Position numbers and translations under genes: made by a program. 64,000 bases of DNA from an uncultured Clostridia bacterium (GTDB taxonomy: Bacteria; Bacillota; Clostridia; Oscillospirales; Ruminococcaceae): assembly GCA_947625125.1 (NCBI GenBank), contig CANQNF010000015.1, forward strand, positions 1 to 64,000, given 5' to 3'. Positions 1 to 64,000 of this stretch are shown here, piece by piece (within the stretch, counting starts at the first letter, position 1; the number at the start of each line of letters is the position of its first letter). Below the pieces are notes generated by a model. It had not been told where the DNA came from. It made no database searches and was given only the letters and a program-made list of their open reading frames with translations.

Positions 1-319
1 GTCGCTAAACCGCCCCTCGGCATGCCGAGGGTGATAATCCAAAAATTTTACTTCATTCTATTGAAATTTGCGAAAAAGGGTTGACAGGACCTTAGTTTCT
101 TTTTTGAAAGTAAACCCCAACAAGATTCCGCGTAAGACAAAATTGAGCATAAGCAAGCTGGTTTTGTTGCTGCGCGCACTTCGCGGTCATAAACGCCCAT
201 AAGACAAGCTGATTTTGCAGCCAATCGACCGCAGGACGCTCTCTTGGACAAACCCCCGCATGCATACGCGAAATTTTCTCCCGCGGTAGAATCTTGCTCT
301 GAAAAACTATTGCCTATGC
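1..319. other. Left-edge intergenic stretch
   Basis: I see no convincing gene. A perfect 18-bp palindrome lies at 14-31 (arms CCCTCGGCA / TGCCGAGGG), without a T-run, so it is not an obvious terminator. The 67-codon minus-strand reading frame across 48-251 has no ribosome site and no recognisable composition, so I left it out. Confidence 0.4.
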
Positions 320-400
320 TTACAAGCGTAGCGGCTGATTTTACATTTATTTTACAAAAGCGTGGTAACGGATTTGATGTTGCGGAGCTAAAATATAGTT
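320..400 (+). promoter_or_regulatory. Candidate PhoP/PhoB box and pst promoter
   Basis: Three copies of TTACA(A/T) start at 320, 341 and 352. The last two are exactly 11 bp apart and the first is about two turns upstream, the layout expected of PhoP-type direct repeats in Firmicutes. A TAAAAT -10-like hexamer lies at 389-394, and no good -35 is present, as expected for an activated promoter. It lies directly upstream of pstS. The box assignment is an inference from spacing and context. Confidence 0.55.
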
Positions 401-436
401 GTACCCCAGGGGAATAAACTCAAAGGAGAAATGAAA

Positions 437-1240
437 ATGAAAAAAATTATTTCAATCATGCTTGCAGCGTTTTTTATGACATTTACGCTCTCCGCCTGCT
501 CATCTCAAAACAGCGCCACCGTTTCCACCGACGGCTCAACCTCGATGGAGGAGGTCATCGGCATTTTGGGCGAGGCGTTTGAGGAAAAGTACGGCATCAG
601 TTTCACCTACAATCCCACCGGCTCCGGCTCGGGGATTCAGGCTGTCAAGGAGGGGCGGTGCGACATCGGGCTTTCAAGCCGCAATCTTAAAGCCGAGGAA
701 AAGGCTGACGGGCTTTCGGAAACCGTTCTTGCAAACGACGGCATCGCGGTCATCGTCAATCCCCAGAACCCGGTCAGCGACCTCGACGTGGAAACTATCG
801 CGAAAATCTACACCGGCGAAATCACAAACTGGTCGCAGGTCGGCGGGAGCAACGCCGAAATAGTCGTCATCGGGCGCGAAGCGGGCAGCGGCACGCGGGA
901 CGGTTTTGAATCGATTACCGGCACGGAGGACGGCTGCAAATACCGTCAGGAGCTGACCTCGACGGGCGACGTTATCACCACCGTTTCGCAGAACCCCGAC
1001 GCTATCGGCTACGCCTCTCTCGCGGCGGTCGGCGACGGGGTCAAGGCTCTTTCGGTGGGCGGCATTCTGCCGAGCGAGGGCACCGTCAAGGACGGCAGCT
1101 ACGTCATTCAACGCCCGTTCGTGCTGGTGACAAAAGACGATTCCAAGCTGTCCGAAGCGGCACAAAAATTCTTCGATTTTGCGACATCTGCGGACGCGGC
1201 TCAGTACATCTCGCAGGCGGGCGCGGTGCCTGTAAATTAA
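437..1240 (+). CDS. pstS: PstS, phosphate-binding lipoprotein of the ABC transporter
   Basis: Extracytoplasmic phosphate-binding protein of the high-affinity Pst transporter. The N-terminus is a lipoprotein signal (basic start, hydrophobic core, lipobox LSAC), so the mature protein should be anchored by Cys about 20 residues in. The SBP family-2 motifs DGSTSM, TGSGSGIQAV and GREAGSGTRDGFE line the phosphate pocket. The ATG at 431 is only 2 nt from the AAAGGAGA ribosome site, so ATG 437 (267 aa, 8-nt spacing) is the better start. It is first in a pstSCAB-phoU operon, 10 nt before pstC, and probably phosphate-starvation induced through the upstream candidate Pho box. Confidence 0.96.
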   Translation: MKKIISIMLAAFFMTFTLSACSSQNSATVSTDGSTSMEEVIGILGEAFEEKYGISFTYNPTGSGSGIQAVKEGRCDIGLSSRNLKAEEKADGLSETVLANDGIAVIVNPQNPVSDLDVETIAKIYTGEITNWSQVGGSNAEIVVIGREAGSGTRDGFESITGTEDGCKYRQELTSTGDVITTVSQNPDAIGYASLAAVGDGVKALSVGGILPSEGTVKDGSYVIQRPFVLVTKDDSKLSEAAQKFFDFATSADAAQYISQAGAVPVN

Positions 1241-1250
1241 GGGGTGCGGA

Positions 1251-2129
1251 ATGAAAAATCCTCAAGCATTTGAGCAGAAATTGATTGAAACGATCATCTA
1301 CATCGTTTTCCTGTTTTTGGGACTTGTAACCGTCGGATTTGTGCTGCTGATAACGGTTTACCTCGTTATCGCGGGAATACCCGCAATCCGCGAAATCGGC
1401 ATTTTGAACTTTCTGTTCAATACGAAATGGGCGTCAACCGCGAGCGAGCCGTCTTTCGGGATTTTGCCGTTCATTCTGACGAGTGTTTACGGCACGGCGG
1501 GGGCAATCGTTTTGGGCGTGCCTGTCGGCTTTCTGACCTCGGTTTATCTTGCAAAATTAGCTCCCGAAAAAATCCGGACAATCGTATCGGGCGCGGTCAG
1601 CCTTTTGGCGGGAATTCCGTCGGTGGTTTACGGACTTGTCGGCATGATGGTGCTTGTCCCGGGCATACGAAAACTGTTTCACATTCCCGACGGAGCGAGC
1701 CTTTTCGCGGCTATAATCGTGCTTGCAATCATGATTTTGCCGTCCATCATCAACGTGTCCATAACGGCTCTGGAAGCCGTTCCGCGGGAATACGAGGACG
1801 CTTCCCTTGCCCTCGGCGCAACCCCTGTCGAAACATATTTCAGGGTGTCCGTCCCCGCAGCAAAAAGCGGGATCGCGGCGGCAGTCGTGCTTGGCGTAGG
1901 TCGCGCGATAGGCGAGGCCATGGCAGTCATGATGGTGTCGGGCAACGCGCCGAATATGCCCGAGCTTTTCGGCAGCGTGCGCTTTCTGACGACGGCGGTG
2001 GCAAGCGAAATGTCCTATTCAAGCGGCTTGCAGCGGCAGGCGCTGTTCTCAATCGCCCTCGTCCTGTTTTTGTTTATCATGTTAATAAACGCGGCTCTGA
2101 ATTTCTTCTTGAAGCGCAGTAAGGAGTGA
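1251..2129 (+). CDS. pstC: PstC, phosphate ABC transporter permease
   Basis: One of two membrane subunits that form the phosphate channel. The 292-residue protein has about six hydrophobic segments and the ABC-permease EAA loop around residues 175-230 (EYEDASLALGATPVETYF, later GRAIGEAMAVMMVSGN). A GGGGTGCGG ribosome site precedes the ATG. The gene sits between pstS and pstA, and its stop overlaps the upstream part of the pstA translation start region, which suggests coupled expression. Confidence 0.96.
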   Translation: MKNPQAFEQKLIETIIYIVFLFLGLVTVGFVLLITVYLVIAGIPAIREIGILNFLFNTKWASTASEPSFGILPFILTSVYGTAGAIVLGVPVGFLTSVYLAKLAPEKIRTIVSGAVSLLAGIPSVVYGLVGMMVLVPGIRKLFHIPDGASLFAAIIVLAIMILPSIINVSITALEAVPREYEDASLALGATPVETYFRVSVPAAKSGIAAAVVLGVGRAIGEAMAVMMVSGNAPNMPELFGSVRFLTTAVASEMSYSSGLQRQALFSIALVLFLFIMLINAALNFFLKRSKE

Positions 2130-2134
2130 CGGCG

Positions 2135-2980
2135 ATGAAACGAAAAATCAAAATCGCGCTTCTGCGGTCGCTCTGCATTATCAGCGCAACATTCACCTGC
2201 GCGCTCGTGCTGTTCCTTACGGTCTACATACTCGCAAAGGGCGTTCCGAACATTTCTTGGCAGCTGCTGAGCGAGAAACCGAGCTATCTTTCCGGCAAAA
2301 TCGGCATTCTCCCCGACATTCTGAACACCGTTTACATCATCGTCGCCGCGCTGATTTTCGTCCTGCCGCTCGGCGTCGGGGCGGCGGTCTATCTCACGGA
2401 ATACGCCAAAAACAAACGGCTTGTCGCCGTCATCGAATACGCCGCCGAAACGCTCTCGGGCATTCCGTCAATAATCTACGGCTTGGTGGGAATGCTGTTT
2501 TTCTGCCAGTTTTTAGGCATGCAAACCTCGCTTTTGGCGGGCGCGCTGACGCTCGTCATCATGAACCTCCCGACCGTTATGCGCACCACGCAGGAGAGCC
2601 TGAAAACCGTCCCGCAGTCCTATCGCGAGGGCGCGTTTGGGCTTGGCGCGGGCAAATGGCGGGTGATACGCACGGTTGTTTTGCCCGGCTGCATAGACGG
2701 CGTTATCACGGGATGTATTTTGTCCGTCGGGAGAATTTTGGGGGAATCGGCGGCGCTCCTGTTTACGGCGGGATTTGCTCACACGCTTAACGGATTTTTC
2801 TCGGGACTCGGAAGCGCGGGAGCAACTCTGACCGTTTCGCTCTATGTCTATGCCAAGGAGCAGGGCGAATTCGGGGTGGCGTTTGCAATCGCGGCGATTA
2901 TGATGGTGTTGACGCTCATGGTAAATCTCCTTGCCATGCTCGTCGGCCGCGCTTTCAAAAGGAGGCGGAACTATGAATGA
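2135..2980 (+). CDS. pstA: PstA, phosphate ABC transporter permease
   Basis: Second membrane subunit of the Pst transporter, 281 aa with six predicted transmembrane segments. The permease signature is visible as [17 protein letters not shown] and later [15 protein letters not shown], parallel to the motifs in PstC. A GTG at 2126 overlaps the pstC stop, but the AAGGAG at 2121-2126 is spaced correctly for the ATG at 2135, so I chose that start. The end overlaps pstB by 8 nt, as expected for an operon. Confidence 0.95.
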
Positions 2981-3728
2981 AATAATTAAGGTGACTGACT
3001 TAAATCTTTGGTACGGGGCAGTGCAGGCACTCCACCACGTCAATCTGAATATCCCCGAAAAGACGATTACCGCGCTGATCGGACCCTCGGGCTGCGGGAA
3101 ATCAACGTTTCTGAAAACGCTTAACCGCATGAACGACCTTATCCCGAACGTCAGAATTACCGGCGAGATTTTGTACAAGGGGCAGGACATTTTTGCCCGC
3201 GACGTCGACGTAAACACGCTTCGTAAGGAGATCGGCATGGTGTTTCAGAAGCCGAATCCGTTCCCGATGTCGGTCTACGACAACATCGCCTACGGCCCGC
3301 GCACGCATGGGATAAAGAGTCGTGCAAAGCTTGACGATATTGTCGAGCGGTCGCTTCGTGACGCGGCGATTTGGGACGAGGTAAAAGACAGACTGAAGAA
3401 AAACGCGCTCGGCCTGTCGGGCGGACAGCAGCAGCGGCTCTGTATCGCCCGGGCACTTGCAGTCGAGCCGCAGGTGCTTTTGATGGACGAGCCAACCTCG
3501 GCGCTTGACCCCATTTCGACATCGAAAATCGAGGAATTATGTATGCAGCTTAAACAAAAATACACGATAATCACGGTCACGCACAACATGCAGCAGGCGG
3601 TGCGAATATCCGATAAAACGGCGTTTTTCCTGCTCGGGGAGCTTGTCGAGTTCGGCGATACCGAGAAAATTTTCTCAAATCCCGCGGATAAGCGCACCGA
3701 GGATTACATCACGGGGAGGTTTGGCTGA
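2973..3728 (+). CDS. pstB: PstB, phosphate ABC transporter ATPase
   Basis: Cytoplasmic ATPase that powers phosphate import by PstSCA. At 251 aa it has the usual length for PstB. Walker A is GPSGCGKST (about residues 33-41), the ABC signature is LSGGQQQRL, Walker B is [12 protein letters not shown] and the switch histidine is in TVTHNM. The start at 2973 follows AAAAGGAGG; an in-frame upstream ATG at 2931 lies inside pstA and lacks a ribosome site. The stop overlaps the phoU start codon (TGATG). Confidence 0.98.
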
Positions 3729-4378
3729 TGAGGACAAATTTTGATAATCAGCTTAAAGATTTACACCGCGAGCTGACCGCCATGGGTGCTATGTGCGAAA
3801 ACGCGATCGCGCTCTCGTCAAAGGCGATAAACGGCGGCGAAAAGCCCGAAAACGTGACCGCACTTGCCGTGAAAATCGACGAAAAGGAGCGGGACATCGA
3901 GGGAATGTGCATGAAGCTTTTGCTGCAACAGCAGCCCGTGGCGCGGGATTTGCGGGTGATTTCTTCCGCGCTGAAAATGGTTACGGACATGGAGCGAATC
4001 GGCGACAATTCGGGCGACATCGCGGAAATCGTGTCGCTCGGGCATATCACCCCCGCGCACGACAAGCTCGATATTGACAGCATGGCGCGCGCGACGGTTA
4101 AGATGGTTACGGATTCTATCGACGCATTCGTCAAGGGCGACGAGGCTCTGGCGCGGTCGGTTATTAGTTATGACGACGTGGTTGACGGTCACTTCAACCG
4201 CATAAAAACCGCGCTGATAGCCGCTTTGCAGGGCAGTCATTCGGACGGAGAATACGCGCTTGATTTACTTATGATAGCTAAATATTTCGAGCGAATGGCG
4301 GACCACGCGGCGAATATCGCGGGGTGGGTAATTTACGCGCTGACAGGCAGAAAGGCAGAGGGACAGGGCGTGGGGTGA
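3728..4378 (+). CDS. phoU: PhoU, phosphate signalling regulator
   Basis: PhoU links the Pst transporter to the sensor kinase and restrains the Pho response when phosphate is plentiful. The 216-residue, mostly helical protein has the two repeated PhoU bundles with metal-binding acidic motifs (MVTDMERIGDNSGDIAE, and the second copy MIAKYFERMADHAANIAGW). Its start overlaps the pstB stop by one base, so it belongs to the same transcript. It is last in the operon; the regulators that follow have their own promoter. Confidence 0.96.
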   Translation: MRTNFDNQLKDLHRELTAMGAMCENAIALSSKAINGGEKPENVTALAVKIDEKERDIEGMCMKLLLQQQPVARDLRVISSALKMVTDMERIGDNSGDIAEIVSLGHITPAHDKLDIDSMARATVKMVTDSIDAFVKGDEALARSVISYDDVVDGHFNRIKTALIAALQGSHSDGEYALDLLMIAKYFERMADHAANIAGWVIYALTGRKAEGQGVG

Positions 4379-4415
4379 CTGATTTTTCTTTAGGGGACTG
4401 CGGGAGGAAGGATCG

Positions 4416-4506
4416 GGGCGAAGCCCAGACGGTCGCTTCGCGACCGTCGCTCGGCTCCTTCGGAGCCGAGCGGTGCGCCCTCTGGGGCGCACCGGGGGCT
4501 TCGCCC
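4416..4506. repeat. Cloverleaf-like nested palindrome
   Basis: An outer 11-bp stem (4416-4426 pairing perfectly with 4496-4506) encloses three consecutive perfect hairpins: 4428-4435/4441-4448 (8 bp), 4449-4458/4462-4471 (10 bp, loop TTC) and 4472-4480/4485-4493 (9 bp, loop TCTG). The whole 91-bp element lies between phoU and the response-regulator promoter. It has no T-run. It may be a repetitive extragenic palindrome or an RNA stability element. Confidence 0.75.
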
Positions 4507-4532
4507 GAGCCCGCTGTTTCAGCGCGTTTCCC

Positions 4533-4561
4533 TTGATTTTCCCACGCCCGCAAGGTATAAT
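4533..4561 (+). promoter_or_regulatory. Sigma-A promoter for the phosphate two-component genes
   Basis: TTGATT at 4533-4538 and TATAAT at 4556-4561 are separated by 17 bp, and the response-regulator ATG lies 20 bp downstream. This gives the sensor pair its own constitutive-looking promoter, separate from the pst operon. Confidence 0.75.
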
Positions 4562-4580
4562 ATAGTGCAGAGGTGATTTT

Positions 4581-5255
4581 ATGATTTACTGCGTTGAAGA
4601 TGACGGCGGTATCCGCGATCTGATGATATACGCCCTGACCTCGGCGGGGTTTGAGGCCAAGGGGTTTGAGCGCGGCTCAGAGCTGTTTGAAGCCCTAAAA
4701 ACCGCGCTCCCCGAGCTTATCATGCTCGACATCATGCTCCCCGGCGAGGACGGAATTGCGATACTCAAAAAGCTGCGCGAAAGCCCTAAAACTGCCGAAA
4801 TCCCGGTAATCATGGCGACCGCAAAAGGCACCGAATATGACAAGGTAATCGGACTTGACCTCGGCGCGGACGACTACCTCGCGAAGCCGTTCGGCATGAT
4901 GGAGATGGTTTCCCGCGTGCGCGCGGTGCTTCGGCGTTCGGGGAAAAAGGAGCAAACCGCGACGCTTCGGCTCGGCGGAATTGTCATGAACACTGCCGAA
5001 CACACCGTGACCGCTGACGGCGGGCGGGTTATCCTGACTCTCAAAGAGTATGATTTGTTAAAGCTGTTTATGGAAAATATCGGCAAAGTTTTCACCCGTG
5101 AGCAGCTTCTTTCGGCAGTCTGGGGCGGCGATTTTTACGGCGAGACCCGCACCGTTGACGTCCACATAAACACTCTGCGCACGAAGTTGGGCGACTGCGG
5201 CGGCATGATTCAAACGGTTCGCGGGGTCGGCTACAAAATGGAGGAAAAACGATGA
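4581..5255 (+). CDS. phoB: PhoB/PhoP-like OmpR-family response regulator
   Basis: Transcription regulator of the phosphate response, 224 aa. The receiver domain (1-120) has the acidic pair early in the sequence (EDD), phospho-acceptor Asp in IMLDIMLP (about residue 50), Thr in MATAKG and Lys in DDYLAKPF. The C-terminal winged helix (about 130-222) contains LTLKEYDLLKLF and the TRTVDVHINTLRTKLG recognition region. It follows the pst operon and overlaps the kinase gene by 4 bp (ATGA). Naming it phoB/phoP rests on context; the fold is certain. Confidence 0.9.
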   Translation: MIYCVEDDGGIRDLMIYALTSAGFEAKGFERGSELFEALKTALPELIMLDIMLPGEDGIAILKKLRESPKTAEIPVIMATAKGTEYDKVIGLDLGADDYLAKPFGMMEMVSRVRAVLRRSGKKEQTATLRLGGIVMNTAEHTVTADGGRVILTLKEYDLLKLFMENIGKVFTREQLLSAVWGGDFYGETRTVDVHINTLRTKLGDCGGMIQTVRGVGYKMEEKR

Positions 5256-6910
5256 CAAAACGAATTTTCCGCTCGATTTTTCTCGTCGCGATGGCGGTTT
5301 TTGCGGCTTCGGTGCTGCTGTTTTCGATTATGCTCTATAACTATTTTTCGGAAGTTCGGCAGGAGCAGCTGCGGGTCCAGACCGAGCTTGCCGCCAAAGC
5401 CGTCGCCGCCGAGGGGGTCGCTTATTTTGACGGTTTGGATGCGCGCGAGTACCGTATAACCCTCATCGCGCCCGACGGCGAGGTAATTTTTGACAGCCGC
5501 TCGGACACCGGCGAAATGGAGAATCATTTAGAGCGCGAGGAGATCAAAAAAGCCCTTGAATCGGGCTTCGGCGAGAGTTCGAGGTATTCGGTCACGCTGA
5601 TGGAGCGGGCGTTATATTGCGCCGAAAAACTCCCCGACGGCTCGGTTCTTAGAATGTCGGTCAGCCAAAACACGCTGCTGACGCTGCTTTTCGGCATGTC
5701 CCAGCCGCTTGCCGCGATAATCCTTATCGCAATCGCGCTGTCGATGTTTTTGGCGTACCGCCTGTCAAGACAAATCGTCAAGCCGCTTAACAATCTCAAC
5801 CTCGACGACCCGCTCTCAAACGGGCAATATGACGAGCTTGCTCCGCTTTTGCACCGAATCGACAGCCAGCAGCGGCAGATAAAAAAGCAGGCTGACGAGC
5901 TGCGGAAAAAGCAGGAGGAGTTTGCCGCCGTCACCGAAAATATGGCAGAGGGAATCGTCGTTCTCGGCACGTCGGGCGAGATTCTGAGCATAAATCCCGC
6001 CGCGGCAAGGCTTTTTGACGCTTCGGGGGATATTGTTGGGCAGCACATGCTGACCCTAAACCGCAGTCCCGAGGTTTCCGAGTTGCTTTCGGCGATGGAA
6101 AATGGCAGTCATGCTGAGAAATTTCTCGATTTAAAGGGCAGAAAATTTCAGCTCGACATCAGCCCCGTTTCGGACGACGAAAAGGTGTCGGGCGGGGTGC
6201 TGCTGGTGCTCGACGTGACCGAAAAGGAGCGCGCAGAGCAGCTTCGGCGGGAGTTCACCGCGAACGTTTCGCATGAGCTGAAAACCCCGCTGCAAACGAT
6301 TTCGGGGGCGGCGGAGCTGCTCAAAAGTGGGCTTGTAAAAGAGCCTGACAAGCAGGAATTTTACACGCGGATTCACGGTGAATCCCAAAGAATGATTAGC
6401 TTAGTTGAAGATATTATCCGCCTGTCGCACCTCGACGAGGGAGCGCAGGACATGCAGCGAGAGAGGGTCGATCTGTTCGCGCTTGCCAAGGAAACGGCGA
6501 AGCAGCTCCTGCCCGAAGCGGAGACGGCAAAAATCGCCCTTGATGTCAGCGGCGAGCCGACCGAAACCATCGGAATCCCGCAGCTTTTGAGCAGCATAAT
6601 CTATAATCTAATTGATAATTCGATTAAATATAATCATGAGGGCGGGCGGGTCGCCGTAAGCGTGAAAAATGCCGATAATAGGGCGATTTTAACGGTCGAG
6701 GATACGGGCATCGGCATTCCGAAAGAGCATCAGGAGCGCATTTTCGAGAGGTTCTACCGCGTTGACAAAAGCCGCTCCAAAGCCCTCGGCGGCACGGGTC
6801 TCGGGCTGTCGATTGTCAAGCACGCCGCCATGATTCATGGGGCGAGGATTGAGGTCGAGAGCGAGGTCGGGAAGGGGACGAGGGTGGAGGTAGATTTTCC
6901 AAAAGAGTAA
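5252..6910 (+). CDS. phoR: PhoR-like sensor histidine kinase
   Basis: Membrane kinase paired with the preceding regulator, 552 aa. An N-terminal membrane helix (about 7-28), a short extracytoplasmic region, a second helix (about 145-172), a HAMP-like linker and a PAS domain (VTENMAEGIVVLGTSGEI) lead to HisKA with phospho-acceptor His in VSHELKTPLQTI. The ATPase domain has N-box DNSIKYN, G1 VEDTGIGIP, F-box ERFYRVD and G2 GGTGLGLSI. The ATGA overlap with the regulator shows coupling. In this family PhoU and Pst, rather than phosphate itself, usually convey the signal. Confidence 0.93.
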   Translation: MTKRIFRSIFLVAMAVFAASVLLFSIMLYNYFSEVRQEQLRVQTELAAKAVAAEGVAYFDGLDAREYRITLIAPDGEVIFDSRSDTGEMENHLEREEIKKALESGFGESSRYSVTLMERALYCAEKLPDGSVLRMSVSQNTLLTLLFGMSQPLAAIILIAIALSMFLAYRLSRQIVKPLNNLNLDDPLSNGQYDELAPLLHRIDSQQRQIKKQADELRKKQEEFAAVTENMAEGIVVLGTSGEILSINPAAARLFDASGDIVGQHMLTLNRSPEVSELLSAMENGSHAEKFLDLKGRKFQLDISPVSDDEKVSGGVLLVLDVTEKERAEQLRREFTANVSHELKTPLQTISGAAELLKSGLVKEPDKQEFYTRIHGESQRMISLVEDIIRLSHLDEGAQDMQRERVDLFALAKETAKQLLPEAETAKIALDVSGEPTETIGIPQLLSSIIYNLIDNSIKYNHEGGRVAVSVKNADNRAILTVEDTGIGIPKEHQERIFERFYRVDKSRSKALGGTGLGLSIVKHAAMIHGARIEVESEVGKGTRVEVDFPKE

Positions 6911-6925
6911 ATTTGTAATTATAAG

Positions 6926-6965
6926 CACAAAAGCCGTGGCAATTGTTCACGGCTCTTGTGTTGTA
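6926..6965 (+). terminator. Terminator-like hairpin after phoR
   Basis: Stem CACAA + GCCGTG (6926-6938) pairs with CACGGC + TTGTG (6948-6960) with a small internal AA/TC mismatch. The following TTGTATTTT is only a modest U-tract. It sits 16 bp after the kinase stop. Confidence 0.55.
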
Positions 6966-7404
6966 TTTTGCAAGCGTGGGAATGGATGCGGGGCTTTAAG
7001 TGGGGGCTCCCTCTCTCATCAATGCAGAGGCTGTGCTCGCCCCGACTTACGTCAAAACCTTGTTGAAAAGGGGGAATCTAAAATAGCATAAGCCAATCGA
7101 ATGCCTTTTCTTCATGATATAAAAGTGCGTCAAATTTTTATAATTGGGATGTTACTTTAACGATTTAAACCGGTACCACCTTGACGCTAAAAATGCAAGC
7201 CGCCACGCAATGGACGATAGTCTGCGAGGCATTGCCGAAAAAGTCGGTATTAAGGCGAAAGCGATGCGGAAACGTTCACTTCGTCCTTTTTCCCACCATT
7301 CAAATTTTTTGCCGCGGGCAACGCCTTGAAAATCTTAGCTCTGATTTCTCAATTCTGTACTCTTAATGCGCCCGCTTCGTTCACTCCCCCGCGTTATTTC
7401 TCTC
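6966..7404. other. Intergenic stretch without a supported gene
   Basis: About 440 bp between the kinase and the esterase promoter. Two overlapping short plus-strand reading frames (7144-7329 and 7181-7366) lack ribosome sites and protein-like composition. I see no RNA gene. It may be a degraded sequence. Confidence 0.4.
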
Positions 7405-7433
7405 TTGCATTTTCCTTGGCGATGTAGTATAAT
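7405..7433 (+). promoter_or_regulatory. Sigma-A promoter for the esterase gene
   Basis: TTGCAT at 7405-7410, a 17-bp spacer and a perfect TATAAT at 7428-7433. The AAAGGAGG ribosome site follows at 7440-7447. Confidence 0.8.
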
Positions 7434-7454
7434 CAAGAAAAAGGAGGTTCCAAA

Positions 7455-8600
7455 ATGAAGATATGCAGAATTATTTTATCATTTTTGGCGGCGGCGCTCG
7501 CTCTGAATCTTTGCGCGTGCGGAGCCGCAGAGGAGGATATATCAATGCGCGACATAAAGCTTAAGGAGCAAAACTTCAAGTCCCTCGGCAGGGTCTACTA
7601 CGGCGACGACGGGATATACTGCGCGCTTTCGGGCACGGGCGTGGAGTTTTCTTTTCACGGCACCGAGTGCTCGGTGAGCGTTTCGGGGGATGACTCCGCA
7701 GGCGGCGCAAACTTCGATAACAACGCAAGAATAGCCGTTTATCTCAACGGCGAGAGGGTCGTCGACGACATGATAGATCAGCCGACCGAGACGTATGAAG
7801 TGCTGAAATCCGACGTCGAAACCGACGCCGTGGTAAGAATCGTCAAGCTCTCGGAGTCTGCAAATTCCACATTTAAAATCAGCAAAATAACCGTCAACGG
7901 AACGGCTCCCGAGCCGACCGAAAATAAGGATAGGTTAATTGAATTCGTCGGCGACTCGATAACCTGCGGGTACGGCGTGGACGACCTCGATTATAACCAC
8001 CACTTCTCGACGAGGACCGAGGACAACACCAAGACCTACGCCTATAAGACCGCCGAGAAGCTTGACGCCGATTACAGCATGGTCTCGTTCAGCGGCTACG
8101 GCATAATCTCCGGCTATTCCGACGGCAACAGCAAGGTCACGTCCCAGCTCGTGCCGACGTATTATGACAAATACGGGTACTGCTGGAGCAAAAACGGCAG
8201 CTTCGTCCCGTCCGAGATCGAATGGAAATTCAAGAGGCAGCCCGACGTTGTGGTCATAAACCTCGGCACCAACGACGACAGCTACTGCAAAAACATTCCC
8301 GAGAGGTGCGAAGAATACCGCTCGGAATATGTTTCGTTCATCAAAAAGATACGGGACAAAAACCCCGACGCGACTATCGTCTGCACGCTCGGGATAATGG
8401 GCGCTAATCTCTATCCGTATGTTGAGAACGCGGTCGCCGACTACACTGCCGAGACCGGGGATTCAAATGTTTACGCCATGCAGTTTGACAATCAGGACCA
8501 GGCCGACGGCATTGCGGCCGACTGGCACCCGTCGGAAGCCACCCACGAGAAAGCCTCTGCGAAGCTTTCCGACTTCATAAAACAAATCAAAAATTGGTAA
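7455..8600 (+). CDS. Secreted SGNH/GDSL esterase lipoprotein, CE2-like
   Basis: A 381-residue lipoprotein with a clear signal peptide and lipobox (LNLCAC, Cys near 22). The N-terminal half (about 35-150) looks like the beta-sandwich that precedes the catalytic domain in family-2 carbohydrate esterases. The SGNH hydrolase follows: block I FVGDSITCGYG with the nucleophile Ser, block III INLGTNDD and block V DWHPS with the catalytic Asp-His. The likely job is deacetylation of xylan or another acetylated glycan at the cell surface. Substrate is inferred. A consensus promoter and a strong ribosome site precede it. Confidence 0.85.
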   Translation: MKICRIILSFLAAALALNLCACGAAEEDISMRDIKLKEQNFKSLGRVYYGDDGIYCALSGTGVEFSFHGTECSVSVSGDDSAGGANFDNNARIAVYLNGERVVDDMIDQPTETYEVLKSDVETDAVVRIVKLSESANSTFKISKITVNGTAPEPTENKDRLIEFVGDSITCGYGVDDLDYNHHFSTRTEDNTKTYAYKTAEKLDADYSMVSFSGYGIISGYSDGNSKVTSQLVPTYYDKYGYCWSKNGSFVPSEIEWKFKRQPDVVVINLGTNDDSYCKNIPERCEEYRSEYVSFIKKIRDKNPDATIVCTLGIMGANLYPYVENAVADYTAETGDSNVYAMQFDNQDQADGIAADWHPSEATHEKASAKLSDFIKQIKNW

Positions 8601-8621
8601 TTTTTTTCAGGAGGTTATTCT

Positions 8622-9191
8622 ATGACAAGAGACGAGGCTTGGGAGCTTCTCACCGAATTCAACAAGGACAGATTTCATCTTATGCACGCCGTCACCGTCG
8701 AGGGCGTTATGAGGTGGTATGCAAAAAAATGCGGAGAGCCGGAAAACGCCGATCTGTGGGGGCTTGTAGGGCTGCTGCACGACCTTGATTTCGAGATGTA
8801 CCCAAACGAGCACTGCATAAAATCGCAGGAGATAATGCGGGAAAGGGGCGTAGACCCGGTGATAATCCGTGCGACGGCGAGCCACGGCTACGGGATAACC
8901 GTCGACATAAAGCCGGAGTCGCAGATGGAAAAGGTGCTGTTTGCGGCGGACGAGCTGACCGGGCTGATTTACGCCTGTTCGCTGATGAGGCCGTCCAAGA
9001 GCGTTCAGGACATGGAGCTTAGGTCGGTGAAAAAGAAATTCAAGACGCCGAATTTTGCGGCGGGCTGTTCGCGCGAGGTCATAAGCCGGGGCGCAGAAAT
9101 GCTCGGCTGGGAGCTCGACGAGCTGATTTCAAACACTATAGAAGCGATGAAAAGCTGCGAGAGCGAATATTTAAAATTCAAGCCCGAGTGA
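8622..9191 (+). CDS. HD-domain (HDIG-type) protein
   Basis: A 189-residue cytoplasmic protein of the HD phosphohydrolase superfamily. The metal-binding His-Asp pair is in GLLHDLDFEMYP, with further candidate ligands HCIKSQEI and ATASHGYG; no GGDEF or transporter domain is attached. Such proteins hydrolyse phosphate esters, often nucleotides, but the substrate cannot be read from the sequence. An AGGAGG ribosome site precedes the ATG, which lies 21 bp after the esterase stop, so the two genes may be co-transcribed. Confidence 0.8.
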   Translation: MTRDEAWELLTEFNKDRFHLMHAVTVEGVMRWYAKKCGEPENADLWGLVGLLHDLDFEMYPNEHCIKSQEIMRERGVDPVIIRATASHGYGITVDIKPESQMEKVLFAADELTGLIYACSLMRPSKSVQDMELRSVKKKFKTPNFAAGCSREVISRGAEMLGWELDELISNTIEAMKSCESEYLKFKPE

Positions 9192-9226
9192 TTTTGACTG
9201 TAATTTTTGGGCATTATTTTGCAAAA

Positions 9227-9256
9227 GTCCCGTCCGAAAACGGGGCCTTGTTTTTT
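9227..9256 (+). terminator. Likely intrinsic terminator after the HD gene
   Basis: CCCGT (9229-9233) pairs with ACGGG (9240-9244), and a TTTTTT run lies at 9251-9256. It is 36 bp after the stop codon. Confidence 0.55.
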
Positions 9257-9301
9257 GAGGGCGTGGGTTCATGGTTTGCATGATAGGGCAAAACCGCAGG
9301 C

Positions 9302-9385
9302 TTGGCATTTATGCAAAAACCGGCGGCGGGAATGGCGGGCACGGGCGAAGCCGGTTTGGCATTTATGCAAAAACCGGCGGCGGGA
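9302..9385. repeat. 30-bp direct repeat, 54-bp period
   Basis: The 30-bp sequences at 9302-9331 and 9356-9385 are identical (start TTGGCATTTATGC, end CGGCGGCGGGA). A degenerate third copy begins near 9560 with a 4-bp insertion. The stretch 9257-9700 has no supported gene: open frames through it simply reflect the repeat. It looks like decayed or repeat-expanded intergenic DNA. Confidence 0.85.
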
Positions 9386-9697
9386 GTGGATGGGCACAGG
9401 CAAAACCGGGTCGGAATAGTTTTTTGGGGCATAACAGGGGAACGTCAAAGTCGCCCGAATTATATTTTTTTAAAATCGTCGCCATAGGCGCCGCCCTGAA
9501 ATTCTGAGATCTGATTTCTGACTTCTGGTTTCTTAACGGGGGCACGGGCGAAGTCGGGCTTGGCATTTATTTATGCAATGGGCGTGGGCAGAGCGATTTT
9601 TCGGCACAAAGCGCGCCATGCACAGGGATATAATAGGGAAGTCAGGGGATATGCGGACTATGCTGCAAAAAAATTTAAAAAAATTTTCAAAAACCCC

Positions 9698-9726
9698 TTG
9701 ATTTTTTTCTCGGGATGTGCTATTAT
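9698..9726 (+). promoter_or_regulatory. Promoter of tRNA-Ala
   Basis: TTGATT at 9698-9703, a 17-bp spacer and TATTAT at 9721-9726, with the tRNA 5' end 40 bp downstream. Confidence 0.7.
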
Positions 9727-9765
9727 AACAAAGTCGGCTCAGCGAAAAGCCGGGCCGACCAAATC

Positions 9766-9841
9766 GGGGTATTAGCGCAGTTGGTAGCGCGCCACACTGG
9801 CAGTGTGGAGGTCACGGGTTCGAATCCCGTATGCTCCACCA
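9766..9841 (+). tRNA. tRNA-Ala (anticodon GGC)
   Basis: All four arms fold. The acceptor GGGGTAT/ATGCTCC contains the G3:U70 pair that identifies alanine tRNAs. The D arm is GCGC/GCGC; the anticodon stem is CCACA/TGTGG around loop CTGGCAG (anticodon GGC); the T arm is ACGGG-TTCGAAT-CCCGT. CCA is encoded (9839-9841). Its 3' end faces the accessory island and prophage, as an attachment site would. Confidence 0.97.
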
Positions 9842-9933
9842 AATTTCTCTTATGCGAACACCTTCGGGGTCCGCGCAGTACATTATGGTAGGTGGTCTTA
9901 TTGTACTGACCTATCAACTACAAAATGACTGAC

Positions 9934-9970
9934 AAAAAACGCTATCGTAGTGATACGGTAGCGTTTTTTG
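9934..9970 (+). terminator. Intrinsic terminator downstream of tRNA-Ala
   Basis: Stem ACGCTATCG / CGGTAGCGT (one G-T pair) with loop TAGTGATA is followed by TTTTTT. It probably ends the tRNA transcript; no gene intervenes. Confidence 0.75.
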
Positions 9971-10005
9971 CGTTTCTTATGGATTATCCTTAGTTATGCG
10001 TAATT

Positions 10006-10026
10006 TTATTACGATATATGTAATAA
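10006..10026. promoter_or_regulatory. Inverted repeat upstream of a small HTH gene
   Basis: TTATTAC and GTAATAA are separated by 7 bp. The repeat lies 62 bp before the HTH start codon, near a TAGAAT -10-like element at 10062-10067, and could be an autoregulatory operator. This is inference from position only. Confidence 0.35.
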
Positions 10027-10088
10027 TACTCCGATTTTAAGATTTCTATTCCGAAACGATGTAGAATATAACAAAAGGAGCGCAACGC

Positions 10089-10328
10089 ATGATTAAGATT
10101 CTACTTTCCAAAAAGCTCGGCGAGCTAAGAATAACACAAGCGCAGCTTGCAAAAGCCACAAACATAAGAGCCGCAACTATAAACGATTACTACAACGAAT
10201 TAACTGACCGAGTTAATATCGAATATCTTGATCGTATATGCGAGGCTCTCGACTGCGACCTTGATGACCTGCTGGTTCGGGTACCAAGCAAGGACCCCGA
10301 AATGTCAACAGTTAAAAAGATTCGCTGA
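10089..10328 (+). CDS. Small XRE-type HTH regulator
   Basis: A 79-residue Cro/C1-type helix-turn-helix protein. The motif spans about residues 12-50 (LGELRITQAQLAKATNIRAA, then a helix with IEYLDRICEALDCDLDDLL), with no sensor domain. AAAAGGAG lies 8 nt before the ATG. It is convergent with a second small HTH gene across a shared terminator. It opens the accessory island next to tRNA-Ala and may control that island. Confidence 0.8.
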   Translation: MIKILLSKKLGELRITQAQLAKATNIRAATINDYYNELTDRVNIEYLDRICEALDCDLDDLLVRVPSKDPEMSTVKKIR

Positions 10329-10356
10329 GCAGACGGCGTCTGTCGTTCGTTTGCAT

Positions 10357-10389
10357 AAGGACTGGAAGAATCCAGTCCTTATTTTTTAT
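10357..10389. terminator. Bidirectional terminator between convergent HTH genes
   Basis: A perfect 10-bp stem (10357-10366 with 10371-10380, loop AGAA) is followed by ATTTTTTAT on the plus strand. The minus-strand HTH gene ends inside it, so it probably serves both directions. Confidence 0.8.
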
Positions 10390-10585
10390 CCGGCAGGATT
10401 TCTACCACGTCCTCAACGCGGCAGTTGAGAACTATGCAGATTTTCTCAATGACGCTCAAAGCGACATTCTCTCCTTTGCCAAGCCTGGCTAATGTTGCAG
10501 AGCTTATTCCTGTTTTCTCAGCGAGCTCCGTTTTCAACATGCCATTTTTTGCCAAAGTTACCATTAACGGCTTATACGAAATCAT
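10379..10585 (-). CDS. Small XRE-type HTH regulator
   Basis: A 68-residue Cro/C1-type DNA-binding protein (LAKNGMLKTELAEKTGISSA as the HTH, then IEKICIVLNCRVEDVVEIL). A GAGGTG ribosome site precedes the ATG. It is transcribed away from the 10758 gene, and the space between them holds a consensus promoter plus TGTGTTAT-like half-sites in opposite orientation (about 10605-10620 and 10689-10703). It may therefore repress the operon that starts at 10758; this is inferred from layout. Confidence 0.8.
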   Translation of the reverse strand: MISYKPLMVTLAKNGMLKTELAEKTGISSATLARLGKGENVALSVIEKICIVLNCRVEDVVEILPDKK

Positions 10586-10673
10586 AAAATCACCTCAATT
10601 GCTATTATAACACAAAATATTCAGAAAGTCAAATGTTTTCTTCAAAAAAATAAAAATTTTTTTCAAAAAAGTG

Positions 10674-10702
10674 TTGACAAGTTAATCATAATGTGTTATT
10701 AT
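10674..10702 (+). promoter_or_regulatory. Sigma-A promoter of the amidoligase operon
   Basis: Perfect TTGACA at 10674-10679, a 17-bp spacer and TATTAT at 10697-10702. A TGTGTTAT half-site overlaps the -10 region, where a repressor could bind. Confidence 0.8.
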
Positions 10703-10757
10703 ATATACAGAAGTTAAAGATAAAATTTAACAAGTCAAAGATAAGGAGATAATTAAA

Positions 10758-11354
10758 ATGACTGAAAAGAAAATTTGCAGAACATTCGCCGACATCAACA
10801 GGAGATACACCGACATCGTCAACGACTACATTCAGAGCGGCTACGACATCAACACTTCCACGATGAGCGGCAGCCAAGGTGAGATTGCAAAAATCGACCT
10901 TACCAACGGCGCCGAAATCGTCCGCATACTGATAGATGACAGTACGGATTACCACGAATTAGCTTCCGATTATACGGAAATAATCGTTGGTCGCGTTACT
11001 GACGATATCGCCCCCGACGACAAAAATTCACCAAGGACCGTTTGGAATAATCACCTTGAAATCATCTCCGAGGAACGCTTCTACCAGATATCAAGCAGAA
11101 GCTGGGGCAGAAACGTTTACTACGGAACGAAAGAGGAAGCGGCGAAAGCCGAAAGCCTGCGGAGAGAAAGAAGGCGCGCCGCAGATACCTACAAGAAAAC
11201 CGAAGATATAACCGACAAGGCGTTTTCGATTTCAAAGAGGGTTATCGCCCGCAAGCTCGGCTGCACAAGGATTATAAACAACCGCGTTTCGGTAGTCCAC
11301 TACGATAACAAGTACGCAGTTCGTTACAACGACAAGAGCATAGTTTTACGGTAA
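10758..11354 (+). CDS. Unknown protein preceding the amidoligase
   Basis: I do not recognise this 198-residue protein. It has no signal peptide or membrane segment. The N-terminal half is acidic; residues about 125-160 are a highly charged, probably helical stretch (EEAAKAESLRRERRRAAD); the C-terminus is basic and beta-rich. AAGGAG precedes the ATG. The gene is 18 bp before the amidoligase start and shares its promoter, so it is probably a partner or substrate in the same pathway. Confidence 0.7.
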   Translation: MTEKKICRTFADINRRYTDIVNDYIQSGYDINTSTMSGSQGEIAKIDLTNGAEIVRILIDDSTDYHELASDYTEIIVGRVTDDIAPDDKNSPRTVWNNHLEIISEERFYQISSRSWGRNVYYGTKEEAAKAESLRRERRRAADTYKKTEDITDKAFSISKRVIARKLGCTRIINNRVSVVHYDNKYAVRYNDKSIVLR

Positions 11355-11372
11355 TTGAAAGGAGAAATCACA

Positions 11373-12254
11373 ATGAAAATCCAGGATCAGAAATTTGGAG
11401 TAGAAATCGAACTCAAAAGCATTACCCGCTCCGACGCGGCGCAGGTCATAGCCAATTACTTCGGAACACATTCGGAGTACATCGGCGGCGGTTACAAGGC
11501 TTACACCGCCACCGATAGAAAAGGAAGAACGTGGAAAGCGATGAGCGACAGTAGTATCAACGACATCTCCACAAGACAGTGCGAGGTTGTAACTCCGATA
11601 CTTGTCTATGATGATATTGAGGACTTGCAGAACATCATTCGCCTGCTCCGTGCGGCTGGCGCTCAGGCTGACGGCTCCTGTGGAATCCACGTCCACGTTG
11701 ACGGTGCAAATCATACCCCCGCTTCGCTTACGCGCTTGATGAACTTCGCAATCGGCAGACAGGATTTGTTCTACGAGGCACTTGAAATCAAGGAAAGAGC
11801 AAATACTTGGTGCAAAAAGATTTCTCCGAAGCTTTTTAAGGCTATGAAGAACGACCTTGAAAAGACACAGTTAAGTATGGAAAACATCTGGTACAGCTCC
11901 GCAAATGACGGATATTCAAGAGGGATCAGCCACGAGCATTACAACACTACTCGCTATCACGGTATCAATTTACACGCTTTCTTCACCAAAGGTACCGTTG
12001 AATTCAGACTTTTCAACGGCACCACCCACGCGGGTAAAATCAAGGCTTACATTCAGTTCTGCCTCGCAATGAGTGCCTGGGCAATAAACGCCGACGACAA
12101 AATGTATTACAAGTCCTGCTTGAACTACACGCCAGAACAAAAAGAAGCCCTGATGATGAGAGTCCTGACAAGGCGGCTCGGAATGGTCGGAGCGGAATTT
12201 AAAACGGCCCGCTTACATCTCACAAGTTCATTCACACATTCGCAAGTAGCTTAA
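11373..12254 (+). CDS. Amidoligase family protein
   Basis: A 293-residue member of the glutamine-synthetase-fold amidoligase family, enzymes predicted to join a carboxylate to an amine using ATP. Diagnostic motifs are in order: FGVEIEL at the N-terminus, the middle segment SCGIHVHVDGA (metal and nucleotide ligands), and TVEFRLFNGTTHAGKI near residue 205. ATG 11373 follows GGAG; an upstream TTG at 11355 would overlap the ribosome site. The GGCT-like neighbour could cleave gamma-glutamyl-type bonds, making a make-and-break pair. The substrate is unknown. Confidence 0.85.
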   Translation: MKIQDQKFGVEIELKSITRSDAAQVIANYFGTHSEYIGGGYKAYTATDRKGRTWKAMSDSSINDISTRQCEVVTPILVYDDIEDLQNIIRLLRAAGAQADGSCGIHVHVDGANHTPASLTRLMNFAIGRQDLFYEALEIKERANTWCKKISPKLFKAMKNDLEKTQLSMENIWYSSANDGYSRGISHEHYNTTRYHGINLHAFFTKGTVEFRLFNGTTHAGKIKAYIQFCLAMSAWAINADDKMYYKSCLNYTPEQKEALMMRVLTRRLGMVGAEFKTARLHLTSSFTHSQVA

Positions 12255-12298
12255 AAAATTGCTGTCCTATCGGCAACACGGGGAGAATGGAGTAAACT

Positions 12299-12982
12299 AT
12301 GGCAAAGAAATATTATCTCGCATACGGAAGCAATATGAACGTCGAGCAGATGAGCAGACGCTGCCCCGATGCAACCGTCGAAGGCAAGGCTATCCTCAAA
12401 GGCTATGAGCTTGTCTTTATGGGTCGGCAGGAAAGTGCCGTTGCAAATATCCTGCCCGCTGAAAAATCTGTCGTTCCTGTTGTGATTTGGAGCATAAGCA
12501 GCGGCGACGAAAAAAGCCTTGACATCTACGAAGGATACCCGCGCCTATACATCAAAAAGAACGTCCGCGTAAAACTGCACGGCAAAGAAATCAGCACCAT
12601 GGCGTACATTATGACGGACGGACATAAGTACGGAAAGCCTGACTATCACTATTATAAAGTCATTGCCGAGGGTTATACGCACTTCAAATTTGACTTTGAC
12701 TATCTCAAGCAGGCTGTTTTGCGGAGCGACCGTAGAGCTCATTCGGTCACCGATAATGTAGAGGATTACATTCAGCATTTATCCGAAGAACAGCAAAGCA
12801 AATATAATCCAGTCTGCCCGCGCTGCGGAATATCCAGAATGAAGCCAAGGCTAAGCACCAATGCTCTTAGCCGCCGAGCTGACATCTATGTTTGCGACTT
12901 CTGCGGAACCGATGAGGCTCTCCGCGATGCGCTCGGATATAAAGACGATGTTAAAGACTGGTACGCGATCAAAAGAGCATAA
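12299..12982 (+). CDS. GGCT/AIG2-fold protein with C-terminal zinc ribbon
   Basis: Residues about 1-125 match the gamma-glutamylcyclotransferase/AIG2 fold with the substrate-loop signature YLAYGSNMN at the start. Residues about 165-210 form a four-Cys zinc ribbon (CPRCG and CDFCG). The family releases 5-oxoproline from gamma-glutamyl amides; the ribbon suggests binding to nucleic acid or protein. It follows the amidoligase by 44 bp and ends just before a strong terminator, so it closes the operon. The active-site Glu cannot be placed with certainty by eye. Confidence 0.8.
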   Translation: MAKKYYLAYGSNMNVEQMSRRCPDATVEGKAILKGYELVFMGRQESAVANILPAEKSVVPVVIWSISSGDEKSLDIYEGYPRLYIKKNVRVKLHGKEISTMAYIMTDGHKYGKPDYHYYKVIAEGYTHFKFDFDYLKQAVLRSDRRAHSVTDNVEDYIQHLSEEQQSKYNPVCPRCGISRMKPRLSTNALSRRADIYVCDFCGTDEALRDALGYKDDVKDWYAIKRA

Positions 12983-12988
12983 TAAAAC

Positions 12989-13024
12989 GCCCGCTCCGAA
13001 TCATACGGAGCGGGCAAATTTTTT
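12989..13024 (+). terminator. Intrinsic terminator of the amidoligase operon
   Basis: A perfect 10-bp GC-rich stem (12989-12998 with 13006-13015, loop AATCATA) is followed by AAATTTTTT. Confidence 0.9.
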
Positions 13025-13058
13025 CTAAAAAATTTTCTAAAAAATTTTCAAAAAAGGC

Positions 13059-13087
13059 TTGACATACTTGCACAAGTATGTTATAAT
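13059..13087 (+). promoter_or_regulatory. Consensus promoter with internal 18-bp operator
   Basis: TTGACA (13059-13064) and TATAAT (13082-13087) are separated by 17 bp. The spacer is almost entirely a perfect palindrome, CATACTTG-CA-CAAGTATG, at 13063-13080. A protein bound there would block RNA polymerase. The ribbon-helix-helix protein encoded third in the operon is the natural candidate. Confidence 0.85.
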
Positions 13088-13113
13088 ATAATTGTCGAAA
13101 GGAGGTGAACAGC

Positions 13114-13260
13114 TTGGAACTGAAAGACTGGGTTGCAACTGCCTTACACGTTTGGTCAAACCTTATCGCGACCGTCGCCTTGATAATCTCAATCAGGCAA
13201 CGAAGGCAGGGCAAAAAGAAAACCGCGAGTAAATCCCCGAACCGGAAGCACAAGCGGTAA
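13114..13260 (+). CDS. Tiny single-pass membrane protein (48 aa)
   Basis: A TTG start follows GGAGGTGA at 13101-13108. The product has one hydrophobic helix (about residues 7-27, with VWSNLIATVALIISI) and a strongly basic tail rich in Lys and Arg. I do not recognise it. It is the first gene after the palindrome-controlled promoter. The size and charge pattern resemble small membrane toxins or phage membrane effectors, but this is speculation. Confidence 0.6.
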   Translation: MELKDWVATALHVWSNLIATVALIISIRQRRQGKKKTASKSPNRKHKR

Positions 13261-13320
13261 TCTTCAAGTGGGCGGGGTCGAAAGACCTCGCTCCACCCTC
13301 TCACAGTATACAGCAAAGTC

Positions 13321-13500
13321 ATGAAAAAGTCAACTCTTATTTTAATCTGTCTGACAGCCGTTTTCGCTTCGGCGGGGTGGATGTCTGATAGCACGGTAGG
13401 AATCCTGTCATACATTGCTGCGGCAATATCCGCGACAGCCGCGCTTGGGACAGCGTTGAAAGGAGCAAAAGGAAATGGCGGAAGAAAAAAGAAAGACTAA
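13321..13500 (+). CDS. Tiny two-helix membrane protein (59 aa)
   Basis: ATG at 13321; two hydrophobic stretches (about residues 4-20 and 27-48, with ILSYIAAAISATAALG) and a basic GGRKKKD tail. The first stretch could be a signal peptide. No good ribosome site is visible, so the start is uncertain. It overlaps the next gene by 26 bp. Unknown function; it probably belongs with the 48-aa protein and the RHH protein. Confidence 0.5.
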   Translation: MKKSTLILICLTAVFASAGWMSDSTVGILSYIAAAISATAALGTALKGAKGNGGRKKKD

Positions 13501-13666
13501 AACCTCATCGGCAGTTAAAAACCGTTACAACAAGAAAGCCTATGACCGAATTTCGGTAGTTGTGCCAAAGGGAATGGGCGAAGAGTTTAAGCAAAAATGC
13601 GCCGAGCTTGGAGTATCACAGGCGCAGATCGTCAAGCAGGCGGTTGAAGAATTTCTTGCAAAATAG
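13475..13666 (+). CDS. Ribbon-helix-helix (Arc/CopG-like) protein
   Basis: A 63-residue protein: a basic disordered N-terminus, a beta strand (YDRISVVVPKG) and two helices (EEFKQKCAELG, QAQIVKQAVEEFLAK), the arrangement of Arc/CopG repressors. It probably binds DNA as a dimer and may autorepress its operon through the 18-bp palindrome at 13063-13080. GGAGCAAAAGGA lies upstream of the ATG. Confidence 0.75.
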   Translation: MAEEKRKTKTSSAVKNRYNKKAYDRISVVVPKGMGEEFKQKCAELGVSQAQIVKQAVEEFLAK

Positions 13667-13683
13667 AAGCACTTTCCGCACAT

Positions 13684-13721
13684 TAAAAATCGCCCCTGCA
13701 GGGTGTTATCCTTGCGGGGGC
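13684..13721 (-). terminator. Terminator of the phage lysis cassette
   Basis: A 12-bp stem (13692-13703 with 13710-13721, two G-T pairs) with loop TGTTAT. Read on the minus strand it is followed by GATTTTTAA. It lies 32 bp beyond the endolysin stop and ends late phage transcription. Confidence 0.8.
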
Positions 13722-13752
13722 ATTGTATGGAGATGAGAGAAAAGAAAATGGC

Positions 13753-14529
13753 TTATGATTTTTTGAGATACTTTGTGGACATCCAGCCAGTGACCGACTT
13801 TCCTTTCAGCGTCGCGGAGACTTTCAGCCATACCGTAGAGCTGACTTTTGTGAAATACCCAGAGCAGGTCACCGTATTTCCTTTAAGTAGGACACCAAGA
13901 GCTTTATGGCTTGTTCCTGCTCCCTCGCGGATATATACTGAGCCGCCGGTTACGGCATAAGTCCCCTCGTACTCTTTTGTGTAGGACGTGCCACCGAGTT
14001 GGGTATCGTCGACGATGTACGGACACTGGCTCCAGTGAGTCCAGCCTGCGCCCGAAAATTTTGTTTTAACGACGCCGTATTCGTGTCCTTTCGCTTCGAT
14101 TACATATCCGTCGCCGATATATACGCCGACGTGATGAATCTTGCTTGCGCTCGTTTTGACCGAGGACTTATAGACGAGCTGACCGACGTGAGCGGGAAAT
14201 GTACTGATTTGCCCTTTTGTTTTGGAAGCGGAGTACATACCAGCAGCGGATTTATCCTGCAAGATACTGTAATGCTCGTTGGGAACAGACGTAGGCGTGT
14301 CACTCCACATATAGCCTTTCACCAAGCCGACGCAGTCATGTACGCGCTTACCGTACTGAGTCGGGAAATCCGACCATGATTTGTAGTATGAGGGGTACGC
14401 CTTTTTTCTGTTGTTGTAAAGAGATTCGGTAGCTACCTGCCCGAATGTGCCGTACCAATAAGGCAAACCCAGTTGAGCCTTTGCGTATGCCACAAGGCCC
14501 GTGTTTGTTTTGCCTTTGATTTCTGCCAT
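13753..14529 (-). CDS. Phage endolysin, NlpC/P60 peptidase with SH3 domain
   Basis: A 258-residue cell-wall hydrolase that should cut peptide bonds in peptidoglycan at lysis. The NlpC/P60 domain (about 5-180) has catalytic Cys in HDCVGLVKGYMW and His in HHVGVYIGDGYVIEA. A bacterial SH3-like wall-binding domain follows (about 190-258; YAVTGGSVYIREGAG, VTGWMSTKYLK). ATG 14529 follows a GGGGG ribosome site; the upstream TTG at 14553 is poorer. There is no signal peptide, so export relies on the holin encoded just upstream. Confidence 0.9.
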   Translation of the reverse strand: MAEIKGKTNTGLVAYAKAQLGLPYWYGTFGQVATESLYNNRKKAYPSYYKSWSDFPTQYGKRVHDCVGLVKGYMWSDTPTSVPNEHYSILQDKSAAGMYSASKTKGQISTFPAHVGQLVYKSSVKTSASKIHHVGVYIGDGYVIEAKGHEYGVVKTKFSGAGWTHWSQCPYIVDDTQLGGTSYTKEYEGTYAVTGGSVYIREGAGTSHKALGVLLKGNTVTCSGYFTKVSSTVWLKVSATLKGKSVTGWMSTKYLKKS

Positions 14530-14530
14530 A

Positions 14531-14842
14531 TCAAGAACCCCCTTTTGACACAATCTGTTTTATTGTCTGAATTACTTTATCATATCCCACCATCGCGCCG
14601 ACTGCCGTTGCAACGCCCATAAGCACCATACAGATAATGTTTGTCGCGCTAAACGGTACGCTTGCGATGACGTAATATATCGCCGTTCCGCCGATTCCGA
14701 CGGCTGCCGAAACTATTACCGCAACGACGTTTGTCGAATAGCTCACGTTGAGGCTGTCGAGCAGCTTTTTGAGTGCCTGAACGATGAGCCCTACTATGAG
14801 CGAGAAAGCCGTTAATAGAATAAGAAACATAGAAACTGTCAT
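14531..14842 (-). CDS. Phage holin
   Basis: A 103-residue membrane protein with three hydrophobic helices (about 4-24, 40-62, 66-88) and a charged C-terminus, placed 1 bp before the endolysin. The size, topology and position fit a small holin that opens the membrane for the lysin. GGGTGATATAACTT precedes the ATG. Confidence 0.8.
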   Translation of the reverse strand: MTVSMFLILLTAFSLIVGLIVQALKKLLDSLNVSYSTNVVAVIVSAAVGIGGTAIYYVIASVPFSATNIICMVLMGVATAVGAMVGYDKVIQTIKQIVSKGGS

Positions 14843-14850
14843 AAGTTATA

Positions 14851-15093
14851 TCACCCTTTAATATTGTCATCTTCTGCCTCGTCTTGAGGCTCGCTTGTTT
14901 CGTCCTGCGAATATCTGTTATCTGACCGCTTGATGAGCATAAGTGACAAAAGTTCCGATGTTACAACGGTAGTAAAACCGTTGATTAACGGTTCGGGAAC
15001 GTCGCCCACGACCCAATAAGTTATCATCATGGCAACAAAAAACACCGCAATCGCGGTGAGCAGGACGATTATAAGAATCTTGGAAAACTTCAT
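14851..15093 (-). CDS. Small two-helix membrane protein of the lysis cassette
   Basis: An 80-residue protein with two hydrophobic helices (about 5-26 and 36-56) and an acidic tail. It lies between the coiled-coil membrane protein and the holin and may be a second holin or antiholin. The start at 15093 is chosen because the alternative at 15117 would overlap the upstream gene by 23 bp. Confidence 0.65.
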   Translation of the reverse strand: MKFSKILIIVLLTAIAVFFVAMMITYWVVGDVPEPLINGFTTVVTSELLSLMLIKRSDNRYSQDETSEPQDEAEDDNIKG

Positions 15094-15094
15094 T

Positions 15095-15346
15095 TTATTC
15101 GCCTTTTTCAAGGTCATCGAGCCTATGGTTGATGACCTTTATTTTTTCTTCAACAACGGGCATACGCTTTGCAAAGTTATTATGCTCTCTAACTTCGCGT
15201 GTGAGCTCATCGAGCTTAGTATCGGTTATCGCCTGTTTTTCCGCAAGCTCGCCGCTTATGCGTCGATTTGAAGCCGCGTTGCTGATTATTACGCCGATGA
15301 GCGACAACCCACCGGTAATTAAAGCCACAATTACTGCCTCAGTCAT
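15095..15346 (-). CDS. Membrane-anchored coiled-coil lysis-region protein
   Basis: An 83-residue protein: one N-terminal transmembrane helix (about 3-22) and then a heptad-patterned coiled coil (about 35-80). This resembles the XhlA-type proteins found next to phage holins. GGAGGAAATAGGT positions the start at 15346. It lies just after the reverse transcriptase terminator, so the lysis genes need read-through or a promoter I did not find. Confidence 0.65.
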   Translation of the reverse strand: MTEAVIVALITGGLSLIGVIISNAASNRRISGELAEKQAITDTKLDELTREVREHNNFAKRMPVVEEKIKVINHRLDDLEKGE

Positions 15347-15361
15347 ACCTATTTCCTCCAT

Positions 15362-15390
15362 AAAAATTCCCCGATTAGAAATAATCGGGG
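15362..15390 (-). terminator. Terminator of the avd-TR-RT transcript
   Basis: A perfect 9-bp stem (15369-15377 with 15382-15390, loop TTTC on the minus strand) is followed on that strand by AATTTTTA. It overlaps the last codons of the reverse transcriptase. Confidence 0.85.
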
Positions 15391-16493
15391 TAGTCCTCCT
15401 CATCGGGATATTCTTCTACAAATTTTTTCACCAAAGCGAAGTCGTTTACGACTTTGTTTCTCAAAGCATCGCAGTCGCAGTATTTCATCAAACCGAGGTA
15501 GCTCCTTATAACGCTAAGACAATAATCCTGCGGGAGTTCCCCCGTACTGTAATGCTCCATTACATATTTGAGGTGCTGCTTCATATGAAGCGTGGTAGAT
15601 CTGCGCAGTTCAATCTTATGCGGCCAAACTCTGTATCCGACGAATTCCACGCCCGAATCATACGGTCGGATTTCGGTTTTGGCGTTCAGATTGAGTCCGA
15701 GCCTATCATACAGAAAGCCCTCAAAGCTGCCGAGAATGTCGTGCGCCTGCTGCTTGCTCGGGACAAGGAATATCATATCGTCCATAGTTCGAATATAGTA
15801 ATCCGGTCTGAGCTCACGTTTCATGAAATGATCAGCGGGGTTTAAAACTACATTCCCGGTCATCTGCGAAATAAGGCTCCCGACCTGCATACCTATTCCG
15901 AATATTCTCTCACACTCGGTCACGTCAGACGCTTCCAGAGGGATTCCGTATGCCCTACCGTCGCACTTGATAGCCTGCTCCAGAAACCACATCATATCGG
16001 GATCATCGAGCGGGCGCCCAAGCTCGGCAAGCTGCACTTCATAGGGTATGCGAAAGAAAAACTTGGCAATATCCATTTTGCACAGATACCACGGTTCTTT
16101 CTTATTCTGAATTATACGCATCCAGTATTGAAGCTTCTGCGCTGATTTTAGCGGTCCTTTTTCCTTGATCGAGCCGTAGCTATGCTCATAAAATGAGCGG
16201 GAATATATAGGCCAAAGCACGTTATACGCCGCACAATTTGCCACGCGGTACTCAAAAGGAATCACAGTGATAATACGCTTTTTCGGGTAATACTCCAAGA
16301 ACTCGTGCATGTGGTCTACCTTATAGGTTTTCCAGATGAGCTGATTTTGCGTATTTATCAGCCGCTCCTCGAGATTCGCTGAATAGGAAAGCACTTCGCC
16401 CTTGTAGCGCTTGTTTTTGCGTGCAAGGATATAACCGTCATACAAGTTCTGATAGTCAATAAATCGTTCAAAAACATGACTGTGCTTTTCCAT
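15375..16493 (-). CDS. DGR reverse transcriptase
   Basis: A 372-residue reverse transcriptase that copies the template repeat RNA into adenine-mutagenised cDNA. Motif A is KMDIAKFFF with catalytic Asp. Motif 4 is VGSLISQ, the xGxxxSQ form that marks DGR-type enzymes rather than the QGxxxSP of group II introns. The active-site loop is IRTMDDMIF, so Thr replaces the usual Tyr of YxDD. GGGAGG precedes the ATG. It follows Avd and TR in the standard DGR order. There is no maturase or endonuclease domain. Confidence 0.95.
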   Translation of the reverse strand: MEKHSHVFERFIDYQNLYDGYILARKNKRYKGEVLSYSANLEERLINTQNQLIWKTYKVDHMHEFLEYYPKKRIITVIPFEYRVANCAAYNVLWPIYSRSFYEHSYGSIKEKGPLKSAQKLQYWMRIIQNKKEPWYLCKMDIAKFFFRIPYEVQLAELGRPLDDPDMMWFLEQAIKCDGRAYGIPLEASDVTECERIFGIGMQVGSLISQMTGNVVLNPADHFMKRELRPDYYIRTMDDMIFLVPSKQQAHDILGSFEGFLYDRLGLNLNAKTEIRPYDSGVEFVGYRVWPHKIELRRSTTLHMKQHLKYVMEHYSTGELPQDYCLSVIRSYLGLMKYCDCDALRNKVVNDFALVKKFVEEYPDEEDYPDYF

Positions 16494-16638
16494 ATTCAGA
16501 TCCTCCCGGTGCTGCGCTTTTCAGCGTGAGCGGAATACGCAGCTAAGTGTTTGCCCGCCGAAGCAGAAGAAGCAAATCCCTTATACCCCTTGTACTGATT
16601 GTGTCCCGGTAGGCTCACAATATCTGACTTACGGGGGC

Positions 16639-16753
16639 AAGCCGCGCGGAAGCCAATGTTGCCGTTGGAGTTCGAGCGAGGGTTGTTGCAGTTGACAGCG
16701 AAGACGCCCGCCCTCGAGGAATTGTTCCAGTTGCCACCGCAGATGAAACTACG
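16639..16753 (-). repeat. DGR template repeat (TR)
   Basis: A 115-bp segment matching the 3' end of the variable-protein gene at 17323-17437. Nine positions differ (16660, 16666, 16684, 16687, 16693, 16723, 16725, 16726, 16731), and each is a T on the plus strand, that is an A in the transcribed template. The first 21 bp (16639-16659) are identical and GC-rich and serve as the IMH-like boundary. In the reading frame of the variable protein, TR carries AAC/AAT codons at all eight changed sites, which gives the widest choice of residues after adenine mutagenesis. Confidence 0.97.
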
Positions 16754-16772
16754 ATATAATTTGCTCCTTATG

Positions 16773-17117
16773 TCAGCCCTGGCTCTTGACGGTTTTAAGC
16801 CAGGCGCCAAGCATCTTTCCAATTTCCACCGACTTGCCGCTCCAAATCTCGTATTTTTTGGGCGGCAAAAAGCCGAGCGAGTATGATATCCTCAGATATG
16901 CTCTCAGCTTGGTGTTTGCGACATCAAATTCCTGCAAGGTGGTTTTCTTGTAATACTTTTTCTGCGCTTCGATGCACTTTTCAAGCATTACGTCCATACA
17001 TCTTTTGATGTCTGTTCCGAGAGCATATTTTTCGGATTTCGGGAATTGAGCAATCGCAGGATAAGCGTATTCCATCATGTCATACACCTTTTGGAGTAAA
17101 ACAAACTCTTCTGCCAT
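16773..17117 (-). CDS. avd: Avd, DGR accessory variability protein
   Basis: A 114-residue, highly helical, basic protein of the Avd/four-helix-bundle family, which forms a pentameric barrel, binds the reverse transcriptase and the TR RNA and is required for retrohoming. Family-like segments are FPKSEKYALGTDIKRCM and the C-terminal RAYLRISYSLGFLP. ATG 17117 follows GGGAGGAAA. It ends 20 bp before TR. Confidence 0.92.
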   Translation of the reverse strand: MAEEFVLLQKVYDMMEYAYPAIAQFPKSEKYALGTDIKRCMDVMLEKCIEAQKKYYKKTTLQEFDVANTKLRAYLRISYSLGFLPPKKYEIWSGKSVEIGKMLGAWLKTVKSQG

Positions 17118-17147
17118 TGTCTTTCCTCCCGAACGAATATTAGTGCT

Positions 17148-17176
17148 ATTATACATTAAAAGTCACCGCCTGTAAT
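17148..17176 (-). promoter_or_regulatory. Candidate promoter of avd-TR-RT
   Basis: On the minus strand a perfect TATAAT (17148-17153) directly preceded by TG lies 30 bp before the avd start. The -35 (ATTACA at 17171-17176) is weak. With the terminator just upstream it suggests that the mutagenesis genes are transcribed separately from the tail operon. Confidence 0.6.
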
Positions 17177-17219
17177 GGAATCGTAATAATATAACGAAAA
17201 TCGTAATGGTGAAATTCTG

Positions 17220-17250
17220 AAAAATCGCCCGCTCCGCTTCGCGGAGCGGG
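17220..17250 (-). terminator. Terminator after the variable-protein gene
   Basis: A perfect 10-bp stem (17228-17237 with 17241-17250, 3-nt loop) is followed on the minus strand by CGATTTTT. It marks the end of the tail operon. Confidence 0.9.
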
Positions 17251-17267
17251 TAAACGTTAGAATATGT

Positions 17268-17287
17268 GGCTCCGCTACCGCGGAGCC
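17268..17287 (-). other. DGR target-site hairpin downstream of VR
   Basis: A perfect 8-bp stem GGCTCCGC / GCGGAGCC with a 4-nt loop (GGTA on the minus strand), 35 bp beyond the 3' edge of VR and 12 bp past the stop codon. In Bordetella phage BPP-1 a hairpin/cruciform with an 8-bp stem and 4-nt loop just after VR is needed for efficient retrohoming; the geometry is the same here. It lacks a T-run, and the real terminator follows separately. Confidence 0.85.
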
Positions 17288-17299
17288 GTCAGAACACGG

Positions 17300-18415
17300 T
17301 TAAGCAGGTGGCAGGTCGGCGTAAGCCGCGCGGAAGCCAATGTAGCCGTGGGAGTTCGAGCGAGGGTCGTGGCAGTAGACAGCGAAGACGCCCGCCCTCG
17401 AGGAATAGAACCAGCTGCCACCGCAGATGAAACTACGCTCATCGTCGCTGTTTCTGAAGTAGAAGTAGTCTCCTTCATACTTTTCAAGGCAGTCCTGAAC
17501 GGGCAGCAGACCGAGCGCCTGAAGAATATGCTGAGCAGGCTCAGTGACCTTCTCCTCGGCAGTGACGTCTTTGAACAAGCAGCCCGGCCACTCTTCTTCA
17601 CCGTTGATCTTGGTGAGAACGCCGGTGATCCACTTAGCCTTGTTTTCAACCCAGTCAACCTTAAGGCTGTTGGCAGTTGTGCCGGAGCCGTTAGGCTTGA
17701 TGAGCTTGCCGGTGGTGCCGTCGATGGCGTACCAGAGCTGCGAGCCGGAGGCCTGACTGTTGTCGGGATCCGCTGCGTCGTTGCCGAATGTTACGCCGTC
17801 GAGGGAGATTACCTGGAGCTCGCCGTGAACGAGACGGATACCGCCGACCCATTCCCAGACGTTTCCGTTCATATCCCAGATACCGTCGGGTTCGCCGTTG
17901 TGAGACCAACTGAGCGGGCCGGTGCCGGTTGCTACTCTCTGGCGCCGTCCCTGATCGTCACGAGCGCAGGATTCGATAGCCTTGTAGATGGTCTCGCTGT
18001 GATCCTTGCCATAGTCATTGTTGCCTTTGGGGAGAGTGCCGTTTTTCATGCACCACAGCGCAACTGCCATCCACTCGAGGCGGGTCTGCAAATGCCAACC
18101 CTCGCCCTTGGCGGTGCATCTGTCAACAGCGGTATCAAGAGTGATATATACGGCAGGGTCGCGGTCAGGAAGAGAGTAGGCGCGGTTGGTATCAAGGCTG
18201 TTTTGGAACTTCGAGAACCAGAAGCCGCTGATCGGCTTGCCGTTGATTGTGAAAGCAGGGAACAGCTCGGTGGAAGTGCCGATTCCGATTTCTTTCCATG
18301 TGAACGCAGGAATGAACACCATTACCGACGGCATATTCTTGTCGTCGTAGATGTTTGCATTGTTAGAGCAGCCCGCCGCTTTTACGGCGAGGTCAGCAAT
18401 GTCAAAATTACTCAT
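17300..18415 (-). CDS. DGR-diversified tail protein (C-type-lectin/FGE-like fold)
   Basis: A 371-residue protein whose C-terminal domain (about 150-371) has the formylglycine-generating-enzyme/C-type-lectin look used by DGR variable proteins (GIWDMNGNVWEWVGG, FICGGSW, RSNSHGYIGFRAA). It should be the receptor-binding tip of the tail. The last about 45 residues are the variable region. Compared with TR, eight Asn codons have become Ser, Phe, Tyr, Tyr, His, Asp, His and Tyr. AAGGAGG precedes the ATG. It is the last tail gene, before Avd and the reverse transcriptase. Confidence 0.95.
   Translation of the reverse strand: MSNFDIADLAVKAAGCSNNANIYDDKNMPSVMVFIPAFTWKEIGIGTSTELFPAFTINGKPISGFWFSKFQNSLDTNRAYSLPDRDPAVYITLDTAVDRCTAKGEGWHLQTRLEWMAVALWCMKNGTLPKGNNDYGKDHSETIYKAIESCARDDQGRRQRVATGTGPLSWSHNGEPDGIWDMNGNVWEWVGGIRLVHGELQVISLDGVTFGNDAADPDNSQASGSQLWYAIDGTTGKLIKPNGSGTTANSLKVDWVENKAKWITGVLTKINGEEEWPGCLFKDVTAEEKVTEPAQHILQALGLLPVQDCLEKYEGDYFYFRNSDDERSFICGGSWFYSSRAGVFAVYCHDPRSNSHGYIGFRAAYADLPPA
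17323..17437 (-). repeat. DGR variable region (VR)
   Basis: Counterpart of TR 684 bp away. On the plus strand all nine differences are T in TR changed to A (5), G (2) or C (2), so mutagenesis reached all three alternatives. Beyond 17322 the two sequences diverge at bases other than A, which defines the boundary. It encodes residues 327-364 of the variable protein. Confidence 0.96.
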
Positions 18416-18432
18416 TGTTTTTCCTCCTTGTC

Positions 18433-18768
18433 TTACTCAAGCGACCAAAGCGTGAGCGTCACGGTGTCCATGTCGAGCGGCAGCGGCTCGCGCTCTTCGC
18501 GGGTCTTCTCCTCGCCCGGCGCGGTTTCGTCGGGAACGATAGTGGTCTTGTACTTTCTTGAGGGAATGTCGAGCTGAGCGACATAATCTCTCGCAAGAGT
18601 TTTGCCGATGACGAGCAAGCCGTCGCTGTCACGGCAGATGTCGATATGAACGGGGCTGTCCTCTTCACGCTTGGCAAGGTTCAGGGACAGGTCATCGTCG
18701 AAGCATATCTTTGTTCCGTCGACTTCATAAGAAATCTTCGGGCCTTCGTTGATTTCTCTTACAATCAT
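18433..18768 (-). CDS. Small tail-region protein
   Basis: An unrecognised 111-residue acidic protein, beta-rich in the first 80 residues with a Glu/Arg-rich linker (GEEKTREEREPLPL) near the end. It overlaps the upstream gene by 4 bp (ATGA) and precedes the variable protein by 17 bp. Probably a tail-fibre or baseplate accessory that helps display the variable protein; inferred from position. Confidence 0.7.
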   Translation of the reverse strand: MIVREINEGPKISYEVDGTKICFDDDLSLNLAKREEDSPVHIDICRDSDGLLVIGKTLARDYVAQLDIPSRKYKTTIVPDETAPGEEKTREEREPLPLDMDTVTLTLWSLE

Positions 18769-19253
18769 TTCATGTAACCTCCTATAATCTGATAATTTAC
18801 GGTCACGCTCTTGGCGCTCCCGGTATGAGCGATTTTGAAACCGTTGTTAAGTCTGTCGCTTACAACGATTTCGCCATAATTCCCTTTGGATTCCGCGACT
18901 TCGGCGATAACGATGTAATCGCCGTTTTCACGCCTTGTCTTCAAGGGAACGGATTTCTGCGAGTTGTTGAACGGAAAGACTGATGTGTTAGTGAGCACAA
19001 CAGTGCCTTTTTCAATCTCGAAGCGATTCTGTCTTGCAAAATTGATAAGCATTCCGATAGCAAGCTCATGTGCAAAAAGACTTTCGTCCATCGAGTTGAA
19101 ATGCTGCGAATCCTGCGGAGTGCCTTCCTGCATTACCGTTCCGAACGGCGTGATCTGATTGACGTCGGCGCCTTTTGACGGAACGGGTTTTACATGGAAA
19201 TACGTCTCATCGCTCCTCGCAAAATCCTGCCAGTAAACTCTCTGCTTAGGCAT
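18765..19253 (-). CDS. Probable tail-fibre/baseplate-distal protein
   Basis: A 162-residue protein with no signal or membrane segment. It has a beta-rich C-terminal half (TRRENGDYIVIAEVAESKG, VTVNYQIIGGYMK). The ribosome site AAGGAGG is strong. Its place between the gpI-like protein and the variable protein suggests a fibre trunk or adaptor, but I do not recognise the family. Confidence 0.7.
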   Translation of the reverse strand: MPKQRVYWQDFARSDETYFHVKPVPSKGADVNQITPFGTVMQEGTPQDSQHFNSMDESLFAHELAIGMLINFARQNRFEIEKGTVVLTNTSVFPFNNSQKSVPLKTRRENGDYIVIAEVAESKGNYGEIVVSDRLNNGFKIAHTGSAKSVTVNYQIIGGYMK

Positions 19254-19560
19254 CTGGTTTCCCCTCCTTTACAGTAAAATCGAACCAGTACAGTACGCCC
19301 GTCTGTCCCTGCTCAATGGTTATGTCGCAATCCTGATGCGCCCACATCTCGCCGCTGTTGTTATACAGCTCAACGCGGGTAATCCGCCCCGTACTGTTCG
19401 GAATGATGGGTGCTTTAATGCGGACAACTCCGTTTGAAAGCACCTCCGCGTCGGATATGTCTACCGTATAGATTGATGAGCCGATACGGTATTTGAGATT
19501 GTGAACGCGCCTGCGGATATAATTTCTTAAATCCACAAAGGCAGCATTATCAAGTGCCAT
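19246..19560 (-). CDS. Small beta-rich tail protein
   Basis: A 104-residue protein, likely all-beta (ISDAEVLSNGVVRIKAP, GRITRVELYNNSGEMW). It overlaps the next gene by 8 bp and has an AAAGGA ribosome site. Probably part of the fibre/baseplate assembly given the neighbours; family unknown. Confidence 0.7.
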   Translation of the reverse strand: MALDNAAFVDLRNYIRRRVHNLKYRIGSSIYTVDISDAEVLSNGVVRIKAPIIPNSTGRITRVELYNNSGEMWAHQDCDITIEQGQTGVLYWFDFTVKEGKPDA

Positions 19561-19582
19561 TGCTTCACCGTCCTTTCACAGA

Positions 19583-20890
19583 TTAAAACAATCCAAACGG
19601 CTTTCCGCAAGGTCGGGCGATATACTTTGCGGAGCTGCCGTCTGAATCAAAAGATATATTGCCGTCCCCGGCGTCGACGCTTGCGGCGACATCAGGGGGA
19701 GAGCCTGCTTTATGCGCAATTACGTTTGCGCTTTCCGTCGAAGCCGAAGCTTCGATATTGCCTGAGCCGGAGCCGCCCTTAACTGCGGCTTGCGGCACCG
19801 TACCTGTTTTCGGGATTGAAAGCCCCGCTTCGCTTCCGACCGGAGTAACCTCAACGGTCTCTTGACTTATATTACCTTGCTGAGCAGTTCGCGGAATTGT
19901 ACCCGTTCTGGGAGCGGTGAGGGCTGCTTCGTCGCCTTCCGAAATCACCTCGACAGAATCCGAATGAATCCTGCCCTGCATTGCTGTTCTCGGGTAAGTG
20001 CCGGTTTTCCTTGCGGTCATGCCCGCTTCGCCGTCTTCAACGTCAACGAGGATTTCTTCGCCACTCATAACTCCACGCCATTTTGTGTGAGGGTATGTGC
20101 CGGCTTTGATTGAGCCTGCGGGCGGCGAGCGGAAGTCGTTTGCTGTCCCTTCTTCCGAGACATATATCACTTCTTCCTCAATCCGTCCTTGCATTGCCGG
20201 GCGCGGATATGTGCCGGTAACAATAGAACCGGCAGGCGGAGCGGTAAATCCCGCTGCCGTGCCGGTCTCGGAAATAAGAATGACATTTTCGGATATGCGC
20301 CCTTGCATAGCCCTCTTGGGATATGTGCCGCAGATTCTGTCGGTGATGTAGGCGTAATTGCCTGCGCAGCTTACAAGAATCGTGCAGCGCGAGCGCAGCG
20401 TAATGTGTCCGCCGTCGAGCCGCGAGCGAACAGGCTTGAATATCTCAATCAGATATTCCATTAAGCTTTGAGATACCGCCATTCTCTGCTCAGTTACGTC
20501 GATGACTACGCGAAAGTAATAAGGCTTCCCGCCGTATTCGTACCATTCTTCGAGAAAGGTTCCGGGGCAAATGTCTGAAAGAGCTCGTTCGGTAGCTCTG
20601 CGAGTGCCAAGATGACGGTGAACATAGAACAGCGAGTATATCTGATGTCTCTTTGATTCAAGAGAGCCGTCGTAAAGATACCAGTCGACCTTGAAATCGT
20701 GAGCGAGAATGTCCAGAAGCGGCTCATCGAGTTCAAGAATCCTTGCATAAATGGCAAGCAGATCGTTGTCCTTCCAAAGAGTCAGAAGCTCCTTGGCGGT
20801 GGTCTCCGCAAGCTCGTTTTGATTTTTGCCTACCGACAGGGAATACGGAAAGGACGACAGAAGACTTTCAACTGATACCGTTCTACTCAT
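19583..20890 (-). CDS. Baseplate protein, P2 gpI-like, with C-terminal repeats
   Basis: Residues about 1-175 match the P2 tail protein I family of the baseplate wedge (LSVGKNQNELAETTAKELL, HRHLGTRRATERALSDICPG). The remainder is unusual: seven tandem repeats of 33-38 residues, each opening with G(T/S)xP and often RxAMQGRI, then a beta-like segment. They may form a fibre or spike. GGGGG lies 8 nt before ATG 20890; the upstream ATGs are too close to it. The start overlaps gpJ by 8 bp. Confidence 0.85.
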   Translation of the reverse strand: MSRTVSVESLLSSFPYSLSVGKNQNELAETTAKELLTLWKDNDLLAIYARILELDEPLLDILAHDFKVDWYLYDGSLESKRHQIYSLFYVHRHLGTRRATERALSDICPGTFLEEWYEYGGKPYYFRVVIDVTEQRMAVSQSLMEYLIEIFKPVRSRLDGGHITLRSRCTILVSCAGNYAYITDRICGTYPKRAMQGRISENVILISETGTAAGFTAPPAGSIVTGTYPRPAMQGRIEEEVIYVSEEGTANDFRSPPAGSIKAGTYPHTKWRGVMSGEEILVDVEDGEAGMTARKTGTYPRTAMQGRIHSDSVEVISEGDEAALTAPRTGTIPRTAQQGNISQETVEVTPVGSEAGLSIPKTGTVPQAAVKGGSGSGNIEASASTESANVIAHKAGSPPDVAASVDAGDGNISFDSDGSSAKYIARPCGKPFGLF

Positions 20891-22271
20891 CTTCATAGCC
20901 CCCATTCACCACCGTTGTTCTGCGGAGCTTAGCCACCTGCGGGGCGTATCTGTCAGCGCCGCTGCTCATCACCTTGAAGGTAGGCGAGCGAATATCCACC
21001 CTCTTTGCGCCGGTCTGCATCAGCAGCGAATGAAGCATCGACGGGTTGATGTCGCGCCCGAGCCTTGCGCTCTGCCAAGCGGTATATTCTTTCACGGCGT
21101 TGTTAATCGCGATCTGAATGTCGTTGAGCGATAGCTGCGAGGTTCGGGATATGTAGTAGGTGAAATCTATGTCGTATTCCACCACGAGCGGATCGTGCAT
21201 AGATACATAGTCGGTCAGCGGCCTGACGGTTTCGTCATTGCACACGGCGTATATCTGCTCTTTGATTGTCTCACTTGCAATCGTGCCATCGTTCATAAGC
21301 GCGTAGATATACACCCGCCCCGCTTCTTCCTGCTCAACAACAATGCGAAGCGATGTCGCTTCCTTAAGCGCTCCGTCCTGCTTTATTGAGATTTTGGCGA
21401 GACCGTTCGTGTAGTCCACTGTATAATCCGGTCCGAGCGCAGCGCGCCTATCAGACCCCTCTGCGTAGACCTCGAGCGATTCGATTGTCATCTCCTCACC
21501 GCCGAGGAACGCCACGCGGTTGTTGTCGTTAAGGGTATATACCATCAGCTTTTCATCGCGGGCAAATCTCGGCTGAATAGCCTTGACGTCCGCGATTTCA
21601 TTCGACACGGATTTCGCCCAGTATTCATAAGCGCCTTTAGGCCCTGCGGTGCTGAATGAATCCAGAACGGCTCTCATCATCTCAAAATAGGTGTCGTCGC
21701 TGTCTCTGCCGGCGCCGCCGTCAGTTTCGTTGATGTTGGTGCAGGAAGAGTAATACAGCACGTCGTCGACGTCGATAAGCGTGTTGATCTGTCCTGCCGC
21801 ATAGCCGTTTCCGATAGCGCCGGGTGTTTCGCACTGGATTTCAACATCAGCCGTTGTGCTGCCGATCTCAACAAGCGCGTCCTCAACCGTGAACCAGATA
21901 AGGCGTTTACTGGTATCCGTCACCCTTGTGCCTTTCGGTATCAGAATGGCGGTCTGCTGAGCTTGCGAAATGGTGAACCGTTCAGTACATTTCGCAGGCT
22001 GCTCGGGTCTGCGTTTGAGCGAATATATCCACTCACCGAGCGCGTCGAGGTTTTCCCCTTCGGCTCGGCTCGGAATGTTCTGATTTCCGATGTAGTTCTG
22101 ATTCACTCTTTCCTGCACGATCGCACTTGCCACCCACGACAGAAATATCATCTCGGGATCCGCGGGTTGAAGCGTATGCTTGGTGATTCTTTCATACTCC
22201 GTGATTAGCTCGGACTTAATCCCCGCCGCGTCGGTGCTCACAAATTTGTAATCTGTACTTCTTAGGCTCAT
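20883..22271 (-). CDS. Baseplate J-like protein
   Basis: A 462-residue baseplate wedge protein of the P2 gpJ / Mu gp47 family (YERITKHTLQPADPEMIFLSWVASAIVQERVNQNY split over the N-terminus; ATRGAYEYWA-type motif as GPKGAYEYWAKSV near residue 205). With gpW and gpI homologues it builds the baseplate ring. It overlaps gpW by 4 bp. Confidence 0.93.
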   Translation of the reverse strand: MSLRSTDYKFVSTDAAGIKSELITEYERITKHTLQPADPEMIFLSWVASAIVQERVNQNYIGNQNIPSRAEGENLDALGEWIYSLKRRPEQPAKCTERFTISQAQQTAILIPKGTRVTDTSKRLIWFTVEDALVEIGSTTADVEIQCETPGAIGNGYAAGQINTLIDVDDVLYYSSCTNINETDGGAGRDSDDTYFEMMRAVLDSFSTAGPKGAYEYWAKSVSNEIADVKAIQPRFARDEKLMVYTLNDNNRVAFLGGEEMTIESLEVYAEGSDRRAALGPDYTVDYTNGLAKISIKQDGALKEATSLRIVVEQEEAGRVYIYALMNDGTIASETIKEQIYAVCNDETVRPLTDYVSMHDPLVVEYDIDFTYYISRTSQLSLNDIQIAINNAVKEYTAWQSARLGRDINPSMLHSLLMQTGAKRVDIRSPTFKVMSSGADRYAPQVAKLRRTTVVNGGYEDE

Positions 22272-22585
22272 GGCTCGATCTCCACCTCCAGTATTGCTAC
22301 GGATTTTCCGCCGATCGCCTGACTGTGGTCAAACGATGTGGAAATCAGCCTTGCTCTCGGCTCAAATTGTTCCAGAGCCGCGCTGACTTCCTCGGTAAAA
22401 ATTGCTTCATATATGGGAATCGGCTTATCTATGAAATTCATAGGTAAGCCGAATTCTCTATACATGGGAACTGTACCGCGCTTGGTCGAGATAATCAGCA
22501 GAATGTTCTGCGCCACCGAACGTACTGTTTCATTCTCGCAGATGGTATAATCGGGCGGAGCATCGCTCCGAAAGGTATAGCGCAT
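22268..22585 (-). CDS. Baseplate wedge protein, gpW/gp25-like
   Basis: A 105-residue member of the T4 gp25/P2 gpW lysozyme-like wedge family. The conserved core is SVAQNILLIISTKRGTVPMY and REFGLPMNFIDKP. In this family it anchors the sheath to the baseplate and starts sheath assembly. It is translationally coupled to gpJ. Confidence 0.92.
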   Translation of the reverse strand: MRYTFRSDAPPDYTICENETVRSVAQNILLIISTKRGTVPMYREFGLPMNFIDKPIPIYEAIFTEEVSAALEQFEPRARLISTSFDHSQAIGGKSVAILEVEIEP

Positions 22586-22590
22586 TTATA

Positions 22591-22989
22591 TCACCCCTTG
22601 CGGTATTCTGTAAGCGTAACCGATATATCCATATCCGTCACGTTTCCTTTTTTATCATAGTAGTTGTAGGTTGCTTTGCACTTGCTCACAACCCAACGGT
22701 AAGAGCCGTATAGCACGTTTCCGACAATGAACTGCACCGCCGTTCCGTCGCTCATATATTCCCTCAGCTTCAAATAGGTTTGGTGAGGATCCGCGCCGAG
22801 GTATCTCGAAGACTTAATATTGAAAGTTATCGTCTCGGGATCAGAGCCCGTGAATTCCAAAAGCCCCGTTTTGAGGTGAACGCTGTGAGTTTGGAACGAT
22901 GCGGATTTTGTCCGCGAAAACTTGCTGATTGTCTGAATCGTCTCTGAGGAGACCTCAAAGATTACTTCTCCGAGTGTTCCGATCTTCAT
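22591..22989 (-). CDS. Tail protein, P2 gpU-like
   Basis: A 132-residue protein resembling P2 gpU (VIFEVSSETIQTISKFSRTK, LTEYRKG end). In P2-like phages gpU works with gpX and gpD in tail assembly at the baseplate or tail tip. ATG 22989 follows GGGAGGATAGA; a longer upstream frame overlaps gpV and lacks a ribosome site. Confidence 0.85.
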   Translation of the reverse strand: MKIGTLGEVIFEVSSETIQTISKFSRTKSASFQTHSVHLKTGLLEFTGSDPETITFNIKSSRYLGADPHQTYLKLREYMSDGTAVQFIVGNVLYGSYRWVVSKCKATYNYYDKKGNVTDMDISVTLTEYRKG

Positions 22990-23300
22990 TCTATCCTCCC
23001 CAATACATATCCGGTCGGCGAGAATCCGGAATCGAAAATGCAGAGAACGGTATCGTTGACGTCGGGAAACCACGGCTTAATGATTACATCATGCTGATGT
23101 TCTTCAAAAGCGTTATCGCCGCTCCCGCCGCCCTTTAGCTCAGTTCGCTGAGGAACGTCCTTTTTCGGGATAAACGGCGGGCTGCTTATAACTTTCAGCC
23201 AATCGGAAACGATGTCAACGTCTTCAAAATGAACTCGCACCCTCCGCTTCGGCAAATCAGCGTCGGTAACTATACCGACCCTCAATCTTCCTTCTTCCAT
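22986..23300 (-). CDS. Baseplate assembly protein V-like (OB-fold spike base)
   Basis: A 104-residue protein with the OB-fold seen at the N-terminus of gpV/gp45 spike proteins (LRVGIVTDADLPKRRVRVHF, FPDVNDTVLCIFDSG). It lacks the long beta-helical spike and the PAAR-like tip, so it is shorter than P2 gpV (about 210 aa). The missing spike may be supplied by another protein. Confidence 0.8.
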   Translation of the reverse strand: MEEGRLRVGIVTDADLPKRRVRVHFEDVDIVSDWLKVISSPPFIPKKDVPQRTELKGGGSGDNAFEEHQHDVIIKPWFPDVNDTVLCIFDSGFSPTGYVLGRIE

Positions 23301-23312
23301 AATTACCTCCCG

Positions 23313-24821
23313 CTATCCGTAGATGATTTGGTTTACACGCGCCTGCACTTCGTCATAATCGTACCCAGCTTCGGTAAGCCTGCGCCTGCGTTCGGAGCCG
23401 TTTCCGTAATCTCCTCTGATGACTGCGCGGGCAATATCGTCAAGGTCTTTTCCACCGTTCGAGGAGCTGCCGGAATCGCCGCTGCTCAAATCTGCTGCGA
23501 GTGCAATACGAAGTGTAATCTGCGTTGTATAGCCCGACCCGCTTACTTGGTGCTTCGCCTGTTTGATGATATATTTCCCGTCAAACGCGCCCCATTTTTT
23601 CAGCTCGACAACGCACCCTGCGAGAAGCGACGTGTCGCCGGGCAGGGTGAATGTAGCCGTTTTCTCATACTTGTTGTGGAGCCGGAGCATTTTCTCAGCA
23701 AGCAGTCTAGCTTCCTCTTCCGATTTCACCGTCTGCTTGATTTCAAGGCATTGATTATCCTTGTTGTCCTTGTCGTATCCGTCCACAAGAGCCGTCGCCT
23801 GTATCACCTTACCGTCGTTTGTAGTGCAGCTCACGCGGCAGCTCGCGTATCGGTCATTGGACACCGTCGACAGCTTATATTTCGTATATGAACCGTCGCC
23901 GTACTTGATCGTGCGAATCGTCTTTTTCTTCTCGTATTCTGCTTGGTCAAAAATGATAATGATATTGTTTGAAACTTTCAAAGAGCAGCCGTTGTCCTGG
24001 CAGAGCTTTTTAAGAAATTCGATGTCGCTCATTCGGTACTGCTCCACGCGCTCATACGATGGGTCAGTGCCGCTCTGAAACATACAAGTCATACCGCTCT
24101 TGTCGGCAATCTCGTTTGCAATGCCGGACAGCGAGTAGCTTTCCCACGATTTGCTTTTCTTCATCTGACGAATCGTGCTTGAATACGGAAGCGATGTCGC
24201 CTTGATGTTTATTACGCCAGGCGGTCCAGACGCGCTTATGTCATCGAGTGAAAATTGTCCGCATTCAAGAACATCGTCCTTGCCGTCGCTTTTCCAGTTT
24301 TGACGGACAATTACGGCTTGAATCCTCAATCCTTTTGTGGCCGATTGCCCGCCGTCGGAAGAATCGGAAGAATCGCTTTTCTCAAGCTCGGTCAAATATT
24401 CTGCTTTGACATAAGCGTTTTTCCCGTCGTAGGTAATATTTGCCCACCCGCCGGAGAATGATTTTACGTTCACAATCGTTCCATAGGGAAGCGAGCCGTA
24501 CTGGTAGTATTGGTCGCTTGGTCTGCTTCTGACGGCAAGCCCGCCCTTTGCGGTCACCTTGTATGGCGATGATGATTCCTTGTCGTCATCATCGCTTTTC
24601 GGGGTAGGCGTGTCGGCAGCAGCTTGAATAGCATCGTTGAGCCATTTTTCAAGCCATATTTTATCACGGTCATGAAGTTTGATTTGCAAATCGTCTGTTT
24701 CATCTTCCTCGTTATCGGTATACGAAAGAGAAATGAGATACTGCTGCATAGACTTCGTGATGTTTGTTCCTGCGAAAAATACCTCAATGTTTGTACGGCG
24801 GGCAAGATTTATGTCGCTCAC
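23313..24821 (-). CDS. Late control D-like baseplate hub with inserted SH3 domain
   Basis: A 502-residue baseplate hub protein of the gpD/T4 gp27-like family (EVFFAGTNITKSM at the N-terminus, SDIEFLKKLCQDNGCSLKV in the middle). Between about residues 88 and 143 there is a complete SH3b-type domain (VTAKGGLAVRSRPS, GSLPYGTIVNVKSFSGGW) bordered by Ser/Asp-rich linkers, unusual for this family; it could touch the cell wall at entry. GTG start at 24821 overlaps the gpX stop by 4 bp (GTGA). Confidence 0.88.
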   Translation of the reverse strand: MSDINLARRTNIEVFFAGTNITKSMQQYLISLSYTDNEEDETDDLQIKLHDRDKIWLEKWLNDAIQAAADTPTPKSDDDDKESSSPYKVTAKGGLAVRSRPSDQYYQYGSLPYGTIVNVKSFSGGWANITYDGKNAYVKAEYLTELEKSDSSDSSDGGQSATKGLRIQAVIVRQNWKSDGKDDVLECGQFSLDDISASGPPGVINIKATSLPYSSTIRQMKKSKSWESYSLSGIANEIADKSGMTCMFQSGTDPSYERVEQYRMSDIEFLKKLCQDNGCSLKVSNNIIIIFDQAEYEKKKTIRTIKYGDGSYTKYKLSTVSNDRYASCRVSCTTNDGKVIQATALVDGYDKDNKDNQCLEIKQTVKSEEEARLLAEKMLRLHNKYEKTATFTLPGDTSLLAGCVVELKKWGAFDGKYIIKQAKHQVSGSGYTTQITLRIALAADLSSGDSGSSSNGGKDLDDIARAVIRGDYGNGSERRRRLTEAGYDYDEVQARVNQIIYG

Positions 24822-25033
24822 CCGCTCACCTTCTTCCAAGGCGGCAGGTCATCAGAGGTCTGCTTTTCTTCCAAGTCGGGAATATCAAGAATACACCCAG
24901 CGGAAAAGATGTAAACCTCGCGGTATTGAGTATTAGCCGCTATGAGCGCATCGGTATATTTTGTGTCGCCGAGTTGCGAAAAGGATATGCTATCCCACAT
25001 ATCGCCTTGAACAGTCGTATATGTTTTACTCAT
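24818..25033 (-). CDS. Tail protein X-like (LysM-type)
   Basis: A 71-residue LysM-fold protein like P2 gpX: YTTVQGDMWDSISFSQLGD opens the motif and IFSAGCILDIPDL closes it. It probably helps assemble the hub. It overlaps the tape measure gene by 4 bp and the hub gene by 4 bp. Confidence 0.88.
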   Translation of the reverse strand: MSKTYTTVQGDMWDSISFSQLGDTKYTDALIAANTQYREVYIFSAGCILDIPDLEEKQTSDDLPPWKKVSG

Positions 25034-28000
25034 CTGTAAGCACTCCTTTTCGCGTCTATACCCGCTTCTTCAAGCGCGTCTATAATCTCATCGCGGAGCC
25101 TTTCACTAAATTCGTTAAGGCGTTCTTCAATATCATCGACGTTTCCGCCCTCGACGGTGAATGAGGGCGATATGGAAATCTCGATATTTTGATCGCCGCC
25201 GTATCCGTAGGCGGGAAGCTCGGAATCCGCGCTCAAAGCTTCAAGCGTCGGTGAGATAGTTACGACTTGCACGGCTTCGGCGTTTTCTGCCGCCATAGCC
25301 TGCATAGCTGCCGCTTCGTTGAAATACTGAATAAGCATATCCGATATTTCAACATTCGATATATCTCCCTGCTTGCCGCCAAAGCTGATGAGTTCGGGCC
25401 CGTTCTCTCCGACGAGCGCCGCACCAGGCGAAGCGTTGTCGGTGCCTACGGCGTATGCGCTGATGATTTTGAGATTTTCAATGTCGTTTTCAGCACCAAG
25501 CTCGCGCATTTCGCTGTTTTCACGAATGAGTTCGCGAGTTTCTTCAGCGGTAAATACTTTCTCGCCGCCCTCAAATATCACAAGCTCTGGACCTCTCTCG
25601 CCAACAATGGCAGCACCAGGTTCAGCATTATCCGAGCCGATGGCATAAGCATTGATAAATTTGAGATTATCCGCGTCCTTTTCGATATTGAGCTCGCGCA
25701 GTTCTTTGCTCTCTTGCAGAAGCTGTTTGGTTTCCTCGGCAGTATATACCTTTTCGCCGCCCTCAAACATTACGATTTCGGGTCCGTTTTCGCCTACAAG
25801 GGCAGCACCGGGCGAAGCGCTGTCGGTGCCAACGGCATAAGCCGAGAGCATAGTCACACGGTCTAAATCATTCGCGTTTCTTAATCCCCTCGGCATTGAC
25901 GAACTGCCGCCTGTTTTCTTCGGAGCAGTTACTCCTGGCGCATTGTATAAGGCCATAGCCACAAGTGCCGACAGCCTTTGAGCTTCTTCCACCGCCGCGT
26001 CTGTTCCGCCCCTTATGGCTTCGGCATACGCTTCAACAGTCAGTTCTGCGGCTTCCGCAGCTTCATCCGAAAGATTCAGATCTTCTACGGCTGTTTCAAG
26101 CTCATCTTTCATCTCGCCGTACTGCTCGGAGAATCCTGTCGCAAGCTCCGCAACCGAATCTGTCGCTTCCTGCTGATACTTCTGGACCTCTTGCCAGTTT
26201 TTCACCATTTCGCGTAGTTCGTCGTCGCTTGCCGCCGCCATACCTGCTATCGCGTTTACGCTGTCCTCGCTTCCGTCGGCGAACGAAGCAATGATTTCAC
26301 GCAAGCCGTCAATGTCGTCAACTCTGCCAAGAAGATTCTCAAGGTCAGTATTGTAATCCGACCAGTAGGAAGTCTGCGTCTCAAGTGCGGTGTTAATGTC
26401 GCCTATACTTTTCGGAATGACAACTGCCGCTTCGTCCCAAAGGTCATACTGTCCGTTAATACTCTCATAAGCCGCTTTATAGACTTCGTTGTAGTGCTCC
26501 ACAAGTGCCGCTAAGCTGTCGGCGGTTTCGTCTATCTTTGAAGCGACTTCCATTTCTTCGACGGTTACGCCGTAAATTTCTGCCGCTTCCTGAGCACTGT
26601 AATAGCCGTTCTCTACGGCTTCCAGTGCAGAATCGAGCCGATCTTTGTAATCGTCGATTTCGTCAGCGGATTCTTGCAGGTAATCGGCATTTACGCCGAA
26701 GAATTTGCTTGCAGTTGCAACATCAAGATATCCGAGCTTGACTGCCATAAGGGCGTCGGAAAAGTTCTTAGCGCTTTTTGCAGCGGCTTTCTGAGCTTCC
26801 TCCTGTTTTCTGAGCTCTTCCTGCTGACGCTCGATCTCGTTATCGAGCTCGGCTAATTGTTCTTCCCATTCCTTTCCGTCAGCAACTGCATCGTCGTATG
26901 CCTTTTGCAGCTTTTCTTGTTGCTCGATGGCTTCGTCCCACTTTTTCTTAGCCATGCTGAGGGCTTGGCTTTGAGCTTGCGACATATTGCGGCTTACTCC
27001 GCCATAGCCGTTATTGACCTGCTTTTTCGCCTGCTCATTCAAAAGCTCATTGCCGTGTTCAAGGAGATAGTTATATTCGTCCTGCGCCGCGGCAACGTTT
27101 TTTGTAGCTTCGCTAAGCTCGTTTTGCGCCTCTATCTGTCTAAGATAATTTGCTTCGGCATCAGCTGAAAGCTGGTCTATTTTTTGCTGTTCGAGCTTTG
27201 CTTTTATGACTTCTCGTATGGCGTCTGCCGTACTGCTTAGGGAGTCCGCTTCCTTATTGTAAGCTATTGCAAGCTCCGGCACACGTTGATTCAGAAGACT
27301 GACAACATTTGCAAGCTCTACTTTTTCCTCGGCAGTTCTCGAAGTCTTAGAAGACAGTTCATCAAGCCTGCCTGTCAGGACATTGACGACATCTTCTTCG
27401 CTTTCGAGCTTTCTCATTGCCTCATTATGCTGCGATACCAGATCTTCGTATGCAGCGATATGACTGTCAACTTGCTCGTTAAACTCTTCAAGCGTCTGCT
27501 TGTTCTTCTCAAAGTCTTCTTCGAGAAGAATCATTTCGCCGTGAAGCTGTCTTGCCTGTTCAGAAGTCGCTCCGTATGTATCACAAGCTGCCTCATACTC
27601 CGCGCGGAGTTCTTCAAGCTTGTCTTTCTGCTCCTGAGAGGAAGCGGTTAGTTCTTCCTGCTCTTCTCTTGCTCCGCCGATAGCAACAGCTAATCCGACC
27701 GATGCAACCGTAAGTGCGGCAATACCTCCGATTATCAGACCGATTGGGTTTGCCATCATAGCAGCGTTCAACCCTACCTGCGCTGTTGTTGCCGCTCCCG
27801 TCGCCGCTGTCTCCGCAGTAACCGCCGCAGTATTTGCCGCAGTAGCCGCCGTTTCCTTAGCGGTCAGAGCGAGGTGCAAAGCCTGCACAACATTCATACC
27901 GCTCTTTATCGCCTTGTATGTTGTGTATATCGCCACCAAAGCTCCGACTTCAGCAACAAGAGCGATGAACGCTCGGAGTGCCGCTGGGTGTGCCACCAAA

Positions 28001-29523
28001 AATTCATTTATCTCGGTGAGTATATCGGTGCCGACCTTAGCAAGAGCTTGTAATTCATTTTGATACGCTTCACCGACAGTAGTCTTTACCGCGTCTGCCG
28101 CGGAGTTCAAGAGCGTAAGCTGTCCAGTAAGATTATTCATCTTTATGTCAGCCATACGCTGAGCCGCGCCCGCGCTGTTGTTAATGCTATCCGTGAGCTT
28201 TTGAATGTCGTCCTCGGAAGCATTAAGAATACTGACAAAGCCGGACATAGCACGCTGTCCTGCTATCGCAGAAGCGTTCTGGAGCTGTTCCGCGCCCGTC
28301 ATCTGGTTGAAGTAGTATCTGAGGTCATCGAGCGTTTCGCTGAACGACTTCATCGTACCGTCGGCATTGATAGCGGAATATTCCACCTCGCCGAAAGCGT
28401 CAGATGTGAGCGTTACGCCCTCGAGAAGCCCGTTAAATACGTTTTTCAGCGCCGTGCCCGCGTTGCTTCCCTTGATACCGGCGTTAGCCATAAGTCCGAC
28501 CGCAACCGCAACATCTTCAACGCTGTAACCGAGCGCACCCGCGAGAGCAGCACTGTTCTTGAACGTTTCACCCATTATGGAAACGCTCGTGTTGGAGTTG
28601 GTCGCCGCTGCAGCGAGGACATCAGAAAATCTGGCGGTGTCAGAAGCGGCAAGTCCAAAAGCGGTCAAATTGTCGGTAACTATATCCGACACCATTGCGA
28701 GGTCCTCACCAGAAGCTGCCGCGAGTTGCATAACGCCGTCCATGCCGGACATCATCTGTTCGGCGTCCCAACCTGCCATAGCCATATAGGTCATAGCCTG
28801 AGCAGATTCGGAAGCCGTGAACTTAGTTGTAGCTCCTAACTCTTTTGCGAGAGCCGACAACTGCGCCATATCCTCGGTGCTCGCGCCCGAAAGAGCCTCG
28901 ACAGTAGACATAGTAGACTGGAATTCCGCCGCAAGCTGAACGCAATCGCCGTATGCGTCGTAGATTTCTTTTAGTCCTTTTGCTATGCCTGCGGCAAGCA
29001 ACGCATCGCCGACCGCGGTAATGGAGCTAACGCCTATGTTCCCATAATCTTCGGCTTCAGCATTTACCTTTTCCTGCTCCTGCCGAAGCTCTTCCAATTC
29101 AGCGGTCAGACGGTCGCTTTCAGAGCCGAGATTCTTTGTATCTATGCCCGAACTCTCCAAAACGGTTTCGTAGTGCTCGAGCTTTTCTGTCTGCTTAGTA
29201 AGAGAAACAGAGGTGTTGTCAATAGCCCTCTGTTTCTCTATAAGTTTGTTTTCAAGAGATGAAGAATAAGTTTCGGTTTCGGATATCTCGCGTTGAATAT
29301 TGTCGTATTCCTTTTGCAGATCTGCCAGTTTGCGAGATGTTTTTTCGACGGCGTCCTGCTGCTTTTGATACGCGGCAATATTAGCTTGCTCTTTACTCAA
29401 CGCCTGAATCTGGCTTTGCATTTGCTGAAGCTGCTTCTGGGCTTGTGTAAATGAGCCTTTAAAGCTTGAGCCGAGCTGAGATTCAAGAATAAACCTCATG
29501 CTATATTCTTTTCCGCTTGGCAT
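25030..29523 (-). CDS. Tail tape measure protein
   Basis: A 1497-residue tape measure that sets tail length. An N-terminal coiled coil (1-170), the TP901-type core (about 215-420; AMTYMAMAGWDAEQMMSG, AVGLMANAGIKGSNAG), hydrophobic segments (about 520-640, with AALTVASVGLAVAIGG) and long coiled coils (about 640-930). The C-terminus holds 2.5 tandem copies of a 64-residue unit with GENGPE and FEGGEKVYTAEET. GGAG lies upstream of the ATG. It follows the frameshifted chaperone, as in most tailed phages. Confidence 0.95.
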   Translation of the reverse strand: MPSGKEYSMRFILESQLGSSFKGSFTQAQKQLQQMQSQIQALSKEQANIAAYQKQQDAVEKTSRKLADLQKEYDNIQREISETETYSSSLENKLIEKQRAIDNTSVSLTKQTEKLEHYETVLESSGIDTKNLGSESDRLTAELEELRQEQEKVNAEAEDYGNIGVSSITAVGDALLAAGIAKGLKEIYDAYGDCVQLAAEFQSTMSTVEALSGASTEDMAQLSALAKELGATTKFTASESAQAMTYMAMAGWDAEQMMSGMDGVMQLAAASGEDLAMVSDIVTDNLTAFGLAASDTARFSDVLAAAATNSNTSVSIMGETFKNSAALAGALGYSVEDVAVAVGLMANAGIKGSNAGTALKNVFNGLLEGVTLTSDAFGEVEYSAINADGTMKSFSETLDDLRYYFNQMTGAEQLQNASAIAGQRAMSGFVSILNASEDDIQKLTDSINNSAGAAQRMADIKMNNLTGQLTLLNSAADAVKTTVGEAYQNELQALAKVGTDILTEINEFLVAHPAALRAFIALVAEVGALVAIYTTYKAIKSGMNVVQALHLALTAKETAATAANTAAVTAETAATGAATTAQVGLNAAMMANPIGLIIGGIAALTVASVGLAVAIGGAREEQEELTASSQEQKDKLEELRAEYEAACDTYGATSEQARQLHGEMILLEEDFEKNKQTLEEFNEQVDSHIAAYEDLVSQHNEAMRKLESEEDVVNVLTGRLDELSSKTSRTAEEKVELANVVSLLNQRVPELAIAYNKEADSLSSTADAIREVIKAKLEQQKIDQLSADAEANYLRQIEAQNELSEATKNVAAAQDEYNYLLEHGNELLNEQAKKQVNNGYGGVSRNMSQAQSQALSMAKKKWDEAIEQQEKLQKAYDDAVADGKEWEEQLAELDNEIERQQEELRKQEEAQKAAAKSAKNFSDALMAVKLGYLDVATASKFFGVNADYLQESADEIDDYKDRLDSALEAVENGYYSAQEAAEIYGVTVEEMEVASKIDETADSLAALVEHYNEVYKAAYESINGQYDLWDEAAVVIPKSIGDINTALETQTSYWSDYNTDLENLLGRVDDIDGLREIIASFADGSEDSVNAIAGMAAASDDELREMVKNWQEVQKYQQEATDSVAELATGFSEQYGEMKDELETAVEDLNLSDEAAEAAELTVEAYAEAIRGGTDAAVEEAQRLSALVAMALYNAPGVTAPKKTGGSSSMPRGLRNANDLDRVTMLSAYAVGTDSASPGAALVGENGPEIVMFEGGEKVYTAEETKQLLQESKELRELNIEKDADNLKFINAYAIGSDNAEPGAAIVGERGPELVIFEGGEKVFTAEETRELIRENSEMRELGAENDIENLKIISAYAVGTDNASPGAALVGENGPELISFGGKQGDISNVEISDMLIQYFNEAAAMQAMAAENAEAVQVVTISPTLEALSADSELPAYGYGGDQNIEISISPSFTVEGGNVDDIEERLNEFSERLRDEIIDALEEAGIDAKRSAYR
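25373..25845 (-). repeat. 192-bp tandem repeats in the tape measure gene
   Basis: Two full and one partial copy of a 192-bp unit, visible as matching segments near 25433-25458, 25625-25650 and 25820-25845. They encode A-Y-A-(V/I)-G-(T/S)-D, GENGPE and (V/I)FEGGEKV blocks. Copy-number change here would alter tail length by 64 residues per step. Confidence 0.8.
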
Positions 29524-29530
29524 TTATCCG

Positions 29531-29758
29531 TCATCTCCTTTTTTTGAGTTTTACTCTCTGCCGTGCTTCCTGTCTTGCTTTATCCCGCGCCTGTTTTTCT
29601 TCTGCGATAATCTCATTGTTTGCTTTTATCCACTCACCGAGATTTGACAGAGGCATATTAAGCCAGAAAGAAGCAGGAGTATAATTGTTTTTGGCGAGAA
29701 TCAGCGCAGTTCTTCTAAGCCATTTCCCGCCGTCGCACAATGTTACACCCCACGAAGT
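29531..29758 (-). CDS. Frameshift extension of the tail assembly chaperone
   Basis: This frame is entered by a -1 ribosomal slip at T-TTT-TTA (29758-29764) near the end of the upstream gene. It adds 75 residues to 110 from that gene, giving a 185-residue fusion with a helical, strongly basic end (REKQARDKARQEARQ-type). It has no useful start of its own (the first candidate is TTG 29740 with no ribosome site). The gene pair is directly upstream of the tape measure, where G/GT-type chaperones are always found. Confidence 0.85.
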   Translation of the reverse strand, partial: TSWGVTLCDGGKWLRRTALILAKNNYTPASFWLNMPLSNLGEWIKANNEIIAEEKQARDKARQEARQRVKLKKRR

Positions 29759-30087
29759 AAAAAACTTCTTGCAAGCTTTATTACCTCGAGGTGATCAGAC
29801 ATAGACATATATGCTGCGAATATATCCGAACCTACATTCTCGGTACACGCTCTTGCCGCCAGACGTATAAGGTATTCGCTGTTCATGGCGGGGAGCCCAG
29901 AGTTTTTGCCTTGATTCGAGAGTTCATTTTCGATGCTTAATGCGTCCTGACCGGTGAGCTTAGAGAAGTCGAACGAAAGCTCTGTATATTCCTTGCCCGC
30001 ATACTTGACAGGCTTTCTAAATGTAACGGTCTGAATGGAAGACGCTGTTTCCTCTACTGCAATCTCTTCTTTTATGTTTTCTGCCAT
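29743..30087 (-). CDS. Tail assembly chaperone, zero-frame product
   Basis: A 114-residue protein comparable to phage tail assembly chaperones (XkdN/gpE-like): acidic start, then VTFRKPVKYAGKEYTELSF and a helical domain (LIRLAARACTENVGSDIF). It should bind the tape measure and help polymerise the tube. AAAGGAG sets the start at 30087. The slippery heptamer is five codons before its stop. Confidence 0.85.
   Translation of the reverse strand: MAENIKEEIAVEETASSIQTVTFRKPVKYAGKEYTELSFDFSKLTGQDALSIENELSNQGKNSGLPAMNSEYLIRLAARACTENVGSDIFAAYMSMSDHLEVIKLARSFLLRGV
29758..29764 (-). other. -1 ribosomal frameshift site
   Basis: On the minus strand the heptamer T-TTT-TTA is in the correct phase (codons AGT TTT TTA). 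Slipping -1 reads ACT TCG TGG next and runs without a stop into the 29531 frame. This follows the X-XXY-YYZ rule of programmed frameshifting in tail chaperone genes. Confidence 0.88.
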
Positions 30088-30152
30088 GATAATTACTCCT
30101 TTCAAAAATGGCTGCGGGGGCATATTTCAGCCCCCGCTAAGACGATGATTGA

Positions 30153-30668
30153 TTACTTGCCGAGCGCCGTTCTGACGGCCGCAAGGTTGTCGACGCCGTT
30201 CGCGTCGATGTCGACGAAGTTGAGAGGCTGATAATCCTCCATGAGCACATCGTCGATGTAATACTTTCTTGATATAACGGAGAATTCCTCCGTAATAGCC
30301 TGAGGCGACGAGGGGGAAATGTCGCCGCCGGAACGGGATATCGGCAGCACTTCCATGATGATTTTGTGCGGATGGACGCGCATCTCGCCAGAAGTGGCAT
30401 CGTATTCCTCTACTGCCACACGGCAATCAAGAATATGTCTGCGCATTTCGGTGATGTGGCATGCGTCGGCAGTCGCTGTTCTGAACGCGATAGTCGTTCT
30501 AAGAGCATCGCGATGCCCAAGAACAGGAATATCGACATCTCCGGCAATGCCGGCTCCGTTTACAGCGAATGTCTTGTTGGTGCGAGTGGCATCGGTAAGC
30601 GTTGCCATGCCATAATACTCGGTGCCGTTTTCGTAGATGGCGAAGTTAATTGTTCCGTCTAACTGCAT
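30153..30668 (-). CDS. Tail tube protein (P2 FII-like)
   Basis: A 171-residue major tail tube protein. Typical motifs are INFAIYENGTEYYGMATL at the N-terminus, LRTTIAFRT in the middle and a C-terminus predicted to form the inner barrel (ISRKYYIDDVLMEDYQPLN). It lies just after the sheath gene, as in P2 and Mu. Confidence 0.92.
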   Translation of the reverse strand: MQLDGTINFAIYENGTEYYGMATLTDATRTNKTFAVNGAGIAGDVDIPVLGHRDALRTTIAFRTATADACHITEMRRHILDCRVAVEEYDATSGEMRVHPHKIIMEVLPISRSGGDISPSSPQAITEEFSVISRKYYIDDVLMEDYQPLNFVDIDANGVDNLAAVRTALGK

Positions 30669-30686
30669 TATTTCACTCCTCCTTCA

Positions 30687-32120
30687 TTAAGCCGCAAGAG
30701 CAACCGTCATAAGGTCAACATTGAATGTTTCGTGCAGATCAATCTGCTGAGCAGGAACCGGCGAAGCCATTTCAAGGTCAAGACGGATCTTTCCGGCTAT
30801 AAGATTTGCTGTGGGATTGTTGTCGGGTACATACCGTACCTCGCCGCCATAGAGCTTTCCATCATGGATAAGTCCATTGAGATAGCTGTTGAAGCTGTTC
30901 ACAATGGCGTCGATGGTAACCCTGCTAAGCGGCTTGTCGATATAGGACCAGTATGAGGTGGTGAAGGTGTTGCAGAGGAAGTCCTGCATACGGTTGCAGC
31001 AGATGAATACCTTTGCAACATCGGAGCTTGCGGGATAGCAGCCGGTGTAGTTGCCCCAGACTACCCAGCCCGCGTAATTGAGGACGGTTACGACACCTGC
31101 GGAAACGCTTATCATATCCGCCTGCTGAACCGACAGGCATATCTCGCCGCCAGCCTTGTTGTAGGCACCAGTTATGCTGATAGACTTGTTGGACGGGGAT
31201 TCATACGGACAATCCGCATTTCCTTGATCGATTGAGGCAATCTTTCCGCAGAGGTATGCCGAATAGTCGAACAGGTAATCTCCTACCGCGACGAGCGGCC
31301 AGCAAACTATCATGTTTTCGTCGGTATATCCGTTCTTGTTTTTCCAAGACAGCACCTTGTCGTAGATGTCGGCAGCAGAAGAAGCGGTGTCAATGTCTAC
31401 AACCGCCTTGCCCTTGAACAGTCCGTTTATCGACGGAGCCTTTGCCGCCATTACGGCAGCCACGGCAGGATTTGAGCTCCAACCGGGAGCGCAGATGAGG
31501 TCGGGAACGAATCCGAACAGTGCCATGCACAGCTCGATTTTCTCGACCGCAGCTTCGATGTCGGCAGCAGAGATGTCAGTAGGATTGGCAGCGTTGTAAC
31601 CGATTGTGAGAGTTTCCTCGCTGTATGCCTGACCGTCCTGCAAGAGCTCGATAAGGCAGCTACCGTCATCGTAGTACACCTCGTAATCCTCTCCAAGAGT
31701 GAGTGTGTCGCTCTCGGATTTTGTTACGGTGAGGCCCTCGTCGTTGATCGCGTCGCCGGGAAGCACTACCATGTGGTCGGTTACGGGGAATACGGAAGCC
31801 TGTACGGTGGTCTTATGCTTTGAGGGGTCGAATACGTTGTAGAAAATGGCGGGACTCATTCCGTTGAGCATGAACTGGGCATACATTGCCTGGCACAAGC
31901 TCCATTTCGGCGAGCCGTCGCCGTTTCTCCACTCAGAAGAATAGCCGCCAAGCTCCTTAGCTTCGTCAAAGCTGTAAGCTACCTGCGGCTTATCCACATA
32001 TCCCTTGCCCTGATGACAAGGCCACGCACCAATGTAGAACGGAATTCCGACAGCGGCTTCTTTTACCATCGAAAAGTTGGTATCGTCCTTATAGGTGTTA
32101 ATGCCGTGAGATAAAGACAT
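30687..32120 (-). CDS. Contractile tail sheath protein
   Basis: A 477-residue sheath protein, which proves a contractile (myovirus-type) tail. Landmarks: VPFYIGAWP-like start (AVGIPFYIGAWPCHQGKG), central insertion, then VWGNYTGCYPAS and the C-terminal hand-shake region CNRMQDFLCNTFTTSYW. It forms hexameric rings around the tube. Confidence 0.94.
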   Translation of the reverse strand: MSLSHGINTYKDDTNFSMVKEAAVGIPFYIGAWPCHQGKGYVDKPQVAYSFDEAKELGGYSSEWRNGDGSPKWSLCQAMYAQFMLNGMSPAIFYNVFDPSKHKTTVQASVFPVTDHMVVLPGDAINDEGLTVTKSESDTLTLGEDYEVYYDDGSCLIELLQDGQAYSEETLTIGYNAANPTDISAADIEAAVEKIELCMALFGFVPDLICAPGWSSNPAVAAVMAAKAPSINGLFKGKAVVDIDTASSAADIYDKVLSWKNKNGYTDENMIVCWPLVAVGDYLFDYSAYLCGKIASIDQGNADCPYESPSNKSISITGAYNKAGGEICLSVQQADMISVSAGVVTVLNYAGWVVWGNYTGCYPASSDVAKVFICCNRMQDFLCNTFTTSYWSYIDKPLSRVTIDAIVNSFNSYLNGLIHDGKLYGGEVRYVPDNNPTANLIAGKIRLDLEMASPVPAQQIDLHETFNVDLMTVALAA

Positions 32121-32135
32121 TGTTAATTCCTCCTT

Positions 32136-32408
32136 TTAGATTTTTGACAGCTCGCGATAAGCAAGGCTCAGCGAGTTGTTACCATGATTGATTTTTTCTT
32201 TTGCCTCTGCCACTTCGGTATCCTTGACGACTAATCTTTTAATCATCGGGAATTTCTCAATAACAGAGCCAAGAAGAATTACGGTCACATATTCACGCGA
32301 TCCGCGATAAATAGAACCGTTCTGAATTACGCCGCGGATAGACGGACCAACGTAAACGTAGATTCCGCTTTCCTCCACGGGTTTTGTTTTTGATGATTTA
32401 TAAGGCAC
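32136..32408 (-). CDS. Small protein before the sheath gene
   Basis: A 90-residue protein, unrecognised, with a beta-rich middle (GIYVYVGPSIRGVIQ, EYVTVILLGSVIEKFP) and a helical end. Small proteins in this slot are frequent in Firmicutes myophages and may act in tail completion or sheath assembly. It overlaps the upstream gene by 11 bp. Confidence 0.65.
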   Translation of the reverse strand: MPYKSSKTKPVEESGIYVYVGPSIRGVIQNGSIYRGSREYVTVILLGSVIEKFPMIKRLVVKDTEVAEAKEKINHGNNSLSLAYRELSKI

Positions 32409-32889
32409 TTAGATTTACCTCTCTTTCTATCGGCGATAACATTACCGAAAAAACGATTTCTCCTGCATAATAAGGCGCGGTATCTTCGGGGTAAACGATA
32501 TACTCAATGCCCGCGTCAGTGGCAATCTTATACTTTTTGGCGATAACGCCGTCTTTAAGAAGCCGTAGGATTATCGCATCGATAACGTTCATCAACATTA
32601 TTGAGCCTTCTTCCTCGTCCACGCTATATGTGCAGCATATAAGCCGCACATTTATGAGGGAATTTGACCTCATACCCGTAGGCTGGTCGTATTTTCCGCT
32701 CACCGCCTGTACGATTATGTACGGCACATACTTTTGAACTGCCGAGCTATTCGGCAAGCGCATTTTGTGGACTTCTGGTGCGCGAAAGATTTGAACTACA
32801 TCGTTTTTCTGAACAGCTGTCGGAAGCTCAAAAACTTTGACAATGTTCTCCAAATACGCCTTGAGAGCGTCTAAAAGCATCGGTATCAT
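32398..32889 (-). CDS. Probable tail terminator/completion protein
   Basis: A 163-residue protein with an alternating alpha/beta pattern (IPMLLDALKAYLENIV, VPYIIVQAVSGKYD, INVRLICCTYSVDEEE) like tail-terminator proteins of the gpU/gpS kind. Position between the neck genes and the sheath supports this; the exact family is uncertain. Confidence 0.65.
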   Translation of the reverse strand: MIPMLLDALKAYLENIVKVFELPTAVQKNDVVQIFRAPEVHKMRLPNSSAVQKYVPYIIVQAVSGKYDQPTGMRSNSLINVRLICCTYSVDEEEGSIMLMNVIDAIILRLLKDGVIAKKYKIATDAGIEYIVYPEDTAPYYAGEIVFSVMLSPIEREVNLSAL

Positions 32890-32891
32890 TT

Positions 32892-33500
32892 TTATCTCCC
32901 CCAGCCGTTCAAAATCCGCGTGACTTCATGATCGAAGCGTTTTTCAAACGTTTCCTTTGTGTGCTCCGCTATCGCTTCTTGGAGATCACTATTGCTGCTC
33001 ATCATCTGAGGTACAGACGGCCCGAGAAGCTCTCGTATAGGGAGTCTATCTTCACCGGCGCGCTCGAAAACTCCGAAATGACGCCCGGTTCCTACTGACT
33101 GAGCAAAAGCATGATTGAGTTCAGTAGCCACAGAAGTGCGCTTTACACGAGTTACAATCTTTCCACTTTTAGAAATTTTGGTGTCAAAAGAAATAAGAGG
33201 AATATGATACCCTCTAAAATCAATCGCAACGCCATATTCGCCTTTGTGGGTGTGAAACTCCGTATAGGTATGACGTTTGAAATCAGAATCGCCGATAATA
33301 TAAAGCTTTCTCACATCTTTTGAGGCGAGGTTTGCTGAGCTTTTTGCCGTTCTTACAGCAGCCGCACCAAACGCTTTTGCAAGGCCGCCTCTAATCCCGA
33401 CAAGAAGCTTTTCTGCATCTTTTAAGCTGGTTCGTCCTTGACTATCGTCGATATCAACCCATAATGATTGGGCTGCTTTTTCCGATGTAATATCGCTCAT
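32892..33500 (-). CDS. Minor tail protein Z-like
   Basis: A 202-residue protein matching the prophage minor tail protein Z family. The characteristic end is FERAGEDRLPIRELLGPSV followed by PQMM. In lambda-like phages gpZ acts at head-tail joining or tail connection. It overlaps the next upstream gene by 4 bp. Confidence 0.8.
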   Translation of the reverse strand: MSDITSEKAAQSLWVDIDDSQGRTSLKDAEKLLVGIRGGLAKAFGAAAVRTAKSSANLASKDVRKLYIIGDSDFKRHTYTEFHTHKGEYGVAIDFRGYHIPLISFDTKISKSGKIVTRVKRTSVATELNHAFAQSVGTGRHFGVFERAGEDRLPIRELLGPSVPQMMSSNSDLQEAIAEHTKETFEKRFDHEVTRILNGWGR

Positions 33501-33862
33501 TCGTCATACGCCCCCAGTTCAAGCCTGAGCATTCCCATTTCGCAATCAGATGTGATAATGCGGTATTTCTGGTAAAACGGCCGCCCAAGTGCGCTTCCGT
33601 CGGAAATCTCGATATACCTTTTTTGCTCGGGGATAATCCCGTCCATATCCGCTTGGGAAATATGTGCTACTGCCGTGACAAGATGAATGCCCTGCATATC
33701 CGAGATAACAGCAGGGCGTTCATTCTCTTTGGTCTTTGTGAGAACGACAGGAATATCTGCATATTCCTCACCGTCGTATCGGACTGAATGAGTTTCTGCA
33801 AATTCCTCGGCATTGAGAAATACCGATTTGATGTCATTCTCTACTGATTCTTTGAAGCTCAT
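33497..33862 (-). CDS. Probable head-closure / neck protein
   Basis: A 121-residue protein, start FKESVENDIKSVFLNAEEF, then IPVVLTKTKE. This start pattern and position between the capsid genes and gpZ are typical of head-closure proteins that follow the capsid in lambda-type head modules (gpFII-like). Coupled by overlaps to both neighbours. Confidence 0.7.
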   Translation of the reverse strand: MSFKESVENDIKSVFLNAEEFAETHSVRYDGEEYADIPVVLTKTKENERPAVISDMQGIHLVTAVAHISQADMDGIIPEQKRYIEISDGSALGRPFYQKYRIITSDCEMGMLRLELGAYDE

Positions 33863-34302
33863 ACAATCGGGTCACCCGCTGCAAGGTCAAGACTGTCGCT
33901 GTCAGCTTCAAAGAACTCGTCGAGCTTCTGTATCAGCTTTGTTTTACCGATGTTGGGAGAAAAACTCACGCCGTAGGCTTTTGCTATTTCCCGAAGCTCC
34001 TGAATGTCAGTTTCTTCGGAATAATTTGGGCGGCTTTCTCCGTCTGCGGATTCGGAAGATTCCTCGTCGGTTTCCTCTTCATCGGCTTCCTGCTCCTCAA
34101 CATCATTGGTTTCTCCACTGGTATTATCAGCGGATTGAACAGCTTCCATGTCAACGGGGTTAACCGCTTTCGCCACACCAAGGGAAATAAGACGAGCCGC
34201 TTCGGTATCTTCTACCTCAAACGGCTTATCACTTGCTCTTTTGGGTTTTACGCTTCCGTTGACATTGTGGCCGTATATGCCGGATATGATTTTAATCAAC
34301 AT
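33859..34302 (-). CDS. Phage protein with C-terminal HeH/LEM-like domain
   Basis: A 147-residue protein. The N-terminal part (1-55) is a small beta domain, residues 58-100 are an Asp/Glu/Ser-rich disordered linker, and residues 105-135 resemble a HeH/LEM helix-extended loop-helix motif (IQELREIAKAYGV, IGKTKLIQKLDEFF). It sits in the slot where lambda has gpFI, which assists DNA packaging. The role is inferred. Confidence 0.7.
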   Translation of the reverse strand: MLIKIISGIYGHNVNGSVKPKRASDKPFEVEDTEAARLISLGVAKAVNPVDMEAVQSADNTSGETNDVEEQEADEEETDEESSESADGESRPNYSEETDIQELREIAKAYGVSFSPNIGKTKLIQKLDEFFEADSDSLDLAAGDPIV

Positions 34303-34328
34303 AACCTTTGCTCCTTTCTTGCCGCCGA

Positions 34329-35405
34329 TCAGTCAACTACATTGTCAGCCGAAATATACGGACAGTAATTTCTCGGCGCGGTGAGAGGACGTGTGCCAAG
34401 CCTTAACTCGCGCTGATCGTGCGCATTGTCGACGATGAGCTTCGGGACGCGCTCCTTGGCGTATGTAGTAAACTCGGTAGAGCCGAAGTCCATCTGCGTA
34501 ATCTGACCGTACATGGTGTGCCCGCAGTTAGGCGCAGTTACCATTACGCTTGTGGCAGGGAAGAATGAAACGGTTTTGCCACTCTCGTCCATGTAAGTCT
34601 GCTCGTTGCAGATGACGTTGAGTCTAAATCCGCCGAAGTTGAGAGCACCAAGGTGGGTAACGCCGTTTCCTGCAACGGGATTGATTTCACCGATGACAAC
34701 GCCGGAGTTCTTGTCAAGAAGCTCACGGATTTTCGCGTCGTCGAACATATAGTCCGCGACAGTCGAGCCTACAATGAGATCGACTGCGCTAAGTCCACGA
34801 GATGCGAGCGACATAGCCATTGCCCTTACGTCTGCCATCATGCGACCCTCGGCAGAGCTCCACCGCTTTGCGACGGTGTATTTGTGGTCTGATTTCTGGT
34901 CGTAATAGCGGATATGGAGCAGATCGCCCTTAGTCTCGCCATTGAGGTATTCCTGCATATCGAGACCGTTGTTCAGCATTGTCTGAGCTGCCATCCACTC
35001 CTCACGTCTGCGGATTCTCTTGTCAAGGTCAATGAAGTCATTGTGGATAAGACGAGCCGCTCTCTGAGCAGGAGTTGTATTCGGCAGAATTGCTTCTCCG
35101 AAGCCTCTCTGCGTAAGCTGGTCTGCGGTGAGAATTCTCGAAAGTCCGATATAAGCAGGCTGGATTTCGTGAATCTCATAGCCTCCGCGCTCAACAGGAA
35201 TGCTGCCGACACGACGATTGACGAACGGCGCCATTTCTTCATCGCCGTTTCTGTACTCAACGAGTACCTTATCGGCAGCAAAGATATCCTCGGCTCCCGT
35301 GGGGAAGTAACGGTCTTTGAAGAAGCTCGGAACAGGTGTTACTTCCTCAACGCTCGCCATAAGGTGGTAGCTGTCGAGAAGATTGATATTGATGTTTTCA
35401 GGCAT
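34329..35405 (-). CDS. Major capsid protein (phage capsid protein E family)
   Basis: A 358-residue HK97-fold capsid protein of the lambda gpE family. Hallmarks: FFKDRYFP near residue 30, AAQTMLNNG, LIVGSTVADYMF and the closing region AKERVPKLIVDN. It is directly downstream of the decoration protein and the protease, the lambda gene order. Confidence 0.94.
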   Translation of the reverse strand: MPENININLLDSYHLMASVEEVTPVPSFFKDRYFPTGAEDIFAADKVLVEYRNGDEEMAPFVNRRVGSIPVERGGYEIHEIQPAYIGLSRILTADQLTQRGFGEAILPNTTPAQRAARLIHNDFIDLDKRIRRREEWMAAQTMLNNGLDMQEYLNGETKGDLLHIRYYDQKSDHKYTVAKRWSSAEGRMMADVRAMAMSLASRGLSAVDLIVGSTVADYMFDDAKIRELLDKNSGVVIGEINPVAGNGVTHLGALNFGGFRLNVICNEQTYMDESGKTVSFFPATSVMVTAPNCGHTMYGQITQMDFGSTEFTTYAKERVPKLIVDNAHDQRELRLGTRPLTAPRNYCPYISADNVVD

Positions 35406-35407
35406 GA

Positions 35408-35812
35408 TTATTCCTCCTCATTCTTGGAATAGGCGGGAAGTGCCGCCTTGAAGATGATTCCGTACTGACGAAGCGCGAATAAATCCTTTTCTTTCAAGGA
35501 ATATCCCTCTTCGACGATTACGCGGTCGGGATTGAAACAGCCGGTGATATACATAGGCACGGTTATATCCTCTGCGGTACCGACTGTTACATCATCGCAA
35601 AGAATGCCGAAAGCGGTAAGCGATTCGCCTTCTTTGAGGATAACGCAAGCGTTGTCGGACGAATCAACTGCAAAGACAGTGCCGCGCTTGTACGTCCTTT
35701 CCTTAGCGGCTTCCTTGCGAATTTTCCACACGCCGACAATAGGCGCAGGGTCGAGTGATGTGATGAGGTTGTCCTGCTCGACAGAGCCGAGCTTTCTGTT
35801 GAGGTCACTCAT
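35408..35812 (-). CDS. Head decoration protein (gpD-like)
   Basis: A 134-residue protein of the lambda head-decoration family (KRGTVFAVDSSDNACVILK, then AFGILCDDVTV). Trimers stabilise the expanded capsid. It precedes the capsid gene by 2 bp. Confidence 0.88.
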   Translation of the reverse strand: MSDLNRKLGSVEQDNLITSLDPAPIVGVWKIRKEAAKERTYKRGTVFAVDSSDNACVILKEGESLTAFGILCDDVTVGTAEDITVPMYITGCFNPDRVIVEEGYSLKEKDLFALRQYGIIFKAALPAYSKNEEE

Positions 35813-35814
35813 TA

Positions 35815-37113
35815 TTACTTAGCCTCCTTTCCCAAAAGGGATTTGATGTCGTCCTTTGCGGCGGCTTTCTTTTCCTCAGAAGTTTTGGGTTTGTTGTCGT
35901 CTCCGCTGGGAGCGGGAGCGGCAGGAACTTTTTCGACGTTGGACGCTTCATAGTCCTTTTTAAGTCCATCGAGGAAATCCGCGCCTGCCGCAGACTGCTT
36001 TTTCATTGCGCGGAATGCAAGCTCCTGTGCGGAGCAAGCGGTTTTTCCGTACCTTGCTTCGGCGAGCAGGTCAGGGTCTACGTTTGCGGAAATCTCGTCA
36101 ATCTCCTGCAAGCGTTTGCGCTCCTCGGCCACAGCATTACTTACGGCAGTCTTGTTTGCGGCTTCGCTTTCAGCCAACACCGCAGCTCTGATTTCTTTTT
36201 CGACTGTCGAAGCAAGCGCAGGGTTTTCGGTGCGCAGTTCTGTAAGATTTGTTGCCATCAGGCTACCTCCTTCGCTGCCGGTGTCAGTGTCCGGCAATTT
36301 ATTTTTTATAGTTTCCTCCCCCGAATCGGGATCCTCGTCGGGATCCTCTGCGGGGTCGGTAGCTACCGAAAAGATGTTTTCGGGAATCTTCATTCCCATA
36401 GTAAGAGGGATTCTCTTACCGCGGACTAAGAACGCCGTTCTGTCCGCGCTTGCGGCAATATTTAAGGGCTCCGCGTTCTCCATAAGAGAATCTGCAAAGC
36501 CCTTGTCTACCGCTTCTGTTCCCGTCATATATGTCGTGTCCGACATCATGTGACTGATTATCGTTTCCGACAGCCCTGACTTTCGCTTGTAGATTGAAAC
36601 CTGCGCAGCGTCGTGTGCGTCGTTGCGCTTGGCAAGTGCCCTGAGCTCGTCAGCGTTATAGCCGCCGAAAACATAAGTCCAGCATTTGTGAATCATAATA
36701 ATGCTCGAGGGGTTTACCTGAACATTATCGCAGGCGCACATTATCAGAGAGCCACCTGACTGGGCCACACCGTCGACTATGCAGGAAAGCTCAACGCCGT
36801 TGGCTGCCAGTTCTCTCAGGCGATTGTGTATCAGGATTGATACGTTGCAGTCGCCGCCGATACTGTCCATTCTGATTGTTACTTTCTTTGCGCCGCCCTT
36901 GATGATCTTGTCAAGGTCATCGAGGAATTCGCCCTTGATGATGAAATCGCCGTCTACATACCGTTCTTCCCAGTAATCCCAGGGGCGTTCCTCGACGATT
37001 TCTCCATACATCGTTATCTCGGCTTCGTTGTCTGCGTTCAGTGCCATTGAATAGCACTTACCGTCTGCCCTCTGGTGGGTCAGCCGCGCCATGAATTTTG
37101 ACATTTTACTCAT
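35815..37113 (-). CDS. Prohead protease with scaffold-like tail (ClpP/S14 type)
   Basis: A 432-residue fusion. Residues about 20-220 are a ClpP-type serine protease (IRMDSIGGDCNVSILIHNR, GVAQSGGSLIMCACD with the nucleophile Ser, MIHKCW with the His). The C-terminal part (about 270-432) is Ala/Glu/Lys-rich and helical, like the scaffold domain in lambda gpC. It should process the prohead. AAAGGAG fixes the start at 37113; it overlaps the portal gene by 8 bp. Confidence 0.9.
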   Translation of the reverse strand: MSKMSKFMARLTHQRADGKCYSMALNADNEAEITMYGEIVEERPWDYWEERYVDGDFIIKGEFLDDLDKIIKGGAKKVTIRMDSIGGDCNVSILIHNRLRELAANGVELSCIVDGVAQSGGSLIMCACDNVQVNPSSIIMIHKCWTYVFGGYNADELRALAKRNDAHDAAQVSIYKRKSGLSETIISHMMSDTTYMTGTEAVDKGFADSLMENAEPLNIAASADRTAFLVRGKRIPLTMGMKIPENIFSVATDPAEDPDEDPDSGEETIKNKLPDTDTGSEGGSLMATNLTELRTENPALASTVEKEIRAAVLAESEAANKTAVSNAVAEERKRLQEIDEISANVDPDLLAEARYGKTACSAQELAFRAMKKQSAAGADFLDGLKKDYEASNVEKVPAAPAPSGDDNKPKTSEEKKAAAKDDIKSLLGKEAK

Positions 37114-38722
37114 TGTTTGGATCTCCTTTCGGGTCTTGAGGTTGAGGTTCTTGAGGCTGCGGAACGGCAGGCTCAAGAAATGACAACATTTCTTTTTCCC
37201 GCCTTATAACTTCGACATTTGCTCTCCAATCTCCGCCGTAATGCTCTCGTGTGACCTGCTCGTTTGTTTTCCAACCGTGTTCAACAGCAATCTTATCAGC
37301 GGTCGCTTCCTTTACAGGGTCGAGCTGCGTCATAGCGGGACCGTCCCACCTTGCTCCGCACCAAGCCGCACGTATCGTGGGGTCGGTAAAGAAGCCTGGA
37401 GCTTTTATGCGGCCTCTTGCGACTGCTTCAGCAAGCCACTGCTCATAGGTTGGCTGGCAGAAATCGTCGACAAAACTTGCTCTACGTTCTTTTGCATATT
37501 CCCAAAACTCTTCAAGAGCAGCTTTAGAAGCACTGTAAGAAGCGTTGAACTCTTTGAGCAATACTTCATAAGGCGTCCTCAGCCCTGCTGAAATCTGCTT
37601 GAGAATTGTAGTAGTGAAACTTTCAAAGCCTGCCGTCGGAATATTTGGATTTCCGAGTGTGACGCTTTCACCGGGCTGCAAATGGTTTACCGTTCCCGGA
37701 CCCATTTCGTATTCATCTATATTTTCCGTTATAGAATCGGGCTGAGTAGCGTCCATACCCTCATATTCGCCTGCTCCTGTTTCCTCAAACGGATAATCCG
37801 TTGGGTCTGTTTCGGTCGTTATAAATGCCGTGAAGTAGGACTGGACGATTGCCGCTATAAGTTCAGATTCGGTGTATCTGCGGGATTGGAGCAGGTTTTC
37901 TATGATGGGAGCTAAATAAGTAACGCCCCGATACTGGTCGGGACGTTCGGATTCGGATATATGGAGAATATTCGGCATACCTGTTTGTTCTCCATAAGCT
38001 TCGATTCTCTGCCATTCAAGGTTTTCGTTGTAAGAAACTGTTTCATTGGGGTATTGCGAGCATATATAATATGCAACTATCCGCCCGTCTTTGTCGACTT
38101 CTACACCGTCATGAATTTTGTTACCGTTATCCTCGTTCTTTCCTTCGGTCGTCAAGAAGTTAGCTGAACGGAGCGTGATTCCGCTTTTGCCGTTCGTGGG
38201 AGTGCATATTCTGTCGGCTTCGATAACGTGAAGCCTAAGTGAATACGGTGAGAAGCGATCAGGTTCAAACCTTTTGAACAGCACAAAAACATCGCCCGAT
38301 AACAGCCAAGATGTCAAAACGAGCTTTTGAATTTCGTAGAAATTATTCATTCCCGTGGCGTCGCAATTTCTTTTCTTGCTCGCCCACATTTCCCACTCTT
38401 CCTCGGTTTTTCTTTGCCATTCCTTTACTGCTTCATCTGAAAGTCCGAGCTTAGCTCGGTTGATATTGCATTTCATATGAAGTCCTGGACCGACTACCTT
38501 TGTTCCGTTAGTATGAATCGCGGAGGCAGCTATGGGCGATGACATATAGAGCATTCTGCCGCGCTGTCTTAGCGTGGAATTGTGAAAATCTATGTCCTCT
38601 ATCGGTGTGCTGCTCTGCGCCAAAAATCCTTTGAGGCTTCTCTTTGTTTGGCTCGCGCCTGAATCGCCGTATCCTTTAGTGTATACTCGCTGCACTTTTA
38701 CGACCTTTTTTCTATTGCTCAA
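37106..38722 (-). CDS. Portal protein (lambda family)
   Basis: A 538-residue lambda-type portal. Recognisable: LRQRGRMLYMSSPIA start region, ESERPDQYRGVTYLAPI, and the C-terminal SASKAALEEFWEYAKERR. It forms the dodecameric DNA gate. The start is TTG after AGGAG; the preceding 99 bp hold a hairpin instead of a gene. Confidence 0.93.
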   Translation of the reverse strand: MSNRKKVVKVQRVYTKGYGDSGASQTKRSLKGFLAQSSTPIEDIDFHNSTLRQRGRMLYMSSPIAASAIHTNGTKVVGPGLHMKCNINRAKLGLSDEAVKEWQRKTEEEWEMWASKKRNCDATGMNNFYEIQKLVLTSWLLSGDVFVLFKRFEPDRFSPYSLRLHVIEADRICTPTNGKSGITLRSANFLTTEGKNEDNGNKIHDGVEVDKDGRIVAYYICSQYPNETVSYNENLEWQRIEAYGEQTGMPNILHISESERPDQYRGVTYLAPIIENLLQSRRYTESELIAAIVQSYFTAFITTETDPTDYPFEETGAGEYEGMDATQPDSITENIDEYEMGPGTVNHLQPGESVTLGNPNIPTAGFESFTTTILKQISAGLRTPYEVLLKEFNASYSASKAALEEFWEYAKERRASFVDDFCQPTYEQWLAEAVARGRIKAPGFFTDPTIRAAWCGARWDGPAMTQLDPVKEATADKIAVEHGWKTNEQVTREHYGGDWRANVEVIRREKEMLSFLEPAVPQPQEPQPQDPKGDPNNE

Positions 38723-38750
38723 GGAATCATCTCCTCATATAATCTTTTAT

Positions 38751-38794
38751 CGAGCCGTCCGTGGTGACAGGAGCGAAAGCCCGCAGACGGCTCG
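38751..38794 (-). repeat. Hairpin between gpW and portal genes
   Basis: A perfect 9-bp stem CGAGCCGTC / GACGGCTCG with a 26-nt interior that can itself pair GGGC with GCTC on the minus strand. There is no T-run. It occupies the only sizeable gap (38723-38821) in the otherwise tightly packed head operon, so it may be an RNA-processing or stability element. Confidence 0.65.
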
Positions 38795-38821
38795 TAGTAC
38801 AACCCTATTGGGCGTGTACCC

Positions 38822-39079
38822 TTAGTAATCTCGCGGTACTATTGCAACCGCTTTTCTCGGCTTTCTGCCCTCTATGATGGCGTCGAACTCGGCTTTTTTC
38901 TTGATTGCTCTGTCGAGTTCAAGAGCTATTCCGTCAAGGTCAAAGCGTGTAAGGCTTCGGTCATCTATGGTATAGCTCTTTACGCCGCCCTCGGTGAGCT
39001 TGATTTGGGCGTCCAGAAGTTTATCTATAAGCTTCGCGTAATGTTCGCTCATTTTGCGGGCAAATGGAATAGTTATCAT
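38822..39079 (-). CDS. Head-tail joining protein gpW-like
   Basis: An 85-residue helical/beta protein resembling lambda gpW (HYAKLIDKLLDAQIKLTEGG, YTIDDRSLTRFDLDGIALEL). It sits between terminase and portal exactly as in lambda and closes the head connector. An in-frame ATG at 39052 is a possible alternative start. Confidence 0.85.
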   Translation of the reverse strand: MITIPFARKMSEHYAKLIDKLLDAQIKLTEGGVKSYTIDDRSLTRFDLDGIALELDRAIKKKAEFDAIIEGRKPRKAVAIVPRDY

Positions 39080-39091
39080 AATAAGTTACAC

Positions 39092-41005
39092 CTACCATTC
39101 GTTATTGTAGATTTTCTTGTTTTTGCTGCTCTTAGGCTTCTGCTTCGCTCTCTTAGGCACGGAAGCACCCGCGGTCGAGTTGGGCACTGCATTCCTTAGC
39201 TTTTGCTCCAGCGCGTCATAATCAGGCTGTAAGGCTTTTGCCCCCGCGAGGGCATAATTTCGGCAGTCAAGAGGCTCGTTTCTTTCGTGTCCGGCGATCT
39301 TTTCCCATACCCACGGATTTGTCTTTCGGTCCTTTTTATACACAAGGTGCTCCGAAAGAAGCCCCTTAAAGTAATCCTTGCCGTACTCGTCGCGCTTCGG
39401 AAAATGGCAATACCGTTTTCCTGGAGTCTGCACTTTGAGGTTGTCCATAATGATTTCCTTTCCAGCGTCAACTCCTATTTCAAATACCCAACAGGTTGCG
39501 ACTATCCTTCTTCGATAGACAATCTTCTGCTTTTTGGGCGGCGAGGTATAGGGAATGTCGCTGCCGCCGCGCCCTTTGATTGCAAATACCTTTTTCCCTT
39601 GCCGTTGTAGACAGTGAATTCTTACTTCCTGCGTGAAATGCCCGCCCTCGTCAATGAATGTAGTGGATATAGGCAATCCGACGCCGTTTTCAAATCTGAA
39701 TATTCGGTCAATGATTAAATCCAACTCTGCCCATGTTTCATCATCGTCCGGTCGCCCAAGGATAACGCCACGCATAATGCTCCACGTTTCCCCGAAATGA
39801 CCGTGACCGACAACCTCATACTCAAAGCGATCGTCCTGCGTATCAACTCCGAGCGTAAGTAAAAGGACACCATTCGGCAGTTCGGCGGAGTATTCCTCAC
39901 GACGTGCCATAATGCTGTCCTCATCTTCAATATCTCCGCGGTTTTCCCATAGAAGTCCGAATCGCGTATTGTAAACGACCTGCATTTTGAGGGGATTTCC
40001 GATAGCTTCAAGGAATTCGTTAATGGTCGAGGCCCACGACGCCCATGGTGATATCCAAGCAGACAGCCAGAATGAGCGTGTACTGTTCGTGCCGTATGCA
40101 TCGGGATTATCAGCTTCCCATCTCGCAGGCTGTTTTTTCATTTCGGCTTCCGTGGAAATTCCACCGCAGGACGGGCAGATGTAATAGATGTCGGTGGCTT
40201 GACATTTCTTTTTTTCGCCTTCTCCGATTTCTATTTTTGTATATCTTATACTTTCAAAGACAATTTCGTTGTATTCTCCACAATGAGGGCAGCGCGTTTT
40301 CCACCGTTCTTGTGTTCCAAGCATATATGCGTCTGCAATTACGCTTGAGCCCTTAACGGTAGGTGTGGAAACTTCAACAGATTTCGCGTTGTAGAATGTT
40401 ATTTGGCGAGCGGAAGCGAGCTTCCACGGGTCGCCCTCGGTACCTGCCGATGATGCCCAACGGTCGCGCTCATCTCCGAAGATATATCGGATAGGCTTTG
40501 AAGCAAGCGCGTGAGCTTCGGTCGAGCCGCATAGCGTAAGGATTCCGCCAGGATATGACTTTTGCATTATTGTATTTGCACTGTCACGGCTTTTGGGGTC
40601 AGATACCTTTTCACGCAAGGCTTTACAGTCGCGTATCATCGGCGCGATTCTCAACTTGCTGTAATCCTTTGCATCGACGATATTCGGGTGAATGAACAGA
40701 ATCGAGCTGGGGTCTTGGTCGATTATATATCCGAGCATATTGTTGATCGTTTCGGATTTTCCGACCTGCGAAGCGGAAACTATGACGATGTGCCGAACCT
40801 TGGGGTCTGTAAAAGCGTCCATAGGCTCTTTCAGATACGGTGTTCGGCTCGTTCTCCACGGTCCGACTTCCGCGGAGCTTTCAGATGAAAGCCGTCGCTT
40901 CTTGTCTGCCCATTCTGAAACGGTAAGGTTTTCTGGTGGCTTAAATCCTCGGAGCGATTTGGCAAGAACGGCATTAAGCCGCTTTATATCCCGCTCTCTA
41001 CTCAT
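39092..41005 (-). CDS. Terminase large subunit (GpA-like)
   Basis: A 637-residue packaging motor of the lambda gpA family. The ATPase lies about 70-250 (SASQVGKSETINNMLGYI as Walker A-like loop), a zinc-binding pair follows (CPHCGEYN, CPSCGG), and the nuclease is about 390-560 (GVDTQDDRFEYEVVG, TFIDEGGHFT, KGRGG). The type suggests cohesive-end packaging. I chose ATG 41005; the GTG at 41029 would extend it by 8 residues. Confidence 0.93.
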   Translation of the reverse strand: MSRERDIKRLNAVLAKSLRGFKPPENLTVSEWADKKRRLSSESSAEVGPWRTSRTPYLKEPMDAFTDPKVRHIVIVSASQVGKSETINNMLGYIIDQDPSSILFIHPNIVDAKDYSKLRIAPMIRDCKALREKVSDPKSRDSANTIMQKSYPGGILTLCGSTEAHALASKPIRYIFGDERDRWASSAGTEGDPWKLASARQITFYNAKSVEVSTPTVKGSSVIADAYMLGTQERWKTRCPHCGEYNEIVFESIRYTKIEIGEGEKKKCQATDIYYICPSCGGISTEAEMKKQPARWEADNPDAYGTNSTRSFWLSAWISPWASWASTINEFLEAIGNPLKMQVVYNTRFGLLWENRGDIEDEDSIMARREEYSAELPNGVLLLTLGVDTQDDRFEYEVVGHGHFGETWSIMRGVILGRPDDDETWAELDLIIDRIFRFENGVGLPISTTFIDEGGHFTQEVRIHCLQRQGKKVFAIKGRGGSDIPYTSPPKKQKIVYRRRIVATCWVFEIGVDAGKEIIMDNLKVQTPGKRYCHFPKRDEYGKDYFKGLLSEHLVYKKDRKTNPWVWEKIAGHERNEPLDCRNYALAGAKALQPDYDALEQKLRNAVPNSTAGASVPKRAKQKPKSSKNKKIYNNEW

Positions 41006-41618
41006 TATCGACAGGATTTTCGGCAGCACTCATATTTCTGCGTTGCCGTACCCTTTCTTGAAATTTCGCGGGGTCATACTGGAAGTTGGATAATTCGTCG
41101 AGAATATTGTATATCTCTTTACGAATGATTTCTGATGTTTCGGATACGTCCGTTATGCCTGTTACGTCAACAGCCAATCTGCCGGGCAAAGACAGCAGCG
41201 CGCCTCGAATGGCATACACCAATTCTTCAATGACAGCTTCCACATCTTCCGAACGGTGAATTTTGCCGAGTAGCTCATTTGCTTCTACTTGGGCGATGGC
41301 GGCTTTAGCCTTTTTCATATCCGCTTCCGCTTTGAGCTTGGTAGCGTCGTATTTTTTCATTTCCGTATCTCTTTCGGCGGCGCGTTCTTCCAAGTAGTCG
41401 CAGTAATTTTTCATCGTTTCCGATAGTTCATAAAGTGCTCCGTGTGAGGTCTGCTTTTTGTTAAGCACACCCTGAGAGCATAACTGCCCTATCCACTGAT
41501 TTGTCTTGCCTGTCATTGAACAGATGTCTGCGGTTTTAATATACACAGGTGTTCCAGCCTGCAAAATATAAACCGCGTCATCTTTAATCTCGGCTATTGC
41601 CTTTGTTGTCCTTGCCAC
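40998..41618 (-). CDS. Terminase small subunit (Nu1-like)
   Basis: A 206-residue DNA-recognition subunit. An N-terminal winged-helix region (YIKTADICSMTGKTNQWIGQ) resembles Nu1, then a charged coiled coil (about 70-120) and a C-terminal domain that likely binds the large subunit. It overlaps the large-subunit gene by 8 bp. It should bind a cos/pac site nearby. Confidence 0.82.
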   Translation of the reverse strand: MARTTKAIAEIKDDAVYILQAGTPVYIKTADICSMTGKTNQWIGQLCSQGVLNKKQTSHGALYELSETMKNYCDYLEERAAERDTEMKKYDATKLKAEADMKKAKAAIAQVEANELLGKIHRSEDVEAVIEELVYAIRGALLSLPGRLAVDVTGITDVSETSEIIRKEIYNILDELSNFQYDPAKFQERVRQRRNMSAAENPVDNE

Positions 41619-41642
41619 AGTAACGCTCCTTTCACTGTTTCA

Positions 41643-41716
41643 TGGAGCCGAAAGCAGGAATCGAACCCGCATAAGACGCTTACAAGGCGCCTGCTCTACC
41701 ATTGAGCTATATCGGC
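41643..41716 (-). tRNA. tRNA-Thr (anticodon TGT), phage-borne
   Basis: Cloverleaf: acceptor GCCGATA/TTTCGGC (one T-T mismatch at pair 6:67), D arm GCTC/GAGC, anticodon stem GGCGC/GCGTC around CTTGTAA, T arm GCGGG-TTCGATT-CCTGC, discriminator T and encoded CCA. It reads ACA codons. It lies in the gap between the terminase and the HNH gene, inside the prophage. Confidence 0.93.
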
Positions 41717-41813
41717 GAATAATGCGATTACGGTTTTACCCGTAATTTGTACCCAAGCCCCGCCGTCTTGCGCATTATTTGGTACAATTTCCGCCCGTAA
41801 AAATTTTAATAAC

Positions 41814-41841
41814 AAAGGCACCCAATTGCTCAGGTGCCTTT
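41814..41841 (-). terminator. Hairpin at the end of the HNH gene
   Basis: A perfect 9-bp stem (41814-41822 with 41833-41841) overlaps the HNH stop codon. On the minus strand it is followed by TGTTATTAAAATTTTT, a broken U-tract. It probably ends the HNH transcript. Confidence 0.65.
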
Positions 41842-42456
41842 ATTGCTATGCTGTTTGTTGGAATTTAGCGGTTCAAACACGGCCTCTCTGTCGTCCCAAC
41901 CGTTTCGTTTTCGCTTGCGTATTCTCTCTGCTGGTATGCCGCTGACTTTTGACCATTCGGCTGCCGTCTTTGTTTCTCCGTCAATCGTTAACAGGGAACT
42001 GTTCAGCTTGTTGTTCTGCTGAGCTTGAAAATCAACCCAGCGGCAGTTTCTCGGTGAATATCCACCATTATTGTCAATCCTGTCTATGGATTTAGTATCA
42101 TCGTAGCCGTGCGATATCGCCCATTTTCGGAACGTCATGTAGTCATGCCATTCTTCGCACACGGTGACACCGCTGCCCCCGTATTTTGGATAGTCCTTTC
42201 GGTTGACATTCTCACACCTTTGTTTCATTCCCTCCCAAATACGATACAACCTTGAAAATGATTCTTGGTGTTTTATATGGCTTTCACCTTTTAGGCAGCC
42301 ACAAGACCTTATCAAACCGGAAGTGAGATTTGTGCCTCTAATAACCTTTTCATTACCGCACTCGCAGATACATTTCCAATACGCAAAATTGTTTTTGGTT
42401 TCTGCCAGTTCAACAACTGTTAATTTTCCAAATTTCTGACCTTTTAAGTCTTTCAT
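41830..42456 (-). CDS. HNH homing-type endonuclease-like protein
   Basis: A 208-residue protein. The N-terminal Cys cluster (CICECG, SCGC) is followed by WEGMKQRCENV, YGGSGVTVCEEWHDY and the HNH-like SIDRIDNNGGYSPRNCRWV, typical of phage AP2/HNH free-standing homing endonucleases; a C-terminal DNA-binding helix (TAAEWSKVSGIPAERIRKR) completes it. AGGAGTTG sets the start at 42456. It has its own consensus promoter and a terminator, unlike its neighbours, so it looks like an inserted selfish gene next to the terminase. Confidence 0.85.
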   Translation of the reverse strand: MKDLKGQKFGKLTVVELAETKNNFAYWKCICECGNEKVIRGTNLTSGLIRSCGCLKGESHIKHQESFSRLYRIWEGMKQRCENVNRKDYPKYGGSGVTVCEEWHDYMTFRKWAISHGYDDTKSIDRIDNNGGYSPRNCRWVDFQAQQNNKLNSSLLTIDGETKTAAEWSKVSGIPAERIRKRKRNGWDDREAVFEPLNSNKQHSNKGT

Positions 42457-42488
42457 TGTGATACAACTCCTCACAAATAACTAATTGA

Positions 42489-42517
42489 ATTATACCACAA
42501 GACGCCCAAAGTGTCAA
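42489..42517 (-). promoter_or_regulatory. Consensus promoter of the HNH gene
   Basis: On the minus strand TTGACA (42512-42517) and TATAAT (42489-42494) are both perfect and 17 bp apart, 33 bp before the start codon. Confidence 0.9.
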
Positions 42518-42731
42518 ATTAAAGTTGCCGATTTTCATACCGTAACTGGCGTTTGTTTGGGGTCGACGAGCCCGCGACAGTTTTTTAGGTTGTCACAGTA
42601 CCTTGACGACTTGCGCCAAGATGTGCCACCACGCGCACTGTGGCGAGCAGTGGCGCGTTTTAAGCGTTTTTTCAGTTAGCTACTCGCCTAAATCTTCCGC
42701 GCCTCTCCGCGCAAATTTGACCCCTCTGCGC
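42518..42731. other. Non-coding gap with a nested hairpin
   Basis: No gene is supported. At 42613-42656 an outer GCGCCA/TGGCGC encloses an inner GCCAC/GTGGC, with T-runs after it on the plus strand (42657-42661 and 42667-42672). It could be a plus-strand terminator, or part of the cos/pac region expected near the terminase genes. Neither can be settled by eye. Confidence 0.4.
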
Positions 42732-43253
42732 TTAAATCTTTTTGAACATCGCGCTCTTGCTGTAACCCTCAACGCCTTTCGTCATCATTTCAAGGAAATC
42801 ATCTCTCGTGAAGTCGGAAAGGCGGAAAACCTCTTCGGGTTTCATACCGAGCTGCTTTCCTATCTCTCCGATAGTCTTGCCTTCGGCGATAAGCCTCTGC
42901 ACTATGTTCTTCATCGGCTCCAACAGGTGGGTACCGCGAGCGCGGTTGTGCGTGATAGTTCCGTAAATGTCATCGGCTTCGTCGGTGTGCTTCACTATGA
43001 CAACCGGGACCTTTCCGTCGAGCTTAGACAATAGCGGCTCTCTCCCTGATACTGTCCACCTATGGAATCCATCTATGATTGTAAAGTCGGGACGTACCAC
43101 AATCGGAAGCGTCCAACCGTTTGTAAGTATTGATTGCGTCAGCAGTTTCAGATTGTCCTCGCTGACCTTGTTCGGGTTGTAGTCGTTGGCGTGCAGACGT
43201 TCGCGCTCTACCCATTGTAATGAGGATAGGGGAGCAGATAAGAATTCATCCAT
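42732..43253 (-). CDS. IbrB-like ParB-domain protein
   Basis: A 173-residue ParB/Srx-fold protein of the IbrB type: LHANDYNPNKVSEDNLKLL, SILTNGWTLPIVV, IIDGFHRW and HNRARGTH. ParB-fold proteins bind and hydrolyse nucleotides or act as regulators. IbrB proteins are encoded next to the PAPS-reductase-like IbrA and together activate prophage genes in E. coli. It overlaps the IbrA-like gene by 8 bp, so the two are made together. Confidence 0.82.
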   Translation of the reverse strand: MDEFLSAPLSSLQWVERERLHANDYNPNKVSEDNLKLLTQSILTNGWTLPIVVRPDFTIIDGFHRWTVSGREPLLSKLDGKVPVVIVKHTDEADDIYGTITHNRARGTHLLEPMKNIVQRLIAEGKTIGEIGKQLGMKPEEVFRLSDFTRDDFLEMMTKGVEGYSKSAMFKKI

Positions 43254-44412
43254 TCGTACTCACCCCCTTGCTTGGGTCGGTACGTCTGCTGTATTTGGTG
43301 TAGTCGGTGAATATGTCCGTGTATATTGCACGCAGAGAACGCAGCTTAGGATCTCCTGCCATAACAGCTTCATACATCTTTTTGAAATGCTTAGGCTGCA
43401 TAAAGGAGAAGCCTTTTACATACAGGTTCCTATATGCGCGTGCTACATCACGTCTTTTCGCATTGGTGAAATATTTATCCGGCTCATCAAAAAGAATCTT
43501 TTTGCATAACGCCTTGTAATCTTTGGGCGGCTCGTTGCTTTCAAGTGCCTGCCTTTTCGCAGTGTTGCGGTGGAACATTTCGCTGTCCCAGTATAGCAGG
43601 GCGAGATAAGCGTTCGGCTCCCGCTTCTGAATCCTGTCCCATAATTCGGGGTCGGTTTCAGCGATGTATCTGAGTCCCGCTATACTTTCTGATGCGAAGA
43701 AGTTGCATAGTCTTAGCTGGGATTTCTTCACGCCCACACGATACAGGTCGATGTACGCTTGAGGAAATTCAAGGTGATGTTCCTTGATATAGAGCCAAAC
43801 GTCGCTGTCTTTCCAGTCGTATATCGGATAGACAATATTCTTGCCCGTTATGTGTCCCGCCGTCATATTCACAGTCGACAGATATTTTACACGCTGCACC
43901 GATTCTGCCGCTCTTACTCCCACCATCATCAAACCGTCCATACAGACTTTCGGTAAAAATGTCTGGTAGTTCATCTGGCCCGAATATTCAAGCGCAGGGT
44001 CACGAAGAATGGCAAAGGGCGGCGGCTTTCTTATCCAGACATCTTCCTTTCCAGGCTCCCACGTTATCCAGCTTTCATCATCGGCGAGGTGGTGAAGCAT
44101 CGACACCTGATAAACAGGCAGGCAATACCACCGAAATTCTGCGCCGAGCGCGATGAATCTTTTGCGCCACTGCAAAGCCATTTGAAACATTGACTTGTAT
44201 AGAGCTTCCTCGTCGATGAATACGCAGGTAAGGAGCTTCGGGTTTATCTCGCCGCGCATAGCAAGCTCATAAACGAGATTGCACATACAGAGCGTATCTT
44301 TGCCGCCCGAAAAGGCGAGATATACCTTTACCCCGTTTGAAAAGATATTTTTTATTCTCTGCTTCGCCGCCTCTACTACATTCAAGGAGCCTTCGACTTT
44401 CTTTATAGCCAT
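43246..44412 (-). CDS. IbrA-like PAPS-reductase/PP-loop protein
   Basis: A 388-residue protein. The PP-loop ATPase motif is VYLAFSGGKDTLCM near residue 30, followed by the IbrA-type (DUF3440-like) continuation (VFIDEEALYKSM, WYCLPVYQVSML, WITWEPGKEDVW). The family adenylates a substrate; the substrate here is unknown. It is third in a five-gene cassette that ends with IbrB. Confidence 0.85.
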   Translation of the reverse strand: MAIKKVEGSLNVVEAAKQRIKNIFSNGVKVYLAFSGGKDTLCMCNLVYELAMRGEINPKLLTCVFIDEEALYKSMFQMALQWRKRFIALGAEFRWYCLPVYQVSMLHHLADDESWITWEPGKEDVWIRKPPPFAILRDPALEYSGQMNYQTFLPKVCMDGLMMVGVRAAESVQRVKYLSTVNMTAGHITGKNIVYPIYDWKDSDVWLYIKEHHLEFPQAYIDLYRVGVKKSQLRLCNFFASESIAGLRYIAETDPELWDRIQKREPNAYLALLYWDSEMFHRNTAKRQALESNEPPKDYKALCKKILFDEPDKYFTNAKRRDVARAYRNLYVKGFSFMQPKHFKKMYEAVMAGDPKLRSLRAIYTDIFTDYTKYSRRTDPSKGVSTNG

Positions 44413-44421
44413 AGCGACACC

Positions 44422-45048
44422 TCATATCCAAATGCGTTCTCCGCATTTCGGGCATTCGATGTATCGCCTTTCAAGCTTTTCGGGAGCAGGCTCGGTACTT
44501 GCGGGACTGGCAGCAGTCTGGGCGGCAGGAGAAACAGCCTCGGCGGTTTTGATGTAACCGTTCTCGTCGTCCTCATATCTTTTCGCGGTGGCAGCTATCT
44601 GCTCTTTCGTAGATTCAGACACAATGCCGTAGCCGGACATCAGCTCGTCGACGTCTCCGCTGTCTGCGGTAAGCGTTTCAAGCAACTCCGTGTCGTAGCC
44701 TGGTATATCGAGGTCGCCGTCAAGCTCCGCAAGAATATCCTCAAACGCTTCCATATCGTCAACGCCAAGATTGAATATCTTGTTGTCGGCAAGCATTAGC
44801 TTTTTCTTCTCGTTCTCGGAAAGCCCCTTTATGATGTAGCAGTCGGCTTCTGTCCTTCCCATAGCGGTAAGGGCAGCATAAAGTCCGTTGCCCGCGAGAA
44901 TGGTATAGTTCTCATCGACGACAATCGGGCGGATTTGGTCGAACATATCTATGCTGCGTATAAACTCGTTTATCTGCTTATCCGAATGTATGCGCACATT
45001 CTTCTCAGGTGCTTTCAACTCGGAGAGGTTAATTTTTGTCACCTTCAT
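44422..45048 (-). CDS. ParB-domain protein with C-terminal zinc ribbon
   Basis: A 208-residue protein. The N-terminal ParB-like domain (about 1-95) shows INEFIRSIDMFDQIRPIVV and ILAGNGLYAAL in place of the usual GHRR box, then LSENEKKKLMLADNK. An Ala/Pro/Glu-rich linker leads to a partial zinc ribbon at the end (CPKCGE). It lies between two PP-loop genes and forms a second PP-loop/ParB pair. Confidence 0.8.
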   Translation of the reverse strand: MKVTKINLSELKAPEKNVRIHSDKQINEFIRSIDMFDQIRPIVVDENYTILAGNGLYAALTAMGRTEADCYIIKGLSENEKKKLMLADNKIFNLGVDDMEAFEDILAELDGDLDIPGYDTELLETLTADSGDVDELMSGYGIVSESTKEQIAATAKRYEDDENGYIKTAEAVSPAAQTAASPASTEPAPEKLERRYIECPKCGERIWI

Positions 45049-45052
45049 TTAA

Positions 45053-45829
45053 TCACCTCCCCTCAAGAAAGTGCCGCGCTTCGGGAAGCACTTCGGCAGC
45101 CTGCTTGACAATCGACTTGTCGATTTCGTATACCTCGCTGAATCCCTGCTCGGTACTTTGAGTGTGAGTTCTGCCGGGCCACGAATGGGTGCCGCATTTA
45201 TATCCGTTCTTCCAACCGTATATGGGCGGCATAGGGATATTTCGGTAGTGTATATATGCAAGGAGTTGTTCGTGAGTCCAGTCGGCTATCGGGGAATAGC
45301 GCACAACGCCCGCGCCGTTTGTGCTGATGTTGCCGCCTTTGCCGACATAGTTGCCGTCAGCCGTTCTATGCCCGACAATGATATAGTCGAGCTTGTTGCT
45401 GCGAAAATATCTCCGTATCGCCGTCTGCTGAATAAGCTGATACCAACGGTACGCGGTTTTCGCGTCCTGCGGGAAAAGCATCTCTTTATGCTTCGACAGC
45501 CATTCAAGATCAAGTCCGACATTTACGACTTCGCAGCCTTTCGGCTTATTTTTCAGACACCATTTCAGAAAAGCAGGGTATTCAAGTTCGGAATGAGCAA
45601 ACAGGCTTTCTCCAACGTCGGCAAGCTCACAAAGTTTGGCTATCACAAGGCTGTCCTTGCCACCGCTCCAACCAAAAGCCGCGTGCTTCCCGCTCACGGT
45701 TGATTTTATTGATTCGACGGTAGCAGCTTCGAGCTTGTCGATCTCTTCGGCGGTGACTTCCTGCTCAATGTTGGCAAACGCTTCGACCCACTTTTCATTG
45801 TCGATGTTTTTCGTACGTCCGAGGCTCAT
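45053..45829 (-). CDS. PAPS-reductase-family PP-loop protein
   Basis: A 258-residue protein with FGWSGGKDSLVIAKL (PP-loop), HSELEYPAFLKW, IIVGHRTADGNYVGKG and a late Cys/His cluster. It resembles phosphoadenosine phosphosulfate reductase and DndC-like enzymes, but no cysteine desulfurase or other Dnd partner is nearby. ATGA overlap with the transporter gene shows coupling. Confidence 0.82.
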   Translation of the reverse strand: MSLGRTKNIDNEKWVEAFANIEQEVTAEEIDKLEAATVESIKSTVSGKHAAFGWSGGKDSLVIAKLCELADVGESLFAHSELEYPAFLKWCLKNKPKGCEVVNVGLDLEWLSKHKEMLFPQDAKTAYRWYQLIQQTAIRRYFRSNKLDYIIVGHRTADGNYVGKGGNISTNGAGVVRYSPIADWTHEQLLAYIHYRNIPMPPIYGWKNGYKCGTHSWPGRTHTQSTEQGFSEVYEIDKSIVKQAAEVLPEARHFLEGR

Positions 45830-46821
45830 TTTCTCGCCGCCTTTCTTTTATCGGCGGCTTTCCAGACAAGAGCTATTGCGAACATGGCAAGTACCATCCA
45901 GATTCTCACGTTCTGCATTACGGTCCAGATTCCCATTACTCCCATCGGTACAAGGAATTGCCAAAGGGCAACAGCCGCAACGTCGACCGCAACGCCGATT
46001 TTCTTCCCGAAGTCAACCATAGCTCCGTAAAGGAAGGACGAGAGCGAGGATATTGCGACAAGAGATACAAGAACGCCCTTAATCAAGTCTGTCGCGGGCG
46101 AATAGGTGGTAAGCGAGCCAGCCAGAACGAGCAGAAGATAAAATCCGAACAGAAGTCCGCCCATAATAAATGAACGCCGTATATCAATGCGGCGCACGTT
46201 ATCGGGATTCTTTTCGTTGTAGTCTAAAAGCTCCCAGAAAGTAGGATAGAAAAATGCTCCGAACGAGAGCGTGAAGCATAACCACGCTTTGCTCTTAATC
46301 TGCGTCGGTTCAATGACCGTAGGTATGCCGTGTATGCCGTTTGTGAGCATCGAGTACAGAACCAAGCCTGCTATCAAGACATATACGATGAGCCAGGACA
46401 GGTTATCTGTTGCGACGTTTCGGGGCGTAGCTTTCTTTAGGTAGAAGATTATGAAAAATACAGACAGTCCGTAGACGATTGCATAAGCGGCAGTGCTGCC
46501 GATTACAGTCGGTGCCAGCACCTCATAAATCCCGTTCATATTGACCCAAATCTGGAATACACACATCAATCCCATAAGAATCCTTGCGGGTTTGCTGTTC
46601 GCAACCTCACGGAGCTTTGGGAACAGACCTGCAAGCAGACCGAATACTATACAGGTCAGCGTGTTTCCGAGAGCCCATAAGAGCCACGGGAAAATGCCGT
46701 TTTCTTTCGCTATCTGGGTGCCGACGATAAACGAGCCTGCGCCCGCCCATGTAGCAGCCACGCTCATGGCATAGAAAAGTGATGGATTGCTTTTGATTCT
46801 TAATTTCAGCTTTGAAAACAT
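45826..46821 (-). CDS. LeuT-fold-like membrane transporter
   Basis: A 331-residue integral membrane protein with about ten hydrophobic segments. The first carries a broken-helix pattern (ATWAGAGSFIVGTQIAKENG), as in APC/LeuT-fold carriers. Length is short for that superfamily (usually over 400). A transporter in a phage genome is unusual; its overlap with the PP-loop gene suggests that it brings in the substrate or sulfur/amine source used by the cassette. The substrate is unknown. Confidence 0.75.
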   Translation of the reverse strand: MFSKLKLRIKSNPSLFYAMSVAATWAGAGSFIVGTQIAKENGIFPWLLWALGNTLTCIVFGLLAGLFPKLREVANSKPARILMGLMCVFQIWVNMNGIYEVLAPTVIGSTAAYAIVYGLSVFFIIFYLKKATPRNVATDNLSWLIVYVLIAGLVLYSMLTNGIHGIPTVIEPTQIKSKAWLCFTLSFGAFFYPTFWELLDYNEKNPDNVRRIDIRRSFIMGGLLFGFYLLLVLAGSLTTYSPATDLIKGVLVSLVAISSLSSFLYGAMVDFGKKIGVAVDVAAVALWQFLVPMGVMGIWTVMQNVRIWMVLAMFAIALVWKAADKRKAARK

Positions 46822-46962
46822 TTACTGTTTTCCTCCTTTCGTTATGTGACAAATTCCCACGGCGCAAGGAGCAACGCGGCGGGGGTGAATCCTCCTTTCC
46901 CAAAATAGTACCGCCCGACACTGTAATGCCGAGCGGTCGATGATTAAGATTCTATGATTTGT

Positions 46963-47004
46963 ATTATATCACGCAAATTCGGGACATGTGTGACATTCGG
47001 GACA
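46963..47004 (-). promoter_or_regulatory. Activated promoter with 10-bp direct repeats
   Basis: A perfect TATAAT at 46963-46968 (minus strand) lacks a -35 hexamer. Instead two identical repeats TGTCCCGAAT (46977-46986 and 46995-47004; 18-bp period) flank the -35 position. A sequence-specific activator is the likely user, most simply the gene product encoded just upstream at 47010. The transcript would have a leader of about 135 nt before the transporter. Confidence 0.7.
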
Positions 47005-47009
47005 ACTTT

Positions 47010-47444
47010 TCAGATTTTTTTCGACTTTTCCTTTTCAGTTTTTTCAAGGAACCGATAGCACATTTTCTTGACGCTGCTTTCGGTATTGTTCCCGCCGATA
47101 AAGTCGGCTACTTCGTTCCATTCCTTGGCGTCGACGTATCTGAGTTGAAGAATAAGGCGAATTTGGTAATCGTCCACCGAGCCGATGAACTGCTCGATTT
47201 CTTCCGCTTCCCGACGGTATGCCTTTAGCTTCTCTTGAAGGTCGACGAGCTTGGCAACGTTTTCCTCTACTGCGTTCTTCGGAGAGGAGTTTCGCGGCAT
47301 GCCGCTAAGGTTTACCCCGTGAGGATTAAGGCGATCCCGTATTATCGTTATCTGGTCCTCTGTCCTGCGAATCAGTCCTTTCAGGCTCACAAGTCTGCTT
47401 AATTTCCACCGTGTCATTTTCAGTCCCGCTTTCTTTGCTGTCAT
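47010..47444 (-). CDS. DUF1492-type phage regulator
   Basis: A 144-residue protein like the DUF1492 / ArpU-type regulators that control late phage genes: LSGMPRNSSPKNAVEENVAKL, then QIRLILQLRYVDAKEWNEVADF and a helix-turn-helix-like end (NTESSVKKMCYRFLEK). The start is uncertain (47444 with GGAG, or 47417). It overlaps the upstream zinc-ribbon gene by more than 110 bp in another frame. It lies immediately before the direct-repeat promoter. Confidence 0.75.
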   Translation of the reverse strand: MTAKKAGLKMTRWKLSRLVSLKGLIRRTEDQITIIRDRLNPHGVNLSGMPRNSSPKNAVEENVAKLVDLQEKLKAYRREAEEIEQFIGSVDDYQIRLILQLRYVDAKEWNEVADFIGGNNTESSVKKMCYRFLEKTEKEKSKKI

Positions 47445-47778
47445 TTTCTCCGAATAGAATCTTTTGTCCGATAGGAGCAAGCTCCGTTCTTAGCTTGAGT
47501 TGTTCTTCCTTGAGCTTTTGCATCTTTTTCAGATACCCGTTAATGGTAGACGGACGGAATCGTTTACTTCTCGCCAGTCTTATTTGAGCAGCTAATAGCC
47601 GCCGCTTTTCAACCAGCTCGCGCATTCTCTCATTGGTAGTAAAGACGATATACTTTCGTTCGCACTTCGGGCATTCAAAGTATTGTACCTCTATGTCGCC
47701 CTCGGTTACTTTGAGCAGTTTTTCATCGTCTACATTGAATTCAGTTTTGCAACTGTCGCATATCAGATTGTGATTCAT
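47326..47778 (-). CDS. Zinc-ribbon protein with coiled coil
   Basis: A 150-residue protein: an N-terminal four-Cys ribbon (ICDSCKTEFN, FECPKCERKY), a basic coiled coil (about 50-100) and an Asp/Glu/Thr-rich tail. AAAGGAG precedes the ATG. The tail is encoded by DNA that also encodes the start of the following regulator. Function unknown. Confidence 0.7.
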   Translation of the reverse strand: MNHNLICDSCKTEFNVDDEKLLKVTEGDIEVQYFECPKCERKYIVFTTNERMRELVEKRRLLAAQIRLARSKRFRPSTINGYLKKMQKLKEEQLKLRTELAPIGQKILFGENDSKESGTENDTVEIKQTCEPERTDSQDRGPDNDNTGSP

Positions 47779-47779
47779 T

Positions 47780-48127
47780 TTAAACTCCTTTCAACAACTC
47801 GGGATTGTCATAGATGTTGCCTATAACCTCGCCGCTGAATTTGATATACTGCAACGTCATAGGACGCTTATTTGTTTTTTTGGCTATAAATCTCGACCCC
47901 TGCCAAACAATAACGCAAATATCCGTGTTAGTTTTAACAATATCCCCCTCAAATATTTTCTTACCATTTTTGTCGGTCAAACCTATGTATTGCCCGACTG
48001 TTTCAGCATCGACAGAATACCCGCTAATATCGGCGTAGGCTTGGTCTTTGAATATGTCTTGCACCAAATCGCCATCAACCCACTCACCGTTGTGGGCTAT
48101 TTTACCCCTAAACAAAATTTCTCTCAT
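47780..48127 (-). CDS. YopX family phage protein
   Basis: A 115-residue protein of the YopX family, common in Firmicutes prophages: REILFRGKIAHNGEWVDGD, then VGQYIGLTDKNGKKIFEGD. The family has a small beta-barrel-like fold and no known function. Confidence 0.9.
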   Translation of the reverse strand: MREILFRGKIAHNGEWVDGDLVQDIFKDQAYADISGYSVDAETVGQYIGLTDKNGKKIFEGDIVKTNTDICVIVWQGSRFIAKKTNKRPMTLQYIKFSGEVIGNIYDNPELLKGV

Positions 48128-48408
48128 TCTTTTACCTCCTCGTCCATTATTGCGCCACAGTATCTACAGAATTTATCCTCGGCTCCGCTCATATGACAGT
48201 TTGAGCAGATGCAGTCATAATCCAAAGTGCAGCCGTTATGTGTCGTTATTACTTCCCAATGAGCGTGAACGACCGGCGCATAGTCGAGAGCAGGAGCCTG
48301 GTCAATCATATCAAATACTTCTGAGTAGACTTCGTAATCATATTCATCAATACACATAGTGCTGAGATCGTTCAAAAGAGCGTTTTTATCTACTGGAATT
48401 ATTTTCAT
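48124..48408 (-). CDS. Small phage zinc-ribbon protein
   Basis: A 94-residue protein of a type frequent in clostridial phages: acidic N-terminus, HAHWEVI and a four-Cys ribbon (CICSNCH, FCRYCGA). Coupled by 4-bp overlaps to both neighbours. Role unknown. Confidence 0.75.
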   Translation of the reverse strand: MKIIPVDKNALLNDLSTMCIDEYDYEVYSEVFDMIDQAPALDYAPVVHAHWEVITTHNGCTLDYDCICSNCHMSGAEDKFCRYCGAIMDEEVKE

Positions 48409-48623
48409 CCCTTTTCTCCTTTCAAAAATTCTCCCGGGGGTATTTTGCTTTTGTGGTTTAAGATATCGTCGTCGAGAATCATCTCGATGTGGTTGATGTT
48501 GACGGTCAGCTCGGCACCATTCTTAAGAATTACGCTGACAGGATCATCTCGGGTGTAGACTGTAATCCCGATTACGTTTTTGATGAGCTTTTCCTCTCGG
48601 CCGTTGTTATAGTGAATTACCAT
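48405..48623 (-). CDS. Small phage protein, unknown
   Basis: A 72-residue, beta-rich protein (YNNGREEKLIKNVIGITVYT, SVILKNGAELTVNINHIEMI). I do not recognise it. It overlaps the radical-SAM gene by 17 bp. Confidence 0.65.
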   Translation of the reverse strand: MVIHYNNGREEKLIKNVIGITVYTRDDPVSVILKNGAELTVNINHIEMILDDDILNHKSKIPPGEFLKGEKG

Positions 48624-49377
48624 ACTGCTCCTCCCTGTCCCACGGAAATTCTCTCCTCAAGTTTTCCTCGCCGACGATGGGAATAAGGCTGTCCTTCATG
48701 AAGACGGCCATTTGAGTGAGGTCTGCCGCCTCGCAAATCTTGTCTACCCACTCTTTCTTTGGCGTAACTTTGTCTTTGCGGTTCCCAGTTTCGGCTCCGA
48801 TGATTACCCATCTATCTCCGCCAAAGCTCCCAAGACCTAAATCCATATATTCTGTCAGCGGTTCTATGCTGACGAATGTGTTGTCTTGAAATCTTCCGGG
48901 GTATCTTTTCGCGCTCATGCTGTCTACCGTAGAGCCGTACCACATATTTCCCCTTTTCGGCAGCTTTCCGGCCCGTGCCAGCTCTCCGTACCTCTGCGGG
49001 TTTTTGGTGAGGAATAGGTATCTGTGCTGCGGTGCTTTATCGCAAGCTGCAAAAACCTCCTCTATCCATTTGTCCGGCACCCATGAACCGAAAAGGTCCG
49101 CCATGCTGCAAACAAATATAGTCCGCGGCTTTGTCCAGCGCTCCGGCTCGTCAAGCCTGTAACGGTGGAATGTCGGCTCAAATCCGTATGGGTATGCGGC
49201 TATCTTTCCGTCTATGTGCACCGGCTCGTACAGTACTGCCCTTGCCCCGTATTTCAGATTTTTCTTTCCGTCGAACCTCGTCGCAATCCTCCGGGCGTAA
49301 CAGTATTCGCAGCCGTGGTTGCAGCCTGTTACCGGGTTCCATGTGCTGTCGCACCACTCAATTTTTGTCTTTTCCAT
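48607..49377 (-). CDS. DUF5131 (phage gp37/gp68) radical-SAM protein
   Basis: A 256-residue protein. It begins KIEWCDSTWNPVTGCNHGC-EYCYARR, giving the CxxxCxxC iron-sulfur motif of radical-SAM enzymes, followed by the family signatures FVCSMADLFGSWVPD and FLTKNPQRY, and VIIGAETGNRKDK later. The family is widespread in phages; its substrate is not established. Confidence 0.9.
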   Translation of the reverse strand: MEKTKIEWCDSTWNPVTGCNHGCEYCYARRIATRFDGKKNLKYGARAVLYEPVHIDGKIAAYPYGFEPTFHRYRLDEPERWTKPRTIFVCSMADLFGSWVPDKWIEEVFAACDKAPQHRYLFLTKNPQRYGELARAGKLPKRGNMWYGSTVDSMSAKRYPGRFQDNTFVSIEPLTEYMDLGLGSFGGDRWVIIGAETGNRKDKVTPKKEWVDKICEAADLTQMAVFMKDSLIPIVGEENLRREFPWDREEQYGNSL

Positions 49378-49381
49378 TTTT

Positions 49382-49618
49382 CTACTCCTTTCTCACTCTC
49401 ACGCTGCACACGCTGTTTTCGGCTATGTATTCGTTGAATGTTTCGCGAATTTTCATACCGAAGCGCTCGACGATGATATCGCGAGCCATCCTCGCTTCGC
49501 CGCTGTAGTAGGTGTGCTCATAATCAAAAACATAATCTTCATCTTCGGCTTTTTTTGCTTTTGCCGAGTATTCCGCATACTTTTTCAGTAGATATTCTAC
49601 CATTGCCATTTCGTTCAT
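49382..49618 (-). CDS. Small phage protein, unknown
   Basis: A 78-residue, helical, charged protein (VEYLLKKYAEYSAKAKKAED). Unrecognised. Ribosome site GCGGAG; overlaps the next gene by 4 bp. Confidence 0.6.
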   Translation of the reverse strand: MNEMAMVEYLLKKYAEYSAKAKKAEDEDYVFDYEHTYYSGEARMARDIIVERFGMKIRETFNEYIAENSVCSVRVRKE

Positions 49619-49968
49619 TTTCTCCGCGCTCCTTTCTTTCTGCGGCGCTTATTCTTGATAGATCGCGAACGGTTTCCACCGCGATTGACATAGTTCATAG
49701 GCTCGGGCGCGTTATGTATTCCGAGCAAGCAATCATAATAGTTCACTTTAGCACCTCCTCTTTTTGAACGGCGTTCAGCGATTTTTCTTTTCAGAAATCG
49801 AATTAAGAGCAGAAAGTTATAAAAATGGATTTTCAGCTTTCCGGTGCTTCCGATATATCCTATTCGGACTATCCCGTCGGGGCGGTCGTAAGAATAGGCC
49901 CCGCCGTGTCCGCCTATCTTTTCCATAATCCACTCTTTGTCAACGTGTTCAACGAACTCTTTTCTCAT
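49615..49968 (-). CDS. Small basic phage protein, possible internal start
   Basis: A 117-residue protein. The N-terminal half is a compact domain (KEWIMEKIGGHGGAYSYDR, VRIGYIGSTG) and the C-terminus is very basic (KNKRRRKKGARRK). ATG 49968 follows GGTGGAG. An internal GTG near 49748, with AGGAGGTG before it, could also start a 44-residue basic peptide in the same frame. Confidence 0.6.
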   Translation of the reverse strand: MRKEFVEHVDKEWIMEKIGGHGGAYSYDRPDGIVRIGYIGSTGKLKIHFYNFLLLIRFLKRKIAERRSKRGGAKVNYYDCLLGIHNAPEPMNYVNRGGNRSRSIKNKRRRKKGARRK

Positions 49969-49975
49969 CTCTGTA

Positions 49976-50689
49976 TCACTCCACCCAGAATTTTTCGGGA
50001 ATGCGTTCGAGCAGTCTGTCGAGGGCGCGCTCCTCGTCGCAGGAGAGGCGGAACCCGAGCGACGCATTGTTTGCCCGTTCATACGCCTTGTCGATTTCCC
50101 GAAGTTGGTCGATGAGTGTCTGATTGCTGCCCTTGACTATTTCGATTGTTGCCTTAAGGTGCTCATATCGCTGCTTCAGCTCGTAATATCCGAGGAAGAG
50201 ACGCATATTGAAGCCTATAACATTGAGCATTTCCACTTTTGTCTTGCGCATAAGTCTCTTGCCTGCTTCTTCTTGGGCATATTCTCGGACATAGCTCGTA
50301 AGCTGATAATAATCCTCTTCATAGCTGTCGTAGCCGACAATATCGTATATGTCGCCGACGAGTGTGACGGTGCAGTCGTTGTATTCCTGCTCCACCTCGT
50401 CGGGATCGCGATACCTGCAATGCTCGCTCACAGCGTCGATGAGCTTGCCGCAGTCGCCCTCAATATCGGAAAATGCGAGTTTGAATTCAAAAGCCTCCTC
50501 CTCGTTGTCGTCAAGGGCTGCAAGGAGCTTTACATCGTCAGCGACCATATCATGAATGTCGATACAATCGTCTTGAATCTCTTGAAGCGTTTCTACCATC
50601 AAGCCGTAGTCCATATCCATAAGTGCCGGCTTTTTAAAGCGAAGCTGCTTGGCGAGCTGCGCTTTATATTCTTCTGACTTCTTCACCAT
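49976..50689 (-). CDS. Phage protein, unknown (helical, acidic)
   Basis: A 237-residue, mostly helical acidic protein without motifs that I recognise (MVETLQEIQDDCIDIHDMV, FNMRLFLGYYELKQRYEHL). It lies in the middle-gene block. Function unknown. Confidence 0.7.
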   Translation of the reverse strand: MVKKSEEYKAQLAKQLRFKKPALMDMDYGLMVETLQEIQDDCIDIHDMVADDVKLLAALDDNEEEAFEFKLAFSDIEGDCGKLIDAVSEHCRYRDPDEVEQEYNDCTVTLVGDIYDIVGYDSYEEDYYQLTSYVREYAQEEAGKRLMRKTKVEMLNVIGFNMRLFLGYYELKQRYEHLKATIEIVKGSNQTLIDQLREIDKAYERANNASLGFRLSCDEERALDRLLERIPEKFWVE

Positions 50690-50972
50690 TGCGCTTTGCT
50701 CCTTTTGTCAGTCTGCATTTCTCAGGCGAATTCAGGCACCGATTCTTGCAAATTCCTCTTTGAAAGCAGTCGTTGCAACACAGATTTTTATGTACGCGAT
50801 CGCAGTTGAAAATGCTGCACAGAATCTCCGCTCGTTCCTTACTTTGTCGCTTCTCCTTGGCCTTGCGAGCCGTAAGCTCTTGATTGTACTCGATCTGGCA
50901 AAACGGATTGCAGTATTTTTGGAGCTTTGTTCTCGGCTCGAAGCTCTTGCCGCAGTTCGGACAGATACTCAT
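50664..50972 (-). CDS. Cys-rich zinc-finger protein
   Basis: A 102-residue protein with an N-terminal finger (CPNCGKSF, KYCNPFCQIEYN) and a second Cys-rich cluster (CCNDCFQRGICKNRC). Likely binds two metal ions and perhaps DNA. Overlaps both neighbours. Confidence 0.7.
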   Translation of the reverse strand: MSICPNCGKSFEPRTKLQKYCNPFCQIEYNQELTARKAKEKRQSKERAEILCSIFNCDRVHKNLCCNDCFQRGICKNRCLNSPEKCRLTKGAKRNGEEVRRI

Positions 50973-51172
50973 TCTTCCGCCTCCCGTTTAAGCCAAGCGA
51001 TTGCACACTTCATGCAGTCAAACGAGGTGCCGTTGCATTCACGATAATTAGGTTGCGTTCTGCAAAATATGGGCGGCACGTTGTTTGAAGCATCACTAAT
51101 CATACCGTCGATTACTTTTGAGCGTTCTTCCTTATTCGCTCTTAAAAACTTTTTTAAGTTAGTCATAGTCAC
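50969..51172 (-). CDS. Small phage protein, unknown
   Basis: A 67-residue protein with four Cys (IFCRTQPNYRECNG, FDCMKCAIAWL), perhaps a small zinc site. It overlaps both neighbours by 4 bp. Not recognised. Confidence 0.6.
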   Translation of the reverse strand: MTMTNLKKFLRANKEERSKVIDGMISDASNNVPPIFCRTQPNYRECNGTSFDCMKCAIAWLKREAEE

Positions 51173-51582
51173 CCCTCCAACATTAACTGCTTGTTCTGAT
51201 ATAACTGGTACAGTGTTTCGCCAGAACCATTGAGCATATAAGGAAGAAAAACTTCGTCCATTTGAACCATTTCGCTTTCCAAAATTGCCATTTGTGCATC
51301 AACCCAGTCCTTGACAATTCGCCATGCCGTTTTTTCAGCCTGCTCCCAGTCCGCTTTGACCTTTTGTCTTTGCAGAACAGCTTGTACGGCCGCGACGTTA
51401 GCGGGAAGTTTTATCCCGCGCTGTCCACTCGGCGTGTCAATCAAAAAGCATATTGCCGATGCGTGTCCCTTATCGTCGTAGTCCGTCATTATTTTTCGAG
51501 CCCCGTGCTTTACAAGGCAACCTTGTATCTGACCGAGAGTAGTGTATATATCTACATTGGAAGTGTAATTCTTTATTGGCAT
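51169..51582 (-). CDS. Phage protein, unknown
   Basis: A 137-residue protein of a kind that I have often seen in clostridial phages (IYTTLGQIQGCLVKHGARKI, ICFLIDTPSGQRGIKLPAN, IVKDWVDAQMAILES). The function is unknown. AAAGGAG precedes the ATG. Confidence 0.7.
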   Translation of the reverse strand: MPIKNYTSNVDIYTTLGQIQGCLVKHGARKIMTDYDDKGHASAICFLIDTPSGQRGIKLPANVAAVQAVLQRQKVKADWEQAEKTAWRIVKDWVDAQMAILESEMVQMDEVFLPYMLNGSGETLYQLYQNKQLMLEG

Positions 51583-52247
51583 TTCGATGTTGCTCCTTTC
51601 ATAAGCTCCTCCACGTTTATGCAGTCGCCGGGCTTGAGCGAAGGAAAAACATAGGGCTGAAGTCTTGCCATCGGGTCAACTCCGAAAGCAACATATATTC
51701 CTTTATCAGTTTTGCTCGGCTTTGTATTCCACAGGTCAGCTTTAAATCCAGCGTCGTCCATGCACAACCACTTTGCTCCGACCGCTTTACAGATTGCCAG
51801 CTCTTCCGGTGTTATACGCGACTGACGAATTATAATCTCAGGGCGTTCAATGGCTTCTAAAAGCAGATATGTAGAGCCTACTATATTAGGCGGGGTTGTT
51901 TCAAAATGTCCGTCTCCTGTGATTTCAAAAGTGACAATACTTCCATTTATGGGGATTTGGAATTTTTCTCCTGCGTTCACTCCGAGGATTTCCGCAAGGC
52001 GAGGATTGACGGCTTTGCCAAGGGCATTTATGTCCTCTGCAACTTCAACTTCCTCAACAACCTCTAAGCCCATGAGCTTGGCGGCTTTGTCGGGGTAGTA
52101 CTTTATAAAATCGTTGCAAGTGTTCAACTGTAATTCATGTATTGCTTTTTGTAGCGGACAGTCCATACAGCAACTGATGCGGGGACCATGGCAAAACGCT
52201 TCCTGCGCCTGCTGTAATGTTTCGAGTGTCATCCTGTATTTTTTCAT
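51573..52247 (-). CDS. Phage protein, unknown, Cys-rich N-terminus
   Basis: A 224-residue protein. Four Cys near the start (FCHGPRISCCMDCPLQ), a region VNPRLAEILGVNAGEKFQI with a small beta domain, and CKAVGAKWLCMDDAG near residue 165. AGGAGAG fits the ATG at 52247 better than that at 52253. Unrecognised. Confidence 0.65.
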   Translation of the reverse strand: MKKYRMTLETLQQAQEAFCHGPRISCCMDCPLQKAIHELQLNTCNDFIKYYPDKAAKLMGLEVVEEVEVAEDINALGKAVNPRLAEILGVNAGEKFQIPINGSIVTFEITGDGHFETTPPNIVGSTYLLLEAIERPEIIIRQSRITPEELAICKAVGAKWLCMDDAGFKADLWNTKPSKTDKGIYVAFGVDPMARLQPYVFPSLKPGDCINVEELMKGATSKCQ

Positions 52248-52264
52248 ATTCATCTCTCCTTATC

Positions 52265-52492
52265 TTAAATCTTACTGAAGCTGTCCTCGCCGGAAACCAA
52301 GCCGAGGGAACGCCCGTTATCAAATTTGACGAAAACCGTTCCGATGTCATCGACGAATTCAACCGTTCCGCAGGAGCCTGCGGGAACAGGGCGCGGATCT
52401 GCGCCCATTCCCGTCAGCTTGATTCTTGTTCCTGCGGGGTATAATTCCTTGTTTATCTTTGCCTGTCTGTGCAGCCGTTCAAATTCGTTCAT
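52265..52492 (-). CDS. DUF4314 protein
   Basis: A 75-residue protein of the DUF4314 family: YPAGTRIKLTGMGADPRPV, then GTVEFVDDIGTVFVKFDNG and GLVSGEDSF. A small beta barrel common in mobile elements; function unknown. Confidence 0.88.
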   Translation of the reverse strand: MNEFERLHRQAKINKELYPAGTRIKLTGMGADPRPVPAGSCGTVEFVDDIGTVFVKFDNGRSLGLVSGEDSFSKI

Positions 52493-52740
52493 AATCTGCT
52501 CCTTTCTGTTACTTCACAAAGTTCTCCGTCTTGCATTGAGGGGAAGCAGGAGCTGTCAATCGTCGCCATTGACCTCGTATCTCCATATGCGAATTTCTCA
52601 AACTGATGAATCCACATCGGCTCGCTTTTCCACAGCTTCACCTCATTGCTGTTTACGTCGCGGGAAATGTATTTTGCGTTGAGCGCAATAGCAATTTCCT
52701 GCTCGTTCTTTGTCAAATCTCCAAAGTGCTTTTTCTTCAT
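52489..52740 (-). CDS. Small phage protein, unknown
   Basis: An 83-residue protein (DLTKNEQEIAIALNAKYISR, EPMWIHQFEKFAYG). Unrecognised. Overlaps the DUF4314 gene by 4 bp. Confidence 0.6.
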   Translation of the reverse strand: MKKKHFGDLTKNEQEIAIALNAKYISRDVNSNEVKLWKSEPMWIHQFEKFAYGDTRSMATIDSSCFPSMQDGELCEVTERSRL

Positions 52741-52745
52741 ATCAC

Positions 52746-53078
52746 TTAGCTCTCCTCTACTCCGACCTTGCCGTTCAATACGTCATCGAGATACGGTATG
52801 ACTCCTATTACCGAGCAAATGGCATATATGATGGACGGTGCTTCTGCAATCTTAAGTGCCAATATGCCGAGAATATACTGGGGGTCGGTCGGATTGCCGA
52901 TGTCCTCCCAAAAGCGAGTATTTTCTGCTATCGTGTCCTGATAGAAATGCGTCTTTCTGGAAAAGGCAGCAATTTCGGAGATTGCCACTTTGTTATCCTC
53001 GCTCAGCTCCGTTTTGGGAGAAGAGTTTTCAAAAAGGCTTTCTGTTTTTTTCATCATTTCGTCAACATTGTTTATCAT
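52746..53078 (-). CDS. Phage protein, unknown
   Basis: A 110-residue helical protein (ENSSPKTELSEDNKVAISEI, YILGILALKIAEAPSI). AAAGGAT precedes ATG 53078. Not recognised; it lies beside the methylase-like gene. Confidence 0.6.
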   Translation of the reverse strand: MINNVDEMMKKTESLFENSSPKTELSEDNKVAISEIAAFSRKTHFYQDTIAENTRFWEDIGNPTDPQYILGILALKIAEAPSIIYAICSVIGVIPYLDDVLNGKVGVEES

Positions 53079-53091
53079 AGCTTTATCCTTT

Positions 53092-53961
53092 CTAATCAAA
53101 TAAGCTCAACTGTACTGGCTCAAAAATCTCTGATTCAGATTCGGGTTCGGATTCAGGAGCAGGAGCGGGTCCATTTTCGACGATTTCTTCTTTTGGCGGT
53201 CTGTCAAGTGCTGCAAAAATTTGCTTTAGCAGCACCGCTTGTTTGCGCCATTCCCATATTTCCGAGCAGTACATAGGAGTGATATATACCTCGCGCTCCA
53301 TAGGGGCGAACAGCGGCGAGCCGTTTGGACTCACGCAAGGCTCGGTGAGTGAATCTCCAATCACGATGTACCCGGCGCACCCAAGGAGTGATAGTTGTAT
53401 GTATGCCATTTTCGCCACGGTAAAATCAATGTCCTGCCCGACGAACAATACGCTTTGCTGGTAGTTAATGCCGTATTTTAAGCAGGCATTTGCATATCCG
53501 ACGAGCATCGCTCCACCGCCAACGCAAGGGTCGTTTACCGACACCCAGCCTTTTTCTTCTATTTCCGCCTTTAGCGTTTCGGGCGGCGAGGTGATCTCCG
53601 ACATCATCTCACAAATGTGGTATGGAGTGAAAAACTGTCCTGCACTCTTGTTCCCAAGGTCCAGATTCATATACAGTTCTCCGAGAAAGTCTTGATTTGG
53701 ATTCTCTTCAAGTGCCTGGACGGTTATTGCCAAGAGGTGAGCGAATTTTTCCATTTCGCTCGCGGTGTACCGCTTTTCTATTTCGGCAAACTTTTCTTCT
53801 CGTTCTTCACGATGCACGCCATCAATGCAGTTTGATATGGAAAACGCGCTCATTGAGATAAAGTCGCTCCAAATATTCCACCGCGAATACGCACCGCAGA
53901 GGGAATCAAACGTCTTGCCGAACTCTTTCTGCCGCTCGTTCTTATAGACAATGCTCGCCAT
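53092..53961 (-). CDS. N6-adenine methylase-like protein lacking the NPPY motif
   Basis: A 289-residue protein of the HsdM-like N6 DNA methylase family. The entry motif GNKSAGQFFTPYHI and the SAM-binding motif NDPCVGGGAMLVGY are intact, as is GQDIDFTVAKMAYIQ. After GDSL, where NPP(Y/F) normally follows, the sequence turns to TEPCVSPNG and the catalytic motif is absent. It may bind DNA and SAM without methylating, or act on something else. AGAGGTGGAG precedes the ATG. Confidence 0.8.
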   Translation of the reverse strand: MASIVYKNERQKEFGKTFDSLCGAYSRWNIWSDFISMSAFSISNCIDGVHREEREEKFAEIEKRYTASEMEKFAHLLAITVQALEENPNQDFLGELYMNLDLGNKSAGQFFTPYHICEMMSEITSPPETLKAEIEEKGWVSVNDPCVGGGAMLVGYANACLKYGINYQQSVLFVGQDIDFTVAKMAYIQLSLLGCAGYIVIGDSLTEPCVSPNGSPLFAPMEREVYITPMYCSEIWEWRKQAVLLKQIFAALDRPPKEEIVENGPAPAPESEPESESEIFEPVQLSLFD

Positions 53962-54440
53962 TACTCCACCTCTTTGTCGTGCGTGAATCCTGCTCTTGTT
54001 GTTACGGTGGGTACCGATATGGCTTCTTTCAGTATCGAGCTTGCTTGTGACAGCTTTTCTTTTGCCGTAAGCAAGTCCTCGGTAGTGATTTCTTCTCCGT
54101 TGCTGAATCGGTCGAGTGTTGCCTGTACATGTCCTATAAGAATCATAGCTTCCTTTGGCGGTTCAGTAATTACGGAAGTGTGCTTTGGCATTTTGACTTT
54201 CGGATATACCCGCTCCCGAATAATATCTGGCGTGTCATCTGCCAAGTCTATATCTTCCGGTCCACAAACGAGGGTGCCATTGGTATCAAGAAGCTCTACC
54301 GTATAGTATCTTCTTCCGTATTTGTCGGAATTGATTCTGACGTTCATAATTCGCTTATACTGGAATGTTCCGTACAGCGGAATAGTAGCTTTGATGCGGG
54401 CGCGCTCGTCCATGGCTCTGACTGCTTCCTTAGGCGTCAT
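53961..54440 (-). CDS. Phage protein, unknown
   Basis: A 159-residue protein with a beta-rich first half (YGTFQYKRIMNVRINSD, RYYTVELLDTNGTLVCG) and a helical end. ATG 54440 is preceded by AAGGACGG at a long spacing, so the start is uncertain. Unrecognised. Confidence 0.65.
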   Translation of the reverse strand: MTPKEAVRAMDERARIKATIPLYGTFQYKRIMNVRINSDKYGRRYYTVELLDTNGTLVCGPEDIDLADDTPDIIRERVYPKVKMPKHTSVITEPPKEAMILIGHVQATLDRFSNGEEITTEDLLTAKEKLSQASSILKEAISVPTVTTRAGFTHDKEVE

Positions 54441-54738
54441 CGGATTCACCGTCCTTGACAATTCCGAGGATTTTTGTTATAATGACATCGCAATCTTCCG
54501 ATTTCTCCAGACCGGATTTTTGTTTGCCCGCTCTGCTTTTTGCAGAGCGGACTTTTATGTACTTTTCTACGGCCCAATCGAGAATGCTCCAGATCACATA
54601 TAGTACGAACCCTATAACCGAGAACAGCGCGCACAGATCTGACAGTGGCTTGCTGAACGGGATCAGGAGCAAGGCAGCCAACCCGCCCATAAATCCCACG
54701 CCTGCGCAGAACGCGCATATTTCATTTGAATCTTTCAT
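54430..54738 (-). CDS. Small membrane protein
   Basis: A 102-residue protein with two hydrophobic helices (about 8-27 and 33-54; GFMGGLAALLLIPFS, LFSVIGFVLYVIWSIL) and a basic cytoplasmic tail. AAAGGAG precedes the ATG. Function unknown. Confidence 0.65.
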   Translation of the reverse strand: MKDSNEICAFCAGVGFMGGLAALLLIPFSKPLSDLCALFSVIGFVLYVIWSILDWAVEKYIKVRSAKSRAGKQKSGLEKSEDCDVIITKILGIVKDGESDDA

Positions 54739-55007
54739 CTTCGTGTACTCCTTTCGTCTACTTCGTCTTGAATCTTATACATGAGCGCTTCGCCGTCGAG
54801 GTCGCAATAAATGCCGAAAGCCTTTGACCGAAAGAATCTTTCACACTCGAATACCATTCTCTTGGCGGTATCGTCTTCCGGGCGCTTTCTTACCGTGGCA
54901 AGCGCATACCTGTAATCAAGAACTGCCTGCATTATCGCGGCGTTGGCGAGCCTTTTTTCGGGTAAGAGTTCGATGTTCGTCACATACGCCAGTTTGGAGC
55001 TTTTCAT
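54735..55007 (-). CDS. Small phage protein, unknown
   Basis: A 90-residue helical protein (EKRLANAAIMQAVLDYRYAL, MVFECERFFRSKAFGIYCD). The start at 55007 is assigned from overlap with the upstream gene; an alternative lies at 55019. Unrecognised. Confidence 0.6.
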   Translation of the reverse strand: MKSSKLAYVTNIELLPEKRLANAAIMQAVLDYRYALATVRKRPEDDTAKRMVFECERFFRSKAFGIYCDLDGEALMYKIQDEVDERSTRR

Positions 55008-55213
55008 TACTCCCACCAATCCCTGTTGAAGATTTCACCGTAGCAGTTTTTGAAGTGTTCGCACCCGACGCAGATGTGCCGACACCGCTTTATCCTGTTT
55101 GGCAGGAATGTAAGCCTTATCATTTGCCGTAGAAGTTTCAGCTTCCATGATGCATTTAGCTTTAGGCAGTACAGCTTTCTGCGAAGCCGCTTAATCTTCC
55201 TCGATATCCTCAT
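55007..55213 (-). CDS. Small basic Cys-containing protein
   Basis: A 68-residue, very basic protein (KIKRLRRKLYCLKLNASWK) with a CVGCEHFKNC cluster near the end. The start is uncertain (55213 or 55222). It overlaps the ParB gene. Confidence 0.5.
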   Translation of the reverse strand: MRISRKIKRLRRKLYCLKLNASWKLKLLRQMIRLTFLPNRIKRCRHICVGCEHFKNCYGEIFNRDWWE

Positions 55214-56630
55214 CTTCTTCATCGAGTATCTCGTCCTCATCAATATCATCTTCTTCCTCATCGTCATCGTCGACGCTTTCTTCGGCAGCTATCTCGGCAT
55301 CAAAGCGGTGGAATATCTCGTGAGTGCCGTCGCGCAGTGCCTTTTCCTCGTCCGACATCTCATATCCGAGGGAGATAAGCCAATCGTAGATTGCATCTAA
55401 TTTGGTGGATTTGCTATAGCCGGGAATCCTAATGCTGCTAATGTATTTAGAATCGTTATATCCTCTCGTGTCGCTATCCACAAACGATATAAAGACGAAC
55501 CACGGAGCCATTGAGGGGTTAGCAGATAGCCTATCCAAAATACGCCTTTGACGTTCTTCGCCGAATAATCGTACTGTTGGCTCTTCGTCTTTTTTAAGAG
55601 GAAACGCCTCATCAAGAAGTTCGGGTAAATTGCTCGCGTAGTAGTCGGAAATAACGTTTGCTACAAGGGCTCCTCTTAGGACAAGGGGCGTATTTTTTGC
55701 CGTTAGTTTGAGTTTAAGAACAAAGTTCTTGCGAAGGGCAAATGCCGCTGCGTTAAGTGCTTTCATATCCTCTAATGCTTTCTCGGCTCTCTTTTTTAAT
55801 TCTTTGAGCTCTGGTGCCTGCTCAGGATTCGGAACTTCTGGACGGTCGGCATAAATATCGACGCTTTTGTTGTACTCGCTCACTTTGTAGTACAGATTTT
55901 TTACGTCTTCTCCAAAGTCCAACTGTTCGGGAGAAAAGTCTGAAAACGGTATACGCTTCAGACAATCGTATCTATACTCTGAGCCGTTTATTTCTTTAAT
56001 ATGCCGCTCTTCGAGCACGGGCAGTATCGACTTCATGGCGGCGTTTATTATTTGCTCATTCAGCACTCTTCTGTATTCCCAGTCGAAGTTGGGCGTACCA
56101 ATAGATTTGAGCAGCTTGTTTCGCTGATTCACGTCCTCAATGCTGGATAGGTTGAGGTATTCTTCAAGCGTAACTTGCCGTCCCTCGGATTCTTTGTATG
56201 CTTCCTCGTCGAGCTCGGCGATTTTAAGGCGGCGGTGAATGGTAGACTTGGAGAAGCCTGTCTTTTCGGATATGCCCTCGACTGTATCTCCGAGGTCGAG
56301 CATCATCTGAAAGCCTTTTGCCTGCTCCCACGCGGTAAGGTCGGAGCGTTGAATATTCTCAAGAAGCATTGTTGCGACCTGCTCGCGCTCGTCCATTTCG
56401 ACAATGGCGCAGGGAAGTTCGGAAAGTCCCGCGAGCTTCGCGGCCTCAAGACGGCGATGACCGATAAGCACCGTATAGCTGTCCTTGCCGTTCGGTATTA
56501 CCGTGAGGTTTTGCATAATGCCGTTCGTTCTTATGCTGTCAGCGAGCTCCGTCAGATCTCCGAGGTTCTTTCGCGGGTTGTCCTTGTGAGGGAAAAGCTT
56601 GTTGATGGGTATCATTTTTATTTCGTTCAT
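55191..56630 (-). CDS. Phage ParB-like protein
   Basis: A 479-residue ParB/Spo0J-like protein. The N-terminal nuclease-fold domain has HKDNPRKNLGDLTELADSI, SYTVLIGHRRLEAAKLAG (GHRR box) and LLENIQRSDLTAWEQAKG; the HTH is ISEKTGFSKSTIHRRLKIA. Residues about 300-430 are unassigned and the last 25 residues are Asp/Glu only. No parA is visible, so a role in phage replication or regulation is likelier than partition. Confidence 0.88.
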   Translation of the reverse strand: MNEIKMIPINKLFPHKDNPRKNLGDLTELADSIRTNGIMQNLTVIPNGKDSYTVLIGHRRLEAAKLAGLSELPCAIVEMDEREQVATMLLENIQRSDLTAWEQAKGFQMMLDLGDTVEGISEKTGFSKSTIHRRLKIAELDEEAYKESEGRQVTLEEYLNLSSIEDVNQRNKLLKSIGTPNFDWEYRRVLNEQIINAAMKSILPVLEERHIKEINGSEYRYDCLKRIPFSDFSPEQLDFGEDVKNLYYKVSEYNKSVDIYADRPEVPNPEQAPELKELKKRAEKALEDMKALNAAAFALRKNFVLKLKLTAKNTPLVLRGALVANVISDYYASNLPELLDEAFPLKKDEEPTVRLFGEERQRRILDRLSANPSMAPWFVFISFVDSDTRGYNDSKYISSIRIPGYSKSTKLDAIYDWLISLGYEMSDEEKALRDGTHEIFHRFDAEIAAEESVDDDDEEEDDIDEDEILDEEDEDIEED

Positions 56631-56654
56631 AGTGTTTGCTCCTTTCGCGCCGGT

Positions 56655-57074
56655 TCACCTCATATATTCCCGCAGGAATATTAAAGTTCCCGGCTCTTCG
56701 TTGTAATATTTTGCGACTGTCATTTTTACAAGCTGTCTGTCGTCATCGTATGCCGTTCCGTTCAGAGCGTCGGCAACAAGTTTCAGAATGTTATCTCCGT
56801 CCGGCTTTACCGTCGGCATAATTATTCGGGATATCATTTTCTCTCGTACAGCCTTGGGCGTTTTCTTTGGAATCGGAACGTGAGCGTATACCGTCATTTC
56901 AAGAAAGCTGCCTTTTGGAAACTTATATGAGCCGTATTTCTTACGATAGGCGATTACAATTTCTGCTTCGCGCGTTTTCGTTTTTTCGGGAGTATATGTG
57001 GCGTTGGTATAGCGGTTGTGCCTCGGTCGCTGCTTTCCCATCGGTTTGCCCGGTATCTCAAGCCAGACTGTCAT
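56655..57074 (-). CDS. rusA: RusA-like Holliday junction resolvase
   Basis: A 139-residue RusA endonuclease, which resolves recombination intermediates before packaging. The catalytic acidic residues lie in KPDGDNILKLVADALNG and DDDRQLVKM, with the N-terminal GKPMGKQRPR. AAAGGAG precedes the ATG. Confidence 0.92.
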   Translation of the reverse strand: MTVWLEIPGKPMGKQRPRHNRYTNATYTPEKTKTREAEIVIAYRKKYGSYKFPKGSFLEMTVYAHVPIPKKTPKAVREKMISRIIMPTVKPDGDNILKLVADALNGTAYDDDRQLVKMTVAKYYNEEPGTLIFLREYMR

Positions 57075-57642
57075 TTGTGATTTGCTCCTTTCTTTCTTCC
57101 AACTGATTCATGCTCATTTTTGAACCCAGTTTTGCGACAAATTCTCGTACATCAGAGGGCAGCTTCATATACTCCCTGTATGATGCCGCTCTTGCCTTGT
57201 AGCTCCGCATAAAGTTGGAAGCGACAACCGTTTGAACTTGAGATGAATCCATCATCGCCCATTCGCGAAGTTGAGAGGGAGAACCGACTACTTGCCGTAT
57301 AATAGGCGGCAACGTTTCAAATTGAGCTTGGGAATTGTAGATGCAGTTTGAGAGCTTAGAGAAAACGATGTTCCACGCTTCCTGCTCGGACAGTTCTCCT
57401 TTTGGAGTTGACAGCTTCTGTATCTGCTCCTTTATTTCCCCTATGACTGGCGGGAATGGATTCGACGATGAGGCTATAAGTGCTTTTGTTGCTACTGCTA
57501 CAAGCTGATACGGTTCATCAGCGAACATCTCTGTCCAGAGTTCAACGATGAGGTTTGCATCGTTCCTTGTCATATCCTTGTAGAAATTCGGATAGGCAGC
57601 TTTCAGAATCGTAAGTATCTTAGCCGTTTCCGTTGTTGTCAT
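57058..57642 (-). CDS. Helicase loader/inhibitor-like protein
   Basis: A 194-residue protein similar to phage helicase loaders such as SPP1 G39P: TETAKILTILKAAYPNFYKD, then LWTEMFADEPYQLVAVATK and FPPVIGEIKEQI. It probably delivers the host replicative helicase to the origin with the preceding initiator. GAGAGGGGC precedes ATG 57642. Confidence 0.82.
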   Translation of the reverse strand: MTTTETAKILTILKAAYPNFYKDMTRNDANLIVELWTEMFADEPYQLVAVATKALIASSSNPFPPVIGEIKEQIQKLSTPKGELSEQEAWNIVFSKLSNCIYNSQAQFETLPPIIRQVVGSPSQLREWAMMDSSQVQTVVASNFMRSYKARAASYREYMKLPSDVREFVAKLGSKMSMNQLEERKEQITNDSLA

Positions 57643-58504
57643 AGGTCTGCCCCTCTCTGAGATAGTCCATAAAGTAGTTTGAGGACTTCTGACTATTATC
57701 GTAGCTTGTTCCCTTACCACCTTTGTCCTGCTCCCTTGCGAGCCAGTTGTTAATGAAAGCTCCGACGCCTGTGCGCGTCTTACGCTTTTTCTGATTTTCC
57801 TCCGACCAACCTGCCATCTTTCTTAGCTCCTGCTCAACGTCGACTGCGGGATAAAGCTCTTTCCACCTTTCGACCTTGCTCATCGGCACATCGTAGTAGG
57901 AACCGTTGTTGAGGATAATGGAGATAAATGTCGGGTCGGACGGCATTTTGCCGCCTACTACTTCTTCTTTAGAAGAAGTATCTATATCTATATCTCTTTC
58001 TTCTTCTCTTTCTATGGGGGCGACGTCCAGCGACTTTCCATCGACTGTCGGGCGACTGTCCAACGACTGTCGGGCGACTGTCCGCGGACATTCCGCGGAC
58101 AAAGTTTGCTCGACAAGCGCTTTCTGAGCGTTTCGCTTCATTGCTTTTCTCATTCTGTCGCGTTCTCGCTTATTTTCAAGAGCGTCCAGTGACTGATGCT
58201 TCGACCAGTTCGGAATAGTGATTACGTCGTCGATTATCTCAATCATTCCATAATTCTTAAAAAGCTCGAGGGCGAGCCGTACCGTGTTGAGCGGGCGGCG
58301 GAAAACCTTTGAAAGCATTTCTTCCGTATAGGGAATGCGGTCGTTCAGCATTATCACCCCGCCGTTGTTTTGCTTGCCCGCAAGACAGAGCAGCTTGAAC
58401 CAAATGACAATAATCGAGTCCGCGTCCGGCATGGATTCAATCATCAGTATCTTTTCATCGTCGAAGATGTCCGTGACAATTTTTATCCACTTAACATCTG
58501 CCAT
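57620..58504 (-). CDS. Phage replisome organizer (initiator)
   Basis: A 294-residue origin-binding initiator. Residues 1-125 are the winged-helix replisome-organizer domain (MADVKWIKIVTDIFDDEKIL, then IPYTEEMLSKVFRRPLNTVR and WSKHQSLDALENKRERDRMR). A hydrophilic linker (about 135-180) is encoded by the iteron array. The C-terminus (YPAVDVEQELRKMAGWSEEN) is DnaD-like and may contact helicase. It overlaps the loader gene by 23 bp. Confidence 0.88.
   Translation of the reverse strand: MADVKWIKIVTDIFDDEKILMIESMPDADSIIVIWFKLLCLAGKQNNGGVIMLNDRIPYTEEMLSKVFRRPLNTVRLALELFKNYGMIEIIDDVITIPNWSKHQSLDALENKRERDRMRKAMKRNAQKALVEQTLSAECPRTVARQSLDSRPTVDGKSLDVAPIEREEERDIDIDTSSKEEVVGGKMPSDPTFISIILNNGSYYDVPMSKVERWKELYPAVDVEQELRKMAGWSEENQKKRKTRTGVGAFINNWLAREQDKGGKGTSYDNSQKSSNYFMDYLREGQTYDNNGNG
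57959..58101. other. Candidate prophage origin of replication inside the initiator gene
   Basis: Seven elements repeat with an exact 11-bp period: five (C)GACT(G/T)TC(C/G) iterons starting at 58031, 58042, 58053, 58064 and 58075, then GCGGACA at 58084 and 58095. Next to them lies an AT/pyrimidine-rich stretch (57959-58017) with a 22-bp palindrome at 57959-57980 (arms ending CTTCTTCT / AGAAGAAG). Since 11 is not a multiple of three, the period cannot come from coding repeats. Iterons inside the initiator gene plus an easily melted stretch are the layout of lambda-type origins. Confidence 0.8.
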
Positions 58505-58516
58505 TTCATCACCGCC

Positions 58517-59014
58517 TTAGAATGGAACGTTACCGTCCGAGATAATCTCCTCAAAGTCATCAAGGGTTCCGATTGCAGGCTCAGGCGAAGCAGGTTTGGA
58601 TTCCTGGCGTTTCGGGGGAGCGGGTGGGTTGTAACCAGACTGCTTAGAACTGTTTCGTTCAGCATACGTCTGTTCGCTCTGCGCTGACTGCGCTGCCCTT
58701 TGACCTGTAAAATATGCGCTGTCCACATATACCTCGGTAGCATAGTGCGTAACGTCGCTGTATCGGGAATCCTCATACTGGCGAGTGCGGAGCTTGCCGC
58801 TTATGCCAATCATGCTCCCCTTGATGAAATACTTGTTGATGAATTCGGCTGTCTGTCGCCACGCAACACACGTTATGAAGTCGACTTCCCGCTCGCCGTC
58901 TTTCGACGGCGGGCGGTCAACGGCAAGTCGGAACGTAAGGACAGATATGCCGCTCGGTGTAACTCTGACTTCGGTGTCATTGGCGATTCGTCCGAGAAGA
59001 TTAACGCTATTCAT
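58517..59014 (-). CDS. ssb: Single-stranded DNA-binding protein
   Basis: A 165-residue SSB: OB-fold start MNSVNLLGRIANDTEVRVTP, aromatic motif FITCVAWRQTAEFINKYF, GKLRTRQYED, a Gln/Ser/Pro-rich linker and an acidic tip ending DGNVPF. Needed for phage replication and recombination with the Sak4-like ATPase. AAAAGGAG precedes the ATG. Confidence 0.95.
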   Translation of the reverse strand: MNSVNLLGRIANDTEVRVTPSGISVLTFRLAVDRPPSKDGEREVDFITCVAWRQTAEFINKYFIKGSMIGISGKLRTRQYEDSRYSDVTHYATEVYVDSAYFTGQRAAQSAQSEQTYAERNSSKQSGYNPPAPPKRQESKPASPEPAIGTLDDFEEIISDGNVPF

Positions 59015-59312
59015 TTTTTACATTCTCCTTTTCCGACCTAATCTTTTTTCCGATGATACATTCAAAAACGTCAAAGCCTATGGCTATATTTTCCTTGTTC
59101 AGCTGAGCAGATCTAAAAGCTATCGCTATAAGCGCTTCAAGCTGAGCTTCTTTGCGGATCAGTTCATCGTACCTCTCGATGTCTACCTTGACACGAGGCT
59201 GCACAAGCTCGACAACTTCATTTTCGGCAGGATTCTCCTGCAATTCAGGGATTCCGTCATCGACCCAGTCCATCTTGTTTTCAGTGACTGCGGTTTCGTT
59301 CAGTTCTGCCAT
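59007..59312 (-). CDS. Small phage protein, unknown
   Basis: A 101-residue acidic protein with a helical C-terminal part (IERYDELIRKEAQLEALIAI). AAAGGAGCTAAT sets the start at 59312. It overlaps ssb by 8 bp. Unrecognised. Confidence 0.65.
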   Translation of the reverse strand: MAELNETAVTENKMDWVDDGIPELQENPAENEVVELVQPRVKVDIERYDELIRKEAQLEALIAIAFRSAQLNKENIAIGFDVFECIIGKKIRSEKENVKNE

Positions 59313-59313
59313 A

Positions 59314-59940
59314 TTAGCTCCTTTCAAATGCCTGCCACTTTTCCTTGTAGACTTCAATAAGGTCGTTGCTTATGAGCCATGTGAGGAAATCGGCAATAGT
59401 TTCTTCTATCGGCGTGATGTTCTCCCGCGTGTATGTTTCGGTGTATAAATCCTCACCGTCTGAGAGCAGGTATGTGAATCGCTCCGCTTCCGGCACTGCG
59501 TAAAGATACGCAGGGTGCTGAGGACTGTTAAGATACTTTCCTGCCGCGTCGAAGCTGCCAAGGCTTTTGTTGGAAAATTTGACGTCATAAATCGTTCCTG
59601 CTTTCAGCGCGTCGAGAATGCCGTATATCAGAATGTTGTAGCCTTTGATTATAGCGGGTCGAGATACCTTGACCTGATTCGGCGCGTACTTGATGATTGC
59701 AGCGACTTTCTGAATGCCGTTCTCCCACTTTGGGTGCTCATTTCGCGGACGATTATGAGCTACGGCGTAGACTTCATTTTCAAAGTCAATGCCGTTCTGC
59801 ATTGCTTCTGTCGGTTCGGATTTCTCACGGTTGAGGGCCTTGATGAAGCTCTCACGAGCCTCATCTTCGCCGCCCTCAAAGCAGTCAAACATATAATTCC
59901 ATGCGGAAAGAAGCGACTGGGTAATGAGATACTGAGCCAT
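59314..59940 (-). CDS. PD-(D/E)XK nuclease
   Basis: A 208-residue protein with a Cas4/RecB-like nuclease pattern: GILDALKAGTIYDVKFSNKS carries the GxxD and DxK, followed by HPAYLYAV for the helix with Gln (PQHPAYL). Phages pair such exonucleases with SSB and a RecA-like ATPase. It precedes the ATPase gene in expression order by a one-base junction. Confidence 0.8.
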   Translation of the reverse strand: MAQYLITQSLLSAWNYMFDCFEGGEDEARESFIKALNREKSEPTEAMQNGIDFENEVYAVAHNRPRNEHPKWENGIQKVAAIIKYAPNQVKVSRPAIIKGYNILIYGILDALKAGTIYDVKFSNKSLGSFDAAGKYLNSPQHPAYLYAVPEAERFTYLLSDGEDLYTETYTRENITPIEETIADFLTWLISNDLIEVYKEKWQAFERS

Positions 59941-60929
59941 TACTTCTTCTCCTTTTTGGACTTGGGTTTTTCTGCTTCGGCTTTTTCGGTTTCCACGGTG
60001 CTGACGTACTTCTTAGCGTCCTTATCCCACCTCAACGAGAGCGACGCAGCTTTCTGCGTAAGCAGGGCGCTTGCTTCCTTTTTGGAAGTAAGGACGTGGT
60101 CAAGTTTCTGGAGCTCATCAGCCGCTTCCGTCGCTTCCTCGGCGTTGGTAATAGCTTCAACTATGTCGTTGACGGTACCCATCACCCTGTCATACTGGTC
60201 GTGGATTTTCTTATTTGCGTTGGCGTCAGCCTGAATGTTTTTCCTCGCGATGTCGAATAGCTTTGTGATGAAATCATTCGGAGCATTATCATCCAGCGTG
60301 GGGACTACCATTCTGCCGCTTATGCCGTGGCTTCCTTTTGCGAAGAACTCCTGCTCAGGCGTGAAGCAGATAACGCGCTGATCTCCTATCATCTGCAAAT
60401 AGCCGCCAAAGTCGCAAGGCTGCCAGACGAGATTCTTCGCAGCACCCTCGCATAAAAGACGCTGCTGCGGGTTGCCGTCCTTGTCCTTTGTTTCCTCGGA
60501 GTGGAACACATAGATTACGTTCTTGTCGAGCTTAGTCTTGATGTAGTCGGTGAGGCTCTGAAATTCGGTCTTGATGTAGCCGAAGCCTTTGAGTGAGTTA
60601 AACTCGCCGTTCTTCTGAACCGCTCCCTTGACTCTCATTGCCCAATCTTTGAGCAGGGTAATGAGGCTTCCGCCAGTGTCGATGACGATTGTTTCAAAGT
60701 CTGCAACTTCGGGGGAAGCAAGGTCCTTGAGGACTTCTTCATAAGTCGAGCAACGGCTTGTAGGCTTCCTGTGTATAGCGCGGACACGCTCAACGCCCTT
60801 GTCGAAGTCGAGAAGCAGGGGAGACGGTGCGGAAAGGGCGAGGGTAGTTTTCCCGATTCCGGGAGAGCCGTAGATTATCATTGAGAATCTGCTTTTGGAG
60901 AAGTTCATTTCGTTGGGTTGAATTATCAT
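59940..60929 (-). CDS. Sak4-like RecA-type ATPase
   Basis: A 329-residue RecA-fold ATPase of the AAA_24/Sak4 type. Walker A is IYGSPGIGKTTLA, Walker B ETIVIDTGG and a further motif is NVIYVFHSEETKD; the C-terminus is Lys/Glu-rich. It probably anneals single strands in phage recombination with SSB and the adjacent nuclease. Confidence 0.87.
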   Translation of the reverse strand: MIIQPNEMNFSKSRFSMIIYGSPGIGKTTLALSAPSPLLLDFDKGVERVRAIHRKPTSRCSTYEEVLKDLASPEVADFETIVIDTGGSLITLLKDWAMRVKGAVQKNGEFNSLKGFGYIKTEFQSLTDYIKTKLDKNVIYVFHSEETKDKDGNPQQRLLCEGAAKNLVWQPCDFGGYLQMIGDQRVICFTPEQEFFAKGSHGISGRMVVPTLDDNAPNDFITKLFDIARKNIQADANANKKIHDQYDRVMGTVNDIVEAITNAEEATEAADELQKLDHVLTSKKEASALLTQKAASLSLRWDKDAKKYVSTVETEKAEAEKPKSKKEKK

Positions 60930-60948
60930 TTTGATTATCCTTTCTTAC

Positions 60949-60977
60949 TTGTCATAGACTTTTGTCTGTGATATAAT
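60949..60977 (+). promoter_or_regulatory. Consensus promoter with a dyad for a small RNA
   Basis: TTGTCA (60949-60954) and TATAAT (60972-60977) with a 17-bp spacer, on the opposite strand to the early operon. The spacer holds an inverted repeat with one mismatch (TCATAGAC-TTTT-GTCTGTGA, 60952-60971), a likely operator. Confidence 0.75.
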
Positions 60978-60983
60978 TTTTTT

Positions 60984-61042
60984 ATCCACAAATTTTCCTG
61001 TGATTTGGGCTATGTTTTGCAGAACATAGTCCATATTTTTTT
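60984..61042 (+). ncRNA. Candidate phage small RNA of about 60 nt
   Basis: Starting at the promoter above, the transcript would end at an intrinsic terminator: CTATGTT (61010-61016), loop TTGCAG, AACATAG (61023-61029), then a run of seven T (61036-61042). No open reading frame fits. A short hairpin (CACA/TGTG) precedes it. It lies in the 126-bp gap between the Sak4-like and DUF932 genes and runs opposite to both. Inferred from the promoter-terminator pair; no family recognised. Confidence 0.65.
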
Positions 61043-61055
61043 GCGCCGTTTTCGG

Positions 61056-62117
61056 CTATTCTCTTGCGGCGGCATTGATACTGTTCCAGAGTGCCGGCGC
61101 CATTGTAATGATGCGGTAGCCGACTGCCTCAAGCTCAGTTGCACGGTCATAATTCTGAACGTCTTGAGAATACCTTGTGACGGCGTTTGCCAATCCGTAC
61201 TGGCTTAAATCTCCGCCCTCAATAAGATGGCCGAGAATTCCGCTGCTCTCACTCTGGGTAATGCCAAGCCGCTTGGAAGTCAGCTCAACAACTTTCGGAA
61301 CTTCGGCACCGCCGATTTTGCGCTCCTTAGACTGCCGCATTTCACCGAGGATTCTTTCAAAAGTTCTGCCGTCCAGAGCAGCGTTGACGGTGTCCTCGAC
61401 TTTCATCAGAAAAGCCTTGTCGTCTGCTTCGATAGTTTCATCGCGGTAAATGTTATACCCGTCGGCAGAAAGTCCTCTGCCGCTATGAATCTTTCTCAGG
61501 CTCTCCTGCGCGATCATTCCGTTGGTGCATACGAGGCGGAAGATGAGCGGACTTACGGCAACACTTCCAAGTCCGACCTCGCTGTTTGAGATAACGATTC
61601 CGCTCTGGACAACATCTCCGACAGAAACTTCGCCCTGAATCCGAGGCGTGACCGCCTTGATATACATTCTGCTCTCGGTGATCTCGCAGCTCTTGACTTC
61701 CAGATCAGGAACTTTGAGCAAAAGCGGGAGAACGGTGTCTGCAACCTCGTAATTGTCAATGCGACGGTACTTGTCGGACAGGAACGCTCTAACGCTGCCG
61801 TCCATTGTACGGAGCATTCTGCGTTCGGGTTCGGCGGCATTTGCCAGCCAGTGATTAACATTGTGTGCGAGAAGCGACGGACTGAAGCTCCTCATTCTTT
61901 CGTAATACGCGGCAGGGATTCCGAGATATGTACCGAGCTGCGAATGGGCGACGTCGTTGATTCCGAAGTTACCCAATCCGTCTACCATTACGGATACCCC
62001 GCCATTATCCCGCTCGACCATCTCAATAGCGTCCGTCTGAACGAGATAGTCTTTCTTTGCGTTCCGCTGTCTGTCGAGCTCAGCGGCAAGCTCGTTTAGG
62101 GTTTTGCCTTGTTTCAT
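61056..62117 (-). CDS. DUF932 protein
   Basis: A 353-residue protein of the DUF932 family, common in phages and plasmids: GTYLGIPAAYYERMRSFSP, MLRTMDGSVRAFLSDKYRR and IRLVCTNGM-like FRLVCTNGMIA. Function unknown; near recombination genes. It overlaps the preceding gene by 4 bp and GAGGAAGGTGC fits the start. Confidence 0.9.
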   Translation of the reverse strand: MKQGKTLNELAAELDRQRNAKKDYLVQTDAIEMVERDNGGVSVMVDGLGNFGINDVAHSQLGTYLGIPAAYYERMRSFSPSLLAHNVNHWLANAAEPERRMLRTMDGSVRAFLSDKYRRIDNYEVADTVLPLLLKVPDLEVKSCEITESRMYIKAVTPRIQGEVSVGDVVQSGIVISNSEVGLGSVAVSPLIFRLVCTNGMIAQESLRKIHSGRGLSADGYNIYRDETIEADDKAFLMKVEDTVNAALDGRTFERILGEMRQSKERKIGGAEVPKVVELTSKRLGITQSESSGILGHLIEGGDLSQYGLANAVTRYSQDVQNYDRATELEAVGYRIITMAPALWNSINAAARE

Positions 62118-62350
62118 TCGTCTGCACCTTCCTCTTCGTTTTCTTTGGCGGTTAGCTGTTCGCATAGGGTTTCATAAGTGTAGCCCTGCTTGCGTAGTTC
62201 CTCGCCGCGTTTTGCCAGATTTCTCAACGCATATAGGCGTTGCCTGCGCTTGTACTTGAGTCGAAGCTCAAGCCTCGCGAGCTGCACATCGGGGTGCAGA
62301 CGGAGCCGTTCGATTTCTCGCTCGACTTCTTCATCTGTGATTGGTTTCAT
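62114..62350 (-). CDS. Small phage early protein
   Basis: A 78-residue, charged helical protein (EEVEREIERLRLHPDVQLAR, LRNLAKRGEELRKQGYTYE). Unrecognised. Coupled to DUF932. Confidence 0.6.
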   Translation of the reverse strand: MKPITDEEVEREIERLRLHPDVQLARLELRLKYKRRQRLYALRNLAKRGEELRKQGYTYETLCEQLTAKENEEEGADE

Positions 62351-62381
62351 TTGTTTGCTCCTTTCGTTTTGATTGTGTACT

Positions 62382-62564
62382 TCATTTCTCGTTGGCTTTT
62401 TTCATCACCTCTTCCTTGTTGGCAAAATATCTATCAAGGCTGTCCATGCAAAAGGCTGCGAATCTGTCGAGCTTCTCTTGCGGAACCTTTGATAAATCTG
62501 GCTTTCCGTAGCCTATAACCTTAAACCCGGATATTTCGGCTACGGTTACTTCCGGCTTCTGCAT
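62382..62564 (-). CDS. Small phage early protein
   Basis: A 60-residue protein (VAEISGFKVIGYGKPDLSKV, then LDRFAAFCMDSLDRYF). Ribosome site AAAGGAG; start at 62564. Not recognised. First in the main early run after the promoter region. Confidence 0.55.
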   Translation of the reverse strand: MQKPEVTVAEISGFKVIGYGKPDLSKVPQEKLDRFAAFCMDSLDRYFANKEEVMKKANEK

Positions 62565-62590
62565 TGTTGGCTCCTTTCTCTCACTTTTAC

Positions 62591-62620
62591 TTGTCTTCTC
62601 ACTGCCCACCGTGATATAAT
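62591..62620 (+). promoter_or_regulatory. Plus-strand promoter in the early region
   Basis: TTGTCT (62591-62596), 18-bp spacer, TATAAT (62615-62620), GTGATATAAT context shared with the small-RNA promoter at 60968-60977. It would express the short plus-strand gene at 62671. Confidence 0.65.
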
Positions 62621-62670
62621 GTAGCTGTCGGCTCTGCCAAGCCGAAATATCACGAGAGGGGGTGAACGCA

Positions 62671-62907
62671 GTGAATAGGGTGATTAAGTTCGATGTTTCT
62701 TCAATGCAGCCAGAAGATATAGAGAGGTTCTATGGTCGGCTGCAAATGTTAACGTTTCTTACAGATGTAATTCTTGATCCAAGCACTAATAGGATTGGTT
62801 CTATAAGAGCGTTTTTTGATACAAACATCGACGTTTCGGAAGTCATCAGGGATTTTGACAACGTGACATATAAAGACATTACGGGGACAAATCTGATGAA
62901 TCCGTAA
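62671..62907 (+). CDS. Small plus-strand protein, unknown
   Basis: A 78-residue protein (NRVIKFDVSSMQPEDIERFYG, then FLTDVILDPSTNRIGSIRAF-like core). GGGGGTGA lies before GTG 62671; a GTG at 62662 is closer to it. It runs opposite to the early operon and its end overlaps the next gene by 29 bp tail to tail. Unrecognised. Confidence 0.55.
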   Translation: MNRVIKFDVSSMQPEDIERFYGRLQMLTFLTDVILDPSTNRIGSIRAFFDTNIDVSEVIRDFDNVTYKDITGTNLMNP

Positions 62908-63109
62908 AGATTTCTTCCAAAACCATAAATGGATAGGCGGAATCGTAATGAATAACGGCTCTGCCTTTTCTTTTTGCAAAGTCCATTTCCAACAGCCTGC
63001 CGAGTTTTCCAAGAGATTTCTTTGACAAAATGTGCGTTTCTGTTCCATCGTGCGTATTACCACAGCCAAAGTGCTCGAGCGTATCCGCAGCGTCTGTAAT
63101 GCCCATCAT
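62879..63109 (-). CDS. Small phage early protein, unknown
   Basis: A 76-residue protein (DTLEHFGCGNTHDGTETHIL, DFAKRKGRAVIHYDSAYPF). AAGGAGGTGAAAG is a strong ribosome site. It lies 39 bp downstream of the Cro-like gene on the same strand. Not recognised. Confidence 0.6.
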   Translation of the reverse strand: MMGITDAADTLEHFGCGNTHDGTETHILSKKSLGKLGRLLEMDFAKRKGRAVIHYDSAYPFMVLEEIFTDSSDLSP

Positions 63110-63141
63110 TCTTTCACCTCCTTGCTGACTCCTTTCTTAAT

Positions 63142-63157
63142 GTTTCCTTTAAGAAAC
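63142..63157. promoter_or_regulatory. Candidate repressor operator (copy 1)
   Basis: GTTTCCTTTAAGAAAC, an imperfect dyad with GTTTC/GAAAC arms. It overlaps the stop codon of the Cro-like gene and shares its first ten bases with copy 2 at 63382. Confidence 0.5.
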
Positions 63158-63361
63158 TTCATCGGCAAAAAATATTTCGCCTATTCGTTCCGTGGATAAA
63201 TTCAGTAGCGTCTTTAACTTCTGAATCTCACAGAGCTTAAACTGGCTCTCGCCCTTCATTTTGCTGTAAAATGCTTTTTTGCCAATGCCAATGCGATTTG
63301 CCGCTTCGGGTATGCTTAGTCCATTTCGCATGAGTTCAACCGTTAGCTCCACGCTGTCCAT
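63149..63361 (-). CDS. Cro-like XRE regulator
   Basis: A 70-residue HTH protein (MRNGLSIPEAANRIGIGKKA with the turn, then FKLCEIQKLKTLLNLSTERI). Divergent from the larger repressor at 63524, it takes the Cro position, first gene of the early operon. Confidence 0.82.
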   Translation of the reverse strand: MDSVELTVELMRNGLSIPEAANRIGIGKKAFYSKMKGESQFKLCEIQKLKTLLNLSTERIGEIFFADEVS

Positions 63362-63381
63362 ATATTCACCTTCTTTCTTTA

Positions 63382-63430
63382 GTTTCCTTTAGGACACTTT
63401 TATAATACCACAGCAAAAAATACTTGTCAA
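63382..63430 (-). promoter_or_regulatory. Early promoter (PR-like) with overlapping operator
   Basis: On the minus strand TTGACA (63425-63430), 17-bp spacer and TATTAT (63402-63407). Operator copy 2, GTTTCCTTTAGGACAC, lies at 63382-63397 just past the -10, where a bound repressor would block initiation. It drives the whole early block. Confidence 0.8.
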
Positions 63431-63470
63431 CCCCTTTTGGAAACTTTTTTGAAAATTTTTTATAAAACAG

Positions 63471-63499
63471 TTGCTTTTTTGAAACTAATATGATATAAT
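63471..63499 (+). promoter_or_regulatory. Repressor promoter (PRM-like)
   Basis: TTGCTT (63471-63476), 17-bp spacer, extended -10 TGATATAAT with TATAAT at 63494-63499. A GAAAC half-site lies in the spacer (63481-63485) and another near 63440, pointing to autoregulation. Confidence 0.75.
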
Positions 63500-63523
63500 A
63501 CGTCTTGAAGGAGAAATGAGTTT

Positions 63524-63874
63524 ATGGATATTGGAAAGATTATTCAAAACCGCAGAAAAGAGCTCGGACTAACCCTTGAAGAGGTTGGCACCGCAGTAGG
63601 CGTTGGCAAAAGCACTGTACTAAAATGGGAGAGTGGGTATATTTCTAACATGCGCCGTGACAAAATCGCTCTACTCGCGAAAGTGCTGCACATGAATCCT
63701 ACGGAGCTTTTATTCGATGATGAAGAACCCGCCGCCAAGAAGGGCGACGGGCAGGAAGTAAAATTGTCTGCCAATGATAAAATAATCATTGAGCTGCTGA
63801 TGTCTCTGAGCGACAGCAAGAAAGCGGAAGCGATCCGCTATCTTCGCTATCTCGCAGAGCAGTCAGATAAGTGA
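63524..63874 (+). CDS. CI-like XRE repressor without peptidase domain
   Basis: A 116-residue regulator. The HTH spans about residues 1-60 (IIQNRRKELGLTLEEVGTAV, VGKSTVLKWESGYI) and the C-terminal helices (SANDKIIIELLMSLSDSKKA) probably dimerise. It lacks the S24 self-cleavage domain, so induction should not rely on RecA-driven cleavage. AAGGAGAAAT precedes the ATG. Confidence 0.85.
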   Translation: MDIGKIIQNRRKELGLTLEEVGTAVGVGKSTVLKWESGYISNMRRDKIALLAKVLHMNPTELLFDDEEPAAKKGDGQEVKLSANDKIIIELLMSLSDSKKAEAIRYLRYLAEQSDK

Positions 63875-63947
63875 TGAATTTTTCTTTATCCTCTTCGGAT
63901 ATTCTTGAAAGCAGTTCGACGACAAGCTTCATTTCATCTTTACTCAT
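63786..63947 (-). CDS. Possible 53-residue protein antisense to the repressor
   Basis: From ATG 63947 (preceded by AAGGGAGAA) the first 28 residues look like a real acidic helical protein (MSKDEMKLVVELLSRISEED) resembling small phage regulators. The rest runs through the repressor gene in antisense and has Ser/Cys-rich composition. It may be a short gene or a truncated one. Confidence 0.35.
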   Translation of the reverse strand: MSKDEMKLVVELLSRISEEDKEKFITYLTALRDSEDSGSLPLSCCRSETSAAQ

Positions 63948-64000
63948 AGCGCGTTCTCCCTTCGTTGTATTGCAGCGGTCTGCAAGGGCTATTAGACCAC

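What the first reader, a model, noticed from the sequence alone, without database searches (positions are those of the whole stretch)
15362..17437. Complete diversity-generating retroelement targeting the tail-tip gene
Variable protein, VR, Avd, TR and reverse transcriptase are in the standard order. TR (16639-16753) and VR (17323-17437) differ at nine positions, all of them adenines on the transcribed strand (T on +), replaced by all three other bases. Eight Asn codons became Ser, Phe, Tyr, Tyr, His, Asp, His and Tyr. This is direct evidence of adenine-specific mutagenesis and so of past activity in this prophage.
Basis: seen in the sequence. Interest (0 to 1): 0.93.

Follow-up and report, generated by a model that had tools for sequence, protein, structure and literature searches.

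The report
Ordinary complete phage diversity-generating retroelement
A prophage carries a standard genetic device that rewrites chosen spots of a probable receptor-binding tail protein by error-prone copying of an RNA template; it is a normal member of a well-known family, with one unusual residue in its copying enzyme.

Summary
On the minus strand lie a variable protein (17300-18415), VR (17323-17437), Avd (16773-17156), TR (16639-16753) and RT (15375-16493). TR and VR differ at 9 of 115 positions, each a TR adenine; 8 of 9 Asn codons changed. It is a canonical Avd-type DGR: SQ-motif RT, GRNA-loop hairpin after VR, a TR-RT spacer with a covarying stem, and a C-lectin variable protein whose model matches TaqVP (TM 0.87). 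In 58 distinct TR/VR pairs (window plus relatives), 730 of 753 mismatches are at TR adenines. 'Tail-tip' is loose: the gene follows baseplate genes of a contractile-type phage. Past mutagenesis is shown; present activity is not. RT motif C reads TMDD; of 63 relatives 60 read YMDD and none TMDD. So: ordinary, well formed, possibly impaired. Beside the finding, the genome holds four further DGRs, one with a second VR on another contig (probably the same prophage). One viral relative (L018) has a 205-nt group-I-intron-like insert inside its TR but not its VR; two searches of the held library showed no report of that.

The parts
17300..18415 (-). variable protein, 371 aa, C-type lectin (FGE subtype) fold, target of the DGR
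   Evidence: PF03781 over cut-off, phrog_2889 2.4e-110, 5vf4 TaqVP 3.1e-43 by sequence, model pLDDT 91.5, Foldseek TM 0.87 to 5vf4
17323..17437 (-). variable repeat VR, 3' end of the variable-protein gene
17268..17287 (-). DNA hairpin 35 nt after VR: 8-bp stem, GGTA (GRNA-type) loop; probable target-site hairpin
   Evidence: z -4.4; consensus from passages of PMC3240598
17228..17250 (-). second hairpin, 10-bp stem, GAA loop, followed by a short T run; terminator-like (inference)
   Evidence: z -5.5
16773..17156 (-). avd, accessory variability determinant, 127 aa
   Evidence: PF22296 2.1e-30, NF033474 over cut-off, phrog_3206
16639..16753 (-). template repeat TR
16494..16638 (-). TR-RT spacer, conserved RNA structure
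   Evidence: covarying stem in 28 sequences, 5 of 10 predicted pairs with two-sided changes; Rfam RT-14 at 16512-16641, 35.2 bits, below gathering 48.1, E 0.047
15375..16493 (-). reverse transcriptase, 372 aa, VGSLISQ in motif 4, TMDD in motif C
   Evidence: PF00078 over cut-off, phrog_1423, 8ub7 2.2e-25, motifs

Best explanation
A complete Avd-type DGR of a contractile-type temperate phage. Shown: gene order, TR/VR pair, adenine-only differences, target-site hairpin, conserved spacer RNA stem, C-lectin variable protein. Inferred from the BPP-1 mechanism: RT with Avd copies the TR RNA, primed in the spacer RNA, misinserts opposite adenines, and the cDNA replaces VR, so that progeny phages carry altered binding residues. 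Mutagenesis has acted on this VR in the past; whether the RT, with Thr for Tyr in motif C, still works is open.
For: Nine of nine differences at TR A (7e-8). Avd and RT families over their cut-offs. SQ motif. Hairpin. Spacer stem. TaqVP fold match and register. Relatives: 730 of 753 mismatches at TR A in 58 distinct pairs, and 102 VR differences at adenine sites against 8 elsewhere in nine close-TR pairs.
Against: Motif C TMDD, seen in none of 63 relatives. No reads or strains of this species, so activity in this prophage is untested. Rfam RT-14 match in the window is below its gathering score. L130, a relative, has TR and VR that differ at many non-adenine sites. Exposure of the variable residues not measured.
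Confidence: 0.95

Rival explanations
1. A DGR that was active but is now dead or weak, because the RT active-site Tyr has become Thr; the VR is a frozen variant.
For: TMDD in the window, codon ACT, two base changes from TAT; of 63 relatives 60 YMDD, 2 FMDD, 1 SMDD; in the published survey Tyr is replaced by Phe in 14% and the two Asp are always kept (passage of PMC3521204).
Against: Both catalytic Asp kept, ORF full length; L008 (SMDD) and L088 (LMDD) have 11 of 11 and 19 of 19 adenine-only differences, though those could also predate their changes. The known dead mutant changes Tyr and both Asp (SMAA; passages).
Confidence: 0.25
2. The window VR is rewritten in trans by another DGR of the same genome.
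For: Four further TR/VR pairs with RTs in the genome; the C76 RT is 38% identical and C76 has its own Avd.
Against: No other TR in the genome matches the window VR well; the C76 TR is 77% identical to the window TR over 101 nt and 72% to the window VR over 72 nt. Own RT and Avd are intact in frame.
Confidence: 0.04
3. TR and VR are an ordinary duplication with mutations that happen to fall on A.
For: TR lies in an open frame (16496-16822) in the same reading frame as VR.
Against: 7e-8 by random placement; RT, Avd, hairpin and spacer present; same pattern in 58 distinct pairs.
Confidence: 0.005

Closest known systems
Thermus aquaticus prophage DGR (TaqVP, PDB 5vf4)
   Same: Variable-protein fold (TM 0.87); VR at the C-terminus; 6 of the 8 changed residues on TaqVP variable positions; variable protein, avd, TR order
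   Different: 31% identity in the structural alignment; two changed residues (336, 349) are not variable in TaqVP; different host
Bordetella phage BPP-1 DGR (mtd/avd/TR/brt)
   Same: Order of parts, Avd, VR hairpin with GRNA loop (passages), RT kin to 8ub7 (that 8ub7 is the BPP-1 enzyme is recalled)
   Different: Mtd is only a distant fold match; RT motif C TMDD here, YMDD in BPP-1 (passage)
Faecalibacterium phage Lagaffe DGR
   Same: RT 34.5% identical over 94% of its length; Mtd-like targets in a gut Clostridia phage (passages)
   Different: Two variable regions in Lagaffe_CP, one in the window prophage; closest RT among the named phage records is Bacillus phage BalMu-1, 42.7%

Membership tests
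Diversity-generating retroelement | TR/VR near-repeat with differences at TR adenines | tested here: met
   9 of 9, 7e-8
Diversity-generating retroelement | RT with (I/V/L)GxxxSQ in motif 4 | tested here: met
   VGSLISQ; definition from a passage of PMC3521204
Diversity-generating retroelement | RT motif C YxDD (Phe in 14%) | tested here: inconclusive
   TMDD: both Asp kept, Tyr replaced by Thr; 0 of 63 relatives have Thr
Diversity-generating retroelement | Avd accessory protein (Avd-type DGRs) | tested here: met
   PF22296 and NF033474 over cut-off
Diversity-generating retroelement | VR at the 3' end of a target gene with a C-lectin fold | tested here: met
Diversity-generating retroelement | hairpin after VR, 7-10 bp stem, GRNA loop, 4-34 bp away | tested here: met
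   8 bp, GGTA, 35 nt away, one nt beyond the published range
Diversity-generating retroelement | structured spacer RNA between TR and RT | tested here: met
   covarying stem; RT-14 35.2 bits, below gathering 48.1
Diversity-generating retroelement | mutagenic retrohoming observed | not testable with these tools
   no reads or strains of this species
Group I intron (L018 insert only, not the window) | covariance model match, 5' exon ending in U, intron ending in G, P1 with U.G | tested here: inconclusive
   RF00028 33.1 bits, below gathering 50, E 2.5e-6 and 2.4e-8; ends fit; a P1 exists but 397 of 2000 shuffles have one too
Group I intron (L018 insert only, not the window) | self-splicing | not testable with these tools
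   needs in vitro transcription

The most novel reading that the evidence does not exclude
The window's DGR belongs to a family in which the template RNA can be a spliced RNA. In one viral relative (L018, RT 60% identical) the TR is interrupted by a 205-nt group-I-intron-like insert, while its VR has no insert and differs from the two TR halves at 11 positions, all TR adenines. A working DGR there would need its template spliced before, or together with, mutagenic reverse transcription. The window itself has no such insert, and one contig is the only case.
Probability: 0.5. Interest if true: 0.72.

Novelty: new member of a known kind. Interest (0 to 1): 0.32.

Why it matters
The window element is a well-formed example that ties target hairpin, spacer RNA and a TaqVP-type receptor together in gut Clostridia prophages. 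Its TMDD active site is a natural test of how much the motif C tyrosine matters for DGR cDNA synthesis. The genome, with five DGRs and a second target that seems to lie far off in the same prophage, is a good setting for asking how DGRs choose targets. The intron-split template of L018, if confirmed, would show that DGR template RNA can be processed before it is copied.

Tried and rejected
Chance repeat or plain duplication: rejected. A second target of the window TR in its genome: none found. Close viral relatives by TR backbone: 0 in viral contigs. RTs with TMDD elsewhere: a DNA pattern gave 42 loci, in which no ORF of 60 aa or more matched the RT at E 1e-3. Phage att repeats: only 11-nt matches, not used. 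A paper search on HIV RT tyrosine mutants was seen as a listing only and not used. A search for papers on the RT-14 RNA gave none with that term in the ten listed. A split TR in a neighbouring RT clade: 0 of 80 loci, of which 71 have a full pair and 7 none (80 is a capped list out of 470 confirmed).

The filters (at least 60 or 75% of mismatches at A) favour DGRs. One search repeats the count without such a filter: 107 loci (many contigs fetched twice), 90 with a pair of 90 nt or more, 58 distinct pairs, window included. It takes the copy nearer the RT as TR. Of the 17 loci without a pair, L018 and L138 (one contig) are split by the insert; L147 has two pieces with a 3-nt shift, L022 and L114 only pieces at the locus end, as L142 (same contig as L022) would; L130 has diverged; in L005, L024, L027, L063, L136, L155 and L159 and the repeats L108, L144 and L148 the RT begins within 900 nt of the locus start, too near to hold a VR.

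Full report
Observation. On the minus strand the window holds, in this order, a 371-aa variable-protein gene (17300-18415) ending in VR (17323-17437), avd (16773-17156), TR (16639-16753) and an RT gene (15375-16493). TR and VR align without gaps over 115 nt with nine differences, all at TR adenines. There are 22 A among the 115, so the chance of nine of nine by random placement is 7e-8. The TR search of the 3.17-Mb genome found these two places only.

What it is. Avd matches NF033474 and PF22296 over their cut-offs. The RT has VGSLISQ, the DGR-typical motif 4 (definition from a passage of PMC3521204), and matches 8ub7 at 2.2e-25. 35 nt after VR lies an 8-bp hairpin with a GGTA loop (17268-17287; z -4.4). 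Among 48 TR/VR loci (window included, chosen for adenine bias, some duplicates) 46 have a perfect hairpin of 7 bp or more within 100 nt after VR, against 0.92 expected by mononucleotide shuffling; 31 of 39 relatives have a GRNA loop on such a stem within 60 nt (duplicates included). BPP-1-like DGRs are described with 7-10-bp stems, GRNA loops and 4-34 bp spacing (passages of PMC3240598). Between TR and RT, 28 aligned spacers share a stem; 5 of the 10 predicted pairs show two-sided changes. Rfam RT-14 matches there at 35.2 bits, below its gathering score of 48.1; the spacer of the C76 element of the same genome passes it with 49.3 bits.

Variable protein. An AlphaFold2 model from 33 aligned variable proteins has mean pLDDT 91.5. 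Its best PDB match is TaqVP, variable protein of a Thermus aquaticus prophage DGR (TM 0.87, E 1.7e-36), followed by formylglycine-generating enzymes, PvdO, Mtd and TvpA. With the alignment (chain numbers less 4 give the paper's) and TaqVP's positions from passages of PMC6328139, changed residues 334, 337, 347, 350, 356 and 358 fall on TaqVP variable residues D348, N351, Y361, N364, R370 and G372; 336 and 349 do not. TaqVP's variable residues are described as solvent exposed; I did not measure exposure on the model.

Where it sits. Upstream on the same strand are Tail_P2_I and Baseplate_J genes, a hub-like protein, a minor-tail (tape-measure) protein, a weak sheath match (E 9.6e-4, below cut-off), capsid, protease, portal and terminase. 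An NlpC/P60-SH3 gene follows the RT further down. Right of the window a repressor-like and a serine-recombinase-like ORF (named by eye) seem to close the prophage. So the target is most likely a receptor-binding protein in tail-fibre position of a contractile-type phage rather than a tail tip.

Has it been active, and is it still? No strains or reads of this species were at hand. In relatives, without a base filter, 90 of 107 loci had a pair; 58 distinct pairs (window included) held 753 mismatches, 730 at TR A (1416 A sites, 5216 others), and 43 of 58 had no other mismatch; L152 had 7. Nine pairs of loci with TRs at least 97% identical differed in VR at 102 adenine sites and 8 others; L019/L020 (13 and 0) and L033/L034 (15 and 0) have identical TRs. 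In one search three more close-TR pairs had identical VRs, and two genomes of the window's genus (L090/L091) had identical TRs with 16 VR differences at A and 1 elsewhere. Against: L130 has TR and VR differing at many non-A sites (by eye). The window RT reads TMDD in motif C, while 63 relatives read YMDD (60), FMDD (2) or SMDD (1). The published survey gives Tyr, or Phe in 14% (passage). The codon is ACT, two changes from TAT, so one sequencing error does not explain it. Elements with SMDD (L008) and LMDD (L088) still have adenine-only differences, 11 of 11 and 19 of 19. I hold past activity as shown and present activity as open.

Genome context. Six further RT matches lie in the genome. C76, C55, C36 and C40 carry TR/VR pairs with 14 of 14, 25 of 25, 16 of 16 and 15 of 15 mismatches at TR A; C40 has a second, more diverged VR (21 of 30). 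C72 and C18 gave no pair. Avd of family PF22296 was found only in the window and on C76. The C76 TR has a second VR on contig C8 (30227-30342), 11 of 11 mismatches at A, followed by a hairpin like that of C76. C8 carries a prophage with the window prophage's gene order; its first bases cut a tail-protein gene whose repeats resemble those in the gene cut at the right end of C76 (by eye). So C76 and C8 are probably one prophage with two target genes far apart (inference). DGRs with several or remote VRs are known (passages of PMC3521204, PMC7517822, PMC11792537). Five DGRs in one genome looks unusual beside a cyanobacterial survey (of 52 genomes four with duplicate cassettes, one with two unique DGR-RTs), but I made no general count. 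A genome of the same genus (G006/L067) has the neighbouring lysis region at 98.7% identity up to window 15597, then DNA without a match to the window: of this DGR only the RT tail is there.

An intron-like insert in a relative. In L018 (IMGVR_UViG_3300028833_000178) the TR is split by 205 nt (L018 5580-5784). Without it the TR equals those of L019 and L020 at 111 of 112 positions, and VR differs from the two halves at 11 positions, all TR adenines. The insert is the only RF00028 (group I intron) match in the 57.9-kb record (33.1 bits, below the gathering score of 50; E 2.5e-6 and 2.4e-8); a gathering-level scan did not report it. The 5' exon ends in T and the insert in G, as group I introns do (recalled). 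A P1 helix can form but is not significant (397 of 2000 shuffles). Its core has one weak match among phage records (66 nt, 76%, E 4e-3). It is a single contig: an intron pattern found no second one in viral contigs, and none of 80 loci of a neighbouring clade had a split TR. No paper of the held library has 'group I intron', 'template repeat' and 'reverse transcriptase' together; six name both group I introns and DGRs (listing; passages of one, PMC8987985, seen, treat them apart; the other five were not opened for this). The VR may also simply predate the insertion.

Verdict. A correct and precise observation of an ordinary, complete DGR; a new member of a known kind, with an unusual RT residue. 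More than 30,000 DGRs were already reported from metagenomes in 2021 (passage of PMC8144416).

Noticed in passing
L018:5580-5784 (IMGVR_UViG_3300028833_000178): 205-nt group-I-intron-like insert inside the template repeat of a DGR; the VR lacks it and differs from both TR halves only at adenines.
   Followed up: partly
L080:8228-8343 (G000:C8:30227-30342) and L079:3105-3220 (G000:C76): Second, distant VR of the C76 DGR: 11 of 11 mismatches at TR A, with its own hairpin. C8 and C76 break in similar tail-gene repeats and are probably one prophage.
   Followed up: partly
L080:9239-9360: A degenerate VR-like stretch in a short ORF next to the remote variable protein, with many non-adenine differences; perhaps a relic of a further target.
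   Followed up: no
G000 contigs C76, C55, C36, C40: Four further DGRs in the same genome, C40 with two VRs. Their surroundings were mostly not examined.
   Followed up: partly
window 15236-15238 region of RT motif C (RT residue 236, about 15786-15788): Motif C reads TMDD; no Thr at this place in 63 relatives.
   Followed up: partly
L067:5800-6231 (G006): Relative of the same genus that keeps the lysis region at 98.7% identity and only the RT tail, joined to other DNA at window 15597; prophage remnant or assembly join.
   Followed up: partly
L130:about 1480-2310: Relative with RT and Avd whose TR and VR differ at many non-adenine sites; possibly a decayed DGR (by eye).
   Followed up: no
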